A stretch of DNA of 64,000 bases from Rivibacter subsaxonicus (GTDB lineage Bacteria > Pseudomonadota > Gammaproteobacteria > Burkholderiales > Burkholderiaceae_C), in NCBI RefSeq assembly GCF_004217215.1, contig NZ_SHKP01000004.1:590829-654828 (forward strand). The letters are read 5' to 3'. The position numbers and the translations under genes are program-made. Shown here one piece after another: positions 1 to 64,000 of this stretch. Numbering within the stretch: position 1 is the first letter of the stretch; every line of letters begins with the position of its first letter. Below the pieces are notes generated by a model. The model was not told the DNA's origin. It made no database searches and saw only the letters and a program-made list of their open reading frames with translations.

Positions 1-8
1 GCGCGACG

Positions 9-398
9 ATGGAACTCGACAAGGCTGGCAAGGACCTGCAGAACGAGAAGCTGCTGCGGGAGGACGTCGCCGCGCTGATGGCGCGGGCGCGGGTCGCACA
101 CACGGTGAGCCTGTGCGCGATGGCCGCCAGCCTGGCCTACGCCGAACTGGCCTCAGGCGGACTGCGGGACGAGGCCTTGCAAGAGGCGCGTGCGCTGGCA
201 GCCGAGCTGGCGTCGCGGGTGCGCGCCGCGACGACGGCCCATCCGCAACCGGGCGCATCGGCACGCTTCGATGAACTCGCCGCGCGCGTCGCCGCGGCGC
301 CGGCCGGGCCCTTGGTCCTGGTGGCCCAGGGCTACCTGCACGAACTGCGCGAAATCGACCAGGTACTGGCGGGCCGCGCGCCCGCCCGGATCACTTGA
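9..398 (+). CDS. Hypothetical protein, small helical
   Basis: I do not recognise a family for this 129-residue product. It is Ala/Leu/Arg-rich with long predicted helices, no signal peptide and no convincing membrane segment. Its start lies only 8 bases into the window, so an upstream start or promoter cannot be judged. It converges on the phosphofructokinase gene and the two coding ends overlap by 8 bases, which is common for real convergent genes in this genome. The codon pattern (G/C in third positions) fits coding in this frame. A cytosolic helical protein is all that can be said. Confidence 0.5.
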   Translation: MELDKAGKDLQNEKLLREDVAALMARARVAHTVSLCAMAASLAYAELASGGLRDEALQEARALAAELASRVRAATTAHPQPGASARFDELAARVAAAPAGPLVLVAQGYLHELREIDQVLAGRAPARIT

Positions 399-1650
399 GC
401 TCGAAGGGCGACAGCTTCTTCGCCACCGCGCGGTTCTTCAGCGTCACGTAGACCGGCAGTCCGTTCTCGTAGGTCGGGTAGTCCTCGCCCTGGATCAGCG
501 GCAGCAGGTAGCGCTTGCACTTGGCCGTGATGCCGAAGCCGTCTGCGGTGATGAAGTCGCGCGGCATGAACTTCTCGACGTTGGCCACCTTGGCCAGCGG
601 CGCCACGCCGATGCGGTACTTGTAGGGAACGTTGGAGACGCGCTCGACGGTCGGCATCACCGCGTTGTGGCCCTTGACCGCCAACTCGACCGCCTTCTTG
701 CCCAACTCGTAGGCCTGCTTGACGTCGGTCTTCGACGCGATGTGGCGCGCCGCGCGCTGCAGGTAGTCGGCCACCGCCCAGTGGAACTTGTGGCCGAGCG
801 CGTCCTTGATCATGTTGGCGACCACCGGCGCGGCGCCGCCGAGCTGCGCATGGCCGAAGGCATCGCGCGTGCCCTGCTCGGCGAGGAAGCGACCGTCCGG
901 ATAGTGGCAGCCCTCGGACACCACCACCGTGCAGTAGCCATGCTCCTTGACCAGCGCGTCGACGCGGGCGAGGAACTTCTTCTCGTCGAACTCGACCTCG
1001 GGAAACAGGATCACGACCGGGATGCCGTGATCCTCGATCAGGCCGCCGGCGGCCGCGATCCAGCCGGCGTGGCGGCCCATGACCTCGAGCACGAAGACCT
1101 TGGTCGAGGTGCGGGCCATCGAGCGCACGTCGAAGCTGGCTTCCAGCGCCGAGACCGCGACGTACTTGGCGACCGAACCGAAGCCGGGGCAGCAGTCGGT
1201 GATCGGCAGGTCGTTGTCCACGGTCTTGGGCACGTGGATCGCCTGGACCCCGTAGCCCATCTGCTCGGAGAGCTGGCTGATCTTGAAGCAGGTGTCGGCC
1301 GAGTCGCCGCCGCCGTTGTAGAAGAAGTAGCCGATGTTGTGCGCCTTGAAGACCTCGATCAGGCGCTCGTACTCGCGCTTGTGGGTCTCGAGCGACTTCA
1401 GCTTGTAGCGGCACGAGCCGAAGGCGCCCGAGGGCGTGTTGCGCAGCGCGCGGATTGCCGCGATCGATTCCTTGCTGGTGTCGATCAGGTCCTCGGTCAG
1501 CGCGCCGATGATGCCGTTGCGTCCTGCGTAGACCTTGCCGATCACGTCGTCGTGCTTGCGCGCCGTCTCGATCACGCCGCAGGCCGAGGCGTTGATGACG
1601 GCGGTGACGCCGCCGGACTGGGCGTAGAAGGCGTTTTTCTTGCGGGCCAT
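391..1650 (-). CDS. pfp: Pyrophosphate-dependent 6-phosphofructokinase
   Basis: Phosphorylates fructose 6-phosphate to fructose 1,6-bisphosphate in the cytosol, probably with pyrophosphate instead of ATP, a reversible step. The 419-residue protein has the PFK fold: the N-terminal SGGVTAVIN phosphate loop, NGGGDSADT at residues 112-120, and PKTVDNDLP at 141-149. The Asp in GGGDS together with the Lys before TVDND is the pattern that family work associates with PPi use; ATP enzymes carry Gly at these places. The gene lies 9 bases after pepN on the same strand, so the two are probably co-transcribed. PPi specificity is inferred from motifs, not shown. Confidence 0.9.
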   Translation of the reverse strand: MARKKNAFYAQSGGVTAVINASACGVIETARKHDDVIGKVYAGRNGIIGALTEDLIDTSKESIAAIRALRNTPSGAFGSCRYKLKSLETHKREYERLIEVFKAHNIGYFFYNGGGDSADTCFKISQLSEQMGYGVQAIHVPKTVDNDLPITDCCPGFGSVAKYVAVSALEASFDVRSMARTSTKVFVLEVMGRHAGWIAAAGGLIEDHGIPVVILFPEVEFDEKKFLARVDALVKEHGYCTVVVSEGCHYPDGRFLAEQGTRDAFGHAQLGGAAPVVANMIKDALGHKFHWAVADYLQRAARHIASKTDVKQAYELGKKAVELAVKGHNAVMPTVERVSNVPYKYRIGVAPLAKVANVEKFMPRDFITADGFGITAKCKRYLLPLIQGEDYPTYENGLPVYVTLKNRAVAKKLSPFELK

Positions 1651-1659
1651 GGGTTTGCC

Positions 1660-4347
1660 TTAGTCTTGAAGCGAACGGGTGACGATTTCGCGGGTGTCGT
1701 CCGAGAGTTCGGCCCTTGCCGCGACGCGCGCGATCGCCTCGCGCGCCGCGCTGCGGTAGGGCTCGGCGAGCAGGCGCCAGCGGTCGAGCGAGCGTGCCAG
1801 GCGCGAGGCCAGCTGCGGGTTGAAGGCGTCGACCTCGACCACCTTGTCGGCCCAGAACACATAGCCGGCGGCATCGGCACGGTGGAAGGCGGCCGGGTTC
1901 ATCAGCGTCAGCGGCATCAGCAGGCTGCGCGCGCGGTTGGGGTTGCGCAGCGTGAAGTCGGGATGCTGGGCCAGCGTGCGCACGCGCTCGAACACCGCGC
2001 CGGCGCCTTCGCCGAGCGGCTCGGGCGCGCCGGCCTGCAGCGCGAACCACTTGTCGATCACCAGCGCCTCGTCGGCGAACAGCGCGTGAAATCGCTCCAG
2101 CGCCGGTGCCGCCAACTCGGCATGGGCATTGACCAGCGCGGTCAGTGCACCGAAGCGCTCGCTCATGCTGGTGGCGTCCTTGAAGCGCTGGTAGGCGCGG
2201 CCGGGCCAGACGGTGTCGCCGCTGGCGGTGGCGTCGAGCACCAGCATCGACAGCGCCAGGTTGACCAGCGCCCGCTGGCCGGCGGCGCGTGCGTCGGGCG
2301 AGTAGCCGCCGATCGGCGCCTGGGTCTCGAAGGCCCAGACCCAGTCGTCGCGCAGTGCCTGCGCCAGCTGCAGCCGGAAGCCCTCGCGCAGCGCATGGAT
2401 GCGGGCCGGGTCGACCTCGGCGCCGAGTTCCTCGGCGACCACCGTCTCGCTCGGCAGCGTCAGCACCAGTTCCTTGAGCGCGGCGTCGAGCGTGGGGTGG
2501 CGCAGCACGCCGCGCATCGCGTCGATGAACGCCGCGTCGAGCTGCGTGCTGCCACCGCGCAGCGCGGCGAGCAGGCGGTTGAGCGCGAGCTGCTGGCCGG
2601 CCTCCCAGCGGTTGAAGGCGTCGCTGTCGTGCTGCAGCAGCGTCAGCAGCGCAGTGTCGGCCAGCGCGGCGTCGAGGTGCACCGGTGCCGAATAGCCGCG
2701 CAGCAGCGAGGGCACCGGCTCGCGGTCGACGTTGACGAAGACGAAGCGCTGCTCGGCCTCGGCCAGCACCAGCACGCGGTGGGTGCCGGTGTCGCCCGGT
2801 TCGTCGGCCAATTGCAGCGGCAGGGCGCTGCCGTCGTCGCTCGCCAGCAGGCCCATCGCGAAGGGGATCACGGAGGGCAGCCGGTGCGGCTGGCCCGGGT
2901 TCGGCGTGCCGGTCTGGGCCAGCTCGAGCGTGTAGGTGCGCGCCGCGGCGTCGTAGGCACCGCGTGCCGTCACCTGCGGCGTGCCGGCCTGGCTGTACCA
3001 GCGCTTGAAGGCATCGAGGCGCTCGGCCAGCTCGCTGCCGGGGTTGGCGTCGGCGATGGCCTGGGCGAAGTCGTCGCAGGTCACGGCCTGGCCGTCATGG
3101 CGCTGGAAGTACAGCGTCATGCCCTTGGCGAAGCCGCGCCGGCCGACCAGCGTGGCCATCATGCGCACCACCTCGGCACCCTTCTCGTAGACGGTGGCGG
3201 TGTAGAAGTTGTCGATCGCTTGGTACTGCTCGGGCCGCACCGGGTGCGCCATCGGGCCGGCGTCCTCGGGGAACTGGAACTGGCGCAACTGGCGCACGTC
3301 CTCGATGCGCTTGACGGCGCGCGCGCTGGCCTCGCCGGCCATGTCCTGGCTGAACTCCTGGTCGCGGTAGACCGTGAGGCCTTCCTTCAGCGAGAGCTGG
3401 AACCAGTCGCGGCAGGTCACGCGGTTGCCGGTCCAGTTGTGGAAGTACTCGTGGGCGACCACGCTCTCGATGTTGGCGAAGTCGGCGTCGGTGGCCGTCG
3501 CCGGGCTGGCCAGCACGAACTTCGTGTTGAAGATGTTGAGGCCCTTGTTCTCCATCGCGCCCATGTTGAAGTCGCTGACCGCGACGATCATGAAGCGCTC
3601 GAGGTCGAGCGGCAGGCCGAAGCGGGCCTCGTCCCAGACCACCGAGGCGATCAACGAGTTCATCGCGTGCTCGGTCTTGTCGAGGTCGCCGGCGCGCACG
3701 TAGACCTGCAGCAGGTGCTCCTTGCCGCTGCGCGAGACGATCTTCTGCTCGCGGCTGACCAGCTTGGCCGCGACCAGCGCGAACAGGTAGCTCGGCTTGG
3801 GAAACGGGTCGTGCCACTTGGCGAAGTGGCGGCCGCCGTCGAGCTCGCCCTGCGCGACCAGGTTGCCGTTGCCCAGCAGCACCGGGTACTTCTCCGCATC
3901 GGCGCGCAGCGTGACGGTGTAGACCGCCATCACGTCGGGGCGGTCGAGGAAGTAGCTGATGCGGCGAAAGCCCTGCGCCTCGCACTGCGTGAAGAAGCCG
4001 CCACCCGAGGTGTAGAGGCCGCTGAGTTGCAGGTTCTTCTCGGGCGCGATGGTGTTGCGCACCTCGAGCGTGAACGGGCCGTCGGGCAGGGCGTCGAGCA
4101 CCAGCTGGTCGTTCTCGACGCGAAAGGTCGCCGGCTCGCCGTTGACCATCACGCGGGTCAGGTTCAGGTCCTCGCCATCGAGCCGCAGCGACTGTACCGG
4201 AAGCTCGGCGTTGCGCTCGATCGTCATCTTGTTGATGACCAGGGTCTTGGCCGGGTCGAGGTCGAAGCTCAGGTCGACCGTGCGGATCCAGTAGGCCGGA
4301 GCCTGGTAGTCCTCGCGCCGGATGATGGGGGCAGTGCCTTCACGCAT
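1660..4347 (-). CDS. pepN: Aminopeptidase N (M1 family zinc metallopeptidase)
   Basis: Removes N-terminal residues from peptides in the cytosol during protein turnover. The product is 895 residues with the M1 hallmarks: the substrate-anchoring GAMEN at 263-267 and the zinc motif HEYFH at 299-303, with the third ligand Glu at 322. C-terminal to this are the usual barrel and helical domains of E. coli-type PepN. I take the ATG at 4347 (MREGTAPIIRR) because the longer frame to 4494 runs into the upstream PIN-toxin gene and its extra 49 residues are unlike the family. Only 10 bases separate it from that toxin gene, so pepN may be read from the toxin-antitoxin promoter. It leads into pfp. Confidence 0.95.
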   Translation of the reverse strand: MREGTAPIIRREDYQAPAYWIRTVDLSFDLDPAKTLVINKMTIERNAELPVQSLRLDGEDLNLTRVMVNGEPATFRVENDQLVLDALPDGPFTLEVRNTIAPEKNLQLSGLYTSGGGFFTQCEAQGFRRISYFLDRPDVMAVYTVTLRADAEKYPVLLGNGNLVAQGELDGGRHFAKWHDPFPKPSYLFALVAAKLVSREQKIVSRSGKEHLLQVYVRAGDLDKTEHAMNSLIASVVWDEARFGLPLDLERFMIVAVSDFNMGAMENKGLNIFNTKFVLASPATATDADFANIESVVAHEYFHNWTGNRVTCRDWFQLSLKEGLTVYRDQEFSQDMAGEASARAVKRIEDVRQLRQFQFPEDAGPMAHPVRPEQYQAIDNFYTATVYEKGAEVVRMMATLVGRRGFAKGMTLYFQRHDGQAVTCDDFAQAIADANPGSELAERLDAFKRWYSQAGTPQVTARGAYDAAARTYTLELAQTGTPNPGQPHRLPSVIPFAMGLLASDDGSALPLQLADEPGDTGTHRVLVLAEAEQRFVFVNVDREPVPSLLRGYSAPVHLDAALADTALLTLLQHDSDAFNRWEAGQQLALNRLLAALRGGSTQLDAAFIDAMRGVLRHPTLDAALKELVLTLPSETVVAEELGAEVDPARIHALREGFRLQLAQALRDDWVWAFETQAPIGGYSPDARAAGQRALVNLALSMLVLDATASGDTVWPGRAYQRFKDATSMSERFGALTALVNAHAELAAPALERFHALFADEALVIDKWFALQAGAPEPLGEGAGAVFERVRTLAQHPDFTLRNPNRARSLLMPLTLMNPAAFHRADAAGYVFWADKVVEVDAFNPQLASRLARSLDRWRLLAEPYRSAAREAIARVAARAELSDDTREIVTRSLQD

Positions 4348-4357
4348 GGTGTTGGTC

Positions 4358-4792
4358 TCAGGTGTGAAATGGGTAGACGTCGAGGCCACGCGCTGCGGCA
4401 GCCCGGGCAAGTTGGCGATCACCGGTCGCCAAGCCGGAGCATTGATGGCTGATTGCGGAGGCCAGATGGAGCGCGTCAAGCGTCGCGAGTGCAACGCCGA
4501 GGTCCTGCATCAGGGCCGTGGCCAGCGAGAAGCTGTCGCTGTCGAATGGTTGCATGTTCCAGAGCGCCGCAGCGAGATCCTTGCCAAACTCCGTGCGCGC
4601 GCGGCGAGCGTGTCTTGCATCGATCAGTTGCTGGCGCTGCAGGCGCTGCAGCACCGATTCGAACTCGGTGGCGCCAAGCGGGTTGATCACGTAGTCGTCA
4701 CCGCAAGTCGCGAGGAATCGGTCGAAAGCATCCGATGCAGGCTCTGCCAGGTAACGCTTGGCGAGCGCGCTGGTGTCGATGTAGACGCTCAT
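4358..4792 (-). CDS. PIN-domain toxin (VapC-like ribonuclease)
   Basis: A 144-residue PIN-domain protein, the family of RNases that act as toxins by cleaving tRNA or rRNA. The acidic metal-binding set is visible: Asp6 in YIDTSALAKRY, Glu43 in ATEFES, Asp106 in TLDALHLA and Asp125 in TGDRQLA, so the active site looks intact. It follows the Phd-like antitoxin gene by 5 bases, the usual antitoxin-toxin order, and precedes pepN by 10 bases. The pair is inserted between prfB and pepN. The cellular target is not predictable from sequence. Confidence 0.88.
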   Translation of the reverse strand: MSVYIDTSALAKRYLAEPASDAFDRFLATCGDDYVINPLGATEFESVLQRLQRQQLIDARHARRARTEFGKDLAAALWNMQPFDSDSFSLATALMQDLGVALATLDALHLASAISHQCSGLATGDRQLARAAAARGLDVYPFHT

Positions 4793-4797
4793 TGGAT

Positions 4798-5022
4798 CTA
4801 ACGCCGATCGCGCTCCTCACGAATCAGCTGGTCGATGCCTTCGAGCATCGGCATCGTGGCGCGATGCTCACTGAGCGAGCGCAACCGGCGCTCGCGCGCG
4901 ATCGGCAGGATGCGGGCGACCGGCTCGCCGTTGGACACCAGCACCAACTCCTGCTCCCTGGCCAGAGTTTCGCGCAACCGGGGCATCTCGGCTCGCAACT
5001 CGCGGACGTTGATGGTCTTCAT
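4798..5022 (-). CDS. Antitoxin, Phd/YefM family
   Basis: A 74-residue DNA-binding antitoxin that should neutralise the adjacent PIN toxin and repress their shared promoter. The N-terminal half reads MKTINVRELRAEMPRL then LVSNGEPVARILP, the Phd/YefM pattern; the charged C-terminus (GIDQLIREERDRR) would bind the toxin. I choose the ATG at 5022, preceded by an AGGAA ribosome site, over the in-frame ATG at 5052. The upstream ATG overlaps the predicted -10 element and would not be in the transcript. A perfect 10-base inverted repeat lies 18-48 bases upstream and is the likely autoregulatory operator. Confidence 0.88.
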   Translation of the reverse strand: MKTINVRELRAEMPRLRETLAREQELVLVSNGEPVARILPIARERRLRSLSEHRATMPMLEGIDQLIREERDRR

Positions 5023-5040
5023 CGAAGCGTTCCTGTTGTG

Positions 5041-5080
5041 CGTGTCACGCATTGTATCTTGCGTGACACGCCCGGATCAA
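5041..5080 (-). promoter_or_regulatory. Promoter and palindromic operator of the toxin-antitoxin pair
   Basis: CGTGTCACGC at 5041-5050 and GCGTGACACG at 5061-5070 form a perfect 10-base inverted repeat with a 10-base spacer. On the minus strand a TACAAT -10 element (5051-5056) sits in the spacer, with a TTGATC -35 element (5075-5080) 18 bases upstream that overlaps the prfB stop codon. A repressor bound to the arms would cover the promoter, as expected for conditional cooperativity in toxin-antitoxin operons. The layout is seen; binding by the antitoxin is inferred. Confidence 0.75.
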
Positions 5081-6181
5081 ACGCCCTGCTTCAGGCTCGC
5101 CGTGATGAAGGGGTCGAGGTCGCCGTCGAGCACCTTCTGCGTATTGCTGATCTCGACGTTGGTGCGCAGATCCTTGATGCGGCTCTGGTCGAGCACGTAG
5201 CTGCGGATCTGGTGGCCCCAGCCGACATCGGTCTTGCTGTCCTCGAGCTTCTGCTGCGCTTCCATCTGCTTGCGCATCTCGTGCTCGTAGAGGCGCGAGC
5301 GCAGCATCTGCCAGGCCTCGTCGCGGTTGCGGTGCTGCGAGCGGTCGTTCTGGCACTGCACGACGATGCCGGTCGGGATGTGCGTCAGCCGCACCGCCGA
5401 GTCGGTCTTGTTGATGTGCTGGCCGCCGGCGCCGCTGGCGCGATAGGTGTCGGTGCGCACGTCGGCCGGGTTGATCTCGATCTCGATGGTGTCGTCGACC
5501 TCGGGGTAGACGAAGACCGACGCGAACGAGGTGTGGCGGCCGCCGGCGCTGTCGAAAGGGCTCTTGCGCACCAGGCGATGGACGCCGGTCTCGGTGCGCA
5601 GCAGGCCGAAGGCGTACTCGCCCTCGATCTTGATCGTGGCGCTGCGAATGCCGGCGACGTCGCCCTCGCTCTCTTCCATCACCTCGGGCTTGAAGCCCTT
5701 GCGCTCGCAGTAGCGCAGGTACTGGCGCAGCAGCATGCTGGCCCAGTCGCAGGCCTCGGTGCCGCCGGCGCCGGCCTGGATGTCCATGAAGCAGTTGAGC
5801 GGGTCGGCCGGGTTGTTGAACATCCGGCGGAACTCGAGCGCCTCGATCTCGGTGGCGAGCGCGGCGGCGTCGGTCTCGATCGCGGCCAGCGAGTCGAGGT
5901 CTTCCTCGGCCTTGACCATCTCGTAGAGCTCGCTGTTGTCGGCCAGCGTGGCGCCGACGCGGTCAAGCACCTCGACCACGACCTCGAGCGACTTCTTCTC
6001 GCGGCCCAGCTCCTGCGCCTTCTTCGGCTCGTTCCAGACGGCCGGGTCCTCGAGTGCGGCGTTGACCTCGCTCAGCCGGCGTGCCTTCTGGTCGACGTCA
6101 AAGATACCTCCGGAGGTCCTGGGCGCGCTGGCTCAGGTCCGCGAGGGTGGCGCCGATGGTGTTGATGCGTTCGATGTCCAT
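5077..6181 (-). CDS. prfB: Peptide chain release factor 2 (programmed +1 frameshift)
   Basis: Recognises UGA and UAA stop codons and triggers peptide release on the ribosome. The gene starts at the ATG at 6181 ([16 protein letters not shown]), meets an in-frame TGA as codon 28 (6098-6100), and continues after a +1 shift to the stop at 5077, giving 367 residues, close to the 365 of E. coli RF2. The stop-codon recognition tripeptide SPF is at about 207-209 and the catalytic GGQ at about 252-254. A plain frame scan shows only the part from 5979 down, which is not the true start. The autoregulatory shift makes RF2 synthesis fall when RF2 is plentiful. Confidence 0.96.
6098..6113 (-). promoter_or_regulatory. 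prfB programmed frameshift site
   Basis: On the minus strand the sequence reads GGAGG-TAT-CTT-TGA-C. This is the canonical RF2 recoding signal: a Shine-Dalgarno-like GGAGG three bases before the CTT slippery codon, then an in-frame TGA followed by C. The tRNA-Leu slips from CTT to TTT and translation continues as GAC-GTC-GAC. Confidence 0.95.
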
Positions 6182-6281
6182 TCAGGGCTCCGGCTGTTCT
6201 GGGGCCGGGGCGCCACGGTGGCACCGCGCCGGCCAAACCGTGATTTTCGCATCCCGCGGCGCCACCGCCGCATGGGGCCCT

Positions 6282-6719
6282 TCAGTCGTCGTAGCCGGTG
6301 CAGTTCGGGCTGGCCCAGCGCGCCTTCATCTCCATGCGCATTTCGCTGGCCGGCTCGCCAACGACGCGCGAGCCCGCCGTCATCAGGTAGCTTTCGGGTG
6401 ACTGGAACTGGATGTCGAATTCACCCTTGCGCTGCTGGCCGCCGTGGACGCAGACCTGGCTGCCGGCGATGCGGGCCGCGCTGCGCGTCGTGTACTGGTT
6501 CTTGCAGTTCTCATCCTTCTCGAAGGTGCGCATGCTGGCGAGATCTTCCTTGGTGATGCAGCTCTTGAGCTTGGTCACGCGCTGCGCCCCGCCGCCGGCG
6601 CTGATGGTCAGGGTCTGCTCCCAGCCACCGGGGCGAAGATTCGGGGCCTGGGCCAGCGCCGTCGGCGCCAGCGACAGCAGCAGCGCGGCCATGGCGATCC
6701 ACGAGCTGTGCTTGTCCAT
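6282..6719 (-). CDS. DUF3617 family exported protein
   Basis: A 145-residue protein with a clear Sec signal peptide (MDKHSSWIAMAALLLSLAPTALA, cleavage near residue 23). The mature part has the DUF3617 pattern: LRPGGWEQTLTI near the start, then Cys-containing strands (KSCITKEDL, ENCKNQY, QVCVHGG, PNCTGYDD). The paired cysteines suggest disulfide bonds in the periplasm. The family is widespread in Proteobacteria and has no established function. It lies between prfB and an alpha/beta hydrolase gene on the same strand, 72 bases from the latter. Confidence 0.8.
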   Translation of the reverse strand: MDKHSSWIAMAALLLSLAPTALAQAPNLRPGGWEQTLTISAGGGAQRVTKLKSCITKEDLASMRTFEKDENCKNQYTTRSAARIAGSQVCVHGGQQRKGEFDIQFQSPESYLMTAGSRVVGEPASEMRMEMKARWASPNCTGYDD

Positions 6720-6791
6720 GCGGTTCTCCTGCGCAGGATGGTGCCAGCAACCATAGGCGGCACGCCGTCACCGGGCAAGCGGCGCGGCGCT

Positions 6792-7709
6792 TCAGCGGTC
6801 GAGGAAGGCCTCGACCAGCGCCGCCACCCGCTGCGGCTGGTCGTGGTGCAGCATGTGGCCGCAGTCGGCCAGCGCATGGCGCTCGACCTGCGGCACGACC
6901 GCCAGCCGGGCGTCGAACTCGCTCTTGGTGTAGCGCTCGCCCCACCACTTGCCGATGTCGGTGGCCTCGCCCTCGATCCACAGCAGCGGGCATTCGATGC
7001 GGCGCCAGCAGGCCAGGATCTCCTCGACCCGGTACAGCACCGGGTTCGTGCGCTTGTGGGCCGGATCGCCCTGGATCTGCCAGCGTCCGCTGGCCACGTC
7101 GAGCCGCGCCCAGTGCGGTGCCAGCCAGGTCGCCTTGTCGGCGCTCAGGCGCGGGTTGTTCTTGCGCAGCCGCTGTGCCACCTCGTCGGCGCTGGCGTAG
7201 TCGCGCAGCGCCTGCGGCGTCTTGAGCTCGTCGAGCCACTGCGCGTAGCGCTTGGGCGCCATTTCGGGCGCCATCTGCGGCAGGCCGAAACCCTCTAGGT
7301 TGACCAGCCGCCGCACCCTTTGCGGTCGCACGCCGGCGTAGAGCATCACGATGTTGCCGCCCATGCTGTGGCCGACGAGGTCGATCGGCGCCTCGGGCGA
7401 GATCGCATCGACCAGCCCGTCGAGGTCGCCGAGGTAGTCGGCAAAGCTGTAGCCGTCGGTTGGCTGCGGGGCTTCGCTGCGGCCGAAGCCGCGCCAATCG
7501 GCCGCAATCACGTAGCGATCGGCGGCCAGCGCATCGACCACGAACTGGTACGAGGCGCCGACGTCCATCCAGCCGTGCATCAGCAGCAGCGCCGGCCGCT
7601 CGGGCGTGACCAGCGAGGCATCGCCCCAGACATGCGCGTGCAGGCGCAGCCCGCGGACCTCGAAGAAGCGGGATTGCGCCGCGCGGCGCGCAAGGTAGAC
7701 GGGTTCCAT
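6792..7709 (-). CDS. Alpha/beta-fold hydrolase
   Basis: A 305-residue cytosolic hydrolase of the alpha/beta superfamily, probably an esterase or epoxide-hydrolase-like enzyme. The oxyanion-region HGWMD is at 45-49, the nucleophile elbow GHSMGG carries Ser115, and the catalytic His lies in the C-terminal DCGHMLHHDQP. A short cap domain lies between. No substrate can be read from the sequence. It starts from an ATG at 7709, with a 2-oxoglutarate dioxygenase-like gene 59 bases upstream on the same strand, so the two may share a transcript. Confidence 0.85.
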   Translation of the reverse strand: MEPVYLARRAAQSRFFEVRGLRLHAHVWGDASLVTPERPALLLMHGWMDVGASYQFVVDALAADRYVIAADWRGFGRSEAPQPTDGYSFADYLGDLDGLVDAISPEAPIDLVGHSMGGNIVMLYAGVRPQRVRRLVNLEGFGLPQMAPEMAPKRYAQWLDELKTPQALRDYASADEVAQRLRKNNPRLSADKATWLAPHWARLDVASGRWQIQGDPAHKRTNPVLYRVEEILACWRRIECPLLWIEGEATDIGKWWGERYTKSEFDARLAVVPQVERHALADCGHMLHHDQPQRVAALVEAFLDR

Positions 7710-7768
7710 GTGGGCTCGACTCTAGGTGCTGGCGCGCAGGCCCGGCGTCGCGGCAGGGACAGACTGGG

Positions 7769-8551
7769 TCAGGCCGGCGCCTGGAAGCCGTCGGCCCGGT
7801 AGGTCAGCACCAGCGTGTCGCGATGGCCGGGCCGGGTCTCGTCGAGCGGCACGATCGGCGTGCTCTCGTGGATCACGCGCGGATCGTCGAGCAGCAGCGC
7901 GCTCCAGGGCTGCTCCAGCGTGAAGCGCACGCCGCGCGGGCCTTCGGCCTCGAAGACGCGCGTCTCGCCGCCCTTGACGCCGTGGCGCCCGACCAGGATC
8001 ACTGCGACGAAGTCGACGCCGTCGCGATGCGCGCCTTCGGGCGTCGGTCGGCCGACGCCGTCGCTGGTGTCGATGCGAAAGGGATGCGCCTCCACGTACC
8101 AGCGCCGCGGCGGGGTCGTGGCGACCTCGCCGAAGAGCCTGCCGATCGAGGTCACCAGGTCGCGCCAGGCCGGCTGCGCGGCCATCGCCGGCTCGATCGG
8201 GTCGAACCAGCGCTCCATGCCGCCATGCAGCGCGTTGTAGGTGGTCGGCTGCCAGTGGGCACGGTGCGGCATGGCCTCGAGCCGGCCGGCGTCGAGTTCG
8301 TGCAGGTAGCAGCCGTGGCGGCGCTTGCGGTAGCGGCCGCCGTCCTTCAGGTAGGCATCCGGTGCCAGCCGCTCCCAAAAGGGCGCGAGCGCGCCGTCGA
8401 GCTCTGCCGGCGCGTGCCCGCACAGCGCCGCCAGCGCCTGCGGACCGAGCACCGCAAAGCCCTGGCCGCGCAGCCGCATCGCGTGCGTGGCGGAGGGCGG
8501 CACGGCTTCGAAGTCGATGCGGTCGTAGCTGGCGGCGGCAAAGCTGGACAT
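7769..8551 (-). CDS. 2-oxoglutarate/Fe(II) dioxygenase family protein
   Basis: A 260-residue protein of the 2OG-Fe dioxygenase family (the 2OG-Fe_Oxy_2 / BsmA-like group). The iron-binding facial triad is visible as H-x-D in GAHRDGVDFV and the distal His in DDPRVIHESTPI, followed by an Arg-rich strand (RDTLVLTYRADG) suited to bind 2-oxoglutarate. Relatives include amino-acid hydroxylases such as isoleucine dioxygenase; the substrate here is unknown. It is transcribed away from the acyl-CoA synthetase gene; the 114-base gap between them must hold both promoters. Confidence 0.8.
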   Translation of the reverse strand: MSSFAAASYDRIDFEAVPPSATHAMRLRGQGFAVLGPQALAALCGHAPAELDGALAPFWERLAPDAYLKDGGRYRKRRHGCYLHELDAGRLEAMPHRAHWQPTTYNALHGGMERWFDPIEPAMAAQPAWRDLVTSIGRLFGEVATTPPRRWYVEAHPFRIDTSDGVGRPTPEGAHRDGVDFVAVILVGRHGVKGGETRVFEAEGPRGVRFTLEQPWSALLLDDPRVIHESTPIVPLDETRPGHRDTLVLTYRADGFQAPA

Positions 8552-8665
8552 GGAAACAGGTGTCTGGAAACGACAAATTTCGGATGCCGAAGAGCTCGAT
8601 CAGCCTAGCATGGCGAAACCGTAGACCGCGACCGCAGACACAGGAACACCGCGAGGAGACGAGGC

Positions 8666-10387
8666 ATGGGCGCCGCATCGACCGACCACTACGCGCACCT
8701 GCACCGCAGCTTTCGCTGGCGCGTGCCGGCCAGCTTCAACTGGGCCGAGGCCTGCTGCGGCCGCTGGGCTCGCGACGCGCACAACGCGCTCAGCACCGCG
8801 GTCATCTACGAGCGCGAGGACGGCGGCGTCGGCACGCTGAGCTTCGGTGCGCTGCAGGCGCAGGCCAACCGGCTCTCGCACGCGCTCGAAGGGCTTGGCG
8901 TGCGGCGTGGCGACCGCGTCGCGATCGTGATGCCGCAACGGCCCGAGACCGCGGTCGCCCACATCGCGATCAGCCAGCTCGGCGCGGTGGCGATGCCGCT
9001 GTCGATGCTGTTCGGCCCCGAGGCGCTCGAGTACCGGCTGTGCGACAGCGGCGCCACGGTCGCCATCGTCGACGAGAGCGGCATCGAGGCGCTGCTCGCC
9101 GCCTGCGGCGCCTGTCCGGCGCTCGAGCATGTGATCGCGGTCGGTGCCGCCGCCGGTCGCGGCAGCGTCGACTGGGAGGCCGCGCTGGCGCGCGAGCACG
9201 CGGTCTTCGACGCGCTGAGCACGCGCGCCGACGACCCGGCGGTGCTGATCTACACCAGCGGCACCACCGGCCCGCCCAAGGGCGCGCTGATTCCGCAGCG
9301 GGCGCTGATGGGCAACCTGCCTGGATTCGTCTGCTCGCAGAACTGGTTCCCGCAGGCCGACAGCGTGTTCTGGTCGCCCGCCGACTGGGCCTGGACCGGC
9401 GGCCTGATGGACGCGCTGCTGCCGAGCCTGTACTTCGGCCGCCCGGTGCTGGCCGCCGAGGGTCGCTTCGGGCCCGAGAAGGCCTTTGCGCTGATGGCGC
9501 GCCATCGGGTCACCCACAGCTTCCTGTTCCCGACCGCGCTGAAGGCGATGATGAAGGCGGTGCCGCGGCCCTCGCTGCGCTTCGACCTGCACCTGCGCGG
9601 CGTGATGAGCGCCGGCGAGGCGGTCGGCGACGCGGTCTTCGCCTATGGCCGCGAGCAGCTCGGCCTGGCGATCAACGAGATGTTCGGCCAGACCGAGATC
9701 AACTACATCGTCGGCAACTGCGGGCGCTGGGTCGACATCAACGGCGGAGGCCACAGCGGCTGGCCGGCGCAACCGGGCAGCATGGGTCGCGCCTATCCCG
9801 GCCACCGCATTGCGGTGGTCGACGACGAGGGCCGCGAGCTGCCACCCGGCAGCGCCGGCGACGTCGCGCTGCACCGGCGCGACGTGCATGGCGACCTCGA
9901 CCCGATCTTCTTCCTCGGCTACTGGAAGCGCGAGGACGCAACGCGCGCCAAGTTCACCGGCGACCCCGCCAACTCCTGGTGCCGCACCGGCGACACCGCG
10001 GTCATGGACGAGCGCGGCTACCTCTGGTACCAGGGCCGCAGCGACGACGTGTTCAAGGCCGCCGGTTACCGCATCGGGCCGAGCGAGATCGAGAACTGCC
10101 TGGTCAAGCATGCCGCGGTGGCCAACGCGGCGGTGGTGCCCAAGCCCGACCGCGAGCGCGGCGCGGTGGTCAAGGCCTACGTGGTGCTGGCACCCGGCCA
10201 CGCCGCCAGCGCGCAGCTCGTCGACGAGCTGCAGCGCCATGTGCGCGGCCGCCTTGCGCCCTACGAGTACCCCAAGGAGATCGAGTTCATCGACGCGCTG
10301 CCGATGACCACCACCGGCAAGGTGCAGCGGCGGGTGCTGCGGCTGCAGGAGGAGGAGCGGGCGCGAGGGGCCGGCGCGGCGGGTTGA
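8666..10387 (+). CDS. AMP-binding acyl-CoA synthetase (ANL family)
   Basis: Activates a carboxylic acid to its acyl-CoA through an acyl-AMP intermediate. The 573-residue product carries the ANL motifs in order: the P-loop YTSGTTGPPKG at about 196-206, the FGQTEINY adenine-binding motif, the GRSDDVFKAAGYRIGPSEIE hinge and the C-terminal catalytic Lys in TTTGKVQRR. Similarity is to the acetate/medium-chain branch rather than long-chain synthetases; the substrate is not fixed. A GAGGAGAC ribosome site precedes the ATG. It converges on an outer-membrane protein gene and is divergent from the dioxygenase gene. Confidence 0.9.
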   Translation: MGAASTDHYAHLHRSFRWRVPASFNWAEACCGRWARDAHNALSTAVIYEREDGGVGTLSFGALQAQANRLSHALEGLGVRRGDRVAIVMPQRPETAVAHIAISQLGAVAMPLSMLFGPEALEYRLCDSGATVAIVDESGIEALLAACGACPALEHVIAVGAAAGRGSVDWEAALAREHAVFDALSTRADDPAVLIYTSGTTGPPKGALIPQRALMGNLPGFVCSQNWFPQADSVFWSPADWAWTGGLMDALLPSLYFGRPVLAAEGRFGPEKAFALMARHRVTHSFLFPTALKAMMKAVPRPSLRFDLHLRGVMSAGEAVGDAVFAYGREQLGLAINEMFGQTEINYIVGNCGRWVDINGGGHSGWPAQPGSMGRAYPGHRIAVVDDEGRELPPGSAGDVALHRRDVHGDLDPIFFLGYWKREDATRAKFTGDPANSWCRTGDTAVMDERGYLWYQGRSDDVFKAAGYRIGPSEIENCLVKHAAVANAAVVPKPDRERGAVVKAYVVLAPGHAASAQLVDELQRHVRGRLAPYEYPKEIEFIDALPMTTTGKVQRRVLRLQEEERARGAGAAG

Positions 10388-10405
10388 GCCGCGCCGGCGA
10401 CTCCG

Positions 10406-11236
10406 TCAGAAGGCCGCTTCGAGGAAGACGAACGGCCCGTTGAACTTGTACTTGAGCTGGCCGTTCCAGTCCGACTTCGTCACGTCGAGCCGGTAGTCGA
10501 CGTAGCGATAGCCCAAGCCTGCGCCGAAGTGCTGGCTGAAGCGCCAGTCGAGCGTGGCTTCGAAATTGAGCAACTTGCCGTCGTAGTCCTGGTACTTGAG
10601 GCTCAGGTAGTCGGCGCGGGCGCGGACGCCGAAGGCCGGCGAGAAGGCGTAGCTGCCGTAGAGGCCGAGCGTCGGCAATGGCGCGAGCGCATCCTTGGCT
10701 TCGCGATCGAAGGCAATGCCGACGTTGCTGGTACCTTCGAGCGAGACCATGAAGTCGGTGATGTGCAGGCCAAGCGAGACCCCGAGCTCGGCGTCCTGCG
10801 ACTTCAGGAACGAGTAGCCGGCGGTGAGGCGGTAGATTGACGAATCGAACTCGCTGTGCAGCTGGGCCGCGATGTCGAAGACCGTGTCGTCCCAGACGAT
10901 CTGGCGCCCGAGCGTCTTGGTGGCGCTGCGCTCGAGCGAGTAGTACTCGAATTCGAGGCGCCAGTTGTCGAAGAAGCGCATGCCCAGCAGCACTGCAGGC
11001 AGGGCCTTGCGGTCGGACAGCCCGAGATCGCTCTCGAAGCTGAACTCGGTGCCGGGCTGGCCCGTGGCCAGCACGTCGGCGCGGGCGGTCGATTCGATGC
11101 TCGGCCAGTAGCCCTGCAGCTGCGCCCAGTAGCGGTCGGTCGGTCGTTCGGCCCAGGCGCAGGTCCCGGACAGCAGCAATGCAGCCGCGACCGCATGGAC
11201 CTTGAACAGGGAGTGGCGCATCTGCTTCGTGCTCAT
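10406..11236 (-). CDS. Outer-membrane beta-barrel protein, OmpA/OmpW-like size
   Basis: A 276-residue exported protein predicted to form an outer-membrane beta-barrel. After a signal peptide (LFKVHAVAAALLLSGTCAWA) the sequence is built of alternating aromatic strands (RLEFEYYSLERS, LGLYGSYAFSP, LDWRFSQHFGAGLGYRYVDY) and ends in FVFLEAAF, with the terminal Phe used by the BAM machinery. I place the start at the ATG at 11236 (MSTKQMRHSLF); an ATG at 11221 is also possible, while the frame upstream to 11341 lacks signal-peptide character. Function unknown; no partner genes nearby. Confidence 0.72.
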   Translation of the reverse strand: MSTKQMRHSLFKVHAVAAALLLSGTCAWAERPTDRYWAQLQGYWPSIESTARADVLATGQPGTEFSFESDLGLSDRKALPAVLLGMRFFDNWRLEFEYYSLERSATKTLGRQIVWDDTVFDIAAQLHSEFDSSIYRLTAGYSFLKSQDAELGVSLGLHITDFMVSLEGTSNVGIAFDREAKDALAPLPTLGLYGSYAFSPAFGVRARADYLSLKYQDYDGKLLNFEATLDWRFSQHFGAGLGYRYVDYRLDVTKSDWNGQLKYKFNGPFVFLEAAF

Positions 11237-11365
11237 GGTGGCCGATCGAGTGGAGCTGGCGACGCTCAAAGCTTCCCGTGGCGGCCAGTCGAAGTCAATC
11301 GGGACTGCACGTCGCCGAGTGCGCATGCAACGCTCGTCCACCCATCACGATGGCTGGCTGGCTGG

Positions 11366-11959
11366 CTAGCGCGCGCACCTGCCGGCCAGTTCGGCGGCGG
11401 CCCAGAACGGCAGGCTGAGCAGGCCCATGCCGCCGCCGACGTACTCGCCCTTGGCGCAGTCGCCGTGGGCGGCCTTGTCGACGCCCTCGCGCAGCGTCGC
11501 GTTGGCATCGCGCGGTGCATTGCCGAGCGCGTCGTCGCTGCGCTGCGCCAGGCCAGGGTTGCGCGCCGACTCCCGGATCGCGCGCCGGGTCGCCGCGCCG
11601 TCGAGCAGCGGCGGTTCGGAGGATGGTTCGTCGGCGGCGATCGCACGCGGGGCTTCGGCCGGCGCCGCCCGCGGTGCCTCGGTCGGCGGCGCGATGGCGG
11701 TCGTCGCTGTCGTCTGCGACCGAGGGGCCGGCGGGCGCGAGCGCTCGATCGCTGGCCTTTCCTGGGGCGATGCCGGTATCGCCGACGCGGTCGGCCTCGG
11801 TGCCATCAGGCTCAGGCGCACCGCGCGCGCCGCACCACCCGGCGCCGGCGGCGCGACCAGTCGCCACAGCAGCATCAGCGCGGCGGCATGCAGCAGCAGC
11901 ACCGTCGGCGCGACCCAGCGCGCGCGGCCAGGGCCGAGGCCCGGCGGCGGGCTTCTCAT
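11366..11959 (-). CDS. Hypothetical proline-rich membrane-anchored protein
   Basis: A 197-residue protein I do not recognise. One membrane segment near the N-terminus (WVAPTVLLLHAAALMLLWRLV) is followed by a long Ala/Pro-rich linker, then a short C-terminal domain with two cysteines (HGDCAKGEYVGGGMGLLSLPF ... GRCAR) that probably lies in the periplasm. This layout resembles TonB-like or envelope-tethered proteins, but no TonB signature is present. Its ATG overlaps the stop codon of the enoyl-CoA hydratase gene (ATGA), so translation of the two is likely coupled. Confidence 0.65.
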   Translation of the reverse strand: MRSPPPGLGPGRARWVAPTVLLLHAAALMLLWRLVAPPAPGGAARAVRLSLMAPRPTASAIPASPQERPAIERSRPPAPRSQTTATTAIAPPTEAPRAAPAEAPRAIAADEPSSEPPLLDGAATRRAIRESARNPGLAQRSDDALGNAPRDANATLREGVDKAAHGDCAKGEYVGGGMGLLSLPFWAAAELAGRCAR

Positions 11960-12795
11960 GCGTCGTCGTCGGCCCGCAATGGCTCGAAGCTCGGCACCTG
12001 CTTGCGCTGCCAGCCCTCGATCGCGCGCGCCATCTCCGGCGGATCGAAGACCGCGCTCTGCAGCCAGCTCATGTGGGTCAGCGACTCGGCCACGCCGTGG
12101 TCGCGCGCATGGTTCAGCGAGAGCTTGCTGGCGGCCAGCGCCAGCGGCGATCGCGTGGCGATGGTGGTGGCGAGCTTCAGCGCATGCGCCTGCAGCGCGT
12201 CGAAGTCGGGCAGCACCGCGTTGACCAGGCCGCAGCCCAGCGCACGCTGGGCGTCGAGCCGGTCGCCGGTGTAGGCCAGCTCGCGCGCCAGGCCCTCGGG
12301 GATCAGCTTGCCAAGCCGTTGCAGCACGCCGAGGTCGGCCGCCATGCCGATGTGGATCTCCTGCACCGCGAAGAAGGCATCGGCGCTGGCGACGCGGATG
12401 TCGCAGGCCGCGGCCAGGTCGAGCGCGCCGCCGACGCAGGCGCCGTGTACCGCGCAGATCACCGGAAAGCGCGCCTGGTCGAGCACGTCGAAGCAGCGCA
12501 TCAGTTCGCGCAGCGAGCGCTGAAAGTGCAGGCGCTCGCGCGGCGTGGCGCAGATAGAGATGCCCTCGCCACCGAAGACGTCGAGCGCCATGCCGGCGCT
12601 GAAGTGCTTGCCGCTGGAAGCGACGACGAGCACGCGCGTGCCGCCGGCGGCGTCGAGCGCGAGTACCGCGTCGCGCAAGGCCGTGAAGAAGGCCGGCGCC
12701 ATCGTGTTCATGCGCTCGGGACGATTGAGCCGGAGCTGCGCGATGCCGCTGACGGTGTCGAGCTCGAGCGTGAAGAAGTCGTTGCTGCGGTTCAT
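11956..12795 (-). CDS. Enoyl-CoA hydratase/isomerase family protein
   Basis: A 279-residue crotonase-fold enzyme acting on acyl-CoA, either as hydratase or isomerase. The oxyanion-hole segments are visible: SGKHFSAGMALDVF and VHGACVGGALDLAAACDIRVAS. One catalytic region reads FFAVQEIHIGMAADLGVLQRL, with Glu and Asp where mitochondrial delta(3,5)-delta(2,4)-dienoyl-CoA isomerases carry acids, so a dienoyl-CoA isomerase role is a fair guess. The ATG at 12795 follows a GGAGG ribosome site; the longer frame to 12852 is less likely. The Cys-tRNA deacylase gene is divergent 46 bases away. Confidence 0.88.
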   Translation of the reverse strand: MNRSNDFFTLELDTVSGIAQLRLNRPERMNTMAPAFFTALRDAVLALDAAGGTRVLVVASSGKHFSAGMALDVFGGEGISICATPRERLHFQRSLRELMRCFDVLDQARFPVICAVHGACVGGALDLAAACDIRVASADAFFAVQEIHIGMAADLGVLQRLGKLIPEGLARELAYTGDRLDAQRALGCGLVNAVLPDFDALQAHALKLATTIATRSPLALAASKLSLNHARDHGVAESLTHMSWLQSAVFDPPEMARAIEGWQRKQVPSFEPLRADDDA

Positions 12796-12841
12796 GGCGA
12801 TGGCCTCCTGTGGCCCAGTGTATTTGGCACACTGAGTGCCC

Positions 12842-13336
12842 ATGGCACGCAAGGAAACCCATGTCAGCGAGACCCCGGCAACCGCGATGCTGCGGCGCGC
12901 CGGCGTGGTCTTCAGCGAGCATCCCTACGACTACGTGGATCGCGGCGGCACCGAGGAGTCGGCACGCCAGCTCGGCGTGCCCGAGCACGCGGTGATCAAG
13001 ACGCTGGTGATGCAGGACGAGTCGGCGCGCCCGCTGATCGTGCTGATGCACGGCGACGCCCAAGTCAGCACCAAGAACCTGGCGCGCGAGATCGGCCGCA
13101 AGAAGGTCGAACCCTGCGCGCCCGAGGTGGCGCAGCGCCACAGCGGCTACCAGGTCGGCGGCACCTCGCCCTTCGGCCTGCGCAAGCCCATGCCGGTCTT
13201 CGTCGAGGCCGGCGTGCTGGCGCTCGACAAGATCTACATCAACGGTGGCCGGCGCGGCTACCTCGTGGGTATCGAGCCGGCGGTGCTCGTGGCGTTGCTG
13301 CAGGCACAGCCGGTGCATTGCGCGCTTGCGGACTAG
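12842..13336 (+). CDS. ybaK: Cys-tRNA(Pro)/Cys-tRNA deacylase
   Basis: Hydrolyses Cys-tRNA(Pro) that prolyl-tRNA synthetase makes by mistake, so keeping translation accurate. The 164-residue protein is of the YbaK type: VIKTLVMQDE with the conserved Lys, GDAQVSTKNLAREIGRKKVEPC, and the GYQVGGTSPFGLRKPMPV substrate loop with its GG-SPF signature. I use the ATG at 12842; a GTG two codons upstream is the alternative. plsY follows 26 bases downstream on the same strand. Confidence 0.92.
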   Translation: MARKETHVSETPATAMLRRAGVVFSEHPYDYVDRGGTEESARQLGVPEHAVIKTLVMQDESARPLIVLMHGDAQVSTKNLAREIGRKKVEPCAPEVAQRHSGYQVGGTSPFGLRKPMPVFVEAGVLALDKIYINGGRRGYLVGIEPAVLVALLQAQPVHCALAD

Positions 13337-13362
13337 GTCATCGGCAGCTGCACAATCCCGGC

Positions 13363-14028
13363 ATGCCAATCCTCGCGCCCCTGCTGGCCACCCTGGTGGC
13401 CTACCTGATCGGTTCGCTGTCCTTTGCCGTCATCGTCAGCCGCGGTTTCGGCCTGGCCGACCCGCGCAGCTACGGCTCCGGCAATCCGGGCGCCACCAAC
13501 GTGCTGCGCTCGGGCAACAAGGCGGCGGCGCTGCTGACCCTGGCCTTCGACGCGCTCAAGGGCTACCTGCCGGTGATGGCGGTGCTGCTGTGGGGTGAGC
13601 GCTTCGGCCTCGGCGAGGGCACCGCGGCACTGGTCGGTCTGGCCGCCTTCGTCGGCCATCTGTGGCCGGTGTTCTTTCGCTTCCAGGGCGGCAAGGGCGT
13701 GGCCACCGCGGCCGGCGTGATCTTCGGCCTGAACCCGTGGCTCGGCCTGGCGACGCTGGCCAGCTTCGTGATCATCGTCTTCTTCTTCCGCTATGTGTCG
13801 CTGGCATCGATCGTGGCGGCCGCGTTTGCACCTTTCTACGAGTTGCTGATCTGGGGCCCCAGCGCCGCCGGTTTCGCGATCGGCGCGATGGGCCTGCTGC
13901 TGATCTGGCGCCACGGCGCCAACATCCGCAAGCTCATGAACGGCACCGAGAGCAAGCTCGGGCAGAAGGCGGCAGCCGGCACGGGCGACGGGCACCACAA
14001 GGCGCCGGGCAAGCCGCACCACCGTTGA
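13363..14028 (+). CDS. plsY: Glycerol-3-phosphate acyltransferase PlsY
   Basis: Integral membrane enzyme that transfers the acyl group from acyl-phosphate to glycerol 3-phosphate, the first committed step of phospholipid synthesis. The 221-residue product has about five membrane segments and the three PlsY motifs: GSGNPGATNVLRSGNK, GHLWPVFFRFQGGKGVATAAG and a third near the C-terminal end of the core. The C-terminus is extended by a His/Lys-rich tail (GDGHHKAPGKPHHR). ATG at 13363. Transcribed with ybaK upstream and the RidA gene downstream. Confidence 0.93.
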   Translation: MPILAPLLATLVAYLIGSLSFAVIVSRGFGLADPRSYGSGNPGATNVLRSGNKAAALLTLAFDALKGYLPVMAVLLWGERFGLGEGTAALVGLAAFVGHLWPVFFRFQGGKGVATAAGVIFGLNPWLGLATLASFVIIVFFFRYVSLASIVAAAFAPFYELLIWGPSAAGFAIGAMGLLLIWRHGANIRKLMNGTESKLGQKAAAGTGDGHHKAPGKPHHR

Positions 14029-14054
14029 TGATCGAACCCAGGAACAAGGACACC

Positions 14055-14411
14055 ATGAGCCAACAACCGATCCAGCGCTTCGACGTCGGCGCGCGCCTTT
14101 CCGAGATGTCGGTCTACAACGGCGTGGCCTACCTTGCCGGCCAGGTGCCTGCCGACGCCTCGCTCGACATGCGCGACCAGACCCGCCAGGTGCTGGCCGC
14201 GATCGACGCGCTGCTGGCCCGTGCAGGCACCGACAAGAGCCGCCTGCTGATGGTGCAGATCTTCATCACCGATGTCGCCGACTTCCCGGCGCTCAACGAG
14301 GTCTGGGACGCCTGGGTCGTGCCCGGCCACACGCCGCCGCGGGCGACGGTGGAAGCGCAACTGGCGCGACCGGGCTGGAAGATCGAGATCGTGGCGACCG
14401 CCGCCGTCTGA
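14055..14411 (+). CDS. RidA family protein (enamine/imine deaminase type)
   Basis: A 118-residue RidA/YjgF-like protein. Members hydrolyse reactive enamines such as 2-aminoacrylate, or act in related catabolic roles. The family core is visible as NGVAYLAGQVPADASLDMRDQTRQVLAAIDALLARAG, the metabolite-binding region VQIFITDVADFPALNEVWDAW, and GHTPPRATVEAQLARPGWKIEI with the Arg that binds the substrate carboxylate. The ATG at 14055 has a GGAACAAGGA ribosome region. It sits between plsY and a membrane glutaredoxin gene with short gaps, so one transcript is likely. Confidence 0.9.
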   Translation: MSQQPIQRFDVGARLSEMSVYNGVAYLAGQVPADASLDMRDQTRQVLAAIDALLARAGTDKSRLLMVQIFITDVADFPALNEVWDAWVVPGHTPPRATVEAQLARPGWKIEIVATAAV

Positions 14412-14417
14412 TCCCGC

Positions 14418-14831
14418 ATGAACGCGCCGGTGCCACCGACGCGGCGCAGGTCGCTACTGTCGCTGGGGCTGGTGATTGCGCTGGCCGTCGGCGCCACCGC
14501 GCTGTGGCAGCGCCATCGCAACGCCACGCTCGGTGCCGAGATCGCCGGCCTCGCACGGCCGGGTGACCTGGCGCTGTACTCCGCCACCTGGTGCGGCTGG
14601 TGCACGCGCGCCAAGCGCATGCTCGACGCCGGCGGCGTGCACTACACGGTCTGCGAGATCGACCTCGACGCCGACTGCAAGGCGCGCTTCGACGCCATTG
14701 CGCACAAGCTGGGCCGCAGCGCGACGCCGATCGTTGTCGTGCGGGGCGAGCCGCAGTTGGGATTCGATGCCGCGCGCGTGCTCGATCGCCTGCGCGGGAC
14801 CGAAGGCGGAGCAGGCGACAAGCACAGCTGA
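14418..14831 (+). CDS. Membrane-anchored glutaredoxin-like protein
   Basis: A 137-residue protein with an N-terminal membrane segment (LLSLGLVIALAVGATALW) and a periplasm-facing or cytosol-facing glutaredoxin domain. The redox motif CGWC at about residues 58-61 sits in LYSATWCGWCTRAKRML, followed by the cis-Pro loop in SATPIVVV. It differs from cytosolic glutaredoxins by the tether; the extra Cys residues (VCEIDLDADCKARF) resemble DUF4124-type glutaredoxins of Burkholderiales. It begins 6 bases after the RidA stop. The electron partner is unknown. Confidence 0.8.
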   Translation: MNAPVPPTRRRSLLSLGLVIALAVGATALWQRHRNATLGAEIAGLARPGDLALYSATWCGWCTRAKRMLDAGGVHYTVCEIDLDADCKARFDAIAHKLGRSATPIVVVRGEPQLGFDAARVLDRLRGTEGGAGDKHS

Positions 14832-14931
14832 TCGTTGTCACGCGCCGCGCCGCATACATCCGCGGACGGAAGCGCCATTTGCCGTTGCTGCCTAGATTGG
14901 GTCATCGATGTCCCAATCTCAGGAGCACAGC

Positions 14932-15240
14932 ATGGACTCTCCAGATGCCAGAGCGCAGGGCGACACACGTCGCCGGACTTCATCGACTCGTGACTGGTGG
15001 CTGTGGGCCGCGTTGCCCGCGATTGCCGCGCTGGCCGGCCTGTGGTGGCTGGCGACGCCGGCGCCCGCTCCGTTGCTGAACCTGCAGACGAGCGAGCTGT
15101 CGCAGGCCGCGCTGCTGCGCGCGCAACCCGGGCCGACCGGCCCGCCGGCCGGCCGCGCGCCGGCCGTCACGGACGTGACCGGCCATGACGAAGAAGCGGC
15201 CAGCACCGTGGCCGCGTCGGTGGCGGCCTACGATCGCTGA
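14932..15240 (+). CDS. Hypothetical small membrane protein
   Basis: A 102-residue protein with one central membrane segment (WWLWAALPAIAALAGLWWLA) between a charged N-terminus and a Pro/Ala-rich C-terminal tail. No family recognised. The ATG at 14932 is preceded by AGGAG at a good distance; an in-frame ATG at 14908 has no such site. It stands alone between the glutaredoxin gene and the convergent YciO-like gene. Confidence 0.5.
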   Translation: MDSPDARAQGDTRRRTSSTRDWWLWAALPAIAALAGLWWLATPAPAPLLNLQTSELSQAALLRAQPGPTGPPAGRAPAVTDVTGHDEEAASTVAASVAAYDR

Positions 15241-15291
15241 GACCCGCGTCGATCGCGCGTCGGCTCCTGGCTGCGTTCTCGCCGCCCAGGC

Positions 15292-15930
15292 TCAGGCCGG
15301 CAGCGCCAACCCCACCGCCGCCGGGTCACCGCGACCCAGGCGCACCAGCACCGGCGCCTCGCCGTCGCTGAGATCGATCACGGTGGTCGGCTGCATCGGG
15401 CAGGCACCGGCGTCGACGACCGCGCGCAATTGCTTGCCGAAGCGCTCGACGATCTCGGCACAGTCGTTGAGCGGTTCGCTCGCGCCGGGCGGGATCAGCG
15501 TGGTCGCCAGCAACGGCGCGCCAAAGACCTCGAGCAGCGCCTGCGTCACCTTGTGATCCGGCACGCGCAGGCCGATCGTGCGGCGCGAGGGATGGCTCAC
15601 GCGGCGCGGCACTTCCTTGGTCGCCTCGAGGATGAAGGTGAAGGGCCCGGGCGTGGCCAGCTTCAGCAGCCGGTACTGGCGGTTGTCGACGCGCGCGTAG
15701 CTGGCCAGTTCGCTCAGGTCGCGGCACAGCAGCGTCAGGTGGTGCTTGTCGTCGACATCGCGGAGGCGGCGCAGCGCCTCGGCCGCCGCCTTGTCGTCGA
15801 GCCGGCAGACCAGCGCATAGCTCGAGTCGGTCGGGATCGCGGCGACGCCGCCGGCCTGCAGGATGTTCGCGGCCTGCTTGAGGAAGCGCGGTTGCGGGTT
15901 GTCGGGATGGATCTCGAAATGGATGGTCAT
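15292..15930 (-). CDS. YciO/Sua5/YrdC-family protein
   Basis: A 212-residue protein of the YrdC fold, closest in layout to E. coli YciO rather than to the tRNA-modifying TsaC itself. The nucleotide- and threonine-binding region is visible: AIPTDSSYALVCRLDD, KHHLTLLCRDLSEL, TPGPFTFILEATKEVPRR and RTIGLRVPDH. YciO proteins bind RNA and show weak threonylcarbamoyl-AMP activity; the in-vivo role is open. ATG at 15930 (MTIHFEIHPDNPQ), which is the usual start of this group. It ends the strand run that begins at the PHP gene, following the transporter gene whose stop it overlaps by a few bases in position. Confidence 0.88.
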   Translation of the reverse strand: MTIHFEIHPDNPQPRFLKQAANILQAGGVAAIPTDSSYALVCRLDDKAAAEALRRLRDVDDKHHLTLLCRDLSELASYARVDNRQYRLLKLATPGPFTFILEATKEVPRRVSHPSRRTIGLRVPDHKVTQALLEVFGAPLLATTLIPPGASEPLNDCAEIVERFGKQLRAVVDAGACPMQPTTVIDLSDGEAPVLVRLGRGDPAAVGLALPA

Positions 15931-15934
15931 CCCG

Positions 15935-16948
15935 TCATTCTTCCGCAACGCTGTTGGCGTTGAGACTGCGGGCAGCTACCGATGCCTCGCGAAAACTCAG
16001 CGCCACCGCCGCCGCCCCGCAGGCCGCCACCACGCCCATGCCGACGAAGGCCCAGAAGTCCGGCACATGGCCGAAGGCCAGCCAGCCGGTGAAGCTGGCG
16101 AAGCCGATCTGGGCGTAGGTGAAGGGCATCAGCAAGGCCATCGGCGCCCGTGCCACGGCGAGGATGAAGAACAGGTGGCCCGCGGTGCCCATCACGCCGG
16201 CCAGCAGCACGATCGCCCAGCCGCGCGTGTCGAGCGCGGCCAGCGGCGCAAGCAGCGGCGTGCTGCCGAACAGCCCGACCAGCAGCATCACCAGGGAGGC
16301 GATCAGGGCGCCGATCGCGCCGGTGTAGAAGTGCGTGGTCAGCGGATGTTCGAGGCCCGACATGCGCCGCGTCAGCAACTGGTAGCAGGCATAGACCGAG
16401 GCCATCGCCAGCGGCAGTAGCGCGACCCAGCCGAACAGGCCCGAGCCGGGCCGCACCACGATCAGCGCGCCGCAGAAGCCGCCGCCGATCAGCAGCAGGC
16501 GCAGGCGCGAGACCTTCTCGTGCAGGAAGACGGCGGCCAGCACCGTCGTCAGCACCGGCGTCAGCATGCCGACCGCGGTGAACTCGGCCACCGGCATGAA
16601 CTGGATGCCGAAGAACAGCAGGGCGCTGGTCACCAGCAGCAGCGCGCCGCGCAGCAACTGGAAGCGCGGATGACGGGTGCGGAACAGGTTGCCGCGGCCG
16701 CTGAGCCAATGCACGCTGAGCCAGAGCGCCATCGCCAGGCCCTGGAAGCTGTAGCGAACCCACAGCACCACCAGCACCGGCAGCGACAGGCTCAGGAACT
16801 TGGCGCTGGTGTCGAGCGTGGCGAAGCACATGCCCATCAGCAGGATGAGCAGCACGCCGAGCAGCGGATGCTGCTGCGTGCTCGCCCTCGGGTCCGCCGC
16901 CGCGGCCGCGGCCACGGAAGCAGGACCTGGCGTCGACGAAACGCTCAC
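15935..16948 (-). CDS. DMT superfamily (EamA-type) transporter
   Basis: A 337-residue inner-membrane protein with about ten hydrophobic segments in two EamA repeats, the drug/metabolite transporter family. The first repeat has the usual GMCFATLDTSAKFLS start and an acidic loop; the second starts near GWAIVLLAGVMGTAGH. Members export amino acids, nucleosides or similar solutes; the substrate cannot be named. I take the GTG at 16948, which overlaps the TGA of the upstream PHP gene (GTGA), giving coupled translation. The ATG at 17005 would add an uncharacteristic charged stretch inside that gene. Confidence 0.8.
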   Translation of the reverse strand: MSVSSTPGPASVAAAAAADPRASTQQHPLLGVLLILLMGMCFATLDTSAKFLSLSLPVLVVLWVRYSFQGLAMALWLSVHWLSGRGNLFRTRHPRFQLLRGALLLVTSALLFFGIQFMPVAEFTAVGMLTPVLTTVLAAVFLHEKVSRLRLLLIGGGFCGALIVVRPGSGLFGWVALLPLAMASVYACYQLLTRRMSGLEHPLTTHFYTGAIGALIASLVMLLVGLFGSTPLLAPLAALDTRGWAIVLLAGVMGTAGHLFFILAVARAPMALLMPFTYAQIGFASFTGWLAFGHVPDFWAFVGMGVVAACGAAAVALSFREASVAARSLNANSVAEE

Positions 16949-17826
16949 GAAGACGCCGTGGCGGCGTCCAGGGGTGCGATCACGCGATCGGCCAGCGCCT
17001 CCCACACCGGCGCCAGCGTGCCGGGCAGCCAGGGCAGGGCGCCAAGATCGGTGCGGCTTTCGCCGGGGGCGTGGAAGTCGGAGCCGCGCGAGGCGAGCAG
17101 GCCGAGTTCCTGCGCCAGGTCGGCGTACTTGAGGTACTCGGCCGCGCTGTGGCTGCCGGTGACGACCTCGACCCCGCGCCCGCCGTGGGCCACGAACTCG
17201 GTGAAGAGCGCGTACTCCTCGGTCGGCGTGAACTTGTAGCGGCCAGGGTGCGCCACCACCGCGATGCCGCCGGCCTCGCTGATCCAGCGCACCGCGTCAC
17301 CCAGCTTGGCCCAGCGGTGCGGCACGTAGCCCGGCTTGCCTTCGACCAGGAAGCGGCGGAACACCTCGTAGGTGTCATTGCAGACGCCGGTCTCGACCAG
17401 ATGGCGCGCAAAGTGGGTGCGCGAGATCAGCTCGGGGTTGCCGACGTACCTGAGCGCGCCCTCGAAGGCATCCTTGACGCCGACCACGGCGAGGCCGGCC
17501 GCCATCTCGCGCGCCCGCGCCTCGCGGCCGCCGCGGGTCGCGGCCAGGCCCTGCTTCAACTGCGGGTCGTCGGCATCGAAGCCGAGGCCGACGATGTGCA
17601 CCGTCTCGCCGGCAAAGGTGATCGAGATCTCGGTGCCGGTGAGATAGGGCAGGCCGAGCGCCGAGGCCGCGGCCATTGCGCGCCGCTGGCCGCCCACCTC
17701 GTCGTGGTCGGTCAGGGCCCACAACTCGACGCCGTTGGCGCTGGCTCGCGCGGCCAGTTGCTCCGGGCTCAGCGTGCCGTCGGAGACATTGGAGTGACAG
17801 TGCAGGTCGGCGTTGAGGATGGCCAC
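16945..17826 (-). CDS. PHP-domain phosphoesterase (RNase AM / nucleoside 3',5'-bisphosphate phosphatase type)
   Basis: A 293-residue PHP-domain enzyme like E. coli YciV (Rnm), which trims 5' ends of ribosomal RNAs and dephosphorylates nucleoside 3',5'-bisphosphates. Metal-binding signatures are seen in order: DLHCHSNVSDG at the N-terminus, LTDHDEVGG, GTEIS with the bridging Glu, HFARHLVETG, VAHPGRY, and the terminal RGSDFHAPGE. It starts at the ATG at 17826 and is translationally coupled to the transporter gene downstream. The pair YciV-YciO near each other is also found in enterobacteria. Confidence 0.9.
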   Translation of the reverse strand: MAILNADLHCHSNVSDGTLSPEQLAARASANGVELWALTDHDEVGGQRRAMAAASALGLPYLTGTEISITFAGETVHIVGLGFDADDPQLKQGLAATRGGREARAREMAAGLAVVGVKDAFEGALRYVGNPELISRTHFARHLVETGVCNDTYEVFRRFLVEGKPGYVPHRWAKLGDAVRWISEAGGIAVVAHPGRYKFTPTEEYALFTEFVAHGGRGVEVVTGSHSAAEYLKYADLAQELGLLASRGSDFHAPGESRTDLGALPWLPGTLAPVWEALADRVIAPLDAATASS

Positions 17827-17896
17827 CGGGCCATTGTAGGAACGAGCCCCGGTCGGCGCTGTCGCCGCCGTTCTTGACCGTGCCGGTGATCGGGGC

Positions 17897-19048
17897 TCAG
17901 TCGAGCCGATCGACCCGCAGCACGCGGCCGTCGTTGCCGTCGTCGGTGAGCAGCAGCAGGTGGCCGTCGGGCGCCTGGCGCACGTCGCGCACGCGGGCGC
18001 CGACGGGATAGCGCGTCTCGCGCAGCACGCGGCGGCCGTCGAGGTCGAGCCGCACCAGCGCCTGCGCCTTCAACGCACCAATGAACACGCTGGCGTTGGC
18101 CCCGGTCGGCGGCGCGCCGTAGCGCTTGCCGGCGAGGAAGGCCATGCCGCTCGGGGCGATCGACGGCACCCAGGTCTGGACCGCGGGCTCGATGTCGGCG
18201 CGCGTGCTGCCCTCGCCGATCTTGAGCCCGGTCACGTACTGGCGGCCCCAGGTGATGAGGGGCCAGCCATAGTTGCGGCCGGCGAGATCGACGTTGAGTT
18301 CGTCGCCGCCCTGCGGGCCGTGCTCATGCGTCCACAACTCGCCCGTGACCGGGTGCAGCGCCGCGCCCTGCACGTTGCGGTGGCCGAAGCTCCACAGCTC
18401 GGGCTGTGCGCCGGCCTTGCCGACGAAGGGGTTGCCGTCGGGCACGCCGCCATCCGGACTGATGCGCAGCACCTTGCCGTGGTCGTTGTCGAGCAGTTGC
18501 GCGTCTTCGCTGCGGACGAAGCGATCGCCGAGCGTGACGAACAGCCGGCCTTCGCGGTCGAAGACCAGGCGGCAGCCGAAGTGGGCGCCGGAATCGAACT
18601 TGGGGCGCTGGCGGAAGATCACGCGCACCTCGTTCAGCGCGAGGCCCGCGACATCGAGCCGGCCGCGCGCGACGGCGGTGCTGTTGGCGCCGCCGCCATC
18701 GGCCGCGGCCTCGGCGTAGCTCCAGAACACGAGGCCGCTGCTGGCGAAGTCGGGCGCCAGCACCACGTCGAGCAGGCCGCCTTGGCCGCGCACCACGACG
18801 GGCGGCAGGCCGCGCAGTGGCGCCGACAGCGTGCCGTCGGCGGCGACGATGCGCATCCGCCCCGGTCGCTCGGTGACCAGCAACCGACCCTCGGGCAGCA
18901 CGGCGACCGCCCATGGATTGGCCAGGCCGCGCGCCAGCGGCGTGGTGACGATGCGGCCCTCGGCGGTGGCCGCGGCCATGTTCTGCGCGCCCGCGGGACG
19001 GGCCAGCAGGGCGGGGGTGGCGAGGAGGAGATGACGGCGCTGGATCAT
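17897..19048 (-). CDS. PQQ-dependent soluble aldose dehydrogenase-like protein (copy A)
   Basis: A 383-residue exported six-bladed beta-propeller of the YliI/Asd and glucose dehydrogenase B group, which oxidises aldose sugars with PQQ in the periplasm. The blades carry the family landmarks: GLANPWAVAVLPEGRLLVTERPGRM, GGLLDVVLAPDF, SGAHFGCRLVFDREGRLFVTLGDR, GHRNVQGAALHP and HEHGPQGGDELN. The N-terminus is a signal peptide (RRHLLLATPALLARPAGA). ATG at 19048. A homologous gene lies directly upstream on the same strand, evidently a tandem duplication. No PQQ synthesis gene is in the window. Confidence 0.88.
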   Translation of the reverse strand: MIQRRHLLLATPALLARPAGAQNMAAATAEGRIVTTPLARGLANPWAVAVLPEGRLLVTERPGRMRIVAADGTLSAPLRGLPPVVVRGQGGLLDVVLAPDFASSGLVFWSYAEAAADGGGANSTAVARGRLDVAGLALNEVRVIFRQRPKFDSGAHFGCRLVFDREGRLFVTLGDRFVRSEDAQLLDNDHGKVLRISPDGGVPDGNPFVGKAGAQPELWSFGHRNVQGAALHPVTGELWTHEHGPQGGDELNVDLAGRNYGWPLITWGRQYVTGLKIGEGSTRADIEPAVQTWVPSIAPSGMAFLAGKRYGAPPTGANASVFIGALKAQALVRLDLDGRRVLRETRYPVGARVRDVRQAPDGHLLLLTDDGNDGRVLRVDRLD

Positions 19049-19075
19049 GGGCGCGACTCTAGCGCCAGCCATCGC

Positions 19076-20323
19076 TCAGGGCTGGACGCGGATGATCTGG
19101 TCGGCGTTGCCGCCCTGGTCGGTGAGCAGGTAGACGAAGCCGTCCGGGCCCTGGCGCACGTCGCGGATCCGCCTGTTCAAGGACCTGAGCAGATCGACCT
19201 GCGCGCAGCGGTTGGCGACTTCGCCGGAGCGCGGCGTGCAGACGATGTTGCCGCTGCCGGCCAGATCGATCTTCCACAGCGTCTGGCCGGCGAGCGCGCC
19301 GATCAGCAGCGAGTTGCGCCATTCCGGGATCGCGCTGCCGGTGTAGAAGGCCATGCCGCTGGGTGCGGTCGAGGTCGGCACCCAGTAGGCGAGCGGCTGC
19401 TCGAGGCCGGCGCCGGCGCTGCTGCCGCCGACCGGGGTGCAGCTGTCGAGCGGGGTCGCGCCGTACTCGCAGCCGAAGCTGATCAGCGGCCAGCCGTAGT
19501 TCCTGCCGGGCGCGACGGCGTTGAGTTCGTCGCCGCCCTGCGGGCCGTGCTCGACGCTCCAGAGCGCACCGCTGGTCGGATCGATGGCGGCGCCCTGCGG
19601 GTTGCGGTGGCCGCGGCTCCATATCTCGGGCCGTGCGCCGGCGATGGCGACGAAGGGGTTGTCGGCCGGGATGCTGCCGTCGGAGTTGATGCGCACGATC
19701 TTGCCGTTGCCGCGCGAGAGGTCCTGGGCGTAGCCGCGTTCGCTGTCGATCTGGCGGTCGCCGAGCGCGATGAACAGCTTGCCGTCCGGCGCCAGCGCGA
19801 TGCGGCCGCCGAAATGCCCGTTGCTGCCCGCCACCTTGGGCTGGCGGTAGATCACCTGGACACCGCTGACGCTGCGCGTGGCCAGGTCGAGCGTGCCGCG
19901 TGCCACCGTGGTGCCGTTGCGGCCGGCCTCGGCGCCGCTGCCGGCCTCGGCGTAGCTCCAGTAGATGCGCCCGCTGGTGGCGAAGTCGGGTGCCAGCGCC
20001 AAGTCGAGCAAGCCGCCCTGGCCGGCAGCCTGCACCGCGGGCAGGCCGGTCACGGGGGCCGACAGCGTGCCGTCGGTGGCCACCACGCGCAGCCGGCCGG
20101 CGCGCTCGGTCACGAGGTAGCGACCATCGGGCAGGAAGGCGAGCGACCAGGGGTGGTCGAGCCCGCTGGCGATGGTGACCGCCCTCGGGCTTCCCGGCGG
20201 CGGAGCCGGCGCGGGGGCAGCGGCGTCGCCACCACCGCCGCCACAACCGGTGGCCAGCAACATGACGAGCGCGAAGCCGAAGCCCAGGGTCGCCCGGCGA
20301 GGGAGGTCTGCGTGGCGATTCAT
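19076..20323 (-). CDS. PQQ-dependent soluble aldose dehydrogenase-like lipoprotein (copy B)
   Basis: The 415-residue paralogue of the neighbouring gene. Same propeller landmarks: GLDHPWSLAFLPDGRYLVTERAGRL, GGLLDLALAPDF, NGHFGGRIALAPDGKLFIALGDR, GHRNPQGAAIDP and EHGPQGGDELN. Unlike copy A it has a lipobox (ALVMLLATGCGG), so it should be anchored to a membrane, followed by a Gly/Ala/Pro linker. It also has two extra Cys-containing loops (FGCEYG ... LDSCTP, NIVCTPRSGEVANRCAQ). ATG at 20323; 27 bases separate its stop from copy A's start, so the two are likely co-transcribed. Confidence 0.88.
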   Translation of the reverse strand: MNRHADLPRRATLGFGFALVMLLATGCGGGGGDAAAPAPAPPPGSPRAVTIASGLDHPWSLAFLPDGRYLVTERAGRLRVVATDGTLSAPVTGLPAVQAAGQGGLLDLALAPDFATSGRIYWSYAEAGSGAEAGRNGTTVARGTLDLATRSVSGVQVIYRQPKVAGSNGHFGGRIALAPDGKLFIALGDRQIDSERGYAQDLSRGNGKIVRINSDGSIPADNPFVAIAGARPEIWSRGHRNPQGAAIDPTSGALWSVEHGPQGGDELNAVAPGRNYGWPLISFGCEYGATPLDSCTPVGGSSAGAGLEQPLAYWVPTSTAPSGMAFYTGSAIPEWRNSLLIGALAGQTLWKIDLAGSGNIVCTPRSGEVANRCAQVDLLRSLNRRIRDVRQGPDGFVYLLTDQGGNADQIIRVQP

Positions 20324-20372
20324 GACCACAGTCTGCCCCTGCAGCGGCCTGTCGTGCTACCCGATGTAAGTT

Positions 20373-22097
20373 CTATTTCACCTGTGCCGCCTCGACCAGC
20401 ATCTGCACCCGCTCGCGGCCGTTCCAGCTGTCGACGCTGACGCGGTAGGCCAGCCGCGCACGCGCCGGCAGCGGCTCCACGTGGTTGAACCAGATGCCAT
20501 CGCGCATCTGGCCGGCCAGGCGCAGCGAGAGCTTCAGGTGCTTTTCGCCGACCAGGCGCTGCGAGACCACCTCGACCTCGTCCTCGAACATAGGCGGCTC
20601 GAAGCCCGGACCCCAGACCGCGGCGTCGAGCGCGTGAACGGTCTCGGGGTTGAACCACTGCGCCTCGAGCGGCCCGTCGGTGGCGACGCGGCGTGCCAGC
20701 GTGGCGGCGTCGAGCCACTCGAGCGCCACCTGCGCGAAGGCCTGCTCGAAGGTGTGGAAGTCCTCCTCGGCCAGCGTGGCGCCGGCCGCCATCGCATGAC
20801 CGCCGAACTTGCGCAGCACGCCGGGGTGGCGTTTGGCGACCAGGTCGAGCGCGTCGCGCAGGTGGAAGCCGGCGATCGAGCGGCCCGAGCCCTTGAGCAG
20901 GCCGTCCTGGCCGAGCGCGAAGACGAAGCTCGGCCGGTGCAGCCGCTCCTTGACGCGCGAGGCGACGATGCCGACCACGCCTTCGTGGAACTCGGGGTCG
21001 TAGAGCGCGACCGCCGGTGGGGCGCTGCCGTCCTCGGGCAGCAGCAGTTCGACCATCGCCTCGGCCTGCTCGCGCATGCCCGACTCGATCTCGCGCCGCT
21101 CGCGGTTGATCGCGTCGAGTTGCTGCGCGAGTTCGGCGGCGCGGGTGGCGTCGTCGGTCAGCAGGCACTCGATGCCCATGCTCATGTTCGACAGCCGCCC
21201 GGCGGCGTTGAGGCGCGGGCCGAGCGCGAAGCCGAAGTCGAAGCTGGCGGCGCGCGCCGGCTCGCGCGCCGCGGCCGCGAACAGTGCCGCCACGCCGGCC
21301 TGCATGCGCCCGCTGCGGATGCGCTTGAGGCCCTGCGCGACGAGGCGGCGGTTGTTGGCGTCGAGCCGCACCACGTCGGCCACGGTGCCGAGCGCGACCA
21401 GGTCGAGCAACGCGTCGAGCTTGGGTTGGTTGGCGAGATCAAAGCGTCCGCGCGCGCGCAGCTCGGCGCGCGTGGCGAGCAACACGTAGAACATCACGCC
21501 GACGCCGGCGATGTGCTTGCTGGCGAAGCCGCAGCCAGGCTGGTTGGGGTTGACGATCACCGCCGCGTCGGGGAGCTTGACGACGCCGCCGACCAGCGCT
21601 GGCAAGTGGTGGTCGGTGACCAGCACCTTGAGCCCGCGCGCGTTGGCATGCGCGATGCCCTCGAGGCTGGCGATGCCGTTGTCGACCGTGATCAGCCAGT
21701 CGGGTGGGACGCTGCCGCAGGCGAGATCGACGATCGCCGGCGTCAGCCCGTAGCCATGGACCGCGCGATCGGGCACCACGTAGCCGAGCGCGGCCGGATC
21801 GGCGCCGAGCAGCCTGAGGCCGCGCAGCGCCACGGCGCAGGCGGTGGCGCCATCGCAGTCGTAGTCGGCGACGACGACCATGCGTTCGCGGCGCTCGATC
21901 GCGTCGGCCAGCGCGCGCGCGGCGGCCTCGGCGCCGAGCAGCGTCGAGGGTGGCAGCAGCTTGGCGAGCGCGTCGTCGAGATCCTCGACCCGGCTCACAC
22001 CGCGCGCGGCAAAGAGGCGGGCCAGCAGCGGATGGACGCCGGCTTCTTCGAGCGCCCAGGCGCTGCGCGGCGGAACGTCGCGGGGGGTGATCTGCAT
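20373..22097 (-). CDS. recJ: Single-stranded-DNA-specific exonuclease RecJ
   Basis: A 5'-3' single-strand DNA exonuclease for recombination and mismatch or base-excision repair. The 574-residue protein has the DHH motifs (VVADYDCDGATA, VTDHHLP, NPNQPGCGFASKHIAGVGV), then the DHHA1 region GKFGGHAMAAGATL-like sequence (RKFGGHAMAAGATLAEE) and the C-terminal OB fold. Length matches E. coli RecJ (577). ATG at 22097. The upstream COG4255 gene is on the same strand 16 bases away, so both may be one transcript, facing away from the LexA-controlled radical SAM gene. Confidence 0.96.
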   Translation of the reverse strand: MQITPRDVPPRSAWALEEAGVHPLLARLFAARGVSRVEDLDDALAKLLPPSTLLGAEAAARALADAIERRERMVVVADYDCDGATACAVALRGLRLLGADPAALGYVVPDRAVHGYGLTPAIVDLACGSVPPDWLITVDNGIASLEGIAHANARGLKVLVTDHHLPALVGGVVKLPDAAVIVNPNQPGCGFASKHIAGVGVMFYVLLATRAELRARGRFDLANQPKLDALLDLVALGTVADVVRLDANNRRLVAQGLKRIRSGRMQAGVAALFAAAAREPARAASFDFGFALGPRLNAAGRLSNMSMGIECLLTDDATRAAELAQQLDAINRERREIESGMREQAEAMVELLLPEDGSAPPAVALYDPEFHEGVVGIVASRVKERLHRPSFVFALGQDGLLKGSGRSIAGFHLRDALDLVAKRHPGVLRKFGGHAMAAGATLAEEDFHTFEQAFAQVALEWLDAATLARRVATDGPLEAQWFNPETVHALDAAVWGPGFEPPMFEDEVEVVSQRLVGEKHLKLSLRLAGQMRDGIWFNHVEPLPARARLAYRVSVDSWNGRERVQMLVEAAQVK

Positions 22098-22113
22098 GCG
22101 GCGATTGTCCGGT

Positions 22114-23097
22114 TCAGAGCGAGGCCAGCAGCGCAGGTAGGTCGATGCGCGGCGGTGCTACCGCATGGCGCAGGCGCTGCCACAGGCCGGGCGCGACGGC
22201 GGGCGTCTCCAGGCGCAGCGCGCTGCGCTCGCCGCACAGCGTCAGCGCGACGGCTTCGCCACGCTCGGCACGCGCCAGCAGGTCGGCGATCCGTCCGGCA
22301 TCGAGCGCCTGCCAGGCGGCGCGCCAGGCGTCGGCGTCGCCGGCCAGTGCGGCGCCGCGCAGCGACTGATCGACGACGGGCGTGGCGTCGGCGCGTGGCC
22401 GCTGGCGCACGCCGCAGCCCGAGAGCCAGACACTGTTGAGCGGCAGCTCGCCGCGCGCCTCGCGCTGCGCGTTGAGCGGATGCGTGTAGAGCAGCATCTG
22501 CACCTCGCTCGCCAGCCGCTTGAAGCCGCGTGCCGCAGGGTCGTCCGGCAGCCACAGGTCAGGGTTGCGGCCGATCACGCGATCGGGCGAGGCGGTGGCC
22601 AGGGCGCCCAGCGACTCGTGCGCGAGGTACCAGCGCGTCGGCGCGCCAAAGACCAGCAACCAGCCCTCGCTTTCGAACAGCGGCTGCAGCACCTCGAAGA
22701 AGGCGCGCGAACTCGCGAGGTCGAGGCCGAGTTCGTCCGGATCGCCCATCGTCAGGTGCTCGCGACCGACCTGCCAGTGCACTGGGCTCAACAGGCCCCA
22801 GGCCAGGTCGCCAGTGGCGATGCCATCGCTGGCTGCGGCATGCGCGGCCCAGGGCAGGCAGCCGGCGGCACCCTCGAAGCCGAGCGCGCGCGCGAGCGCG
22901 CGTTCGTGCGGCGGGCTCGGCGAGTAGGCATCGGCCTCGTCGCGGGTCGAGACCGGGAGCCGCGCGAGCAGCGCCGCGAGTCGCGGCAGCGCTGGCAGCT
23001 CGATCGAAGGCACCGAGCCGTCGTCGGCAAGCGGTACGCCGGCAAAGGGCAGGATCAGTTCGGCGGACAGGGGCCAGTCTTCGCGGGCATCGGACAT
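22114..23097 (-). CDS. COG4255-like conserved protein (phosphoglycerate-mutase-like annotation)
   Basis: A 327-residue cytosolic protein typical of Burkholderiales and often annotated as phosphoglycerate mutase or regulatory protein. I see GLLSPVHWQVGREHLTMGDPDELGLDL, LFGAPTRWYLAHESL-like sequence (LVFGAPTRWYLAHESL) and LNSVWLSGCG, which are the conserved blocks, but no phosphohistidine RHG motif and no alkaline-phosphatase-type metal site, so the mutase name is not supported. It is the first gene of a strand run with recJ and starts 74 bases from a LexA box, on the opposite side from the radical SAM gene. Confidence 0.72.
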   Translation of the reverse strand: MSDAREDWPLSAELILPFAGVPLADDGSVPSIELPALPRLAALLARLPVSTRDEADAYSPSPPHERALARALGFEGAAGCLPWAAHAAASDGIATGDLAWGLLSPVHWQVGREHLTMGDPDELGLDLASSRAFFEVLQPLFESEGWLLVFGAPTRWYLAHESLGALATASPDRVIGRNPDLWLPDDPAARGFKRLASEVQMLLYTHPLNAQREARGELPLNSVWLSGCGVRQRPRADATPVVDQSLRGAALAGDADAWRAAWQALDAGRIADLLARAERGEAVALTLCGERSALRLETPAVAPGLWQRLRHAVAPPRIDLPALLASL

Positions 23098-23164
23098 CGC
23101 TGTCGATTATCCCGGCGCCGTCCGTCGACCCGGCCGATGGAGTCGGTGCTGTCGAAGAAGTGGC

Positions 23165-23195
23165 TTGATACTGTATAAAAACACAGTTAAGCTCG
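23165..23195 (+). promoter_or_regulatory. LexA (SOS) box upstream of radical SAM gene
   Basis: TACTGTATAAAAACACAGTT at 23169-23188 contains CTGT (23171-23174), eight bases, then ACAG (23183-23186), the LexA box pattern of beta- and gammaproteobacteria. TATAAA inside it can serve as a -10 element for the plus-strand gene starting at 23203, with the box itself as operator. A role for the divergent COG4255/recJ side is possible. Confidence 0.82.
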
Positions 23196-23202
23196 TCTGA
23201 CC

Positions 23203-24309
23203 ATGTCAGACGCAACGCCGCTCCCGCCTGCCGCGCCGATCAAGGGCCGTGGCACGCCGGTGCGCATCGCCCATCGCTTCGAGATGCAGACCCGGGAGCT
23301 CGAGGACGACGGCTGGGGGGCGCTCGAGGAGCAGGTACTCGATGGCCAGCGCGGGGCGGCGGTGGCCACCGAACTGATCGAGGAGCAGGCGCGCACCTTG
23401 ATCAACCGCAACGACTCGCCCGACGTTCCCTTCGACCACGCGATCAACCCCTACCGCGGTTGCGAGCACGGCTGCATCTACTGCTACGCGCGGCCCAACC
23501 ACGGCTACCTCAACCTGTCGCCGGGGCTCGACTTCGAGACGAAGATCGTCGCCAAGATGAACGCCGCGGAGTGCCTGCGGGCGGAGCTTGGCAAGCCGGG
23601 CCACCGGCCGAGCCCGATCAACATCGGCTCGGCCACCGACGCCTACCAGCCGCTCGAGCGGCGGCTCGGGCTCACGCGCGCGCTGCTCGAGATCCTGGTC
23701 GCGTGCCGCCACCCCTACACGATCATCACCAAGTCGGCCGGCATCGAGCGCGACATCGACCTGCTGTCGCAATCGGCCGCGCGCAACGAGGTCGGCGTCT
23801 TCGTCAGCATCACGACGCTCGATCCGTGGCTGGCGCGCACGCTCGAGCCGCGCGCGGCGGCACCACATCGGCGGCTGCAGGCGGTGCGGCGGCTCGCCGA
23901 GGCCGGCATTCCGGTGGCGGTCAACGTGGCGCCGATCATTCCCTTCCTCAACGAGCCCGAGATCGAGCGCATCGCGCAGGCCGCGGCCGAGGCCGGTGCG
24001 CGCTCGCTGCACTACACGGTGCTGCGGCTGCCGTGGGAGGTGGCGCCGCTGTTTCGCGAGTGGCTTCAGACCCACGTGCCCGATCGCGCGGCGCGCGTGA
24101 TGGCGCGGGTTCAGGAATTGCGAGGAGGCAAGGACTACGACGCCGACTTCCGTCACCGCATGCGCGGCCAGGGCCCGTGGGCCGAGCTGATCCGCCAGCG
24201 CATCGACAAGGCGGCGGCTCGCAACGGCCTGTCGCGCAAGTCACCGCAGCTCGACGAGCACCACTTCGTCGCGCCCTCGCGCGACACGGCGCAGGGCTCG
24301 CTTTTCTAG
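23203..24309 (+). CDS. PA0069-family radical SAM protein (spore photoproduct lyase-like)
   Basis: A 368-residue radical SAM enzyme related to spore photoproduct lyase, which repairs UV-damaged DNA. The 4Fe-4S site is C87-x3-C91-x2-C94 in YRGCEHGCIYCYARPNH. Further family blocks are RTLINRNDSPDVPFDHAINPYRG, NIGSATDAYQPLERRLGLTR and VAPIIPFLNEPEIERI. No conserved C-terminal Cys typical of true SP lyase was identified, so the reaction is unknown. A LexA box lies just upstream, so induction by DNA damage is expected. From memory, the Pseudomonas aeruginosa member PA0069 has also been placed in the LexA regulon. It converges on the GH19 gene. Confidence 0.88.
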   Translation: MSDATPLPPAAPIKGRGTPVRIAHRFEMQTRELEDDGWGALEEQVLDGQRGAAVATELIEEQARTLINRNDSPDVPFDHAINPYRGCEHGCIYCYARPNHGYLNLSPGLDFETKIVAKMNAAECLRAELGKPGHRPSPINIGSATDAYQPLERRLGLTRALLEILVACRHPYTIITKSAGIERDIDLLSQSAARNEVGVFVSITTLDPWLARTLEPRAAAPHRRLQAVRRLAEAGIPVAVNVAPIIPFLNEPEIERIAQAAAEAGARSLHYTVLRLPWEVAPLFREWLQTHVPDRAARVMARVQELRGGKDYDADFRHRMRGQGPWAELIRQRIDKAAARNGLSRKSPQLDEHHFVAPSRDTAQGSLF

Positions 24310-24312
24310 CGC

Positions 24313-25110
24313 CTACTCGTCGTCGGTCAGCATGTCGCCGATGCGCCAGGCCTGGACGAAGACGTCGAGGCCGTGCGAGCCGCCGTTGACCAGCCGGCGG
24401 GCATGGCGCAAGTCGCCCTCGAGCACGGCCTCCTTGATCTGGCGCTCGCGGTCGGCGAGGAAGCAGGCCAGGATCTGCGCCGCCACCATCGGCTCGTTGG
24501 CGCGATCGGGTTCCTTCTCCAGCGGCACGCCGAGCCGCTTGCCGTAGGTCTGGTAGTTGCTGCGGCCGGTGAGCTGGATGAAGCCGCGGCCCTTGTAGCT
24601 GGCACCGTCGGGCTCGCCCCGGTTGCCGAGGTCCTTGCGGTTGTCGTAGAGGTCGAACTGGTGTCCGCGCGGCGAGGTGTTGTAGCGCGAGACGCCCTCG
24701 TTGATCGGCGCGAAGCCGGCGGTCTCGGCGCGGATCGTGCACAGCGCCATCAGCAGCATCGTGCGGTCGACCATGCCGGCGGCCTTCATCGCCTCGAGCA
24801 CCACCGGCAGGTAGTTGCGGATGTTGGCCAGCGGCGCGCCGACGAACATCTGGGCCACGACCTGGGTGCTGAAGCGGTCCAGCGCCGGCTCGAGCTTGTC
24901 GCTCTTGACCAGGCCGAGCGCCTTGAGCGTGCGCGGTCCGGCCACGCCATCCGCGAGCAGCCCGGCGCTCTGCTGGAAGGCCTTCAGCGCGGCCTCGGTG
25001 CCGGCGCCGAACTCGCCGTCGACCAGGCCGGGATCGAAGCCGGCGTCCTTGAGCGCCTTCTGCAGCTTGCGCACCGACGGGCTGCCATCGCCGAGTTCCA
25101 GGGTTGCCAT
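24313..25110 (-). CDS. Peptidoglycan-binding GH19-type muramidase/chitinase-like protein
   Basis: A 265-residue protein with an N-terminal PG_binding_1 domain (LGDGSPSVRKLQKALKDAGFDPGLVDGEFGAGTEAALKAFQ, residues 5-60) and a C-terminal glycoside hydrolase 19 domain. The catalytic region is TIRAETAGFAPINEGVSRYNTSPRG, followed by the YKGRGFIQLTGRSNYQTYGKRL substrate loop. Such proteins cut peptidoglycan or chitin; many are phage-type endolysins or released lysozymes. No signal peptide is seen, so export or prophage origin is open, though no phage genes flank it. Ends 3 bases from the convergent radical SAM gene. Confidence 0.85.
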   Translation of the reverse strand: MATLELGDGSPSVRKLQKALKDAGFDPGLVDGEFGAGTEAALKAFQQSAGLLADGVAGPRTLKALGLVKSDKLEPALDRFSTQVVAQMFVGAPLANIRNYLPVVLEAMKAAGMVDRTMLLMALCTIRAETAGFAPINEGVSRYNTSPRGHQFDLYDNRKDLGNRGEPDGASYKGRGFIQLTGRSNYQTYGKRLGVPLEKEPDRANEPMVAAQILACFLADRERQIKEAVLEGDLRHARRLVNGGSHGLDVFVQAWRIGDMLTDDE

Positions 25111-25151
25111 CGCCTGCCTCCTCGTTGCGTCCGGACGTCCCGGGCCCGCAG

Positions 25152-26148
25152 TTATAGACCCGCGTTGCCGCGCGCGGTGCGGTCCGCCGCCCTCGCACTA
25201 GGGACTCGCAAGCGATGGCCGGGCAGCGGGCCGCGTGCCAGGGCACTGGCAGTCGCGCAGACGCACCAGCAGATCCACGCGCTGTACAGGCCATGGCTCG
25301 GATAGTGGGCACCGCGCAGCGTCTGCGCGGTGCTGAAGCTCGCGCCGAGCAGCAGGCTGCCGATCAGCCAGGCACGCGCACGCGTCGGTCGATGCTCGCG
25401 CAGCGCGAACCAGCCGCCGACGAAGGCGAAGGCGCCCGATGCATGGCCGCCCGGGAAGCAGCGGCCCGGGCCACCATCGGCGATGCCCCAGGCCCAGTGC
25501 GAGAGCTAGGGCCTGTTCACACTGCGGAGACCCGATGCGTTGTCACCAGAAAGGTCGCGAGTTAGGCGCACACCGCAGCCGGGGTCGGCCCCCGGCGAGG
25601 ATGGGCAACGACGCGCGCGGCCTTTCTGGTGGCAACCCGGACGGGAACGGGCCTGCCAGGGCGCAGCTCGGCGTTGCACTCCTAGCCCAGGCGTCCAGCC
25701 TGGGCGTTGTCGTGCGCCTTGCTCTGCGCCCTGGCAGACCCGTTCGCACGGGTCTGCGCAGTGTGAACAGGCCCTAATGCGCGCTGCCGCCGAACTCCGC
25801 CAGCGACCAGGGGCAACTGGTGGCGCTGGCCTGCTTGAGCGCCGGCACCAGCAGCAGGCTCAGCACCACGCCACCGAGCCACGCGATGCGCGTGGCGCGA
25901 TCGAGCGCGTGATCGCGCCAGGGGCCGAGACAGTTCTTCAGCACGCAGGCAAACAGCAGCACGCTGAGCCAGTAGCCGCCGCGGTGCAGCACCCCGCTGA
26001 CGAACCAGTGCTCGCGCAGCGCAAAGCCGGACTGGCTGCCGATCAGTCGCATCAGCGGCAGGTCGAGCCCGCCGACATCCCAGAGCAGCAGCCCCAACGC
26101 GCCGAACAGGGCGATGCGCAGGTCGGTGCGCCAGCGCGACTCAGCCAC
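25152..26148 (-). pseudogene. PAP2-family membrane phosphatase, split by a MITE
   Basis: Two parts of one PAP2 (lipid phosphate phosphatase) gene flank the element at 25509-25774. The 5' part (26148 or ATG 26175 down to 25777) has membrane helices and reads LLVPALKQASATSCPWSLAEFGGSAH, including the KQ-x6-RP-like first motif region. The 3' part (25506 down to a stop at 25152) reads SHWAWGIADGGPGRCFPGGHASGAFAF, the PSGH-like motif, and GASFSTAQTLRGAHYPSHGLYS, the SR-x5-H-x3-D region. The element brings an immediate TAG stop, so only an inactive half protein can be made. It is the last gene of the pmrAB-eptA-like group; such phosphatases remove lipid A or isoprenoid phosphates. Confidence 0.85.
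25509..25774. mobile_element. 266-bp MITE with 26-bp terminal inverted repeats and nested palindromes
   Basis: The ends GGGCCTGTTCACACTGCG... (25509-25534) and its reverse complement (25749-25774) match at 25 of 26 positions, and both ends are flanked by the dinucleotide TA (25507-25508 and 25775-25776), a likely target duplication. Inside lie two more inverted pairs: CCAGAAAGG (about 25547) with CCTTTCTGG (about 25623), and TGCCAGGGCGCAG (about 25654) with CTGCGCCCTGGCA (about 25724), the latter enclosing a GCCCAGGC/GCCTGGGC hairpin. There is no transposase. It would be moved by an IS with the same ends, probably of a TA-targeting family such as IS5/IS630; none is in the window. Confidence 0.85.
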
Positions 26149-27877
26149 CGCTGCCGCGGCAGGCTGCCAGCGCATCGAGTTCGCGCCGGTACTCGGTCGC
26201 GCGCACCCGCGCCAGGCCAAGCACGGTGTGGAACAGGTGGTCGTGCGAGAGCGCGGCGTCACGGCCATGCTCGACGCAGGCGCCGTCGAGCGCCAGGCTC
26301 GCGCGCGCGGCCGGCGAGGTCCACAGGATCATCGGCACCTGCTTCTGCGCCTGCGGCGCGATCGCGTAGGGCATGCCGTGCAGGTACAGGCCGTTCTCGC
26401 CGAGCGACTCGCCATGGTCCGAGACATAGAGCAGCGCGGCGTCGAAGCTCTGGGCATGGCCCTGCAGCCAGGCGATGGCGCGGCCCAGCACCAGGTCGGT
26501 GTAGACGATCGAGTTGTCGAAGGCGTTGACCAGGTCGGCATTGCTGCAGTCCTGCAGCACGTTGCTGCGGCACTCGGGCTGGAACGGCTTGCTCGCGGCC
26601 GGCGAGCGCTCGCCGTAGGCCGGCCCGTGGCTGCCCATCTGGTGCAGCACCAGCACCGTGCCGCGTGCACGGCGCTGCGGGTCGAGCGCGGCCAGCCGCG
26701 CGTCGAGGTCGTAGAGCAGCGCCTCGTCAAGGCATTCGCCGGCGCGGCACAGCGCGGCCGGCGCGCTGGTGCGGCCGGGCGTCGGCTCGCTGGTCGAGGC
26801 ATGCGGCACGCGATCGCACAGTCCCTTGCAACCGGACTGGTTGTCGAGCCACAGCACTGCCAGGCCGGCGCGCTGCAGCAGGTCGAGCAGGTTCTCGCTG
26901 TCCTGCGCGCGGTCGAGGAAGGCGCTGCGGTCCAGCGACGAGAACATGCACGGCAGCGAGGCGGCGGTGCTGGTGCCGCAGGATTGCACCCGCCCGAAGC
27001 TGACCAGGTCGGTGAAGCGTGCGAGTTCGGGGTTGGTCGGCCGCGGGTAGCCGTTGAGCGAGAAGTGATCGGCGCGCGCCGTCTCGCCGACCACCAGCAG
27101 CACCAGCGGCGGCCTGGCGCCGGTCGGCATGGCGAGCGCGCGCGCATCGAGGCCGATCGGCGTCGGCGGCCCGGCCGGCCTGGCTTGCGCCTCGCGCGCC
27201 AGCAGCCCGAGCGCGTAGACACTGTTGAGCGGGTTGACCAGGTAGCGCAGCGACTTGTGGTTGCGCATCGTGCCCGACAGGCTCTGGAACGCCAACAGCG
27301 TGAGCGCCAGTGCCAGGCCCAGCGCGGCGGCGCCGGCCGCGAGGTTGCTCAGCGCCAGGCGCCGGCCCGCCACCGCGCGCAGCGGCTGGCGCCACAGCCA
27401 GACAATCGGCAGGCCGGCGACCAGCAGCAGGTTGAGCAGCAGCGGCAGGCTCAGCAGCGCGCCGGCTTCGCGCACGTCGGTCTGCATCACGTTGCGCAGC
27501 ATGCTGCTGTCGACGAGCACGCCATAGCTGCCCATGAAGTGGGCCGCCACCGCGGCGACGAGCAGGAAGATCGCGACGACCGGCTTGAGCAGCGGCCGCC
27601 AGGCGAACAGCAGCAGCGGCAGCGCGGTCAGCGCGGCGACGATCAGGCACATTGCTAGACCGAACAGCAGCCCGCGCGCGCCGCCCATCTCGGGCAGCGC
27701 GGCGATCGCGCGCCACAGGGGCCAGTTGGCGACGGCGGCGAGCCAGGCCGCGGCCAGCAGTGCGAGCGTGGTTGGGGACCAGGCCCGCGGCGGATGAAGC
27801 GAGGCGGTGCGGCGCGTGACCGGGCCGAGGGGGCGCGCGGCGGCCGGGGCGCGCAGCGCGGTGGAATCGGACAGCAT
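26141..27877 (-). CDS. eptA: Lipid A phosphoethanolamine transferase (EptA/MCR family)
   Basis: Adds phosphoethanolamine to lipid A phosphates on the periplasmic side of the inner membrane, lowering the negative charge and giving resistance to polymyxin-type peptides. The 578-residue protein has an N-terminal membrane domain of about five helices and a C-terminal sulfatase-fold domain. The zinc ligand Glu265 is in VVGETARADHFSLNGYPRPTNP, the nucleophile is Thr304 in CGTSTAASLPCMFSS, and the metal-binding YVSDHGESLGENGLYLHG follows. Several Cys (SGCKGLCDRV, LCRAGECLDE, QPECRSNVLQDCS) match the disulfides of the family. Downstream of a PmrAB-like pair and upstream of the broken PAP2 gene. Confidence 0.93.
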   Translation of the reverse strand: MLSDSTALRAPAAARPLGPVTRRTASLHPPRAWSPTTLALLAAAWLAAVANWPLWRAIAALPEMGGARGLLFGLAMCLIVAALTALPLLLFAWRPLLKPVVAIFLLVAAVAAHFMGSYGVLVDSSMLRNVMQTDVREAGALLSLPLLLNLLLVAGLPIVWLWRQPLRAVAGRRLALSNLAAGAAALGLALALTLLAFQSLSGTMRNHKSLRYLVNPLNSVYALGLLAREAQARPAGPPTPIGLDARALAMPTGARPPLVLLVVGETARADHFSLNGYPRPTNPELARFTDLVSFGRVQSCGTSTAASLPCMFSSLDRSAFLDRAQDSENLLDLLQRAGLAVLWLDNQSGCKGLCDRVPHASTSEPTPGRTSAPAALCRAGECLDEALLYDLDARLAALDPQRRARGTVLVLHQMGSHGPAYGERSPAASKPFQPECRSNVLQDCSNADLVNAFDNSIVYTDLVLGRAIAWLQGHAQSFDAALLYVSDHGESLGENGLYLHGMPYAIAPQAQKQVPMILWTSPAARASLALDGACVEHGRDAALSHDHLFHTVLGLARVRATEYRRELDALAACRGSGG

Positions 27878-27916
27878 TCCGCCACTCTGGCGGGCGGGCC
27901 TTAGCGCAGCATTAAG

Positions 27917-29347
27917 TCAGGCGGCGCGGCGCAACCGTGCGCGCAGGCCGGGGCCGGGCGTGCGGAGCTCGAAGTCGAGCACCAGGCCGTGCAGCGCAGC
28001 GATGCGCGTGGCGATCGACAGCCCGAGCCCGCTGCCGCCGGGGGCACTGCCCGGCGCGCGGAAGAAGCGCTCGCCCAGGTGCGGCAGCGCCGCCGCGTCG
28101 ATGCCGGGGCCGGCGTCGAGCACCTCGACCGCATCGGCCGCAAAAAGCAGCGTCACGGTCGCGCCGGGCGGGCTCGCGTTCAGGGCGTTGTCGAGCAGGT
28201 TGCGCAGCAGCACGCTCATCAGCCCGCCGTCGCCGGCCAGCGGCAGCGCGGCCGATGGCGCATCGGCCGGCCATTCGACCGCCAGCTCGACCTGCCGGCG
28301 CGTGGCCAGCGGCAGCAGTTCGTCGAGCACCGACGGCACCAGCGCCGACCAGTCGAGCGGCCGCGGATCGACGAGCGTGCTGCGGTGATCGATCCGGGCC
28401 AGTTCGAGCAACTGGCCGAGCAGGCGCTGCAGGCGCTCGAAGCCGGCGTCCATCTTCGCGTTGGCGGCCCTGTCGTCGGAACCACTCGCCGCATGCTGCA
28501 GCCGCAGCGCATCCCACTGAGCGCGCAGCGCCGCCAGCGGCGTGCGCAACTCGTGCGCGGCGTCGCCCGTGAAGCGGCGCTCGCGCTCGATCGCCGCGTC
28601 AACGCGCAGGAACAGCGCGTTCATCGAGATCGCCAGCGGCTGCAGGTCGCGCGGCAGTTGCTCGACCGGCAGCGGCTCGAGGTCGTCGACCCGGCGCCGC
28701 GCCACCTCGACCCCAAGCTCGCCCAGAGGCCGCAGCGCCTGGCGCACCGCCCAGGCCATCGCCACCAGCAGCAGCGGCAGCATCAGCAGCCACGGCACGA
28801 GCTGGCTCAGCACGAGGCCTTCGACGATCTCGTCGCGCTCGTTGTGGGTCTGACCGACGGCGATCAGCCAGCGACCATCGAGCGCCGGCAGGTAGTAGGC
28901 GCGCCAGCCAGCGTCGCCCAGTCGCAGGTCGACGAAGCCGCTGGCGTCGCCGCGGTTCGGCAGCTGGGCGCCCTCGCGGTCGACCAGCAGCAGCCGGCCC
29001 TCGCGGTCCCAGACCGCGATCGCCATGTCCTCGAGGTCGGCCTCGCCCATGTCGCCCGGCGGGCGCGCATCCGGCGCCGCGCGGTCCTCGAGCGCCGCGC
29101 TCGGCAGCGTCGCCTGGATCTGGCGCGCGAGCCGGATCATCTGGGTATCGAAGAGCTCGTGCACCTCGTGACGGGCATGGCGATAGCTCAGCGACGCGGC
29201 CAGCAGCCACACCAGCGGCGCCGCCAGCGCGATGCTGAACAGCACGCGCTGCAGCAGGCTGCAGCGGCGCCACCAACGCAGCGCACCCGCCGCCATGCCG
29301 CCGGCAGACGGCGCGGCGCCCGCGGTGGAGCCCGGAACCAGGCTCAT
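27917..29347 (-). CDS. Sensor histidine kinase, PmrB/QseC-like
   Basis: A 476-residue inner-membrane kinase. Two membrane helices (about 36-54 and 184-203) bracket a periplasmic sensor domain of about 130 residues with an acidic stretch (MGEADLEDM), a HAMP-like linker follows, then the HisKA domain with His265 in FTGDAAHELRTPLAALRAQW, the N box LLRNLLDNALNAS and the ATP-lid glycines VEVLDAGPGID and GSGLGLSIATRI. It overlaps the response-regulator stop by 4 bases (ATGA), so they are co-translated, and leads into eptA 39 bases later. A PmrB role, sensing cationic peptide or metal, follows from this context only. Confidence 0.9.
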   Translation of the reverse strand: MSLVPGSTAGAAPSAGGMAAGALRWWRRCSLLQRVLFSIALAAPLVWLLAASLSYRHARHEVHELFDTQMIRLARQIQATLPSAALEDRAAPDARPPGDMGEADLEDMAIAVWDREGRLLLVDREGAQLPNRGDASGFVDLRLGDAGWRAYYLPALDGRWLIAVGQTHNERDEIVEGLVLSQLVPWLLMLPLLLVAMAWAVRQALRPLGELGVEVARRRVDDLEPLPVEQLPRDLQPLAISMNALFLRVDAAIERERRFTGDAAHELRTPLAALRAQWDALRLQHAASGSDDRAANAKMDAGFERLQRLLGQLLELARIDHRSTLVDPRPLDWSALVPSVLDELLPLATRRQVELAVEWPADAPSAALPLAGDGGLMSVLLRNLLDNALNASPPGATVTLLFAADAVEVLDAGPGIDAAALPHLGERFFRAPGSAPGGSGLGLSIATRIAALHGLVLDFELRTPGPGLRARLRRAA

Positions 29348-30015
29348 CCCAGTTCCTCGACCGCGCCAAGCGCGTAGCCGACACCGCGCACCGTGCGCAC
29401 CAGCTTCGGGTGCAGCTTGCGACGCAGGTGGTGCACATGGACCTCGAGCGTGTTGCTCTCGGCCTCGCGGCCGAAGGCATGCAGCTTGTCCTCGATCAGC
29501 GCGCGCGGCAGCACCCGCTGAGGGTTGGCCAGTAGCAACTCGAGCAGGGTCGTTTCACGGGTCGTCAGTTCGACCGGGCGATCCAGCCACTGCACGCTGC
29601 GGGCATCGGGCCGGTAGCTCAGCGGTCCGTGCGTCCAGAGGCTGTCGGCACGGCCAGCCACGCGGCGGCGCACCGCGCGCAGCCGCGCCGCGAGCTCGGC
29701 AATGTCGAGCGGCTTGACCAGGTAGTCGTCGGCGCCGCCGTCGAGTCCGGCCACGCGCTGCTCGAGGGCGTCGCGCGCGGTCAGGATCAGCACCGGCATC
29801 GCCAGCCCGCGTGCGCGCCAGCGGCGCAACCAGCCGAGGCCGTCGCCGCCGGGCAGGCCGAGGTCGAGCAGCACCGCGTCGTAGTCGACCACCGCCAGCG
29901 CGGCATCGGCCTCGCGGCCGTCGACGAACCAGTCGACCGCCAGGCCCAGCGCGCGCAGGCCGGTCGCCAGGCCGTCGCCGAGCAGGATGTCGTCTTCGAC
30001 GATCAGCAGTCGCAT
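29344..30015 (-). CDS. OmpR/PhoB-family response regulator, PmrA/QseB-like
   Basis: A 223-residue DNA-binding response regulator. The receiver has the acidic pocket EDD (7-9), the phosphorylated Asp51 in [12 protein letters not shown] and the switch Lys in DYLVKPLD. The winged-helix effector domain ends in [30 protein letters not shown]. It is the first gene of the group with the sensor kinase, eptA and the PAP2 remnant and probably controls them. The dnaJ stop lies 31 bases upstream on the same strand, so its promoter would lie within or near dnaJ unless it is read from the chaperone operon. Confidence 0.92.
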
Positions 30016-30046
30016 CGCGGCATTCTGCGCGAGCGACCGGCCGGCG

Positions 30047-31198
<1,152 letters not shown>

Positions 31199-31220
31199 GG
31201 GTTCGGCTCGTTCTTAAGCG

Positions 31221-31255
31221 AAAAGCCCCCGTGGGCAGCGAGTGCTCACGGGGGT
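31221..31255 (-). terminator. Intrinsic terminator/attenuator after dnaK
   Basis: On the minus strand CCCCCGTG and CACGGGGG form an eight-pair or longer stem (31225-31233 with 31247-31255) around a 13-base loop, followed by CTTTTCGCTT. It lies between dnaK and dnaJ and may reduce DnaJ relative to DnaK. Confidence 0.75.
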
Positions 31256-31281
31256 GGGTCGGATTGCCGGACGCGTAGTGC

Positions 31282-33219
<1,938 letters not shown>

Positions 33220-33266
33220 GGTCTCTATCTCCTGAATCCTGAAAACTGAAAATCTGCTTGTTGATC

Positions 33267-33294
33267 AGTTGTGGATAAGACGCCGGCTTTCAAG
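33267..33294 (-). promoter_or_regulatory. Sigma-32-like heat-shock promoter of dnaK
   Basis: On the minus strand CTTGAAA (33288-33294) is followed after 13 bases by CCACAACT (33267-33274). The -35 heptamer is the exact E. coli sigma-32 consensus; the -10 region fits CCCCATNT only partly. It lies about 50 bases before the dnaK ATG. The grpE promoter has the same heptamer. Confidence 0.62.
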
Positions 33295-33324
33295 AGCCGC
33301 GGCGGTCCGGATCCACCTCTGCCA

Positions 33325-33876
33325 TCACTTCGGTGCTGTCACCGTCACCAGTGCCGGGCGCAGCACGCGCTCGGCGATCAGGTAGCCCTTCTGCAGCACC
33401 ATCACCACGGTGTTCGGGTCCTGCGCGGCCGCCACCACGCTGATCGCCTGGTGCTGGTGCGGGTCGAAGCGGGCCCCGGCGGCCGGTGCGATCTCGACCA
33501 CCTTGTTGCGCTCCAGGGCCTGGGCCAGTTGACGCAGCGTGGCCTGCACGCCTTCGCGCAACTGCTCCGGCGTGGCGTTCTCGATGGCGAGCGCGGCCTC
33601 GAGGCTGTCCTTGACCGGCAGCATGCTGTCGGCAAAGCCCTCGATCGCGAACTTGCGCGCCTTGCTGATCTCGTCCTCGGCACGGCGGCGGGTGTTCTCG
33701 GCCTCGGCCTTGGCGCGCAGGTAGGCGTCGGAGACCTCGGCGTGGCGGGCCTGGAGCTGCGCCAGCTCGGTGGCCGCGTCGCTCGTGAACTCGGCGGCCT
33801 GCTGCTGGCCCGCCTCGGCGGGCGTCTCGCCGGCGGGCACGTTGAGGGGCTCGTTGGTCGGGGTCGGATCGGCCAT
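33325..33876 (-). CDS. grpE: Nucleotide exchange factor GrpE
   Basis: Releases ADP from DnaK. The 183-residue product has a disordered acidic N-terminus, a long coiled coil ([47 protein letters not shown]) and the C-terminal beta domain with [23 protein letters not shown] and [23 protein letters not shown] take the ATG at 33876 (MADPTPTNE); the frame open to 33918 adds residues without family support and would overlap the promoter region. First gene of the heat-shock group. Confidence 0.96.
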
Positions 33877-33938
33877 GGGCGACAACTGGAAAGGGGTCAG
33901 AAGAATGTTGGCGGACACTCACGTTCCGCGTTGTCGTA

Positions 33939-33967
33939 GAACTTGGGACGCCAACGTGGTTTTCAAG
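33939..33967 (-). promoter_or_regulatory. Sigma-32-like heat-shock promoter of grpE
   Basis: On the minus strand CTTGAAA (33961-33967) is followed after 14 bases by CCCAAGTT (33939-33946), a fair fit to the sigma-32 elements CTTGAAA and CCCCATNT. It lies about 65-90 bases before the grpE ATG. The matching heptamer before dnaK supports both calls. Confidence 0.62.
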
Positions 33968-34077
33968 GGCCCGCCCGGCAAAAAAGTCGGGCCGCGGGGC
34001 AGGCGCAGCGGATCGCGTGCCTGGGCGCTCGCACCCGGCGGCGGGGCCGAGATGCTAGCAACAACGACGGCCCGGTC

Positions 34078-34512
<435 letters not shown>

Positions 34513-34542
34513 GGCGCGATGGTACGGCCACGGAGCAAGGCT

Positions 34543-35649
34543 TCAGCGCGTGGCGCCGGCAGCACGCGCTCGTGCGGCGCTGCTTTCGCGCTCGGCCGTC
34601 GGCGTTTCCTGCAACGGCCAGCCGCCCATGTGGCGGATCGCGACGCCGGCCAGCGCGGCGATGAACTCGTGACGGTCGTTGAGGCAGGGGATGTAGTTGA
34701 AGCTCGCGCCGCCGGCCTGCAGGAAGGCCGCGCGCGCCTCCTGGTCGATCTCTTCCAGCGTCTCCAGGCAGTCGCCGGTGAAGCCGGGGCAGATCAGGTC
34801 GACGCTCTTCACGCCACTGCGCGCCAGCTCGACCAGCGTCGGCTCGGTGTAGGGCTCGAGCCACCGGGCCTTGCCGAAGCGGCTCTGGAAGGTCACCTTC
34901 ACACGCTCGGGTGGCAGCGTCAGGCGTTCGGCCAGCAGGCGTGCGGTCTTGAGGCATTCGCAGTGGTAGGGATCGCCCAGCTGCAGCGTGCGCTCGGGCA
35001 CGCCGTGAAAGCTCATCACCAGCCGCTCGGCGCGGCCATTGGTCTGCCAGTGCTGCAGCACGCTCAGGGCCAGCGCCTCGATGTAGCCCGGATCGTCGTG
35101 GTAGCTGTTGACGAAGCGCAGCTCGGGCACGCGCCGCTGCCGGCTCGCCCACTCGTAGACCTTGTCGAAGGCGCTCGCGGTGGTGGTGGCGGAGTACTGC
35201 GGATAGAGCGGCAGCAGCAGGATGCGCGTGGCGCCCTCGGCCTTGAGTTCGTCGAGCGCCGAGGCGATGGCCGGCTTGCCGTAGCGCATCGCGTGGCGCA
35301 CCAGCGGCGGCGCTGCGCCGTCGCGCTGCAGTCGTTCGCCGAGGTAGCCGCGCAGCAGCGTGGCCTGCTTGCGGGTCCAGACCGCAAGGGGCGAGCCCTC
35401 GGCCGTCCAGATGCTCGCGTACTTGGCGGCCGACTTGGCGGGCCGCACGACCAGGATGATTCCGTACAGCAGCGGCAGCCACAGCGCGCGCGGAATCTCG
35501 ACGACGCGCGGATCGCTAAGGAACTCGGCCAGGTAGCGCCGCAGCGCCGGGGCGGTCGGGGCGTCGGGCGTGCCCAGGTTGAACAGCAGCACGCCGATGC
35601 GGGCGTGCTGGCCGTGGACGAAGGCGGGTTCGGGCGCGTGGTGAGGCAT
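34543..35649 (-). CDS. hemH: Ferrochelatase
   Basis: Inserts Fe(II) into protoporphyrin IX, the last step of heme synthesis, at the inner face of the membrane. The 368-residue protein has the family blocks [47 protein letters not shown] with the metal-site His, [17 protein letters not shown] and [19 protein letters not shown] with the second active-site acid. ATG at 35649 ([10 protein letters not shown]); the open frame upstream to 35685 adds only 12 residues. It is divergent from the HAD hydrolase gene and precedes hslR. Confidence 0.95.
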
Positions 35650-35727
35650 GGGGCGCGATCCTGCCAGAGCCCGCTGCGCTTTCACGGAACATTCGATCGG
35701 CTACCGTAGCGGGACAGGAAATCCGCG

Positions 35728-36444
35728 ATGAATCTGCACGCCGTCCACGCCTCCCCGATCGCCGCGATCACGCTCGACCTCGACGACACGCTGTGGCCGA
35801 TCTGGCCGACCATCGCGCGCGCCGAGCGGCAGCTGCACGACTGGCTCGCGGCCAACGCACCGGCCACCGCTGGCCTTGGCGCCGTGGCGCTGCGCCGCTG
35901 GCGCGAGCGCGCCGCGGCCGAGCATCCGCAATGGGCGCACGACCTGACCCGGCTGCGGCTCGAGGCGATCCGCGGTGCGCTCGGCGAGGCGGGCGAGGAT
36001 CCGGCGCTGGCCGAGCCGGCCTTCGAGGTCTTCTTCGCGGCGCGCCAGCAGGTCGATTGCTACGCTGATGTCGCGCCCGCGCTCGAACGCATCGCGCGTC
36101 GCTGGCCGATCCTGGCGCTGACCAACGGCAACGCCGACCTGGCGCGCATCGGCCTTGCGCAATGGTTCAGCGCCGGCCAGCTCGGGGCGCGCGAGTTCGG
36201 CGTCGGCAAGCCCGACCCGCGTTTCTTTGCCGCCGCCTGCGCGCGCCTGGGCCTGCCGGCGCAGGCGGTGCTGCACGTGGGTGACGACGCGCGGCTGGAC
36301 GTGGCGGGCGCGTGCGCGGCCGGCCTGCGCACCGCATGGATTCGTCGGCCCGGGCTGGCCGCGGCGGCCGAGCATGCCGACCCACCGCAGGCCGACTGGC
36401 AGGGCGCCGACCTGATCGCGCTGGCCGACTGGCTCGGGGCCTGA
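35728..36444 (+). CDS. HAD-superfamily hydrolase
   Basis: A 238-residue HAD phosphatase of subfamily IA. Motif I is ITLDLDDTLWP with the nucleophile and acid Asp, motif II the Thr in LALTNGN, motif III the Lys in FGVGKPDPRFF and motif IV VLHVGDDARLDVAGACAAGL. A helical cap of about 90 residues lies between motifs I and II. Burkholderiales relatives close to hemH are common; a small phosphate-ester substrate is likely, possibly as a house-cleaning pyrimidine nucleotidase (YjjG-like), but this cannot be fixed. It is alone on its strand, facing the cyclase gene's end. Confidence 0.88.
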   Translation: MNLHAVHASPIAAITLDLDDTLWPIWPTIARAERQLHDWLAANAPATAGLGAVALRRWRERAAAEHPQWAHDLTRLRLEAIRGALGEAGEDPALAEPAFEVFFAARQQVDCYADVAPALERIARRWPILALTNGNADLARIGLAQWFSAGQLGAREFGVGKPDPRFFAAACARLGLPAQAVLHVGDDARLDVAGACAAGLRTAWIRRPGLAAAAEHADPPQADWQGADLIALADWLGA

Positions 36445-36457
36445 GGCTCGACTACCG

Positions 36458-37408
36458 TCAACCGGCCGCGAAGGCGCCGCCGCGCACGGTGTCGGGCGGC
36501 GTCAGCACCTCGAACTGCACCGTCGGCGCGGTCGGGTCGTTGGGCGCGGCGCCAAGGCAGATCACGCCGCGGCCATGCAGCGTGCAACTACCCCGACGCA
36601 GCGAGACGAACTCGTTCTGGCCGAGGAAGCGCACGAAGGTGCCGTTGTAGCTGAGGTCGCTGATCTGGAAGGTGCCGCCGTGGCGCTCGATGCGGGCATG
36701 CGAGCGCGAGACGCGGCTGTCCTCGATCACGTAGGTCGCCTCGGCGCTGCGGCCAAGCACGGCCGGCATGTCGGGCGCGCTCAGGATGCGCTCGACGTCG
36801 AGCCAGACCAGGCGGATGCTGTCGGGGGTCGGGTTCGGCAGCGTGCCTTCGAACAGTGTGGCCACCGTCTCGCCGAAGCGCTTGGCCTCGAGCCGCAGCA
36901 CATGCACCGGCTCGGCGCGGCCGCGCAACTGCAGCTGGCTCAGCGAGCGAAAGCGCCCGCGGTGCTGCTCCTCCAACCGGCGCACGACCTGCTCGGTGGA
37001 GAGGGTCTCGTCGTCGCCGGCACTGTCGATCAGGCGCGCCGCGACGTTGACCGCGTCGCCAAAGCAGTCGCCCTGCAACTCGACCACCTCGCCGTGCGAC
37101 ATCGCGATCTGCAGCTTGAGCGCCGGCAGCCGCTTGCCGCTGCGCGGCTCGTTCTCGACGATGCGCTCGATCGCCTCGTGCATCTCGTCGGCGGCATCGA
37201 CCGCGTCCTGCGGCTGCTCGAACACCGCCATCAGTCCGTCGCCGAGGGTCTTGACGACTCGCCCGCCGAAGTGGTCGACCAGTTGCACCATCAACCCGAC
37301 GCTGTGCGTGACCACGGCCGCGGCCTGCGCGTTGCCGAGGCTTTCGTACAGGCCGGTGCTGCCGCGCAGGTCGGCGAACAGCACGGTGCGTTCGATGATC
37401 GAGGTCAT
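36458..37408 (-). CDS. Adenylate/guanylate cyclase-domain protein with C-terminal FHA domain
   Basis: A 316-residue soluble protein joining a class III nucleotide cyclase domain to an FHA phosphothreonine-binding domain. The cyclase part starts VLFADLRGSTGLYESLG with the metal-binding Asp and carries VVKTLGDGLMAVFEQPQDAV and GDCFGDAVNVAARLIDSAGDDETLSTEQ. The FHA part reads VLGRSAEATYVIEDSRVSRSHARIERHGGTFQISDLSYNGTFV with GR, SRSHA and the NGT loop. Product and partner are unknown; the missing N-terminal sensory domain suggests it acts through protein contacts. ATG at 37408. It follows rpoD's terminator region on the same strand side. Confidence 0.88.
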   Translation of the reverse strand: MTSIIERTVLFADLRGSTGLYESLGNAQAAAVVTHSVGLMVQLVDHFGGRVVKTLGDGLMAVFEQPQDAVDAADEMHEAIERIVENEPRSGKRLPALKLQIAMSHGEVVELQGDCFGDAVNVAARLIDSAGDDETLSTEQVVRRLEEQHRGRFRSLSQLQLRGRAEPVHVLRLEAKRFGETVATLFEGTLPNPTPDSIRLVWLDVERILSAPDMPAVLGRSAEATYVIEDSRVSRSHARIERHGGTFQISDLSYNGTFVRFLGQNEFVSLRRGSCTLHGRGVICLGAAPNDPTAPTVQFEVLTPPDTVRGGAFAAG

Positions 37409-37474
37409 TCGCGGGGCAAGGGAGGGCGCAGAACGTGAAGTAGTGCGCACCGAAGTTTAGCCGGGCTGCCCATG

Positions 37475-37510
37475 AAAAACGGCCCGCGTCGATTGCTCGA
37501 CGCGGGCCGT
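37475..37510 (-). terminator. Intrinsic terminator of rpoD
   Basis: On the minus strand a perfect 14-pair stem ACGGCCCGCGTCGA/TCGACGCGGGCCGT (37479-37510, four-base loop) is followed directly by TTTTT. This is a textbook rho-independent terminator 38 bases after the rpoD stop codon, separating rpoD from the cyclase gene. Confidence 0.92.
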
Positions 37511-37548
37511 GGCGCGGGCGCCGCAGTGGCGGCCCGGCGCGGCGTGGC

Positions 37549-39750
<2,202 letters not shown>

Positions 39751-40063
39751 GCAGTTCCTCGTCGGGCGTTAGGACGAAATTCGGGGCGATCGGTCCGCGT
39801 CTGCCGGCCGCGCGTACGCAAGCAGGCCGGGCGCGGAGGCCGGTAATGCAGGAGCGGGTCGGGTGACCGTCGGGAAGCGCAGCCCTTGCGGGAAGGTTGG
39901 CCGGATGATGTAACCCGTGTCGCGGGTGGCCGGGGCCGGAGGTGCTGCTTCGCTCTCAAAGTGGTGGCGATGTGAGCGTTGTCATCGCTGACAAGCCTGC
40001 CATTATACAAACTGGGGGCCGCCGATCAAGGCGGGAAGCCCCTTGGCGGGGCCTGGACAGACC
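39751..40063 (-). promoter_or_regulatory. dnaG-rpoD intergenic region with rpoD promoter
   Basis: This 313-base gap has no gene. On the minus strand a perfect TATAAT (40002-40007) lies 16 bases after TTGATC (40024-40029), a good sigma-70-type promoter that would give rpoD a leader of about 245 bases. A short GCCCC/GGGGC hairpin (40038-40052) just after the dnaG stop overlaps the promoter and may be a weak terminator. The long leader has GC-rich palindromic stretches but no riboswitch I can name. Confidence 0.75.
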
Positions 40064-41788
40064 CTAGCGCCGACCCAGCAGGGGCGAGATTTCGGCGCGG
40101 ATCCGATCCTTTTGCAACTGATTCATCAACACCGGCAGGTCCTCCAGCGCGGGTTGCAGCGCCGGGTCGTTGGCGTCGATCAGGGCCAGCACCGGCGCGG
40201 CCCATTCCAGGCCGGCCAGCGCCACCCGCAGCGTGGCCCAGGGCTGGGCGCCATGTTCCTGCACCTCGCGGTCGAGCCAGCGGAAGAACTCGCCGTGCCA
40301 GCCGGGCTGGGCCGACAGCAGTTCGTGGTCGGCGTCGGAGAGCTGCAACCAGCCCTCGGCGTGGCCGGCCAGCGCCCAGGCCACGTTGTCGGCCGGGCCG
40401 CGGATCGCGGCGCGCGGCGCTCGGCGCGGCGCGCGGGGGGCGCCGCCGCGCGCGCCGCGAGCGGCCGAGCGCGCGGCGCCGGGGCGCACGCCGGTGAACA
40501 GCGCCATCAGCTCCTCGCCCGGCAACTGGGCCAGCGCCGCCAGTTCGCCGGCCACCTGCAGCTTCAGCGCCCCGTCGGGCAACTGCAGCCACAGCGGCTT
40601 GGCCTGGGCGACGAAGCGCGCGCGGCCCTCGGCGGTGCCGAGGTCGCAGCCCTCGCGCGCCAGGTCGGCGAGCTGGCGCGACAGCGGCAGCGCCTGCGCC
40701 ACGTAGCTCTCGAAGCCGCTCTGGCCATGCTCGCGGATGTAAGAGTCGGGGTCGTGCTCGGTCGGCAGGAACAGGAAGCGGAAGCTGCGCGTGTCGCTTG
40801 CGTGCGGCAGCGCGGCCTCGAGCGCGCGCGCGGCGGCGCGGCGGCCGGCGGCGTCGCCGTCGAAGCTGAAGACGATGCTGTCGGTGAAGCGCAGCAGCTT
40901 CTGCACATGCTCGGCGGTGCAGGCGGTGCCGAGCGTCGCCACCGCGTTGGCAAAGCCCATCTGGGCCAGCGCGACCACGTCCATGTAGCCCTCGACCACC
41001 AGGCAATAGCCCTTGGCGCGCAGGGCCTGGCGTGCCTCGAACAGGCCGTAGAGCTCGCGCCCCTTGCTGAACACCGGCGTTTCCGGCGAGTTGAGGTATT
41101 TGGGCTCGCCCTTGTCGAGCACGCGACCGCCAAAGCCGATCACCTCGCCCTGCACGCTGCGGATCGGGAACATGATGCGGTCGCGAAAGCGGTCGTAGCG
41201 CTTCTGCTCCTCGCCCTCGTCGCCGGTCACGATCACCAGGCCCGACTCCGTCAGCAGCGGATCGTCGTAGCGTGGGTAGACGCTGGCCAGCCCGCGCCAG
41301 CCCTCGGGCGCGTAGCCCAGGCCGAAGCGGGCCGCGATCTCGCCGCTGAGGCCACGACCCTTGAGGTAGGCCACCGCACGAGCGTCGGCCTTCAGCTTGG
41401 CCTTGTAGTGCGCCGCGGCCTTGGCCAGCACCTCGGTCAGCGTCTGCTGGCGTTCCTTGGCGGCTTTGGCGCGCTCGCGTTCCTCGGGGCTGCGTTCTTC
41501 CTCGGGCACCTGCATGCCAAGCTGCTGCGCGAGATCCTCGACAGCTTCGACGAACGTGGCGCCTGTGAATTCCGTGAGAAACCGAATCGCGTCGCCGTGT
41601 ACGCCACAACCAAAACAGTTGTAGAACTGCTTATCTGGAACGACGTAGAAGCTCGGCGTCTTCTCTCCGTGGAAGGGGCAAAGCCCCTTCCAGTCGCCGC
41701 CAGACTTCTTCAGCGTGACATGGCGACCGACCACCTCGACGATGTCGGCGCGGGCCAGCAGCTCCTGGATGAAGCCGGGCGGGATCAT
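40064..41788 (-). CDS. dnaG: DNA primase DnaG
   Basis: Makes RNA primers for replication. The 574-residue protein has the CHC2 zinc ribbon (CPFHGEKTPSFYVVPDKQFYNCFGCGVHGDAIRFL), the catalytic core with TOPRIM (LVVEGYMDVVALAQMGFANAVATLGTACT ... FSFDGDAAGRRAA) and a C-terminal helical domain for DnaB contact. Between core and C-terminal domain is a 30-residue Ala/Arg/Pro/Gly-rich low-complexity linker (about 40411-40500). ATG at 41788 (MIPPGFIQELLARADIVEVV). An S21 gene (rpsU), common upstream in this operon type, is not present here. Confidence 0.96.
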   Translation of the reverse strand: MIPPGFIQELLARADIVEVVGRHVTLKKSGGDWKGLCPFHGEKTPSFYVVPDKQFYNCFGCGVHGDAIRFLTEFTGATFVEAVEDLAQQLGMQVPEEERSPEERERAKAAKERQQTLTEVLAKAAAHYKAKLKADARAVAYLKGRGLSGEIAARFGLGYAPEGWRGLASVYPRYDDPLLTESGLVIVTGDEGEEQKRYDRFRDRIMFPIRSVQGEVIGFGGRVLDKGEPKYLNSPETPVFSKGRELYGLFEARQALRAKGYCLVVEGYMDVVALAQMGFANAVATLGTACTAEHVQKLLRFTDSIVFSFDGDAAGRRAAARALEAALPHASDTRSFRFLFLPTEHDPDSYIREHGQSGFESYVAQALPLSRQLADLAREGCDLGTAEGRARFVAQAKPLWLQLPDGALKLQVAGELAALAQLPGEELMALFTGVRPGAARSAARGARGGAPRAPRRAPRAAIRGPADNVAWALAGHAEGWLQLSDADHELLSAQPGWHGEFFRWLDREVQEHGAQPWATLRVALAGLEWAAPVLALIDANDPALQPALEDLPVLMNQLQKDRIRAEISPLLGRR

Positions 41789-41799
41789 CCTCGCGGTCC

Positions 41800-42654
41800 C
41801 TATCGAGTGACCAAGCTGCCGAGCAGCTCGCGCAGCGCGAGCCGCACCTGCGTGAAGCCCTGCAGCGTCGGCAGCCACTCGAGTTCGGGTGCCTGTTCGG
41901 AGACGAAGAATCCCAGCGGCGCCGGCGTGATCTTCAGGCTGCCGCCGGCCGCCTGCTCGAAGGCGCGCAGCGCGCGCGGCATGTGCCAGGCATGGGTGAC
42001 CAGCACGATCTGCTGCACGCCGTCGGCGCGCAGCAGGGCCACGGTGCGCTGCGCGTTCTCGCGCGTGTCGCGCGAACGGGTCTCGGTCCAGCGCAGCGGC
42101 TTGAGGAACTCGTCCTCGGCCACCCGCGCGGCGATCTCGGCCTCGCTCAGCTGGCTGTCGGCCGGCGCCTGGCTCTGCTGCGACCAGCCGATGCCGCCCG
42201 AGAAGGCGATCGGCAGCCCGGTCTCGCGTGCCAGCCGGATGCCGTAGCGCAGCCGCTGCAGCGACCAGCTGTTGAGGTCGGCGGTGCCGAGTTCCTTGGC
42301 GCGCGGGATGCGGCCGCCGCCGAGCACCACGATCGCCGCGCTCGGCGCGACGTGGCTCTTGGCCTGCTTGCCGCTGCCCGACTTGAGTTCGGCCAGCGTC
42401 TCCTCGGCAATCGGCGCCGGTGGCCGCAGCACCTGGCGCTCGATCACGCGGGCCACCGCCGTGCAGCAGGCCAGCCAGATCGCGATGCACGACAGCAGCA
42501 CCATCATGCCGCCCAGCAAGCGGCGGCGCGCCGACAACCCCCAGCCCAGCAGGATCAGCAGCAGCAGGGGCACCGGCGGCAGCGCCAGCGCGGTCAGGAT
42601 GGGTTTCCAGCTATCAAACACGGTCAGGTCCAGGGCGATCACGCAAGGCGGCAA
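41800..42654 (-). CDS. YdcF/ElyC-family envelope protein (DUF218)
   Basis: A 284-residue inner-membrane protein with two N-terminal membrane helices and a DUF218 domain. The domain core is IVVLGGGRIPRA, LRYGIRLARETGLPIAFSGGIG, TETRSRDTRENAQRTVALL and VLVTHAWHMPRALRAFE. The E. coli relative ElyC maintains peptidoglycan synthesis and undecaprenyl-phosphate use under stress. The frame is open to a TTG at 42654; a GTG at 42642 is equally possible and no ATG is suitable, so the start is unsure. 11 bases upstream of dnaG. Confidence 0.86.
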   Translation of the reverse strand: MPPCVIALDLTVFDSWKPILTALALPPVPLLLLILLGWGLSARRRLLGGMMVLLSCIAIWLACCTAVARVIERQVLRPPAPIAEETLAELKSGSGKQAKSHVAPSAAIVVLGGGRIPRAKELGTADLNSWSLQRLRYGIRLARETGLPIAFSGGIGWSQQSQAPADSQLSEAEIAARVAEDEFLKPLRWTETRSRDTRENAQRTVALLRADGVQQIVLVTHAWHMPRALRAFEQAAGGSLKITPAPLGFFVSEQAPELEWLPTLQGFTQVRLALRELLGSLVTR

Positions 42655-42731
42655 AAGACCGTAGGATTCTGCCCGGCGGGCCGCGTGGCCCGCATTGACG
42701 CCAACGCGGACTGTGGCCCCGCCGCCTCGTG

Positions 42732-43331
42732 ATGAACCCTGAACCCGACGCCGACGACCGCAGCGCCGTTGCCGGCCGGCCCGCGCCTGCCGTGGCCACG
42801 CTCGGCGGCGGCTGCTTCTGGTGCCTCGAGGCGGTCTTCCTCGACGTCGAGGGCGTGCTGTCGGTGGAATCGGGCTACTGCAACGGCCACGCCATCGATC
42901 CCAGCTATGAGCAGGTCTGCAGCGGCACCACCGGCCATGCCGAGGTGGTGCGCGTGGCTTTCGACCCGGCCCGCATCGCCTTTCGCGAGCTGCTCGAGAT
43001 CTTCTTCACGATCCACGACCCGACCACGCTCGATCGCCAGGGCAACGACGTCGGCCCGCAGTACCGCTCGGGCATCTACACCCACGACGACGAGCAGGCC
43101 GGTGTCGCGCGCGCGGTGATCAAGGAGATCGAGGCCAGCGGCGTGCTGCGCGGCGCCAAGGTGGTCACCGAGGTCGAGCGCGAGCGCAACTACTGGCGCG
43201 CCGAGGACTACCACCAGAACTATTTCGCCCAGCATCCGGGCCAGGGCTATTGCGCCTTCGTGGTCGCGCCCAAGCTCGAGAAGTTCCGCAGGACCTTTGC
43301 CGCGCGCCGTCGGCAACCGTCCGGCGCCTGA
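42732..43331 (+). CDS. msrA: Peptide methionine (S)-S-oxide reductase MsrA
   Basis: Reduces the S epimer of methionine sulfoxide in proteins and so repairs oxidative damage. The 199-residue product has the catalytic GGGCFWCLEAVF motif with the nucleophile Cys, then SVESGYCNGH, YEQVCSGTTGHAEVV and NDVGPQYRSGIYTHDDEQ, and the C-terminal EDYHQNYFAQHPGQGYCAFVVAPKLEKF with a resolving Cys. ATG at 42732, with a GTG one codon before. It diverges from the elyC-like gene. Confidence 0.95.
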   Translation: MNPEPDADDRSAVAGRPAPAVATLGGGCFWCLEAVFLDVEGVLSVESGYCNGHAIDPSYEQVCSGTTGHAEVVRVAFDPARIAFRELLEIFFTIHDPTTLDRQGNDVGPQYRSGIYTHDDEQAGVARAVIKEIEASGVLRGAKVVTEVERERNYWRAEDYHQNYFAQHPGQGYCAFVVAPKLEKFRRTFAARRRQPSGA

Positions 43332-43336
43332 GTCCG

Positions 43337-43714
43337 ATGCACTTGCTGCGTCGCCGCCCGTCGCTGCCGCTGGCCCTGCTGCTGGCGTGGGCGCTGCTCG
43401 GCGCGCAGTTGCTCGGCGGCTGGCACCGCATCGCGCACGCGCCGCAGGGCTTGCCCGCCACGCTGGTGCAGGCCGTGCCGGGCAGCGCCGAGTTCGCCGA
43501 CCCGGGCTCGGCCCTGGGTCACACGCGCGGCAGCGCCGACTGCGGCCTGTTCGACCAGCTGCTGGTCGCCGCCGCTCTGGTCTCGAGCGCGCCACCGGCA
43601 TCGCCGGTGCTCGTGCCCGCCTTCGACACGCTGCCGGCCCTCGGCAGCGATGTCCTCGCCACCGCCTGGCAACGGCCGGCGGCGCGCGCGCCCCCGCTCG
43701 GCCACAGCGCCTGA
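43337..43714 (+). CDS. Hypothetical exported protein, DUF2946-like
   Basis: A 125-residue protein with an N-terminal signal/membrane segment (LALLLAWALLGAQLLGG) and a small Ala/Pro-rich body with one His cluster (WHRIAHAP) and one Cys (ADCGLFDQLLVAAAL). The layout and its place right before a TonB-dependent receptor gene match the DUF2946/DUF2282-like accessory proteins often found with metal-uptake receptors. No function is established. The 124 bases between it and the receptor have a GC-rich hairpin (near 43806-43831) and no other gene. Confidence 0.6.
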   Translation: MHLLRRRPSLPLALLLAWALLGAQLLGGWHRIAHAPQGLPATLVQAVPGSAEFADPGSALGHTRGSADCGLFDQLLVAAALVSSAPPASPVLVPAFDTLPALGSDVLATAWQRPAARAPPLGHSA

Positions 43715-43838
43715 GCCCGATCCTGCGCGCCCCGGAGGCGCGCAGCTGCTGATCTGTCGCGCCGGCCTCGTGGCCGCGCGCCGGTCGCCACCACCCCATT
43801 CCCGGATGGCGCCCCCGCAGGGAGGCGCCACGTGAGCC

Positions 43839-45887
43839 ATGCCAACTCCGCCCTTTCGGCCGCCGCTGCGCAGCGTGCTGGCCCTTGCCGTGCTGGGCGC
43901 TGCCTGCGCCGTCCGCGCACAGGACGCTGCCGCGGCCGCCGCCACCCTCGCGCCGGTGCTCGTCACCGGCAACCCGCTCGCCGCCGATGCCCTCGCCACG
44001 CCGGCCAGCGTGCTGACGGGCACCGAACTCGTGCTGCGCCGTGGCAGCACGCTCGGCGACACGCTCGGCTCGCTGCCGGGTGTTTCCAGCAGCTACTTCG
44101 GCCCCAACGCCAACCGGCCGGTGATCCGCGGCTTCGACGGCGACCGCATCCGCGTGCTCAACAACGCCGGCGCTTCGCTCGACGCCTCCTCGCTGAGCTT
44201 CGACCACGCGGTGCCGCTCGACCCGCTGCTGGTCACGCGGCTCGAGGTGCTGCGCGGTCCGGCCGCGCTGCTCTACGGCGGCAGCGCGGTCGGCGGCGTC
44301 GTCAACGCGATCGACAACCGCATCCCGCGCGAGCCGCAGCCAGGCGTGAGCGGCGTGGCCGAAGCCCGCGGCGGCGGTGCCGCACGCGAGCGCGCGGCGG
44401 TCGGTGCGGTCGACGCTGGCGGCGAGGGCTTCGCGCTGCATGCCGATGCCTTCGCGCGCCGCACAGACGACCTGCGCACGCCCGACTACAAGCGCCCCGA
44501 CGGCGCCGGCGGCTTCACGCGCGAGAACCGCATCATCAACTCGACCAGCGAGGGCAGGGGCGGCGCGCTCGGCGGCTCCTGGGTCGGCAGCCGCGGCTAC
44601 CTCGGCCTGGCCTGGGACAGCTATCGCAACGACTACGGCGTCGTGGCCGAGGAAGACATCCTCATCAAGATGCAGCGCGACAAGCTCGCGCTCGCCGGCG
44701 AGTACCGCTTCAACGACGGTTTCGTGCGCAAGATCAGCGGTCGCGTCCAGCGCACCGACTACCAGCACGAGGAGGTAGAGGGCACGGGCGAGGTCGGCAC
44801 CACCTTCGAGAACAAGGGCACCGACAGCCGCTTCGAACTCGAGCACGCGGCTATCGGCGCGCTCAAGGGCGTGATCGGCCTGCAGACCGAGGACTCCGAC
44901 TTCTCGGCACTCGGCGACGAGGCCTTCGTGCCCAGCACCGGCACGCGCCAGTTCGCCGGCTTCGTGTTCGAAGAGCTCGGCGTGGGCGAAGCCAAGATCA
45001 GCTTCGGCGGCCGAATCGAGCGCACCACAGTCGACTCGGCCGGCGACGCCGATCCCGCCGAGCCGAAGTTCGGCGATCCGCAAAGTCGCCGCTTCACCAC
45101 CGGCAGCGCCGCGCTCGGCGGGCTGTGGCCGCTGGCGGGCGGCTGGCAGGCGAGCGCCAACCTCGCCTACACCGAGCGTGCGCCCACGCTCTACGAGCTC
45201 TACGCCAACGGTGTGCACGCCGCCACCGGCACCTTCGAGCGCGGCAGCCTCGACCAGCACAAGGAGCGCGGCAGCAACCTCGATCTCGGCCTGCAGTGGT
45301 CGACCTCGCCGCACAGCAGCGTCAAGGCCAGCCTGTTCGCGAGCGACTTTTCCAACTACATCGCGCTGCTGGCGACCGGCGAGCCGGACTTCATCGACGC
45401 CGACAGCGGCGAGAGCTTCCCGGTCTACGCCTTCCAGGGCGTCAGGGCCCGCTTCGTCGGCGGCGAACTGGAAGCGCGCTGGCGCCTGCTCGACGCCGGC
45501 CGCACGCTCGACCTCGATGGCCAGCTCGACTGGGTGCGTGCCGACAACCGCACGAGCGGCGAGCCGCTGCCGCGCATCGCGCCGCTGCGCGCCGCGCTCG
45601 GCGCGAGCTGGGGTTTTGCCGAGGACTGGCTGCTGCGCGGCGAAGTTCGCCACGCGGCGCGCCAGAGCCGGGTGCCGTCGGACGACGTCGCCACGCCGAG
45701 CTACACGCTGCTCAACCTGGCGCTCAGCAAGAGCTTCGGACTCGGCGGCGCGGCCGGGCTGGCCTACCTCAAGCTCGACAACCTGACGGACGAGCTCGCC
45801 TTCAACGCCAGCACCATCGGCACCGTGCGACCGCTCGCGCCGCTGGGCGGGAGGGCGCTAAGCGCGGGGCTGAGGTTGAGCTTTTGA
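43839..45887 (+). CDS. TonB-dependent outer-membrane receptor, ZnuD-like
   Basis: A 682-residue outer-membrane receptor that imports a substrate with energy from TonB. After a signal peptide the TonB-box region is TLAPVLVTGNPL, the plug has GDTLGSLPGVSSSYFGPNANRPVIRGFDGDRIRVLNNAG and LEVLRGPAALLYGGSAVGGVVNAIDNRIP, and the barrel ends in RALSAGLRLSF with the C-terminal Phe. The plug motif with RPVIRGFDGDRIRVL and the FDHAVPLDP block are typical of ZnuD zinc/heme receptors; zinc is the likely substrate. A Zur box was not found by eye. Confidence 0.88.
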   Translation: MPTPPFRPPLRSVLALAVLGAACAVRAQDAAAAAATLAPVLVTGNPLAADALATPASVLTGTELVLRRGSTLGDTLGSLPGVSSSYFGPNANRPVIRGFDGDRIRVLNNAGASLDASSLSFDHAVPLDPLLVTRLEVLRGPAALLYGGSAVGGVVNAIDNRIPREPQPGVSGVAEARGGGAARERAAVGAVDAGGEGFALHADAFARRTDDLRTPDYKRPDGAGGFTRENRIINSTSEGRGGALGGSWVGSRGYLGLAWDSYRNDYGVVAEEDILIKMQRDKLALAGEYRFNDGFVRKISGRVQRTDYQHEEVEGTGEVGTTFENKGTDSRFELEHAAIGALKGVIGLQTEDSDFSALGDEAFVPSTGTRQFAGFVFEELGVGEAKISFGGRIERTTVDSAGDADPAEPKFGDPQSRRFTTGSAALGGLWPLAGGWQASANLAYTERAPTLYELYANGVHAATGTFERGSLDQHKERGSNLDLGLQWSTSPHSSVKASLFASDFSNYIALLATGEPDFIDADSGESFPVYAFQGVRARFVGGELEARWRLLDAGRTLDLDGQLDWVRADNRTSGEPLPRIAPLRAALGASWGFAEDWLLRGEVRHAARQSRVPSDDVATPSYTLLNLALSKSFGLGGAAGLAYLKLDNLTDELAFNASTIGTVRPLAPLGGRALSAGLRLSF

Positions 45888-45914
45888 GGTGCATCGGCGA
45901 CGGCAAGAGCAGCT

Positions 45915-47000
45915 TCACGCTGCCGGCGCGGACGCCAGTGGGGCATGCGCTGAACCGAGCGTCGCAGCCCAGTAGGGCGCGGGGCGCCCGGCCGACTCCG
46001 TGCCCGGCAGGGCATCGAGCGGGCTGCGCACCGCGCCGCCCAGCCGCAGCACGTGGGTGTAGATCATCGTCGTGCTCACGTCGCTGTGGCCAAGCAGTTC
46101 TTGCACGGTGCGGATGTCGTAGCCCGCCTGCAGCAAGTGGGTGGCAAAGGAGTGCCGCAGCGTGTGCGGCGTGGCCGGCTTGTGGATGCCGGCGGCAGCC
46201 ACGGCGAGCTTGAAGGCGCGTTGGAACGTCTGGTCGTAGAGGTGGTGGCGGCGGACGACGCCTGAGCGCGGATCGGTGGCGTGGGTGGCCTGCGGAAAGA
46301 CCCAGAACCAGACCCACGACTGGTCGGCGCGCGGGTACTTGCGATCGAGCGCGTCGGGCATGAACACGCCGCCACGGCCACGGTGCCGGTCGTCGAGCCA
46401 CAGCTCGCGCGCGGCAGCGAGTTGCGCCCGCAGCGGCTCGACCAGCGTGGCCGGCAGCATGACCACGCGATCCTTGCCGCCCTTGCCCTGGCGCACGATG
46501 AAGGCGCCGCGGTCGAACTCCACGTCCTTGACGCGCAACTGCAGTGCCTCGGTGATGCGCATGCCGGTGCCGTAGAGCAGTTGCGCAAGCAGGTGCAGCG
46601 TGGTGTTGTGGGCCAGCGCGGCAAACAGGCGCGCCACCTCGGCCGCGCCGAGCACCACCGGCAGCCGCCGTGGCACGCGAGGGCGGCCCATATCCTGCAT
46701 CCACGGCAGATCGTGACCGAGCACCTTGCCGTAGAGGAACAACAACGCCGACAGGGCCTGCCGATGGGTGGACGCAGCGACGCCGCGCGCGTTGGCGAGC
46801 CAGGTGCGGAACGCCTCGACTTCGGGCCCGCCCATCGTTGCCGGCTGGCGCACGCCGTGGAAGCGGATGAATGCGCGCGCCCAGTACACGTATGCCTCTT
46901 CGGTGCGCAGGCTGTAATGGAAGAATCGGATGCGCTCGCGCAACTGGTCCAGTACCTTTGGCGCCTTCAGCGAAGGGAGTGTCGGGCTGCCGCTTTTCAT
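45915..47000 (-). CDS. intI: Integron integrase (tyrosine recombinase IntI)
   Basis: Catalyses attI x attC and attC x attC recombination, so it captures and reorders gene cassettes. The 361-residue protein has the tyrosine-recombinase residues Arg148, His279, Arg282, His305 and Tyr314, each two positions after the matching IntI1 residues (146, 277, 280, 303, 312). The IntI-specific extra helix patch is seen between motifs II and III (about residues 225-250: [16 protein letters not shown]), which separates it from XerC/D. ATG at 47000. A LexA box starts 13 bases upstream, so it should be made during SOS. The C-terminal tail is slightly longer than in IntI1. Confidence 0.96.
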
Positions 47001-47010
47001 GGTGCGTTAG

Positions 47011-47030
47011 TACTGTATGAACATACAGCC
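47011..47030 (-). promoter_or_regulatory. LexA (SOS) box of the integrase gene
   Basis: TACTGTATGAACATACAGCC holds CTGT (47013-47016), eight bases, and ACAG (47025-47028), a good LexA operator. It ends 13 bases before the intI ATG and would cover the promoter or transcription start. The same control is known for class 1 and Vibrio integron integrases. Confidence 0.88.
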
Positions 47031-47049
47031 TACGCGCCACGACGCGAGC

Positions 47050-47125
47050 GTTCAAGCGGCTTGGCGGCCGACTCGACCTGCCAGATTAGGGAGACTGCGT
47101 CCCGGATTCGGGAACAAAGTTAGAC
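47050..47125 (+). other. attI recombination site
   Basis: The region between the LexA box and the first cassette ends in AACAAAGTTAGAC, with the core box GTTAGAC (47119-47125) and the cut expected between G47119 and T47120. The class 1 attI1 ends in AACAAAGTTAGGC, so 12 of 13 positions agree. The left boundary is approximate. A weak plus-strand promoter could lie here (TTGGCG near 47070 with GATTAG near 47092), but it is not convincing. Confidence 0.8.
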
Positions 47126-47136
47126 GGCACAGGAAC

Positions 47137-47673
47137 ATGTCCGATCATCTCCACGTACGGCGCGTTTCTGCATCGGACGACCTGCACGCGCTGACTGAGC
47201 TTATTCACGCGGCGTATGCGCCCCACGCTGCCACCGGCCTGCGGTATTGGGCAACGCACCAGTCGGTGGCCGACACCGAGAAACGCATCGCGCGCGGAGT
47301 CTGCTTCGTCGGGGAGCTCGGTGGCGAGATCATCGCAACCATCGCGTTGGCCCGGCCAGATCCAGCATCCAAAGTCGAGCTCCTGCGCGAGCCACACACC
47401 TGGTCGTTCGGCCAGTTCGCAGTCGCGCCATTCCACAAGGGCCGGGGCTTCGGCAAGCAGCTCCACGATACCGCGTTGCTGGAGGCCGCCACGCTTGGCT
47501 GCCAGGTCATGGCGCTGCATACTGCGCAACCAGCAGTGGCGCTCATCAACATGTACCGCTCTTGGGGGTACATACAGGTTGGCACATGCGATTGGCGCCC
47601 GCATACAAACTTCCTCAGTATCCTTATGTCAAAGGCTGTTCCTTCTGGCACGGAAGCACGCGGTGCCGTCTAA
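47137..47673 (+). CDS. Cassette 1: GNAT-family N-acetyltransferase
   Basis: A 178-residue GNAT acyltransferase, first gene of the array and so the one best placed for expression from attI. The acetyl-CoA loop is QFAVAPFHKGRGFGKQLHD (R/Q-x2-G-x-G type), preceded by an aromatic beta-4 strand (HTWSFGQFAV) and followed by NMYRSWGYIQVG. No aminoglycoside signature was recognised; the acceptor is unknown. The ATG at 47137 has an AGGAAC ribosome site. Its TAA stop (47671-47673) lies inside the first attC box, as often seen in cassettes. Confidence 0.85.
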   Translation: MSDHLHVRRVSASDDLHALTELIHAAYAPHAATGLRYWATHQSVADTEKRIARGVCFVGELGGEIIATIALARPDPASKVELLREPHTWSFGQFAVAPFHKGRGFGKQLHDTALLEAATLGCQVMALHTAQPAVALINMYRSWGYIQVGTCDWRPHTNFLSILMSKAVPSGTEARGAV

Positions 47674-47745
47674 CCCTTCGCTCCACCTGACGTTCGCCAG
47701 CCGGCTTCGCCGTCCGGCGCCCGCAGGTGAGCTCAAGCGTTAGGA
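47668..47745 (+). repeat. attC 1 (after GNAT cassette)
   Basis: 78 bases. Starts GTCTAAC (47668-47674) and ends GTTAGGA (47739-47745). Arms TTCGCTCCACCTG and CAGGTGAGCTCAAGC pair imperfectly with an unpaired offset, and an inner CCGGCTTCGCCGTCCGG hairpin forms the loop. Confidence 0.88.
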
Positions 47746-47751
47746 CTCAGC

Positions 47752-48132
47752 TTGACGCCCATAGATATCCTGAACGCAGCGAAAAGCAAGACCGTATCGC
47801 ACGTCTGGTTCAGCGATTACAGGGCCATGTACATCGAGCTTGGGAAGCTAACACCTCCGAAGCGAAACAACCCTCAAGGCGAGGTCACCGTATATGCTGG
47901 CTTTCACTGGCAAGGTGACATCAAGAAGCCTCACGGCACGGAGATCTTGGGGGCAGAGATTCTCAGCATCGAAGTCCAGTCAAACTCTGAACTATTGGTG
48001 GGGTTCTCGAACGGTATTCGCCTGTTGACTGGCGTGGAAGGGGATGAGCCGGAGTGGTCTGTGACCGTTCAAGATCGCGCTCATCTTTCAGCAGTGAAAG
48101 GAAGACTGCATGTTGAACCGGCTAAGTCCTAA
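47752..48132 (+). CDS. Cassette 2: hypothetical protein
   Basis: A 126-residue protein without a recognised family. It starts with TTG at 47752, six bases past the attC 1 end; an AGGACTCAGC ribosome-like stretch precedes it. The middle shows a compact alternation of strands and turns (VTVYAGFHWQGDIKKP, GAEILSIEVQSNSELLVGFSNGIRLLTG, EWSVTVQDRAHLS), a small beta-rich cytosolic domain. No signal peptide or membrane helix. Base use is clearly less GC-rich than the host. The TAA stop lies in the next attC. Confidence 0.7.
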   Translation: MTPIDILNAAKSKTVSHVWFSDYRAMYIELGKLTPPKRNNPQGEVTVYAGFHWQGDIKKPHGTEILGAEILSIEVQSNSELLVGFSNGIRLLTGVEGDEPEWSVTVQDRAHLSAVKGRLHVEPAKS

Positions 48133-48228
48133 CGGGTTCGTCGAGTGGACCCACAACGGCGGCCAGCGTGGTCACCATTCCTTGGTGCTGAGTGCGCCGT
48201 TGCGGTCCATTCACGGCTGACGTTGGGC
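48127..48228 (+). repeat. attC 2
   Basis: 102 bases. Starts TCCTAAC (48127-48133) and ends with a perfect GTTGGGC (48222-48228). Arms GGGTTCGTCGAGTGGAC and GTCCATTCACGGCTGAC pair with mismatches; a long variable middle is typical of larger attC sites. Confidence 0.85.
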
Positions 48229-48231
48229 CTC

Positions 48232-48705
48232 ATGAAGCGCGTTGCAGCAGCTCTCATCATCATTCTTGCGGTCCCATTGGCGGGCGGCGCGTTGAGCGAT
48301 CTGCTGCTGTCGCCGCAGGCAAGGCATAACGCGTCGTGGTTCTGGTTCGCCTTCGCGTACTTCTATTGGAAGGGGCTGTGGATCTTGCTATTTCTCGGCC
48401 TACCTTTTTGTGCCGTAGCCAAGGCACTTCATTGGACGCAATGGTGGGTATACATTGCCGCTGGGCTCATTCTTGGAATGGTTGAGCCCCTCGCCCGGCT
48501 TGCCAAGTACCGTGCTGCGCCATGGCTAATTACGGACTTGAGTGCCCCCGAAGCTTTACAGCGAACATTCTGGGAGGTACTGGCTTGGACAACGGCCGCA
48601 CTGGTGTTCTGGCACATCACAGTCCGAGTAAAACAAGAGCCCAACCCATCAATCGAGAGGACTCGCCCCGGCAAGCCGGGTCGAGCCTCTCATGTCAAAC
48701 GCTAG
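48232..48705 (+). CDS. Cassette 3: hypothetical integral membrane protein
   Basis: A 157-residue protein with about four membrane helices (RVAAALIIILAVPLAGGALSDLL, WFWFAFAYFYWKGLWILLFLG, WWVYIAAGLILGMVEPLARLA, FWEVLAWTTAALVFWHITV). No family recognised. ATG at 48232, four bases past attC 2. It has no stop before attC 3 and reads through the whole site, adding about 20 residues (NPSIERTRPGKPGRASHVKR) before a TAG inside the final box. Lowest GC of the array. Confidence 0.7.
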   Translation: MKRVAAALIIILAVPLAGGALSDLLLSPQARHNASWFWFAFAYFYWKGLWILLFLGLPFCAVAKALHWTQWWVYIAAGLILGMVEPLARLAKYRAAPWLITDLSAPEALQRTFWEVLAWTTAALVFWHITVRVKQEPNPSIERTRPGKPGRASHVKR

Positions 48706-48707
48706 GC
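48639..48707 (+). repeat. attC 3
   Basis: 69 bases. Starts GCCCAAC (48639-48645), ends GCTAGGC (48701-48707), a one-base variant of GTTAGGC. Arms TCGAGAGGACTCG and CGAGCCTCTC pair except for one extra A on the first arm, a classic extrahelical base. It overlaps the 3' end of the cassette 3 gene. Confidence 0.88.
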
Positions 48708-48752
48708 CGCGCAAAACTGCTGCATCAACCTACTCACACGAGGAGCAACACG

Positions 48753-49217
48753 ATGGCCAGTTCCATACGTACCTGCCTCTGGTTCCGTGACGGCCGCGGT
48801 CGTGAGGCCGCAGAGTTTTACTGCGCTCTGATTCCGGGAAGTCGGATCGAAGCGACCTTCGATATCTCAGGCGACGGTGCTTCCTGGCTAATCGACTTCA
48901 CGCTGGGCGGGGTGCCGTATCAGATACTCGATGCAGGACCGATGTTCACTCTAACCGAGGCAGTGTCGATCTCGGTCGAAACGGACGATCAGGCAGAGAC
49001 CGATAGGCTTTGGGCAGCGCTAACCACAAATGGCGGCGAGGAAAGCCACTGCGGCTGGCTCAAGGATCGCTACGGGGTGTCGTGGCAGGTTTTCCCGAGG
49101 CGGCTGACAGAATTGACATTGCGTGCCGACAAGAATGTGTCTGCCAAGGCGATCGCGGCGATGATGAAGCAAAAGAAGATCGACATTGCCGAAATCGAAG
49201 CGGCGGTTCTTGCCTAG
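48753..49217 (+). CDS. Cassette 4: PhnB-like VOC-superfamily protein
   Basis: A 154-residue protein of the VOC superfamily, PhnB / 3-demethylubiquinone-9 3-methyltransferase-like group. Landmarks are TCLWFRDGRGREAAEFYCALIPGSRIEATF, GGVPYQILDAGPMFTLTEAVSISVETDDQAETDRLWAALT and DRYGVSWQVFP. Function of the group is unresolved; the methyltransferase name is an annotation relic. The ATG at 48753 follows AGGAG. The open frame upstream reads through attC 3 and is ignored. Confidence 0.85.
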   Translation: MASSIRTCLWFRDGRGREAAEFYCALIPGSRIEATFDISGDGASWLIDFTLGGVPYQILDAGPMFTLTEAVSISVETDDQAETDRLWAALTTNGGEESHCGWLKDRYGVSWQVFPRRLTELTLRADKNVSAKAIAAMMKQKKIDIAEIEAAVLA

Positions 49218-49226
49218 AAGTCCATG

Positions 49227-49286
49227 GCCTGACAATTCATTCAAGCCGACGCCGCTATGTGGCGCGGCTTGATTCAGGCGCCAGGC
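49227..49286 (+). repeat. attC 4
   Basis: 60 bases, the compact type. Starts GCCTGAC (49227-49233), ends GCCAGGC (49280-49286). Arms AATTCATTCAAGCCG and CGGCTTGATTCAG pair with a small bulge; loop ACGCCGCTATGTGGCG forms its own stem. Confidence 0.85.
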
Positions 49287-49385
49287 TGCACTGGACACCC
49301 GCCTGTTCGCCAAGCGGAAGTCGCGGCTCCATGGCTCACTGGCCTAGCCGTAGACTCTGGCTCCTCATCGGCAACGGAGGCATCC

Positions 49386-49748
49386 ATGGCGAACATCCTC
49401 GTTCACGCGACATGCGGGCCGAATGACCCAACGCGCGCTGCCCTCTCATTTCTTGTGGCAAAGGCCGCGCTCGACGAAGGCCACACGGTCAAGCTCTTCT
49501 TGGCCGGCGACGCGGTACAACTCTTTCGCGACGCAGTGCTGGACTCCCTCGTCGGGCTGGGCACTGGCAAGCTGCGAGAGCACTATGACGCCCTGGTCGC
49601 TGGAGGTGCTCGGTTCTACCTCTCGGGCATGTCTGCCAAGTCGCGCGGCATGTCGGAGGCAGACCTCGCCGGCAAGCCAGGTGAGTTCGCCATGCCCAAC
49701 GTACTCATTCGCCTCTCGCTCGAGAGTGATCGGGTACTCAGTTACTAG
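49386..49748 (+). CDS. Cassette 5: DsrE/DsrF-like family protein
   Basis: A 120-residue protein of the DsrE/F/YchN-like fold, often found in sulfur-transfer systems. The N-terminal MANILVHATCGPNDPTRAALSFLVAKAALDEGHTVKLFLAGDAVQLF is the typical Rossmann-like start, followed by YDALVAGGARFYLSGMSAKSRGMSE. The conserved relay Cys of true DsrE sulfur carriers is not clearly placed, so sulfur transfer is only a possibility. ATG at 49386; about 100 bases of non-coding DNA precede it and may hold a promoter. Confidence 0.85.
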   Translation: MANILVHATCGPNDPTRAALSFLVAKAALDEGHTVKLFLAGDAVQLFRDAVLDSLVGLGTGKLREHYDALVAGGARFYLSGMSAKSRGMSEADLAGKPGEFAMPNVLIRLSLESDRVLSY

Positions 49749-49783
49749 CAGCCCAATCCCGTAACTCAAGGTCCGAGGGTGCC

Positions 49784-49891
49784 GCCTAACAGGTCGCTCA
49801 AGCGGACCTCCACCGGCTGGCGGCTACGGGCGCCTTACTGTCTTGCCCTACGCGGCCAGCCGATTCCGGGCGCTTAGCTCCGACGTTGGGC
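49784..49891 (+). repeat. attC 5
   Basis: 108 bases. Starts with a perfect GCCTAAC (49784-49790) and ends with GTTGGGC (49885-49891). Arms AGGTCGCTCAAGCGG and GGGCGCTTAGCTCCGAC pair imperfectly. It starts 35 bases after the cassette 5 stop. Confidence 0.88.
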
Positions 49892-49919
49892 GTCACAGGC
49901 ATCAACCAGGGAGTCGCGC

Positions 49920-50423
49920 ATGAGTGAAACGAAAACCTCCTTGTACTCAAGGCTCATTCGCAACTTCAACGAGGTTCCGCTCAACCACGCCGCCCTCGAG
50001 CCAAAGTACGAATGCAGTCACGCCAGGCTGTCCGAAGGCACTGCAGCCGCAAAGTTGGCCGTGGGCGTCAACGTCGTAGCGCCAGGCAAGCGGGCCTGCC
50101 CATATCACCTCCATCACGCCCAAGAAGAGATGTTCATCGTGTTGGAAGGCTCAGGCACGCTCCGTGTCGCTGGCGAACTGCTCCCAATCAAGGCCGGGGA
50201 CACGATCTTCATCCCTCCGGGGCGCGAGTTCCCTCACCAGATCATCAACACCTCCGACGCCCCACTCAGGTACCTCGCCATCGGTACGACCGACGATCCG
50301 GAGATCTGCGAGTACCCGGACTCCGGCAAGTACCTCGCGGAAGGTGGCTTGGCGACCAAGCAGCCGTTCGAAGTCATCGGAAAGGCTGGCAACAGCCTTC
50401 CTTACTGGGAGGGCGAAGGCTAG
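49920..50423 (+). CDS. Cassette 6: cupin-domain protein
   Basis: A 167-residue single-domain cupin. Motif 1 is CPYHLHHAQEEMFIVLEGSGTLRVAG with the metal-ligand His and Glu residues; motif 2 is PGREFPHQIINTSDAPLRYLAIG with the last His. The metal site is intact, so an Fe- or Mn-dependent dioxygenase/isomerase or a small-ligand binder are both possible. ATG at 49920 with GGGAG upstream. Cassette cupins of this size are common in environmental integrons. Confidence 0.85.
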   Translation: MSETKTSLYSRLIRNFNEVPLNHAALEPKYECSHARLSEGTAAAKLAVGVNVVAPGKRACPYHLHHAQEEMFIVLEGSGTLRVAGELLPIKAGDTIFIPPGREFPHQIINTSDAPLRYLAIGTTDDPEICEYPDSGKYLAEGGLATKQPFEVIGKAGNSLPYWEGEG

Positions 50424-50427
50424 TGCC

Positions 50428-50473
50428 GCCTGACTCAAACCTTGGGCCTCGCGCAGGCCCCGCACAGTTCAGG
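50428..50473 (+). repeat. Degenerate attC 6 between cupin and VOC genes
   Basis: 46 bases, shorter than normal. Starts GCCTGAC (50428-50434); a possible end box GTTCAGG (50467-50473) fits GTTRRRY poorly. Inside is a strong GGGCCT-CGCGC-AGGCCC hairpin. It may be a decayed or deleted attC, in which case cupin and VOC genes now move as one cassette. Confidence 0.45.
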
Positions 50474-50480
50474 AGAACTC

Positions 50481-50858
50481 ATGTTCGACCACGTCAAATT
50501 CGGAGTCGGCAGCTATGCAGCGAGCAAAGCGTTCTTCCTCAAGGCACTCGAGCCGCTCGGCGTAGCTGTTGTGTCGGAGGGGGCGCCAACCTACGGTGTC
50601 GAGTTGGTGGGCCCAAAGAGCAAGGCTTCCTTGTGCCTATACCAAACCGAGGAGAAGCCGGCGCATCTTCACTTGGCGTTCGCGGCCGAGAGCCGCCAGC
50701 AAGTCGATGCCTTCTATCGCGCGGCCCTTGCGGCGGGTGGCAAAGACAATGGTGCGCCTGGTCTGCGCCCGCACTACCACGCGAACTACTATGCAGCTTT
50801 CGTCATTGGTCCGGACGGGCACAACATCGAAGCGGTTTGCCACGCACCCGGGGCCTGA
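50481..50858 (+). CDS. Cassette 7: VOC/glyoxalase-family protein
   Basis: A 125-residue glyoxalase/bleomycin-resistance-superfamily protein. Landmarks: FDHVKFGVGSYAASKAFFLKALEPLGVAVVSE, HLHLAFAAESRQQVDAFYRAALAAGG and YHANYYAAFVIGPDGHNIEAVCH, with the metal-type His/Glu positions present. Substrate unknown; fosfomycin or bleomycin resistance cannot be inferred. ATG at 50481 follows AGGAGA. Its TGA stop falls within the attC 7 start box. Confidence 0.87.
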   Translation: MFDHVKFGVGSYAASKAFFLKALEPLGVAVVSEGAPTYGVELVGPKSKASLCLYQTEEKPAHLHLAFAAESRQQVDAFYRAALAAGGKDNGAPGLRPHYHANYYAAFVIGPDGHNIEAVCHAPGA

Positions 50859-50913
50859 CCATTGCTTCAAGCGGACCCGGCCTGCGACGGCGCGCTCAAG
50901 GCAGACCTCAGGC
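50853..50913 (+). repeat. attC 7
   Basis: 61 bases, compact type. Starts GCCTGAC (50853-50859), ends CTCAGGC (50907-50913), two changes from the consensus. Arms CATTGCTTCAAGCGG and GCGCTCAAGGCAGAC pair imperfectly. It resembles attC 4 in length and arms. Confidence 0.78.
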
Positions 50914-50936
50914 GTCACGAAAACCAGGAGGTCCAA

Positions 50937-51377
50937 GTGAGTGAGATCGAAGCTTCCATCGACAGAGTCATCGAGGCGTACAGGGCCTCCGTCGCCGCAA
51001 GAGATATCGATGCATTCATGCACCTCTATGACCCGACGGCGAGGGTCTTCGACGCCTGGGGTGTCTGGTCGTATGAAACCGTTCCAGCATGGCGAGTCGC
51101 CGTCGAAGGTTGGTTTGTGTCACACCCAGCCGACCGGTTCAGCGTTGTGTTTGAGGACGTTCGCTCGGTGTCCACTCCTGCGTTCGCATCTGTCAGCGCC
51201 ATAGTCACCTACGCTGTCCATTCAGCGCGCGGTGAACAGCTGAATGCGATGCAGAACCGGCTCACGTGGGTTCTCAAGACGAGTGGTCACGTCCCGAGAA
51301 TCATTCATGAGCACACTTCGGCGCCCGTAGGTTTCGATGATCAGAAGGCAATTCTTCAGCGTGCGAGCAAGCCTTGA
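50937..51377 (+). CDS. Cassette 8: NTF2-like/SnoaL-type protein
   Basis: A 146-residue protein with the NTF2-like cone fold used by SnoaL, DUF4440 and ketosteroid-isomerase-like proteins. Landmarks: IDRVIEAYRASVAARDIDAFMHLYDPTARVFDAWGVWSYE, DRFSVVFEDVRSV and MQNRLTWVLKTSGHVPRIIHEHTSAPV. A small hydrophobic ligand is likely, the reaction unknown. I take the GTG at 50937, preceded by AGGAGG; the ATG at 50862 lies inside attC 7. Confidence 0.83.
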   Translation: MSEIEASIDRVIEAYRASVAARDIDAFMHLYDPTARVFDAWGVWSYETVPAWRVAVEGWFVSHPADRFSVVFEDVRSVSTPAFASVSAIVTYAVHSARGEQLNAMQNRLTWVLKTSGHVPRIIHEHTSAPVGFDDQKAILQRASKP

Positions 51378-51395
51378 GGATGCAGACCTCGTGAC

Positions 51396-51513
51396 GCCCA
51401 ACCCTGCGCTCGAGCGGACCGACCGGCATGGCTCGTCGAAGCTCTCACGTTCATGCGCACGTTCCGCTTCGCTGCGCCACGCCGGTGGCGCCCGCTCAGC
51501 TTGGACGTCGGGC
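51396..51513 (+). repeat. attC 8
   Basis: 118 bases, the longest of the set. Starts GCCCAAC (51396-51402), ends GTCGGGC (51507-51513). Arms CCTGCGCTCGAGCGGACC and GGCGCCCGCTCAGCTTGGAC pair imperfectly; the middle holds further self-complementary parts. Confidence 0.85.
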
Positions 51514-51544
51514 GCCAGCAGGCACGCAGACGAGGTCGCCGATC

Positions 51545-51940
51545 ATGAAAACACGAATCGCCTCCTGTAGCTGCGGGCAACTGACAGCGACGGCAACTGA
51601 AGACCCAGTTCGTGTCTCGATCTGCCACTGTCTTGCATGTCAGCGTCGAACCGGGAGTGTGTTTGGTGCTCAAGCTCGCTTTGACAAGAAGAGCGTAACG
51701 ATCCAAGGTCAATCCAGGCAGTACGTCCGTATCGGAGATGAGGGAGGCAGAGCCACATTCAGCTTCTGCCCCACTTGCGGCGCAACAGTCCACTACGAAA
51801 TAGAAGGTCGAGGAGACAGCGTAGTCATTCCGGTCGGCGCATTCGCCGACCCCGCCTTTCCCGAGCCAAGCTTCTCGGTCTACGAAGAACGCAAGCACGC
51901 TTGGGTCGGCTTGCCTTCCAACATCGAGCACATGGCGTAG
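51545..51940 (+). CDS. Cassette 9: GFA-family zinc protein
   Basis: A 131-residue protein of the GFA family (named after glutathione-dependent formaldehyde-activating enzyme). It has the zinc cysteines: ASCSCGQL, CHCLACQRRTGSVFG and FCPTCGATVHYEIEG. The family is widespread and mostly not linked to formaldehyde chemistry; cassette GFA proteins are frequent. ATG at 51545, 31 bases past attC 8. Stop at 51940, 13 bases before the last attC. Confidence 0.87.
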   Translation: MKTRIASCSCGQLTATATEDPVRVSICHCLACQRRTGSVFGAQARFDKKSVTIQGQSRQYVRIGDEGGRATFSFCPTCGATVHYEIEGRGDSVVIPVGAFADPAFPEPSFSVYEERKHAWVGLPSNIEHMA

Positions 51941-51953
51941 TGAACACACCGGC

Positions 51954-52028
51954 GCCCGACCATTCCTGCATGGACTCCCTGTCAACGCCAGCGACTGGCC
52001 GATCCGGTGAGGGCGCGAAGGGTTGAGC
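51954..52028 (+). repeat. attC 9, end of the array
   Basis: 75 bases. Starts GCCCGAC (51954-51960), ends GTTGAGC (52022-52028), a full GTTRRRY match. Arms CATTCCTGCATGGACTCCC and GTGAGGGCGCGAAGG pair moderately. After it the GC content returns to host level and no further attC is seen. Confidence 0.75.
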
Positions 52029-52082
52029 CTGCAGTCGACCATCCGGCATCTGAGGTGTGCTGCGTAATGAGGGCCCGTGCCG

Positions 52083-52105
52083 TCCTTCGACAGGCTCAGG
52101 AGGAA
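52083..52105. repeat. REP-like CCTTCGACAGGCTCAGG element
   Basis: The stretch CGTCCTTCGACAGGCTCAGG at about 52080-52099 is a short sequence I know as a frequent intergenic repeat in several high-GC Proteobacteria. A single copy is present here, in the 162-base gap between the array end and the OsmC gene; the gap holds no other gene I can see. Confidence 0.4.
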
Positions 52106-52190
52106 TCTGCGTCAGCGCGGCGCCAATCGTTGCAAGCGGCAGGTATGAAAAGCCGCCTCACCCACAACCACCGCCGACAGGAGCTGCCTC

Positions 52191-52706
52191 ATGACCATGG
52201 CCCGGATCCAGCAGTCGATCGAAGGCGTCGCCAGGTTCTTCGCGAAGCATCCGCAAGAGGGTCGGGTGACTGACGCGGCCGCCGTTGCCATCCTCGAGGA
52301 GGGGCTGCGCTGCAGGGCCGAAGGGCCGAACGGAGCGGCGCTGTTCAGTGACATGCCCGAGAGCATCGGTGGCGGCGGGTCCGCGCCCACGCCGGGCTGG
52401 CTGCTGCGCGCCGCGCTTGCCAACTGCGATGCCACGGTCATTGCCATGCGCGCCGCGCAGCTCGGTGTCGCGCTCACCAGGCTGGAGGTCACGGTGGAGA
52501 GCGACTCGGACGATCGCGGCATGTTCGGGCTTGGCGACGGCATCCCGGCGGGGCCGCTGACCATGCGCATCCGCGTGGTGATCGCCGCCGATGGGGCATC
52601 GGCCGGGCAGCTTCGGCAGATCGTCGAGTGGGCGGAAGCGCACTCGCCGGTGGGCGATGCGCTGCGCCGGGTCATCCCCATGAGCATGACCATCGAGCCG
52701 GCCTGA
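52191..52706 (+). CDS. OsmC-family protein
   Basis: A 171-residue OsmC/Ohr-fold protein; family members reduce organic hydroperoxides with paired cysteines. Landmarks: FFAKHPQEGRVTDAAAVAILEEGLRCRAEGPNG, GGGSAPTPGWLLRAALANCDATVIAMRAAQLG and VGDALRRVIPMSMTIEP. Only the Cys in LANCDAT is at an active position; the N-terminal partner Cys lies in LRCRAEG, so peroxidase activity is possible but not certain. ATG at 52191 (a second at 52197). First host-like gene past the integron. Confidence 0.85.
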   Translation: MTMARIQQSIEGVARFFAKHPQEGRVTDAAAVAILEEGLRCRAEGPNGAALFSDMPESIGGGGSAPTPGWLLRAALANCDATVIAMRAAQLGVALTRLEVTVESDSDDRGMFGLGDGIPAGPLTMRIRVVIAADGASAGQLRQIVEWAEAHSPVGDALRRVIPMSMTIEPA

Positions 52707-52787
52707 GCCGTGCCGCGTGTCATTGCCAGTGACGCGCCCGGCTTCGACCTGTCCAGACATCCGGTACACCCTGACCCGGCCCGACCC

Positions 52788-53201
52788 ATGAAGATGATCC
52801 TCACGCCCGCGACCGATCCCGACCAGTACATCGCCTGCCTCGGTGGCTGGCAGCGGGCCCAGGCCGAGGCGCTGCGGCTAGCGGTTCGCGACGCGGTGCC
52901 GGAGCTGCAAGAGAGGCTGAAATGGGGCCACCTGGTCTACTTCCTGAACGGGCCGGTGCTGCTGATCCGGGCCGAGCCTGCCCGGGTGCTGTTCGGCTTC
53001 TGGCGCGGGCAACGGCTGCGCCACATCGAGCCGAGGCTCAAGCCCGGAGGCAAGTACGAGATGGCGACCCTGCAGCTCGGGCCGGACACGCCGCTGCTCA
53101 GGGCCACGGTGACGCGCCTCGCCAGCGAGGCCGCCATGCTCAACCGCGTGATCGGCGACCCGACCGTCGCCGCCGGCCCGGCGGCGCGGAGCACCGCCTG
53201 A
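52788..53201 (+). CDS. DUF1801-domain protein
   Basis: A 137-residue protein of the DUF1801 (YdhG/YdeI-like) group. Landmarks: MILTPATDPDQYIACLGGWQRAQAEALRLAVRDAVPELQERLKWGHLVYFLNGPVLLIRAEPARVLFGFWRG and MATLQLGPDTPLLRATVTRL. Small-ligand-binding fold of unknown function. I take the ATG at 52788; the frame is open from a GTG at 52710, which would add 26 residues. Confidence 0.78.
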   Translation: MKMILTPATDPDQYIACLGGWQRAQAEALRLAVRDAVPELQERLKWGHLVYFLNGPVLLIRAEPARVLFGFWRGQRLRHIEPRLKPGGKYEMATLQLGPDTPLLRATVTRLASEAAMLNRVIGDPTVAAGPAARSTA

Positions 53202-53288
53202 ACGTGGCGCCGGGCCGGGCGCGGCCAAGCCTGCCCCGGCATGCCGCAAACTCGCCCGACTCGCCACCCTCCGCACTCCACCACCGCC

Positions 53289-53639
53289 ATGCCCGACGCC
53301 TTCGACCCCGCCGCCTTTGCCCAGCGCCAGCTCGACGCCTACAACGCGCGCGACCTCGAGCGCTTCGTGCGCGAGTACAGCGACGACGTGCTCGTCTACC
53401 GGCTGCCGGGCGCGGAGCCCGTCATCGTCGGCAAGGCGGCGCTGGCCGAGCACTACCGCAAGAACCGCTTCAACCTGCCGGGGCTGCATGCCGAGCTGGT
53501 GAACCGCATGGTCTTCGGCAACAAGGTCATCGACCAGGAGCGCGTCACCGGTGTTCCGGACGCGCCGCTCGAGGTCGCGGCGATCTACGAGGTCTCGCCG
53601 GCCGGCATCGCCAAGGTCTGGTTCGTCAGCGGGTCGTAG
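53289..53639 (+). CDS. NTF2-like (SnoaL/ketosteroid isomerase-type) protein
   Basis: A 116-residue NTF2-fold protein: FDPAAFAQRQLDAYNARDLERFVREYSDDVLVYRLPGAEPVIVGKAALAEHYRKNRFNLPGLHAELVNRMVFGNKVIDQERVTG. It is of the steroid delta-isomerase-like type that binds a small hydrophobic ligand; substrate unknown. ATG at 53289. It shares fold but little sequence with cassette 8 of the integron. Confidence 0.82.
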   Translation: MPDAFDPAAFAQRQLDAYNARDLERFVREYSDDVLVYRLPGAEPVIVGKAALAEHYRKNRFNLPGLHAELVNRMVFGNKVIDQERVTGVPDAPLEVAAIYEVSPAGIAKVWFVSGS

Positions 53640-53753
53640 CGACGCGGCCGCCTCCACGCAGGGACGGCGGCGATACCGCCGATCCCCGTGGCTGCGGGAT
53701 AAGCTTCGATCCGCAGGCAATCGTCTGCGCCTACACCGCATCGCCGCTGCTGA

Positions 53754-54017
53754 ATGCGAGTTCTTGCCACCTTCATCTTTCCACTGCTGTTGCAGGTCTA
53801 TGCCTACATCGTCGTCTTCATGGCGGCGCAGGGCGGCGGCTCGTTCATGGGGCTGCTGGCGATCCCGGTCGCGGCTGCCTCGGTGCTCGCCCTGCTGGTG
53901 CATGGCCTCAAGGTCGCGCGCACCAGCGGCCCCCTGCTCAGGCCTTCGCTGGTGAGCCTCGCGATCGCGCTGGTTCCTCCGGTCTTCCTGCTCATCTTCC
54001 GGGCGCTCGAGTCTTAG
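53754..54017 (+). CDS. Hypothetical small membrane protein
   Basis: An 87-residue protein with three hydrophobic segments (VLATFIFPLLLQVYAYIVVFMA, FMGLLAIPVAAASVLALLVHG, PSLVSLAIALVPPVFLLIFRA). No family recognised. ATG at 53754, 114 bases after the previous gene. Small integral membrane protein of unknown role. Confidence 0.55.
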   Translation: MRVLATFIFPLLLQVYAYIVVFMAAQGGGSFMGLLAIPVAAASVLALLVHGLKVARTSGPLLRPSLVSLAIALVPPVFLLIFRALES

Positions 54018-54084
54018 CGGATGCGGTGCCCCGGCATGTCGCCGTCGCTGCGCTGAGCGCGCGCCCAAGCTCGAATCGAAAGTC

Positions 54085-54564
54085 ATGCTTCGCTTCCGCC
54101 CCCTCGTCGCCGCCGACCAGCCGCAGTTGTGGCACTGGCTCCACGTGGCGCTCTGGGACCCGCCGCCCGCGGGCCTGCGTCCGATCGAGGTGCTCGAGGT
54201 CCCCGGGGTGCGCATCTACGCCGAGGACTGGGGCCGGCCGGGCGATGTCGGCGTCGTTGCCCAGGTCGACGGGGTCGATGCCGGTGCCTGCTGGATGCGC
54301 CTGCTGCCGGCCGGCGTCGGCCTGGCCTCGATGGATGAGCAGACGCCGCAGTTGGGCATCGCGCTGCTGCCGCCGTTCCAGCACCGGGGCCACGGACGTC
54401 CGCTGATGCAGGCGGCGCTGGCGGCCGCCCGGCAGGCGGGCCATGCGCGCGTCGCGCTGACGGTGCATCCGCAGAACCCCGCGCAGCAGCTGTACGAGTC
54501 CTGCGGCTTCAGGAAGATCGAGCTGCGCAGCACCTACCACCTGATGGTGGCGGACCTGGCCTGA
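54085..54564 (+). CDS. GNAT-family N-acetyltransferase
   Basis: A 159-residue GNAT enzyme: FRPLVAADQPQLWHWLHVALWDPP at the N-terminus, the acetyl-CoA loop in GIALLPPFQHRGHGRPLMQAALAAARQAGHARVALTV, and NPAQQLYESCGFRKIELRSTYHLM. Acceptor unknown. ATG at 54085; the next gene is another acetyltransferase 34 bases on. Confidence 0.87.
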   Translation: MLRFRPLVAADQPQLWHWLHVALWDPPPAGLRPIEVLEVPGVRIYAEDWGRPGDVGVVAQVDGVDAGACWMRLLPAGVGLASMDEQTPQLGIALLPPFQHRGHGRPLMQAALAAARQAGHARVALTVHPQNPAQQLYESCGFRKIELRSTYHLMVADLA

Positions 54565-54598
54565 GCCAGCCGCCGAGCCGCGAACGAATAGCTCTGCC

Positions 54599-55180
54599 AT
54601 GTCACTGCCACCGATCGATGCCATCGCATCCGCCCGCCTGACGATCCGCCCGGTGCGCGAGTCCGATCTCGACGACCTGCTCGAGATCAACGGCGATCCC
54701 GAGGTCACCGCCTTCCTGCCCTACAGCACCTGGCAGTCGGCACTGGATGGCCGCAGCTGGCTGGCCCGGATGGCGGCCCTGGGCGAGGCGGGCTCGGGCC
54801 GGCAGCTGGTGCTGGAGCTCGGCAGCAGCGCCAAGGTCATCGGCACGCTGCTGCTCTTTCGCTACGAGGAGTCGAGCGCGCGCGCCGAGATCGGCTACGT
54901 GCTGGGCCGTCGGCATTGGGGGCAGGGCCTGATGCACGAGGCGCTCGAGGCCTTCTGCGCGCATTGCTTTGCGCAGCTCGGCCTGCGCCGGCTCGAGGCG
55001 GAGGTGAACCCGGCCAACGAGGCCTCCAATGCGCTGCTGCTGCGCGTGGGCTTCACGCGCGAGGGCACGCTGCGCCAGCGCTGGACGGCCAAGGGTGCGA
55101 CCTACGACGTCCATGTCTACGGGCTGTTGCGCGAGGAGTGGCCCGCGGGCGGCGGGCGGAGCCGGTCCGGTCCGGGCTAA
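54599..55180 (+). CDS. RimJ/RimL-type GNAT N-acetyltransferase
   Basis: A 193-residue RimJ-like acetyltransferase: ARLTIRPVRESDLDDLLEINGDPEVTAFLPYSTW, then EIGYVLGRRHWGQGLMHEALEAFCAHCFAQLGLRRLEAEVNPANEASNALLLRVGFTREGTLRQRW, the family core. Such enzymes acetylate protein N-termini, amino acids or small amines; substrate unknown. ATG at 54599. Its stop codon overlaps the convergent DUF72 gene's stop. Confidence 0.9.
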   Translation: MSLPPIDAIASARLTIRPVRESDLDDLLEINGDPEVTAFLPYSTWQSALDGRSWLARMAALGEAGSGRQLVLELGSSAKVIGTLLLFRYEESSARAEIGYVLGRRHWGQGLMHEALEAFCAHCFAQLGLRRLEAEVNPANEASNALLLRVGFTREGTLRQRWTAKGATYDVHVYGLLREEWPAGGGRSRSGPG

Positions 55181-55977
55181 GGCGCCAGCCGCCGCTGCAG
55201 CGCCATCGCGGCGGCCGGCGCGCGCTCCTTGGCGCCGCTGATGAAGAACATGAATACATCGCGCGGCGCGACCGGCGCCGCCGGCGGCGCCTCGACGCGC
55301 GGCAGGCCGGCGGGTTCGAGGCCGTCGCGCCAGGCGCGGGCGCAGGCGGCAAGCTGGTCGAGCGCCTGCGGCGTGCAGCCCTCGGGCAGCGCGGGGTCGG
55401 TGCGCATCATGCGGGCGTAGACGAAGCCGCCGCTGATGTCGGCGAAGGAGGGGTAGTCGTCGGAGTCGGTGAAGACGGTCGCCACGCCGTGGCGGCGCGC
55501 CAGCGCGAGGTAGTCGGCGCTCTTGAAGCTCTCGTGCCGCACGTCCATCGCGTGGCGCAGCGCGATGCCGTCAACGGCCGGCGGCAACTGCTGCAGGAAG
55601 GCCTCGAAGTCGGCCGCATCGAAGCGCTTGGTCGGCGCGAACTGCCAGACGATCGGGCCGAGTTTCGGTCCGAGTTCGGCGATGCCGCTGCCGACGAAGC
55701 GCGTGATCGATTCGCCGGCCTCGGCCAGCACGCGCCGGTTGGTGGCAAAGCGCGAGGCCTTCAGCGAGAAGACGAAGTCATCCGGCGTCTCGTCGCGCCA
55801 GCGCGCAAAGGTGCTCGGCTTCTGGGAGCTGTAGTAGGTGCTGTTGATCTCGATCGCGCCGAGCTGGCGGCTGGCGTACTCGAGCTCGCGTGCCTGCGGC
55901 CAGCCTGCCGGGTAGAAGTTGTTGCGCCAGGGCTCGAAGTTCCAGCCGCCGATGCCGACATGAATGCGCGCGCTCAT
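55177..55977 (-). CDS. DUF72-domain protein (YecE-like)
   Basis: A 266-residue TIM-barrel protein of the DUF72 family: IHVGIGGWNFEPWRNNFYPAGW at the N-terminus, IEINSTYYSSQKPSTFARWRDETPDDFVFSLKASRFATNRR and GIALRHAMDVRHESFKSADY. E. coli YecE and relatives have no settled function, though the fold suggests an endonuclease- or isomerase-like enzyme. ATG at 55977, 11 bases downstream of the pdxH stop on the same strand. Confidence 0.9.
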   Translation of the reverse strand: MSARIHVGIGGWNFEPWRNNFYPAGWPQARELEYASRQLGAIEINSTYYSSQKPSTFARWRDETPDDFVFSLKASRFATNRRVLAEAGESITRFVGSGIAELGPKLGPIVWQFAPTKRFDAADFEAFLQQLPPAVDGIALRHAMDVRHESFKSADYLALARRHGVATVFTDSDDYPSFADISGGFVYARMMRTDPALPEGCTPQALDQLAACARAWRDGLEPAGLPRVEAPPAAPVAPRDVFMFFISGAKERAPAAAMALQRRLAP

Positions 55978-55987
55978 CGCCGTCGTC

Positions 55988-56653
55988 CTAGGGTGCGAGC
56001 CGCTCGCGCAGCCAGGATCCGCCTTCCTGCAGCGTGTAGCGCAGCCGGTCGTGCAGCCGGCTCTTGCGGCCTTGCCAGAACTCGAAGCGTTCCGGCACCA
56101 GGCGATAGCCGCCCCAGTGCGGCGGCCGCGGCGGGTGCAGGCCGTGCTGCACGGCGGCCTTGGCGGCGCCGGTCACGAGCACCGCGCGTGACTCGATCAC
56201 CCGGCTTTGCGGCGAGGCCCAGGCACCGAGGCGCGAATCGAGCGGGCGCGTCGCGTAGTAGGCGTCGCTCTCGGCATCGCTGACGCGTTCGACCCGGCCC
56301 TCGATGCGCACCACGCGCTCGAGCTCGACCCAGTGGAACTGCAGCGCCGCAAAAGGGTGCGCCGCCAGTTCGCGCCCCTTGCGGCTCTCGTAGTTGGTGT
56401 ACCAGACGATGCCGCGCTCGTCGCAGCCCTTGATCAGCACCACGCGCGTCGAGGGCCGCGCGATGCCATCGCTGCCGGTGCCGATGGTCGCCAGCGTCAT
56501 CGCGTTGGGCTCGGGAACCCTGGCCTCGATCGCATGCTCGAGCCAGGCTCGGAACTGCTGCAGCGGCAGGCTCGCGGCCTGCGCTTCGTCGAGTTCGCCG
56601 GCCTCGTAGCTCTTGCGCAGCTCGGCCAGGTCGGAGGGCTTGTTCATCGTCAT
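55988..56653 (-). CDS. pdxH: Pyridoxamine 5'-phosphate oxidase
   Basis: FMN enzyme that makes the coenzyme pyridoxal 5'-phosphate from its pyridoxine or pyridoxamine forms. The 221-residue protein has [61 protein letters not shown] with the FMN-phosphate-binding residues and ends in [21 protein letters not shown], the family C-terminal block. The ATG at 56653 (MTMNKP) or 56647 starts it. Divergent from the molybdenum hydroxylase genes. Confidence 0.95.
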
Positions 56654-56779
56654 GGTGCGAAGTGTGGCACCGGCCCGGTGCCATTGCCCCCGCGCCGCGT
56701 TGGGGTTTGCGGCGAGCGCCGCCGCGCGGCGCCGCCTGCGGTCACAGTCGGCGATCGAGCCAGCCAGGAGACTCCTTCG

Positions 56780-57241
56780 ATGAGCACCCAGTTCAGCCTC
56801 AACGGCCAGTCCGTCACGGTCGATGCCGACCCCACCACGCCGCTGCTGTGGGCCTTGCGCGACCATCTCGACCAGACCGGCACCAAGTTCGGCTGCGGCA
56901 TCGCCGCCTGCGGTGCCTGCACCGTGCATCTCAACGGCGCGGCCACGCGCTCCTGCGTGCTGCCGCTGTCGGCGGTGGCCGGTGCCAAGGTCACGACCAT
57001 CGAGGCGGTCGGCGAGGACCGCGTCGGCAAGGCGGTGCAGGCGGCCTGGCTCAAGCACGACGTGGCGCAGTGCGGCTACTGCCAGAGCGGCCAGATCATG
57101 AGCGCCACCGGCCTGCTCAAGACCAAGCGCAAGCCCAGCGATGCCGACATCGACGCCGCGATGGCCGGCAACGTCTGCCGCTGCGGCACCTACCAGCGCA
57201 TCCGCGCCGCGATCCACGACGCCGCGAAGTCGCTGGCCTGA
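56780..57241 (+). CDS. Molybdenum hydroxylase small subunit, two [2Fe-2S] (IorA-type)
   Basis: The 153-residue electron-transfer subunit. The plant-ferredoxin cluster uses [18 protein letters not shown] plus a later Cys (RSCVLPL); the second cluster uses [11 protein letters not shown] and [11 protein letters not shown]. Electrons pass from the molybdenum subunit encoded 13 bases on. No FAD subunit is present, so this is the two-subunit aldehyde/isoquinoline oxidoreductase type, which uses cytochromes or other acceptors. ATG at 56780. Confidence 0.93.
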
Positions 57242-57254
57242 AGGGAGCAAGACC

Positions 57255-59507
57255 ATGAAGCTCGAACGCATGATGTGGCGCGACGAACAGTCGACTGGCG
57301 CCGAGGCCGCCGCGCGCTGGCAGGGTGGCGAGGTCGATCGCCGCGCCTTCCTGCAACTCTCGGCTCTGGCCGGAGGCGGCCTCGCGGTGGCCTTCGCCGC
57401 GGCGCCGACGGCGGAGGCCGCCGATGGCGCGGCGCCACCGCCCAAGCCGCCGGCCGATCCCAACGCCTTTGTCAGGATCAACCCGGACAACACGGTCGAG
57501 ATCCGCGTCAACCGGCTCGACTTCGGCCAGGGCGCGCTCACCACGCTGCCGATGCTGCTAGCCGAGGAACTCGACGTCGAGTGGTCGCAGGTGCGCGCCA
57601 GCCTCGCGCCGGCGGCCGAGCCCTTCAAGGATCCGCTGTTCGGCATCCAGATGACGGGCGGCTCGACCGCGACCGCGCACTCCTGGCCGCAGTACCGCGA
57701 GGTCGGTGCCACCTTGCGCGCGATGCTGGTGGCCGCGGCCGCCAAGGAGTGGGGCATCGATCCGGCCGGTATCCGCACCGAGAAGGGCTTCGTCATCGCC
57801 GGCGAACGGCGCGCGAGCTATGCCTTGCTGGCCGCCGCGGCCGCGCAGCAGCCGCTGCCGGCCAAGGTGCAGCTCAAGGAGGCCAAGGCCTTTCGCACCA
57901 TCGGCAACGGCACGCCGCGCATCGATGCGGTCGCCACGGTCACCGGCCGCAAGAGCTACGGCATCGACATGAAGCTGCCGGGCCTGAAGACCGCGATGCT
58001 GGTGCGCGCGCCGACCTTCGGCGGCAAGGTCGACACGCTCGATGCCGGCGCGGCCAAGGCGATCCCCGGCGTGCTGGATGTCTTCGAGGTGCCGAGCGAT
58101 CGCGGCGGCAGCGGCGTGGCGATCGTCGCCACCGGCTTCTGGCCGGCGCGCCAGGCGCGCGATGCGCTCAAGGTGACGTGGAAGCCGGGTGCCAGTGCCG
58201 GTCTGGACAGCACCGAGCAGATCGCCCGCTTCAAGACCGAGGCCAAGGCGCCCAAGCTCACCGCGCTGGCCGGCGACGTGAGCGCGCTCGGCGCCGCGAC
58301 CAAGAAGATCGTCGCCGAGTACGAGTTCCCCTACCTCGCGCACGCGCCGCTGGAACCGCTCAACGCGACGATCGAGTTGCGCGACGGCGGCGCCACGGTG
58401 TGGGCCGGTTCGCAGTTCCAGACCATCGACCAGATGGCGCTGGCGCAGGTGCTCGGCCTCAAGCCTGAGCAGGTCGTGCTCAACACGATGGCGGCCGGCG
58501 GCGGCTTCGGCCGGCGCGCGGTGCCGAGTTCGGACTACCTGCGCGAGGCCGCGCAGATCGCCAAGGCCTGGCGCGAGAAGGGCGGCGCGAGCGGCGGCCC
58601 GGTCAAGGTCGTGTGGACGCGCGAGGACGACATCAAGGGCGGCTACTACCGGCCCTCCCATGTGCACCGCGCAGAGATCGGGCTCGACGCCAGCGGCAAG
58701 GTCGTGGCCTGGGACCACGCGATCGTCGGCCAGTCGATCCTCAAGGGCACGCCCTTCGAGCAATTCATGGTCAAGGACGGCATCGACGCCACCATGACCG
58801 AGGGCGTGGTCGAGAACGACTACGGCGTGCCGCTGCGCGTGCGCGTCACGCACCCCGAGGAGCCGGTGCCGGTGCTGTGGTGGCGCTCGGTCGGCCACAC
58901 CCACACCGCCTTCGTGATGGAGACGCTGGCCGACGAGGTCGCGCGCGCCGCCGGCCAGGACCCGGTGGCCTGGCGCCTGGCGCGCTGGGGCGATGACAAG
59001 AAGCACGCGCGGCACGTCGCCGCGCTCAAGCTGGCGGTGGACAAGAGCGGCTATGGCAAGCGCCAGTTGCCCAAGGGTCGCGCTTTCGGCGTGGCGGTGC
59101 ACGAGAGCTTCGGCTCGGTGGTGGCCTACGTTGCCGAGGTGTCGATCAAGGAGGGCCGGCCGGTGGTGCACAACGTCACCGCCGGCGTGCACGCCAACAC
59201 CATCGTCAACCCGAAGAACGCCGAGGCGCAGATCCAGGGTGGTGCCACCTATGGCTACAACGCCACGCTGCCGGGGGCGGCGATCACGCTGAAGAACGGC
59301 GCGATCGAGCAGGGTCAGTTCTCCGACTACGCGCCGATCCGGCTGCCCGAGGCGCCGAAGGTGGCGGTGCACTTCGTGCCGAGCAGCGATCCGCCGACCG
59401 GCCTCGGCGAGCCCGGCACGCCGGTGCTGGCGCCGGCGGTGGCCAACGCGGTGGCGGCGCTGTCGGGCAAGCGCTTGCGCAAGTTGCCTTTCGAAACCCT
59501 GGCCTGA
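57255..59507 (+). CDS. Molybdenum hydroxylase large subunit, Tat-exported (IorB-type)
   Basis: The 750-residue molybdopterin-binding subunit. A twin-arginine signal ([23 protein letters not shown]) sends the folded complex to the periplasm. Landmarks: [50 protein letters not shown], the [25 protein letters not shown] substrate/Mo region and the C-terminal [18 protein letters not shown] with the active-site Glu. Aldehydes or N-heterocycles are likely substrates; which one is unknown. The adjacent MobA-like gene probably makes the cytidylated cofactor this family uses. Confidence 0.93.
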
Positions 59508-59680
59508 GGCGCAGGCGTGCGCTTGCACATGCACGAGACTTCCTAGGGTTCGCCGCAGCCAAAGCTTGGGGTCGGGCAATCGAGTAAGTGCACGCACGGG
59601 TTACGCCGGGGCGGTGCTCAAGCTGAGATAGGCACATGCGTCGGCCGTTGGGAGCCGGCGTTCGAAGCAAGGATGTGGCG

Positions 59681-60295
59681 ATGGTGAACCGCGAGGCACC
59701 GGTAGTGATCGTGCTGGCGGCGGGACGGAGTTCGCGTTTCAACGGCGAGCGCCACAAGCTGGCGCAGTCTCTGGGAACGTCGACCGTGCTGGGCACGACG
59801 ATCAGCAACGCGCTGGGCAGCGGGCTGGGCGTGGTCGTGGTGACGACCGGCGCGCTGCAACCCGAGGTGGCCAGCCATGTGGCGGCGCGCGACATCGTGC
59901 TCCTGCCGCTGCCGGGCAGCCCGGGCGCCGGCGAGTCGCTCGGCATGGGCTACTCGATCGCCTCCGGCGTCTGCGCCCGACCCAACGCCAGCGGCTGGCT
60001 GGTGTTGCCAGGCGACATGCCGATGATCAAGTCGTCGACGCTGGTGCAGCTGGCGCGGCACCTGCCGCAGCACCCGGCGGTCTACGCGCAGCACCAGGGC
60101 CAGCGCGGCCATCCGGTCGGCTTTGCCGCCGAGCTTTACTCGGAACTGGCCACGCTCTCGGGCGACGAGGGCGCGCGGCGCCTGCTGGGCCGCTACCCGT
60201 CCTTCGGCGTCGAGTTGGCGGACCCGGGCGTGCTGCTCGACGTCGACACACGCTCCGACCTCGCGCTGCTGCGCGAGTTGTACGCGGCGCCCTGA
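59681..60295 (+). CDS. MobA-like nucleotidyltransferase (molybdenum cofactor cytidylyltransferase type)
   Basis: A 204-residue nucleotidyltransferase of the MobA/MocA group, which adds CMP to molybdopterin for xanthine-dehydrogenase-type enzymes. Landmarks: VVIVLAAGRSSRFNGERHKLAQSL (the NTP loop), GWLVLPGDMPMIKSSTL and GHPVGFAAELYSEL. The start is the ATG at 59681 with AAGGA upstream; the frame open to 59636 is less likely. 173 bases after the hydroxylase genes; its 3' end overlaps the convergent acyltransferase gene by 103 bases. Confidence 0.88.
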   Translation: MVNREAPVVIVLAAGRSSRFNGERHKLAQSLGTSTVLGTTISNALGSGLGVVVVTTGALQPEVASHVAARDIVLLPLPGSPGAGESLGMGYSIASGVCARPNASGWLVLPGDMPMIKSSTLVQLARHLPQHPAVYAQHQGQRGHPVGFAAELYSELATLSGDEGARRLLGRYPSFGVELADPGVLLDVDTRSDLALLRELYAAP

Positions 60296-62376
60296 GCCGC
60301 GTCCCTGAGCTGCAGCATGCGCTCGGCAAAGCTGGGATAGAGCCGCAGGTTGCCTAGGCCGCTGAGGTGGTCCGCATCGAAGTAGATCGGACCGCGCTCA
60401 TCCACCGCGCGACAGGGTGCGGCCGGGCACAGCACCGGGAACGGATCCCAGATCGTCACGTGGCGCAGCTCGCCGGACACGCGCGCCATCGACTCGAGGA
60501 TCGGCTTGCGATAGTCGAGCAGGAAGTCGCGCGCCATCTCGAAGCCGGCCGCGCAGGAAGGGTTCATGCGGTTGAACCAGTCGCTGCAGCGAAACGGCGC
60601 CACCGCGAACAGCGGCTTCGGTGCCTCGAACACCACCTGCACGCCGCGCTCGGTCAGCGGACGCAGCACGCCGATCGCCTCCTCGGCCGCCGCGCGGCGC
60701 CGCGTCTGCGCCTGCTCGCTGGCCGAGCGCGCCAGCACCTGCTCGCGCTCGAAGGCGCCCCACTGGTTGGCCAGCCGCTCCAGCCGCAGTGAAGGCAGGA
60801 ACAACACGTCGCCGGGGCGGGCCTGGCGCTGCAGCTCGGCCGCCAGTGCCGAGAGGTAGCGGTGGCAATGCGGCCGCTCGACGAACTGGGCGAAGGTCAG
60901 CCGCATGAAGCCGCAGCCGCCCTTGGTGTAGAGCCAGATCTCGCTGCCGCTGATCTGCGCGTGGCGGCGCAGCATCGAGGTATAGGCCCAGGCATGAGAG
61001 TCGCCGGCGACGAAGAGCCGCGGCGCCGTGGCGGCGGCCGGGCAGCCACCGGGCGCGAAGTGCCGCAGCGAGCCATCCTCGAAGGGCGCGCTGCTCTCGG
61101 CCAGCGCGCAGGCGGGCGCCACCGCGGCCTGGGCCGGGACGCCGTCCGGGTACCAGATGGCGGCGTCGTGGGTGCGGCTCAGGCTCAGCCGCGGCTGCGC
61201 GGCGAACATCGCCGCCGCCAGCGCGCCGCCCAGCGCCACCGCGCCGAGCCCGCAGGCGATGACCGCGCGCCGCGAGGGACCGCCGCTGCCGCGCTGCTGC
61301 CGGAACGGCTTCTCGACCGCGTGATAGGAGGCCACCGCCAGCGCGGCGGTGAGCGCCAGCGCCAGGGCCTTCTGGGCCGGCTGCTCGATGCCCATGGTCC
61401 AGCGCAGCATCACCAGCACCGGCCAGTGCCAGAGGTAGAGCGAATAGGAGATGCGGCCGGTGTAGGCCACCGGCGGCACCGAGAGCAGGCGGTTCACGGG
61501 CGAGGGCAGGGGCTCCGCGCGCAGCGCTGCCAGCACCAGCAGGGTGCCGACTACCGGGGCCAGCGCCCAGGGCAGCGGAAAGCGCTCGGCGTTGGCGAAC
61601 AGCAAGCCACTGACGATCAGCGCCAGGCCCAGCGCGCCGATCGCGGCGAGGGCGGCCGGCGGCAGCCGCAAGGCAGCCCAGGCGGGCCGGCGCGTCAGCT
61701 GGTAGAGCAGCACGCCGGCCGCCAGCTGCCAGAAGCGGGTCAGGATCGAATAGAAGGCCAGTTGCGGATGGCTGCTGCCGAGCAGCAGCGCGGCGACCAC
61801 CGAGGCCACCAGCACCAGCGCGTAGCCGAGCATCGAGCGCCGCTGCCGGGCCCAGCCCGCGCCGGCGGCGACCCAGCCGTAGAACAGCAGCGGGAACACC
61901 AGGTAGAACTGCTCCTCGACACCGAGCGACCAGGTGTGGGTGAAGGGGTTGTATTCGCTGCGCGGCGAGAAGTAGGTGTCGCTCTGGTGGGCCAGCACCA
62001 CGTTGCTGACGCCGAAGAAGGCGGCGATGCCGGTCTGCTCGTTGGTGTCGCTGAGCCAGGCGCGCGGCACCAGCAGCGTCGAGACCAGCGCGCTCACCAG
62101 CAGGCAGACCAGCAGCGCCGGCACGATGCGGCGGATGCGCCGCGCGTAGAAGGCGCTGACGAACTCGAGCAGGCTGCGCGGCTGCAGGCCGTCCACCGAC
62201 TGGCTCACGACGTAGCCCGAGATCACGAAGAACACGTCGACCCCGGTGAAGCCGCCCGGCAGCAGGCGCTCGTCGAGGTGGTAGACGATCACGGCCAGCA
62301 CCGCCAGGGCGCGCAGGCCGTCGATGAAATGGAGGTGGCGCGCCGGGCGCGGACCCTCAGGCAGGCCCTCAGTCAT
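60193..62376 (-). CDS. OafA/YrhL-type acyltransferase with SGNH domain
   Basis: A 727-residue membrane acyltransferase. The N-terminal acyltransferase 3 domain has ten or more helices and the family HFIDGLRALAVLAVIVYHLDERLLPGGFTGVDVFFVISGYV motif with its conserved His. The C-terminal periplasmic SGNH hydrolase domain contains LFVAGDSHAWAYTSML. Such proteins O-acetylate LPS O-antigen or other exported polysaccharides. The last residues (SSARSERVSTSSSTPGSANSTPKDG) come from the overlap with the cytidylyltransferase gene. It overlaps the ChaC gene by 8 bases at its start. Confidence 0.9.
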   Translation of the reverse strand: MTEGLPEGPRPARHLHFIDGLRALAVLAVIVYHLDERLLPGGFTGVDVFFVISGYVVSQSVDGLQPRSLLEFVSAFYARRIRRIVPALLVCLLVSALVSTLLVPRAWLSDTNEQTGIAAFFGVSNVVLAHQSDTYFSPRSEYNPFTHTWSLGVEEQFYLVFPLLFYGWVAAGAGWARQRRSMLGYALVLVASVVAALLLGSSHPQLAFYSILTRFWQLAAGVLLYQLTRRPAWAALRLPPAALAAIGALGLALIVSGLLFANAERFPLPWALAPVVGTLLVLAALRAEPLPSPVNRLLSVPPVAYTGRISYSLYLWHWPVLVMLRWTMGIEQPAQKALALALTAALAVASYHAVEKPFRQQRGSGGPSRRAVIACGLGAVALGGALAAAMFAAQPRLSLSRTHDAAIWYPDGVPAQAAVAPACALAESSAPFEDGSLRHFAPGGCPAAATAPRLFVAGDSHAWAYTSMLRRHAQISGSEIWLYTKGGCGFMRLTFAQFVERPHCHRYLSALAAELQRQARPGDVLFLPSLRLERLANQWGAFEREQVLARSASEQAQTRRRAAAEEAIGVLRPLTERGVQVVFEAPKPLFAVAPFRCSDWFNRMNPSCAAGFEMARDFLLDYRKPILESMARVSGELRHVTIWDPFPVLCPAAPCRAVDERGPIYFDADHLSGLGNLRLYPSFAERMLQLRDAAQGAAYNSRSSARSERVSTSSSTPGSANSTPKDG

Positions 62377-63046
62377 CGCCGCCGCGCTCGCTGCGCGGCG
62401 CGGCCAGGCCGTGGCGCAGCGCCAGCGCCACCTGGCGCTCGATGCCGCGGTCGCGGATGCCGTGCGCGCGCAGGCTGCGCTCGGTGTCTAGCAGGTACTC
62501 GAGCGTGCTGCCGTAGCGGCCGCGCGCGTGGCGCAGGATCGCGAGCAGCTCTTCCTCGGCCAGTTGCCCGGTGTGGTTGGGACTGTTGCGGCCGAGCGTG
62601 AAGGCCAGCGCGCGCACCGGGCCGGCGTGGGTGCGGCAGGGCAACCAGCGCGGGTCGTAGACGCCGGTGGCCATCTCGCGCGCCCACAGCCGTTCGATCT
62701 CGGTCGGCACCCGCTCGCGCGCGAGGCGGTAGGCCACGCCGCGGCAGCTGCCACCCGGCAGCAGGGCGAACACCAGCCCCGGCCGCTCGGGCGAGCCGCG
62801 GTTGATGCGCGAGCGCATGCGCAGCGAGCGGTGCCAGCCGTGGACGCTGGCCAGTCGCCGCTCGCTGGCCTCGAACTCGGGCCGCCAGATCAGCGAGGCG
62901 TAGCCGAAGACCCAGAGGTCCTGGTCGTCCTGCCAGCCGGCCAGCGTGCGCTCGAGCAGCAGGCGCGGGTCGCGCAGCACCGGCACCGCCGGTGGCGGGG
63001 ACTCGGGCTCATGGCTGACGGCGCGGCGCTCGTCGTCGGACTGCAT
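62369..63046 (-). CDS. ChaC-like gamma-glutamylcyclotransferase
   Basis: A 225-residue protein of the ChaC/GCT fold that degrades gamma-glutamyl peptides, in this subfamily mainly glutathione, releasing 5-oxoproline. Landmarks: DLWVFGYASLIWRPEF (the GYGSLIW substrate motif), RINRGSPERPGLVFALLPGGSCRGVAYRL and the catalytic Glu region ATGVYDPRWL ... HTGQLAEEEL. The ATG at 63046 (MQSDDERR) is preferred to an in-frame TTG at 63082. Glyoxalase I, another glutathione enzyme, follows upstream on the same strand. Confidence 0.88.
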   Translation of the reverse strand: MQSDDERRAVSHEPESPPPAVPVLRDPRLLLERTLAGWQDDQDLWVFGYASLIWRPEFEASERRLASVHGWHRSLRMRSRINRGSPERPGLVFALLPGGSCRGVAYRLARERVPTEIERLWAREMATGVYDPRWLPCRTHAGPVRALAFTLGRNSPNHTGQLAEEELLAILRHARGRYGSTLEYLLDTERSLRAHGIRDRGIERQVALALRHGLAAPRSERGGDD

Positions 63047-63170
63047 GAACTCAAGCCTGAGCGGTGGCCCCGGCGGCGTCAAGCCACGCGTTGCGGCCGC
63101 GCCAAGCGTTGGTGACGCTTTGTACTGGGTCTTGACGGCGCCCCGGCGACCGGTCGCGGCCGGCGCCCTG

Positions 63171-63590
63171 CTAGGCCTTGAGCGGGTCGGCCGGCTGCGC
63201 CGCCGACTCGCGGCGCTCGATCAGCTCGATCTTGTAGCCGTCGGGGTCGGTGACGAAGGCGATCACGGTGCTGCCACCCTTGACCGGTCCGGCCTCGCGC
63301 GTGACGTTGCCGCCGCCGGCGCGGATCTTCTCGCAGGCGGCAGCGGCATCGGGCACGCCGATCGCGAGATGGCCGTAGGCGGTGCCCATCTCGTAGCTCG
63401 AGACGCCATGGTTGTAGGTCAGCTCGATCTCGGCATGCTCGGGGTTGGAGCCGTAGCCGAGGAAGGCCAGCGAGTACTTGTACTCGGGGTTCTCGCTTCG
63501 GCGCAGCAACTTCATGCCCATGACCTGGGTGTAGAAGTCGATCGAACGCTGCAGGTCTCCGACGCGCAGCATGGTGTGAAGAAGTCTCAT
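63171..63590 (-). CDS. gloA: Lactoylglutathione lyase (glyoxalase I)
   Basis: Converts the methylglyoxal-glutathione adduct to S-lactoylglutathione. The 139-residue protein has the glyoxalase I blocks: [47 protein letters not shown] with the first metal His, [26 protein letters not shown] with Glu and His ligands, and [11 protein letters not shown] with the last Glu. The ATG at 63590 is the usual start of the family; the longer frame adds 8 residues. Metal is likely Ni(II), as in other proteobacterial short GloA. Confidence 0.95.
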
Positions 63591-63610
63591 CGCGGAACGG
63601 GCATTCGGCT

Positions 63611-64000
63611 TCAACCCTTGGGTGGGAAGTCGAACACCAGGCAGGTGGTGGTGGCGTGAGCGTACAGCTTGCCATCGGGGCCGACGATCCGCCCCTCGGC
63701 GGTCGCGGTCTGGTTGCCGACGTGGATCGTCACGCCCTCGGCACGCACCAGCGGCACGCGATCGGTGAGGCCGCGCACGATGTTGACCTTGATCTCGAGC
63801 GTGGTGTAGGCCTTGCCGGCCGGCAGCGCCGAGTGCACCGCGCAGCCGACCGCCGAGTCGAGCAGGGTGCAGAACCAGCCGCCATGCACGCCGCCCATCG
63901 GGTTGTAGTGGCGCGCGTTGGGTCGGCCCTGGAATACCGCGCGGCCGGGGCTGACCTCGACCGGCAGGAAGTCCAGCGTGTGGCCGATCGGCGGCGACGG
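63611..64000 (-). CDS. PaaI-family thioesterase (5' end outside window)
   Basis: A hotdog-fold acyl-CoA thioesterase, cut by the window end so that the N-terminus is missing. The visible part contains the family core [45 protein letters not shown] with the HGG motif and the helix Asp, and ends [40 protein letters not shown]. Hydrolyses acyl- or hydroxyacyl-CoA; substrate unknown. gloA follows 20 bases after its stop. Confidence 0.88.

Follow-up and report, generated by a model that had tools for sequence, protein, structure and literature searches.

A 266-bp MITE of Rivibacter subsaxonicus and its two inverted hairpin modules

The Locus and the Architecture of the Element

The analyzed stretch of Rivibacter subsaxonicus DNA (64,000 nucleotides, hereinafter the window) carries on its minus strand a PAP2-like gene that is split by an inserted element into two pieces sharing one reading frame: the upstream, N-terminal part (25777..26268), which has no Pfam match and whose frame is closed by TAG at the element junction, and the downstream, C-terminal part (25152..25505), which belongs to the PAP2 superfamily (PF01569, E 1.3e-7). 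The broken gene adjoins a gene for an EptA/EptB-type phosphoethanolamine transferase (26141-27877), and genes for a sensor kinase (27917-29347) and a response regulator (29344-30015) lie nearby, all three on the minus strand; the whole group (25152-30015) resembles what we take to be a lipid-A modification cluster. A homologue of the upstream piece is present in 13 of 39 other genomes, and the site is readable across without interruption in 5 of the 11 loci examined. When the flanks of the element are joined, the PAP2-like frame still runs into a stop where they meet (25506-25508 / 25775-25777, minus strand); therefore the gene was possibly dead before the insertion, and the element, which may have gone into an already premature stop codon, need not be its breaker.

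The element occupies 266 bp (25509-25774), exactly the interval delimited by the original prediction. A duplicated target TA, read from the sequence, stands on the left (25507..25508) and on the right (25775..25776), and the terminal inverted repeats assigned by repeat search and end comparison (25509..25534 on the plus strand and 25749..25774 on the minus strand) are identical at 25 of 26 positions. Within the element, the repeat search returned three inverted pairs, namely the outermost one of 28 nt (96%), one of 21 nt (90%, 25539-25559 with 25616-25636), and one of 22 nt (95%, 25645-25666 with 25724-25745). Altogether 16 inverted 11-mer pairs were counted in the interval 25300-26000 of the window, whereas 1000 dinucleotide shuffles averaged 0.28 such pairs and never exceeded 5. 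Thus the predicted terminal repeats, the TA at both ends, and the two additional inverted pairs inside are confirmed far beyond chance, while the description of all three repeats as nested is correct for the enclosing outer pair and incorrect for the inner two, which are not nested in each other. Since these two stand side by side within the outer pair, the fold is a three-way junction. For 25507-25776 its energy amounts to -115.9 kcal/mol as single-stranded DNA and to -201.6 kcal/mol as RNA, with z of -13.7 and no equal among 200 shuffles in either case.

No Pfam family was detected at E 0.1 in the three ORFs overlapping the element, implying that neither a transposase nor any other protein of these families is encoded there. 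Rfam covariance models gave no match at gathering score in the window and one far sub-threshold match, to a microRNA family, in nine loci, on which grounds a known Rfam RNA was rejected. The search for promoter and terminator patterns over 25300-26000 of the window was negative, and an intrinsic terminator was accordingly rejected as well.

The two inner hairpins turned out to be homologous modules of about 100 nt in inverted orientation, which align over their full length once one of them is reversed. Module A (98 nt, 25539..25636, plus strand) contains two conserved boxes, AGGCGC (25564..25569) and GCAACG (25605..25610), the AA of the latter being unpaired; module B (101 nt, 25645..25745, minus strand) carries the counterparts GCAACG at 25672..25677 and AGGCGC at 25714..25719. 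A covariance model built from the module (R1) scores them at 88.4 bits (E 2.6e-18) and 95.7 bits (E 5.2e-20), respectively, both copies being within the training set of the model. They are separated by a linker of 8 nt (25637..25644) which, by eye, forms with its neighboring bases a small CCC..GGG hairpin in many subfamilies.

Copies and Relatives

The genome of origin (G000, 3.94 Mb in 12 contigs) holds a second copy of the window element with 96% identity and, in addition, a second subfamily with ends GGGCCTGTTAACGCTACCGG, in which six full-length copies (267-268 bp) are accompanied by two longer ones of 348 and 425 bp and by no fewer than three that are partial or lie at contig ends. Matches to the window element were obtained in 13 of 60 genomes including its own, i.e., in 12 of the 59 others, and full-length matches with 68-82% identity occur in G001, G005, G007, G017, G030, and G035. 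Scanning for the end TAGGGCCTGTTCACACTRCG extended the range, among the matches listed, to Burkholderiales (Roseateles, Pelomonas, Piscinibacter, Methylibium, Inhella, Ideonella, Rhizobacter, Paucibacter, and Variovorax) and to bins from other phyla, the taxon labels often being those of metagenome bins. The search through the genome and its relatives thus found a second copy as well as insertion sequences (ISs) with similar ends, described below, which refutes the one-off event named by the original prediction as its alternative.

Pairing of ends in the collected loci by means of the pattern TAGGGCCTGTTNRCRCTR with at most two mismatches gave 93 distinct pairs. Of these, 57 span 267-274 bp, and the remaining 36 fall into 43-57 bp (7 pairs), 154-193 bp (10), 819-828 bp (6), and other lengths (13). 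The 57 elements form 28 clusters below 85% identity, the representatives of which are all 267-271 bp long and, the window’s own apart, 58-82% identical to the window element; as these elements were gathered by likeness to the window element or to its end pattern, both the lengths and the TA counts given further on are biased towards that form. One-module, two-module, and minimal ends-only forms occur side by side. The minimal ones consist of little but ends in 43-57 bp (L121:776-832, L176:4483-4533, and L196:3024-3066), and an ends-only element starting at position 895 of L134 is shorter still. Spread on plasmids was rejected because the window element has no match there; with a 272-base stretch around a relative element from G250, two of 72,556 records match, covering 19% of the stretch.

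Partner Insertion Sequences

The outer 15 nt of the left terminal repeat, GGGCCTGTTCACACT, share 14 positions with the ends of an IS5_3-type IS of G030, an 827-bp unit bearing TA and GGGCCTGTTAACACTA at both ends. Its products are encoded in two frames that meet at an A run and correspond to PF13340 and PF01609; against NF033580, the second frame passes with 135 bits (cut-off 110), and the first remains just short with 101. The G030 assembly repeats the left part of this IS and then stops. Cleaner copies of 828 bp, with one end off by one base, are found in G004, while a Nitrospira MAG contains an 819-bp IS in which one end fits the same 20-base pattern as that of the window element and the first ORF is alike by eye. 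Except for one base at one G004 end, GGGCCTGTTMACRCT is the terminal sequence common to the MITE and the IS5_3 elements. The partner ISs presumably belong to the IS427-like group.

Part of the G030 transposase used as query matched 4 of 60 genomes at 1e-20. In the genome of origin, the same query gave no match at 1e-20, the NF033580 profile search returned nothing at 1e-3, and reading by eye of C3:277500-284500, where two ends of the same orientation are located, revealed no recognizable transposase gene. As no partner transposase was found there, the copies in this genome have probably been left stranded, or else the transposase that moved them has since been lost. No module was detected at E 0.1 in nine loci, seven of them with an IS or transposase of the IS5_3 kind. 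Derivation from an internally deleted IS was rejected, as nothing in common is seen beyond the ends and the IS loci tested lack the module. The assignment to MITEs made in the original prediction is backed by the ends, the TA duplication, the copies, and the partner ISs in other genomes, and the element is best understood as a non-autonomous IS5-type transposon which would be moved in trans.

Target Sites and Stop Codons

Duplication of TA within a YTAR target is the rule for the IS5 family. Junctions were compiled from distinct end pairs that measured either up to 430 bp or 800-840 bp and whose flanks ran to some 60 bases or more, giving 88 cases, nearly all of them MITEs and a few ISs. YTAR is present at 80 of the 88, distributed as CTAG (47), CTAA (18), TTAG (11), and TTAA (4), and TA is intact on both sides at 67 of the 88, although the pattern used for the search itself contained TA. 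Among 178 element ends, 88 were set aside (54 as weak and 34 for having no open gene-like frame); at 69 of the remaining 90, the TAG formed by the junction shares the phase of the gene-like frame. The background in the same loci, element junctions included, is lower, with 182 of 453 YTAR and 103 of 188 CTAG in frame, so that insertions are enriched where a frame ends, with the stop kept. It should be taken into account that an in-frame TAG at the junction fits a natural stop and an earlier break alike. TAG is rebuilt at a stop codon because the target overlaps TAA or TAG and the element begins with G. The excess of stop-codon insertions together with the restoration of the stop by the first base of the element offers a simple reason for the tolerance of such insertions.

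Conservation of the Fold

The RNAalifold structure of the 28 representatives comprises 91 pairs, 72 of which have two-sided changes. Cells are paired in 92.6% versus 35.5-40.1% with the partners slid by 1-3 columns, and covariation is 0.572 versus 0.063-0.108 in the slid controls, none of 500 shuffles reaching the observed values; the structure scored was derived from the same alignment, which favors the fold, and the gap is nevertheless very large. In the internal loop, 51 of the 56 modules have GC facing AA, and for the two column pairs tested, pairing is found in 0 of 56. Consequently, two opposite regimes are seen within one module: the letters of the arms vary while their pairing is retained, whereas the loop keeps its letters and stays open. 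Most of the conserved columns surround the internal loop and do not form an end tag, and over the representatives, the two modules keep to 98-100 nt and 100-101 nt.

Modules of the same type resemble each other more (A-A 0.62, B-B 0.52) than A resembles B, and A-B likeness is practically the same within one element (0.439) and between elements (0.427), which implies that the two-module plan is probably old.

The pairs found on both strands gave 72 G-U versus 57 A-C for the element and 37 versus 31 for the module, the plus-strand fold alone giving 82 versus 58. With no clear bias for G-U over A-C, the counts give no firm indication that the folded molecule is RNA and not DNA, and selection on the RNA of one strand only was rejected on the same ground. 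Within seven clusters of close subfamilies, the paired changes number 3, 3, 2, 11, 1, 10, and 11, and in six of the seven, single changes are commoner than compensated ones. Selection for the fold is likely, and palindrome correction may serve as a helper in keeping the arms paired.

The Module Outside the Element

At E 0.01, R1 detects the module in all nine genomes chosen from the family. In a sample of 200 genomes of the phylum, 38 have it at 1e-6, the own one included, i.e., 37 of 199 others, spread over many families of Pseudomonadota. Twelve genomes reached through end-pattern matches were also searched, three of which were known beforehand to hold the module, and the loci of the other nine were already known to be matchless. 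A Chromatiales bin gave 109 matches, a Longimicrobiales bin 7, and an Acidobacteriaceae bin 5; none was obtained in nine bins (three of Treponema and one each of Caldilineaceae, Bacteroidetes, Gemmatimonadetes, Acidobacteria, Nitrospira, and Terriglobia), which serve as a control on false R1 matches. A model of the letters without the pairs finds 48 of 49 tested loci at E 0.1 or better and 43 at 0.001 or better; hence the modules have letters in common and not merely the hairpin shape.

The module occurs within elements bearing six other types of ends, four of them in the own genome (L304; L305; L306-L307; L308-L310) and two further ones in G004 and G035. Over their first 20 bases, compared in register with the end of the window element, 4, 5, 5, 8, 9, and 10 positions agree, against about 5 for random 20-mers (95th percentile 8), so that four of the six types are at random level, and those of L306 and L323 are slightly above it. 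Since the L304, L305, and L323 types are alike (8-11 of 20), the independent end types are maybe fewer than six.

A different context is represented by G018, where 95 module matches were obtained at E 0.01; the 16 listed are all single modules, 12 of them 91-95 nt long. The seven copies that were read (L311-L317) display no clear terminal repeats, their alignment scores being 6-10.5 versus 13-27.5 in ended elements, and therefore the module is not tied to transposon ends. Several of these copies share a second small hairpin upstream, and the G018 set may be a distinct family of repeats with the module as its basis. In L097 of G005 (1420-1790), a two-module element has apparently been inserted, as judged by eye, into the TA of a lone module hairpin.

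Discussion

MITEs are usually regarded as degraded ISs with unimportant interiors. In the present case, the interior is the conserved part, as its arms co-vary, its loop is fixed, its length is constant across genera, and its module recurs with different ends. The homology of the modules, their occurrence with other ends, the stop-codon insertions, and the broken PAP2-like gene all go beyond the original prediction. The explanation that we prefer, giving it as a whole a probability of about 0.6, combines an IS5_3 MITE moved in trans with gene-end hairpin modules kept by selection. An IS5-family transposase (transpos_IS5_3) would recognize the outer ~15-17 bp of the ends and insert the element at the TA of YTAR with duplication of this TA. 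What lies between the ends is no shrunken IS; it consists of two copies, inverted to each other, of a ~100-nt module of wide occurrence that has presumably been combined with several different transposon ends. The common plan of the modules comprises an outer stem that varies freely and is complementary for the most part, the fixed internal loop AGGCGC/GCAACG, and another stem. An insertion into a stop codon leaves TAG, and the element would then become the 3′ tail of the flanking gene or genes; the fold would be much the same in either orientation, and a hairpin placed at gene ends could protect the end of mRNA or separate transcripts. Such insertions would cost the host little, and the module may be retained by selection.

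The original prediction proposed that the fold could have a role beyond hitch-hiking. Its structural side stood, in the sense that the fold is kept by paired changes over 28 subfamilies with the inner loop conserved; the role itself may consist in an action at gene ends or in protein binding, and this we hold less firmly than mobilization in trans. The location of the window copy within a gene, and not at a natural gene end, counts against the gene-end variant. More tentatively, with the odds somewhat against it, the module could be an undescribed RNA or folded-DNA structure under selection, whose GC/AA loop is read by a conserved host factor and which travels as a common passenger of several small transposons. 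It thereby becomes testable whether some MITEs are retained because of the structure that they place at the ends of genes.

Several features of the same data can be read without any selection, if the element is a passive MITE in which replication slips between the arms copy one arm onto the other, the fold and the length being by-products. Double changes already present among copies 93-97% alike, the lack of a clear RNA-strand bias, and the stranded appearance of copies in a genome where no partner transposase was found are all in accord with it. We nevertheless consider it unlikely, as correction of this kind should yield a perfect central palindrome, whereas not one of the 56 modules has a paired loop and 51 of them carry GC/AA there; moreover, the length is fixed at 267-271 bp in the 28 representatives, A-B likeness within an element is hardly above that between elements (0.439 and 0.427), and the module survives with different ends.

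Somewhat less likely still is the use of the fold as a DNA device of transposition, in which a single strand would pair its own ends and expose the loops to transposase or to a DNA-bending protein of the host. About equal quality of the fold on both strands, the inverted modules presenting one module in each sense on each strand, the conserved inner loops, and the sharing of the module by several end types would suit such a device. However, the partner IS loci tested are devoid of the module, the G018 modules lack terminal repeats, and the existence of minimal elements of 43-57 bp implies that modules are not strictly needed for movement.

The single G018 matches (16 listed of 95, seven of them read and free of terminal repeats) and the lone module hairpin seen by eye around the L097 element could also mean that the module is a REP-like mobile hairpin repeat of its own, invading MITEs and genomes; this is improbable given the constant two-module architecture with separate grouping of A and B, which speaks for old co-inheritance, and given a form other than that of REP (20-40 bp with a GTAG/CGTC tag). 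A one-off rearrangement or an assembly artefact, suggested by contigs of several assemblies breaking at these elements, has practically no chance in view of copies and relatives in many genomes and was rejected.

Comparison With Known Systems

ISs of the IS5 family (NF033580, transpos_IS5_3) are like the MITE in the outer ~15-17 bp, nearly letter for letter, and in TA at both ends; translation of their transposase appears to involve two frames that join at an A run. They are unlike it in that the MITE has no transposase and no likeness to them is seen past the ends, and in that the IS loci tested are without the module. Integron attC sites, folded strands bound by recombinase through R and L boxes, presumably differ from the module in the order of boxes.

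Correia elements of Neisseria have ends of ~26 bp and duplicate TA, as does the window element. According to passages of PMC10969869, the Correia (NEMIS) element is described from Neisseria as 204 bp long, and the two are similar in being small MITEs with strong RNA fold and frequent location beside genes; the present element departs from Correia as described in those passages by its pair of homologous hairpin modules, by the several types of ends, and by the wide host range found here. Among the MITE-like repeats R0, R2, R178, and R200 of Pseudomonas fluorescens, R0 and R2 share ends with ISs, and R178 is 101 bp long (PMC2718517, in part), which is about the length of one module; R178 and R200, as far as the description in that part goes, may be akin to it. 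REPs are given in passages of PMC3733652 as 20-40 bp sequences with an unpaired GTAG/CGTC tag at one end, and REP/REPIN palindromes associated with RAYT as often close to each other in opposite orientation, mostly downstream of genes, and possibly RNA elements; the modules are unlike REP in having 98-101 nt with an internal loop and in lying inside TA-flanked terminal repeats. QMITE1/2 of Coxiella resemble the element as MITEs with a very long palindromic fold, some of them being transcribed as small RNAs, and in the same passages, QMITE1 is said to have no orthologues in other genomes (PMC5896051), unlike the present module with its occurrence across many families of Pseudomonadota. The passages concerned of PMC10969869, PMC2718517, PMC5896051, and PMC3733652 contain no description of this module, and a literature search by text and by sequence strings of the module and ends, with subscription papers and supplements outside its range, returned no paper on it.

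Additional Observations

In the copy at L008:1445-1869 (contig C1 of G000), the second half contains a long tract of G and C only and a run of N, probably reflecting failure of sequencing or assembly at the hairpin. The starts of contigs C3 and C9 of G000 and of many G268 contigs fall inside these elements; with contigs repeatedly beginning there, counts of copies in draft genomes are probably too low. On C3 of G000, two ends of the same orientation (L106:2917-2931 and L106:4055-4069) are located ~1.1 kb apart, each following a similar stretch of ~40 nt; they may be what is left of a duplication, or else two solo ends.
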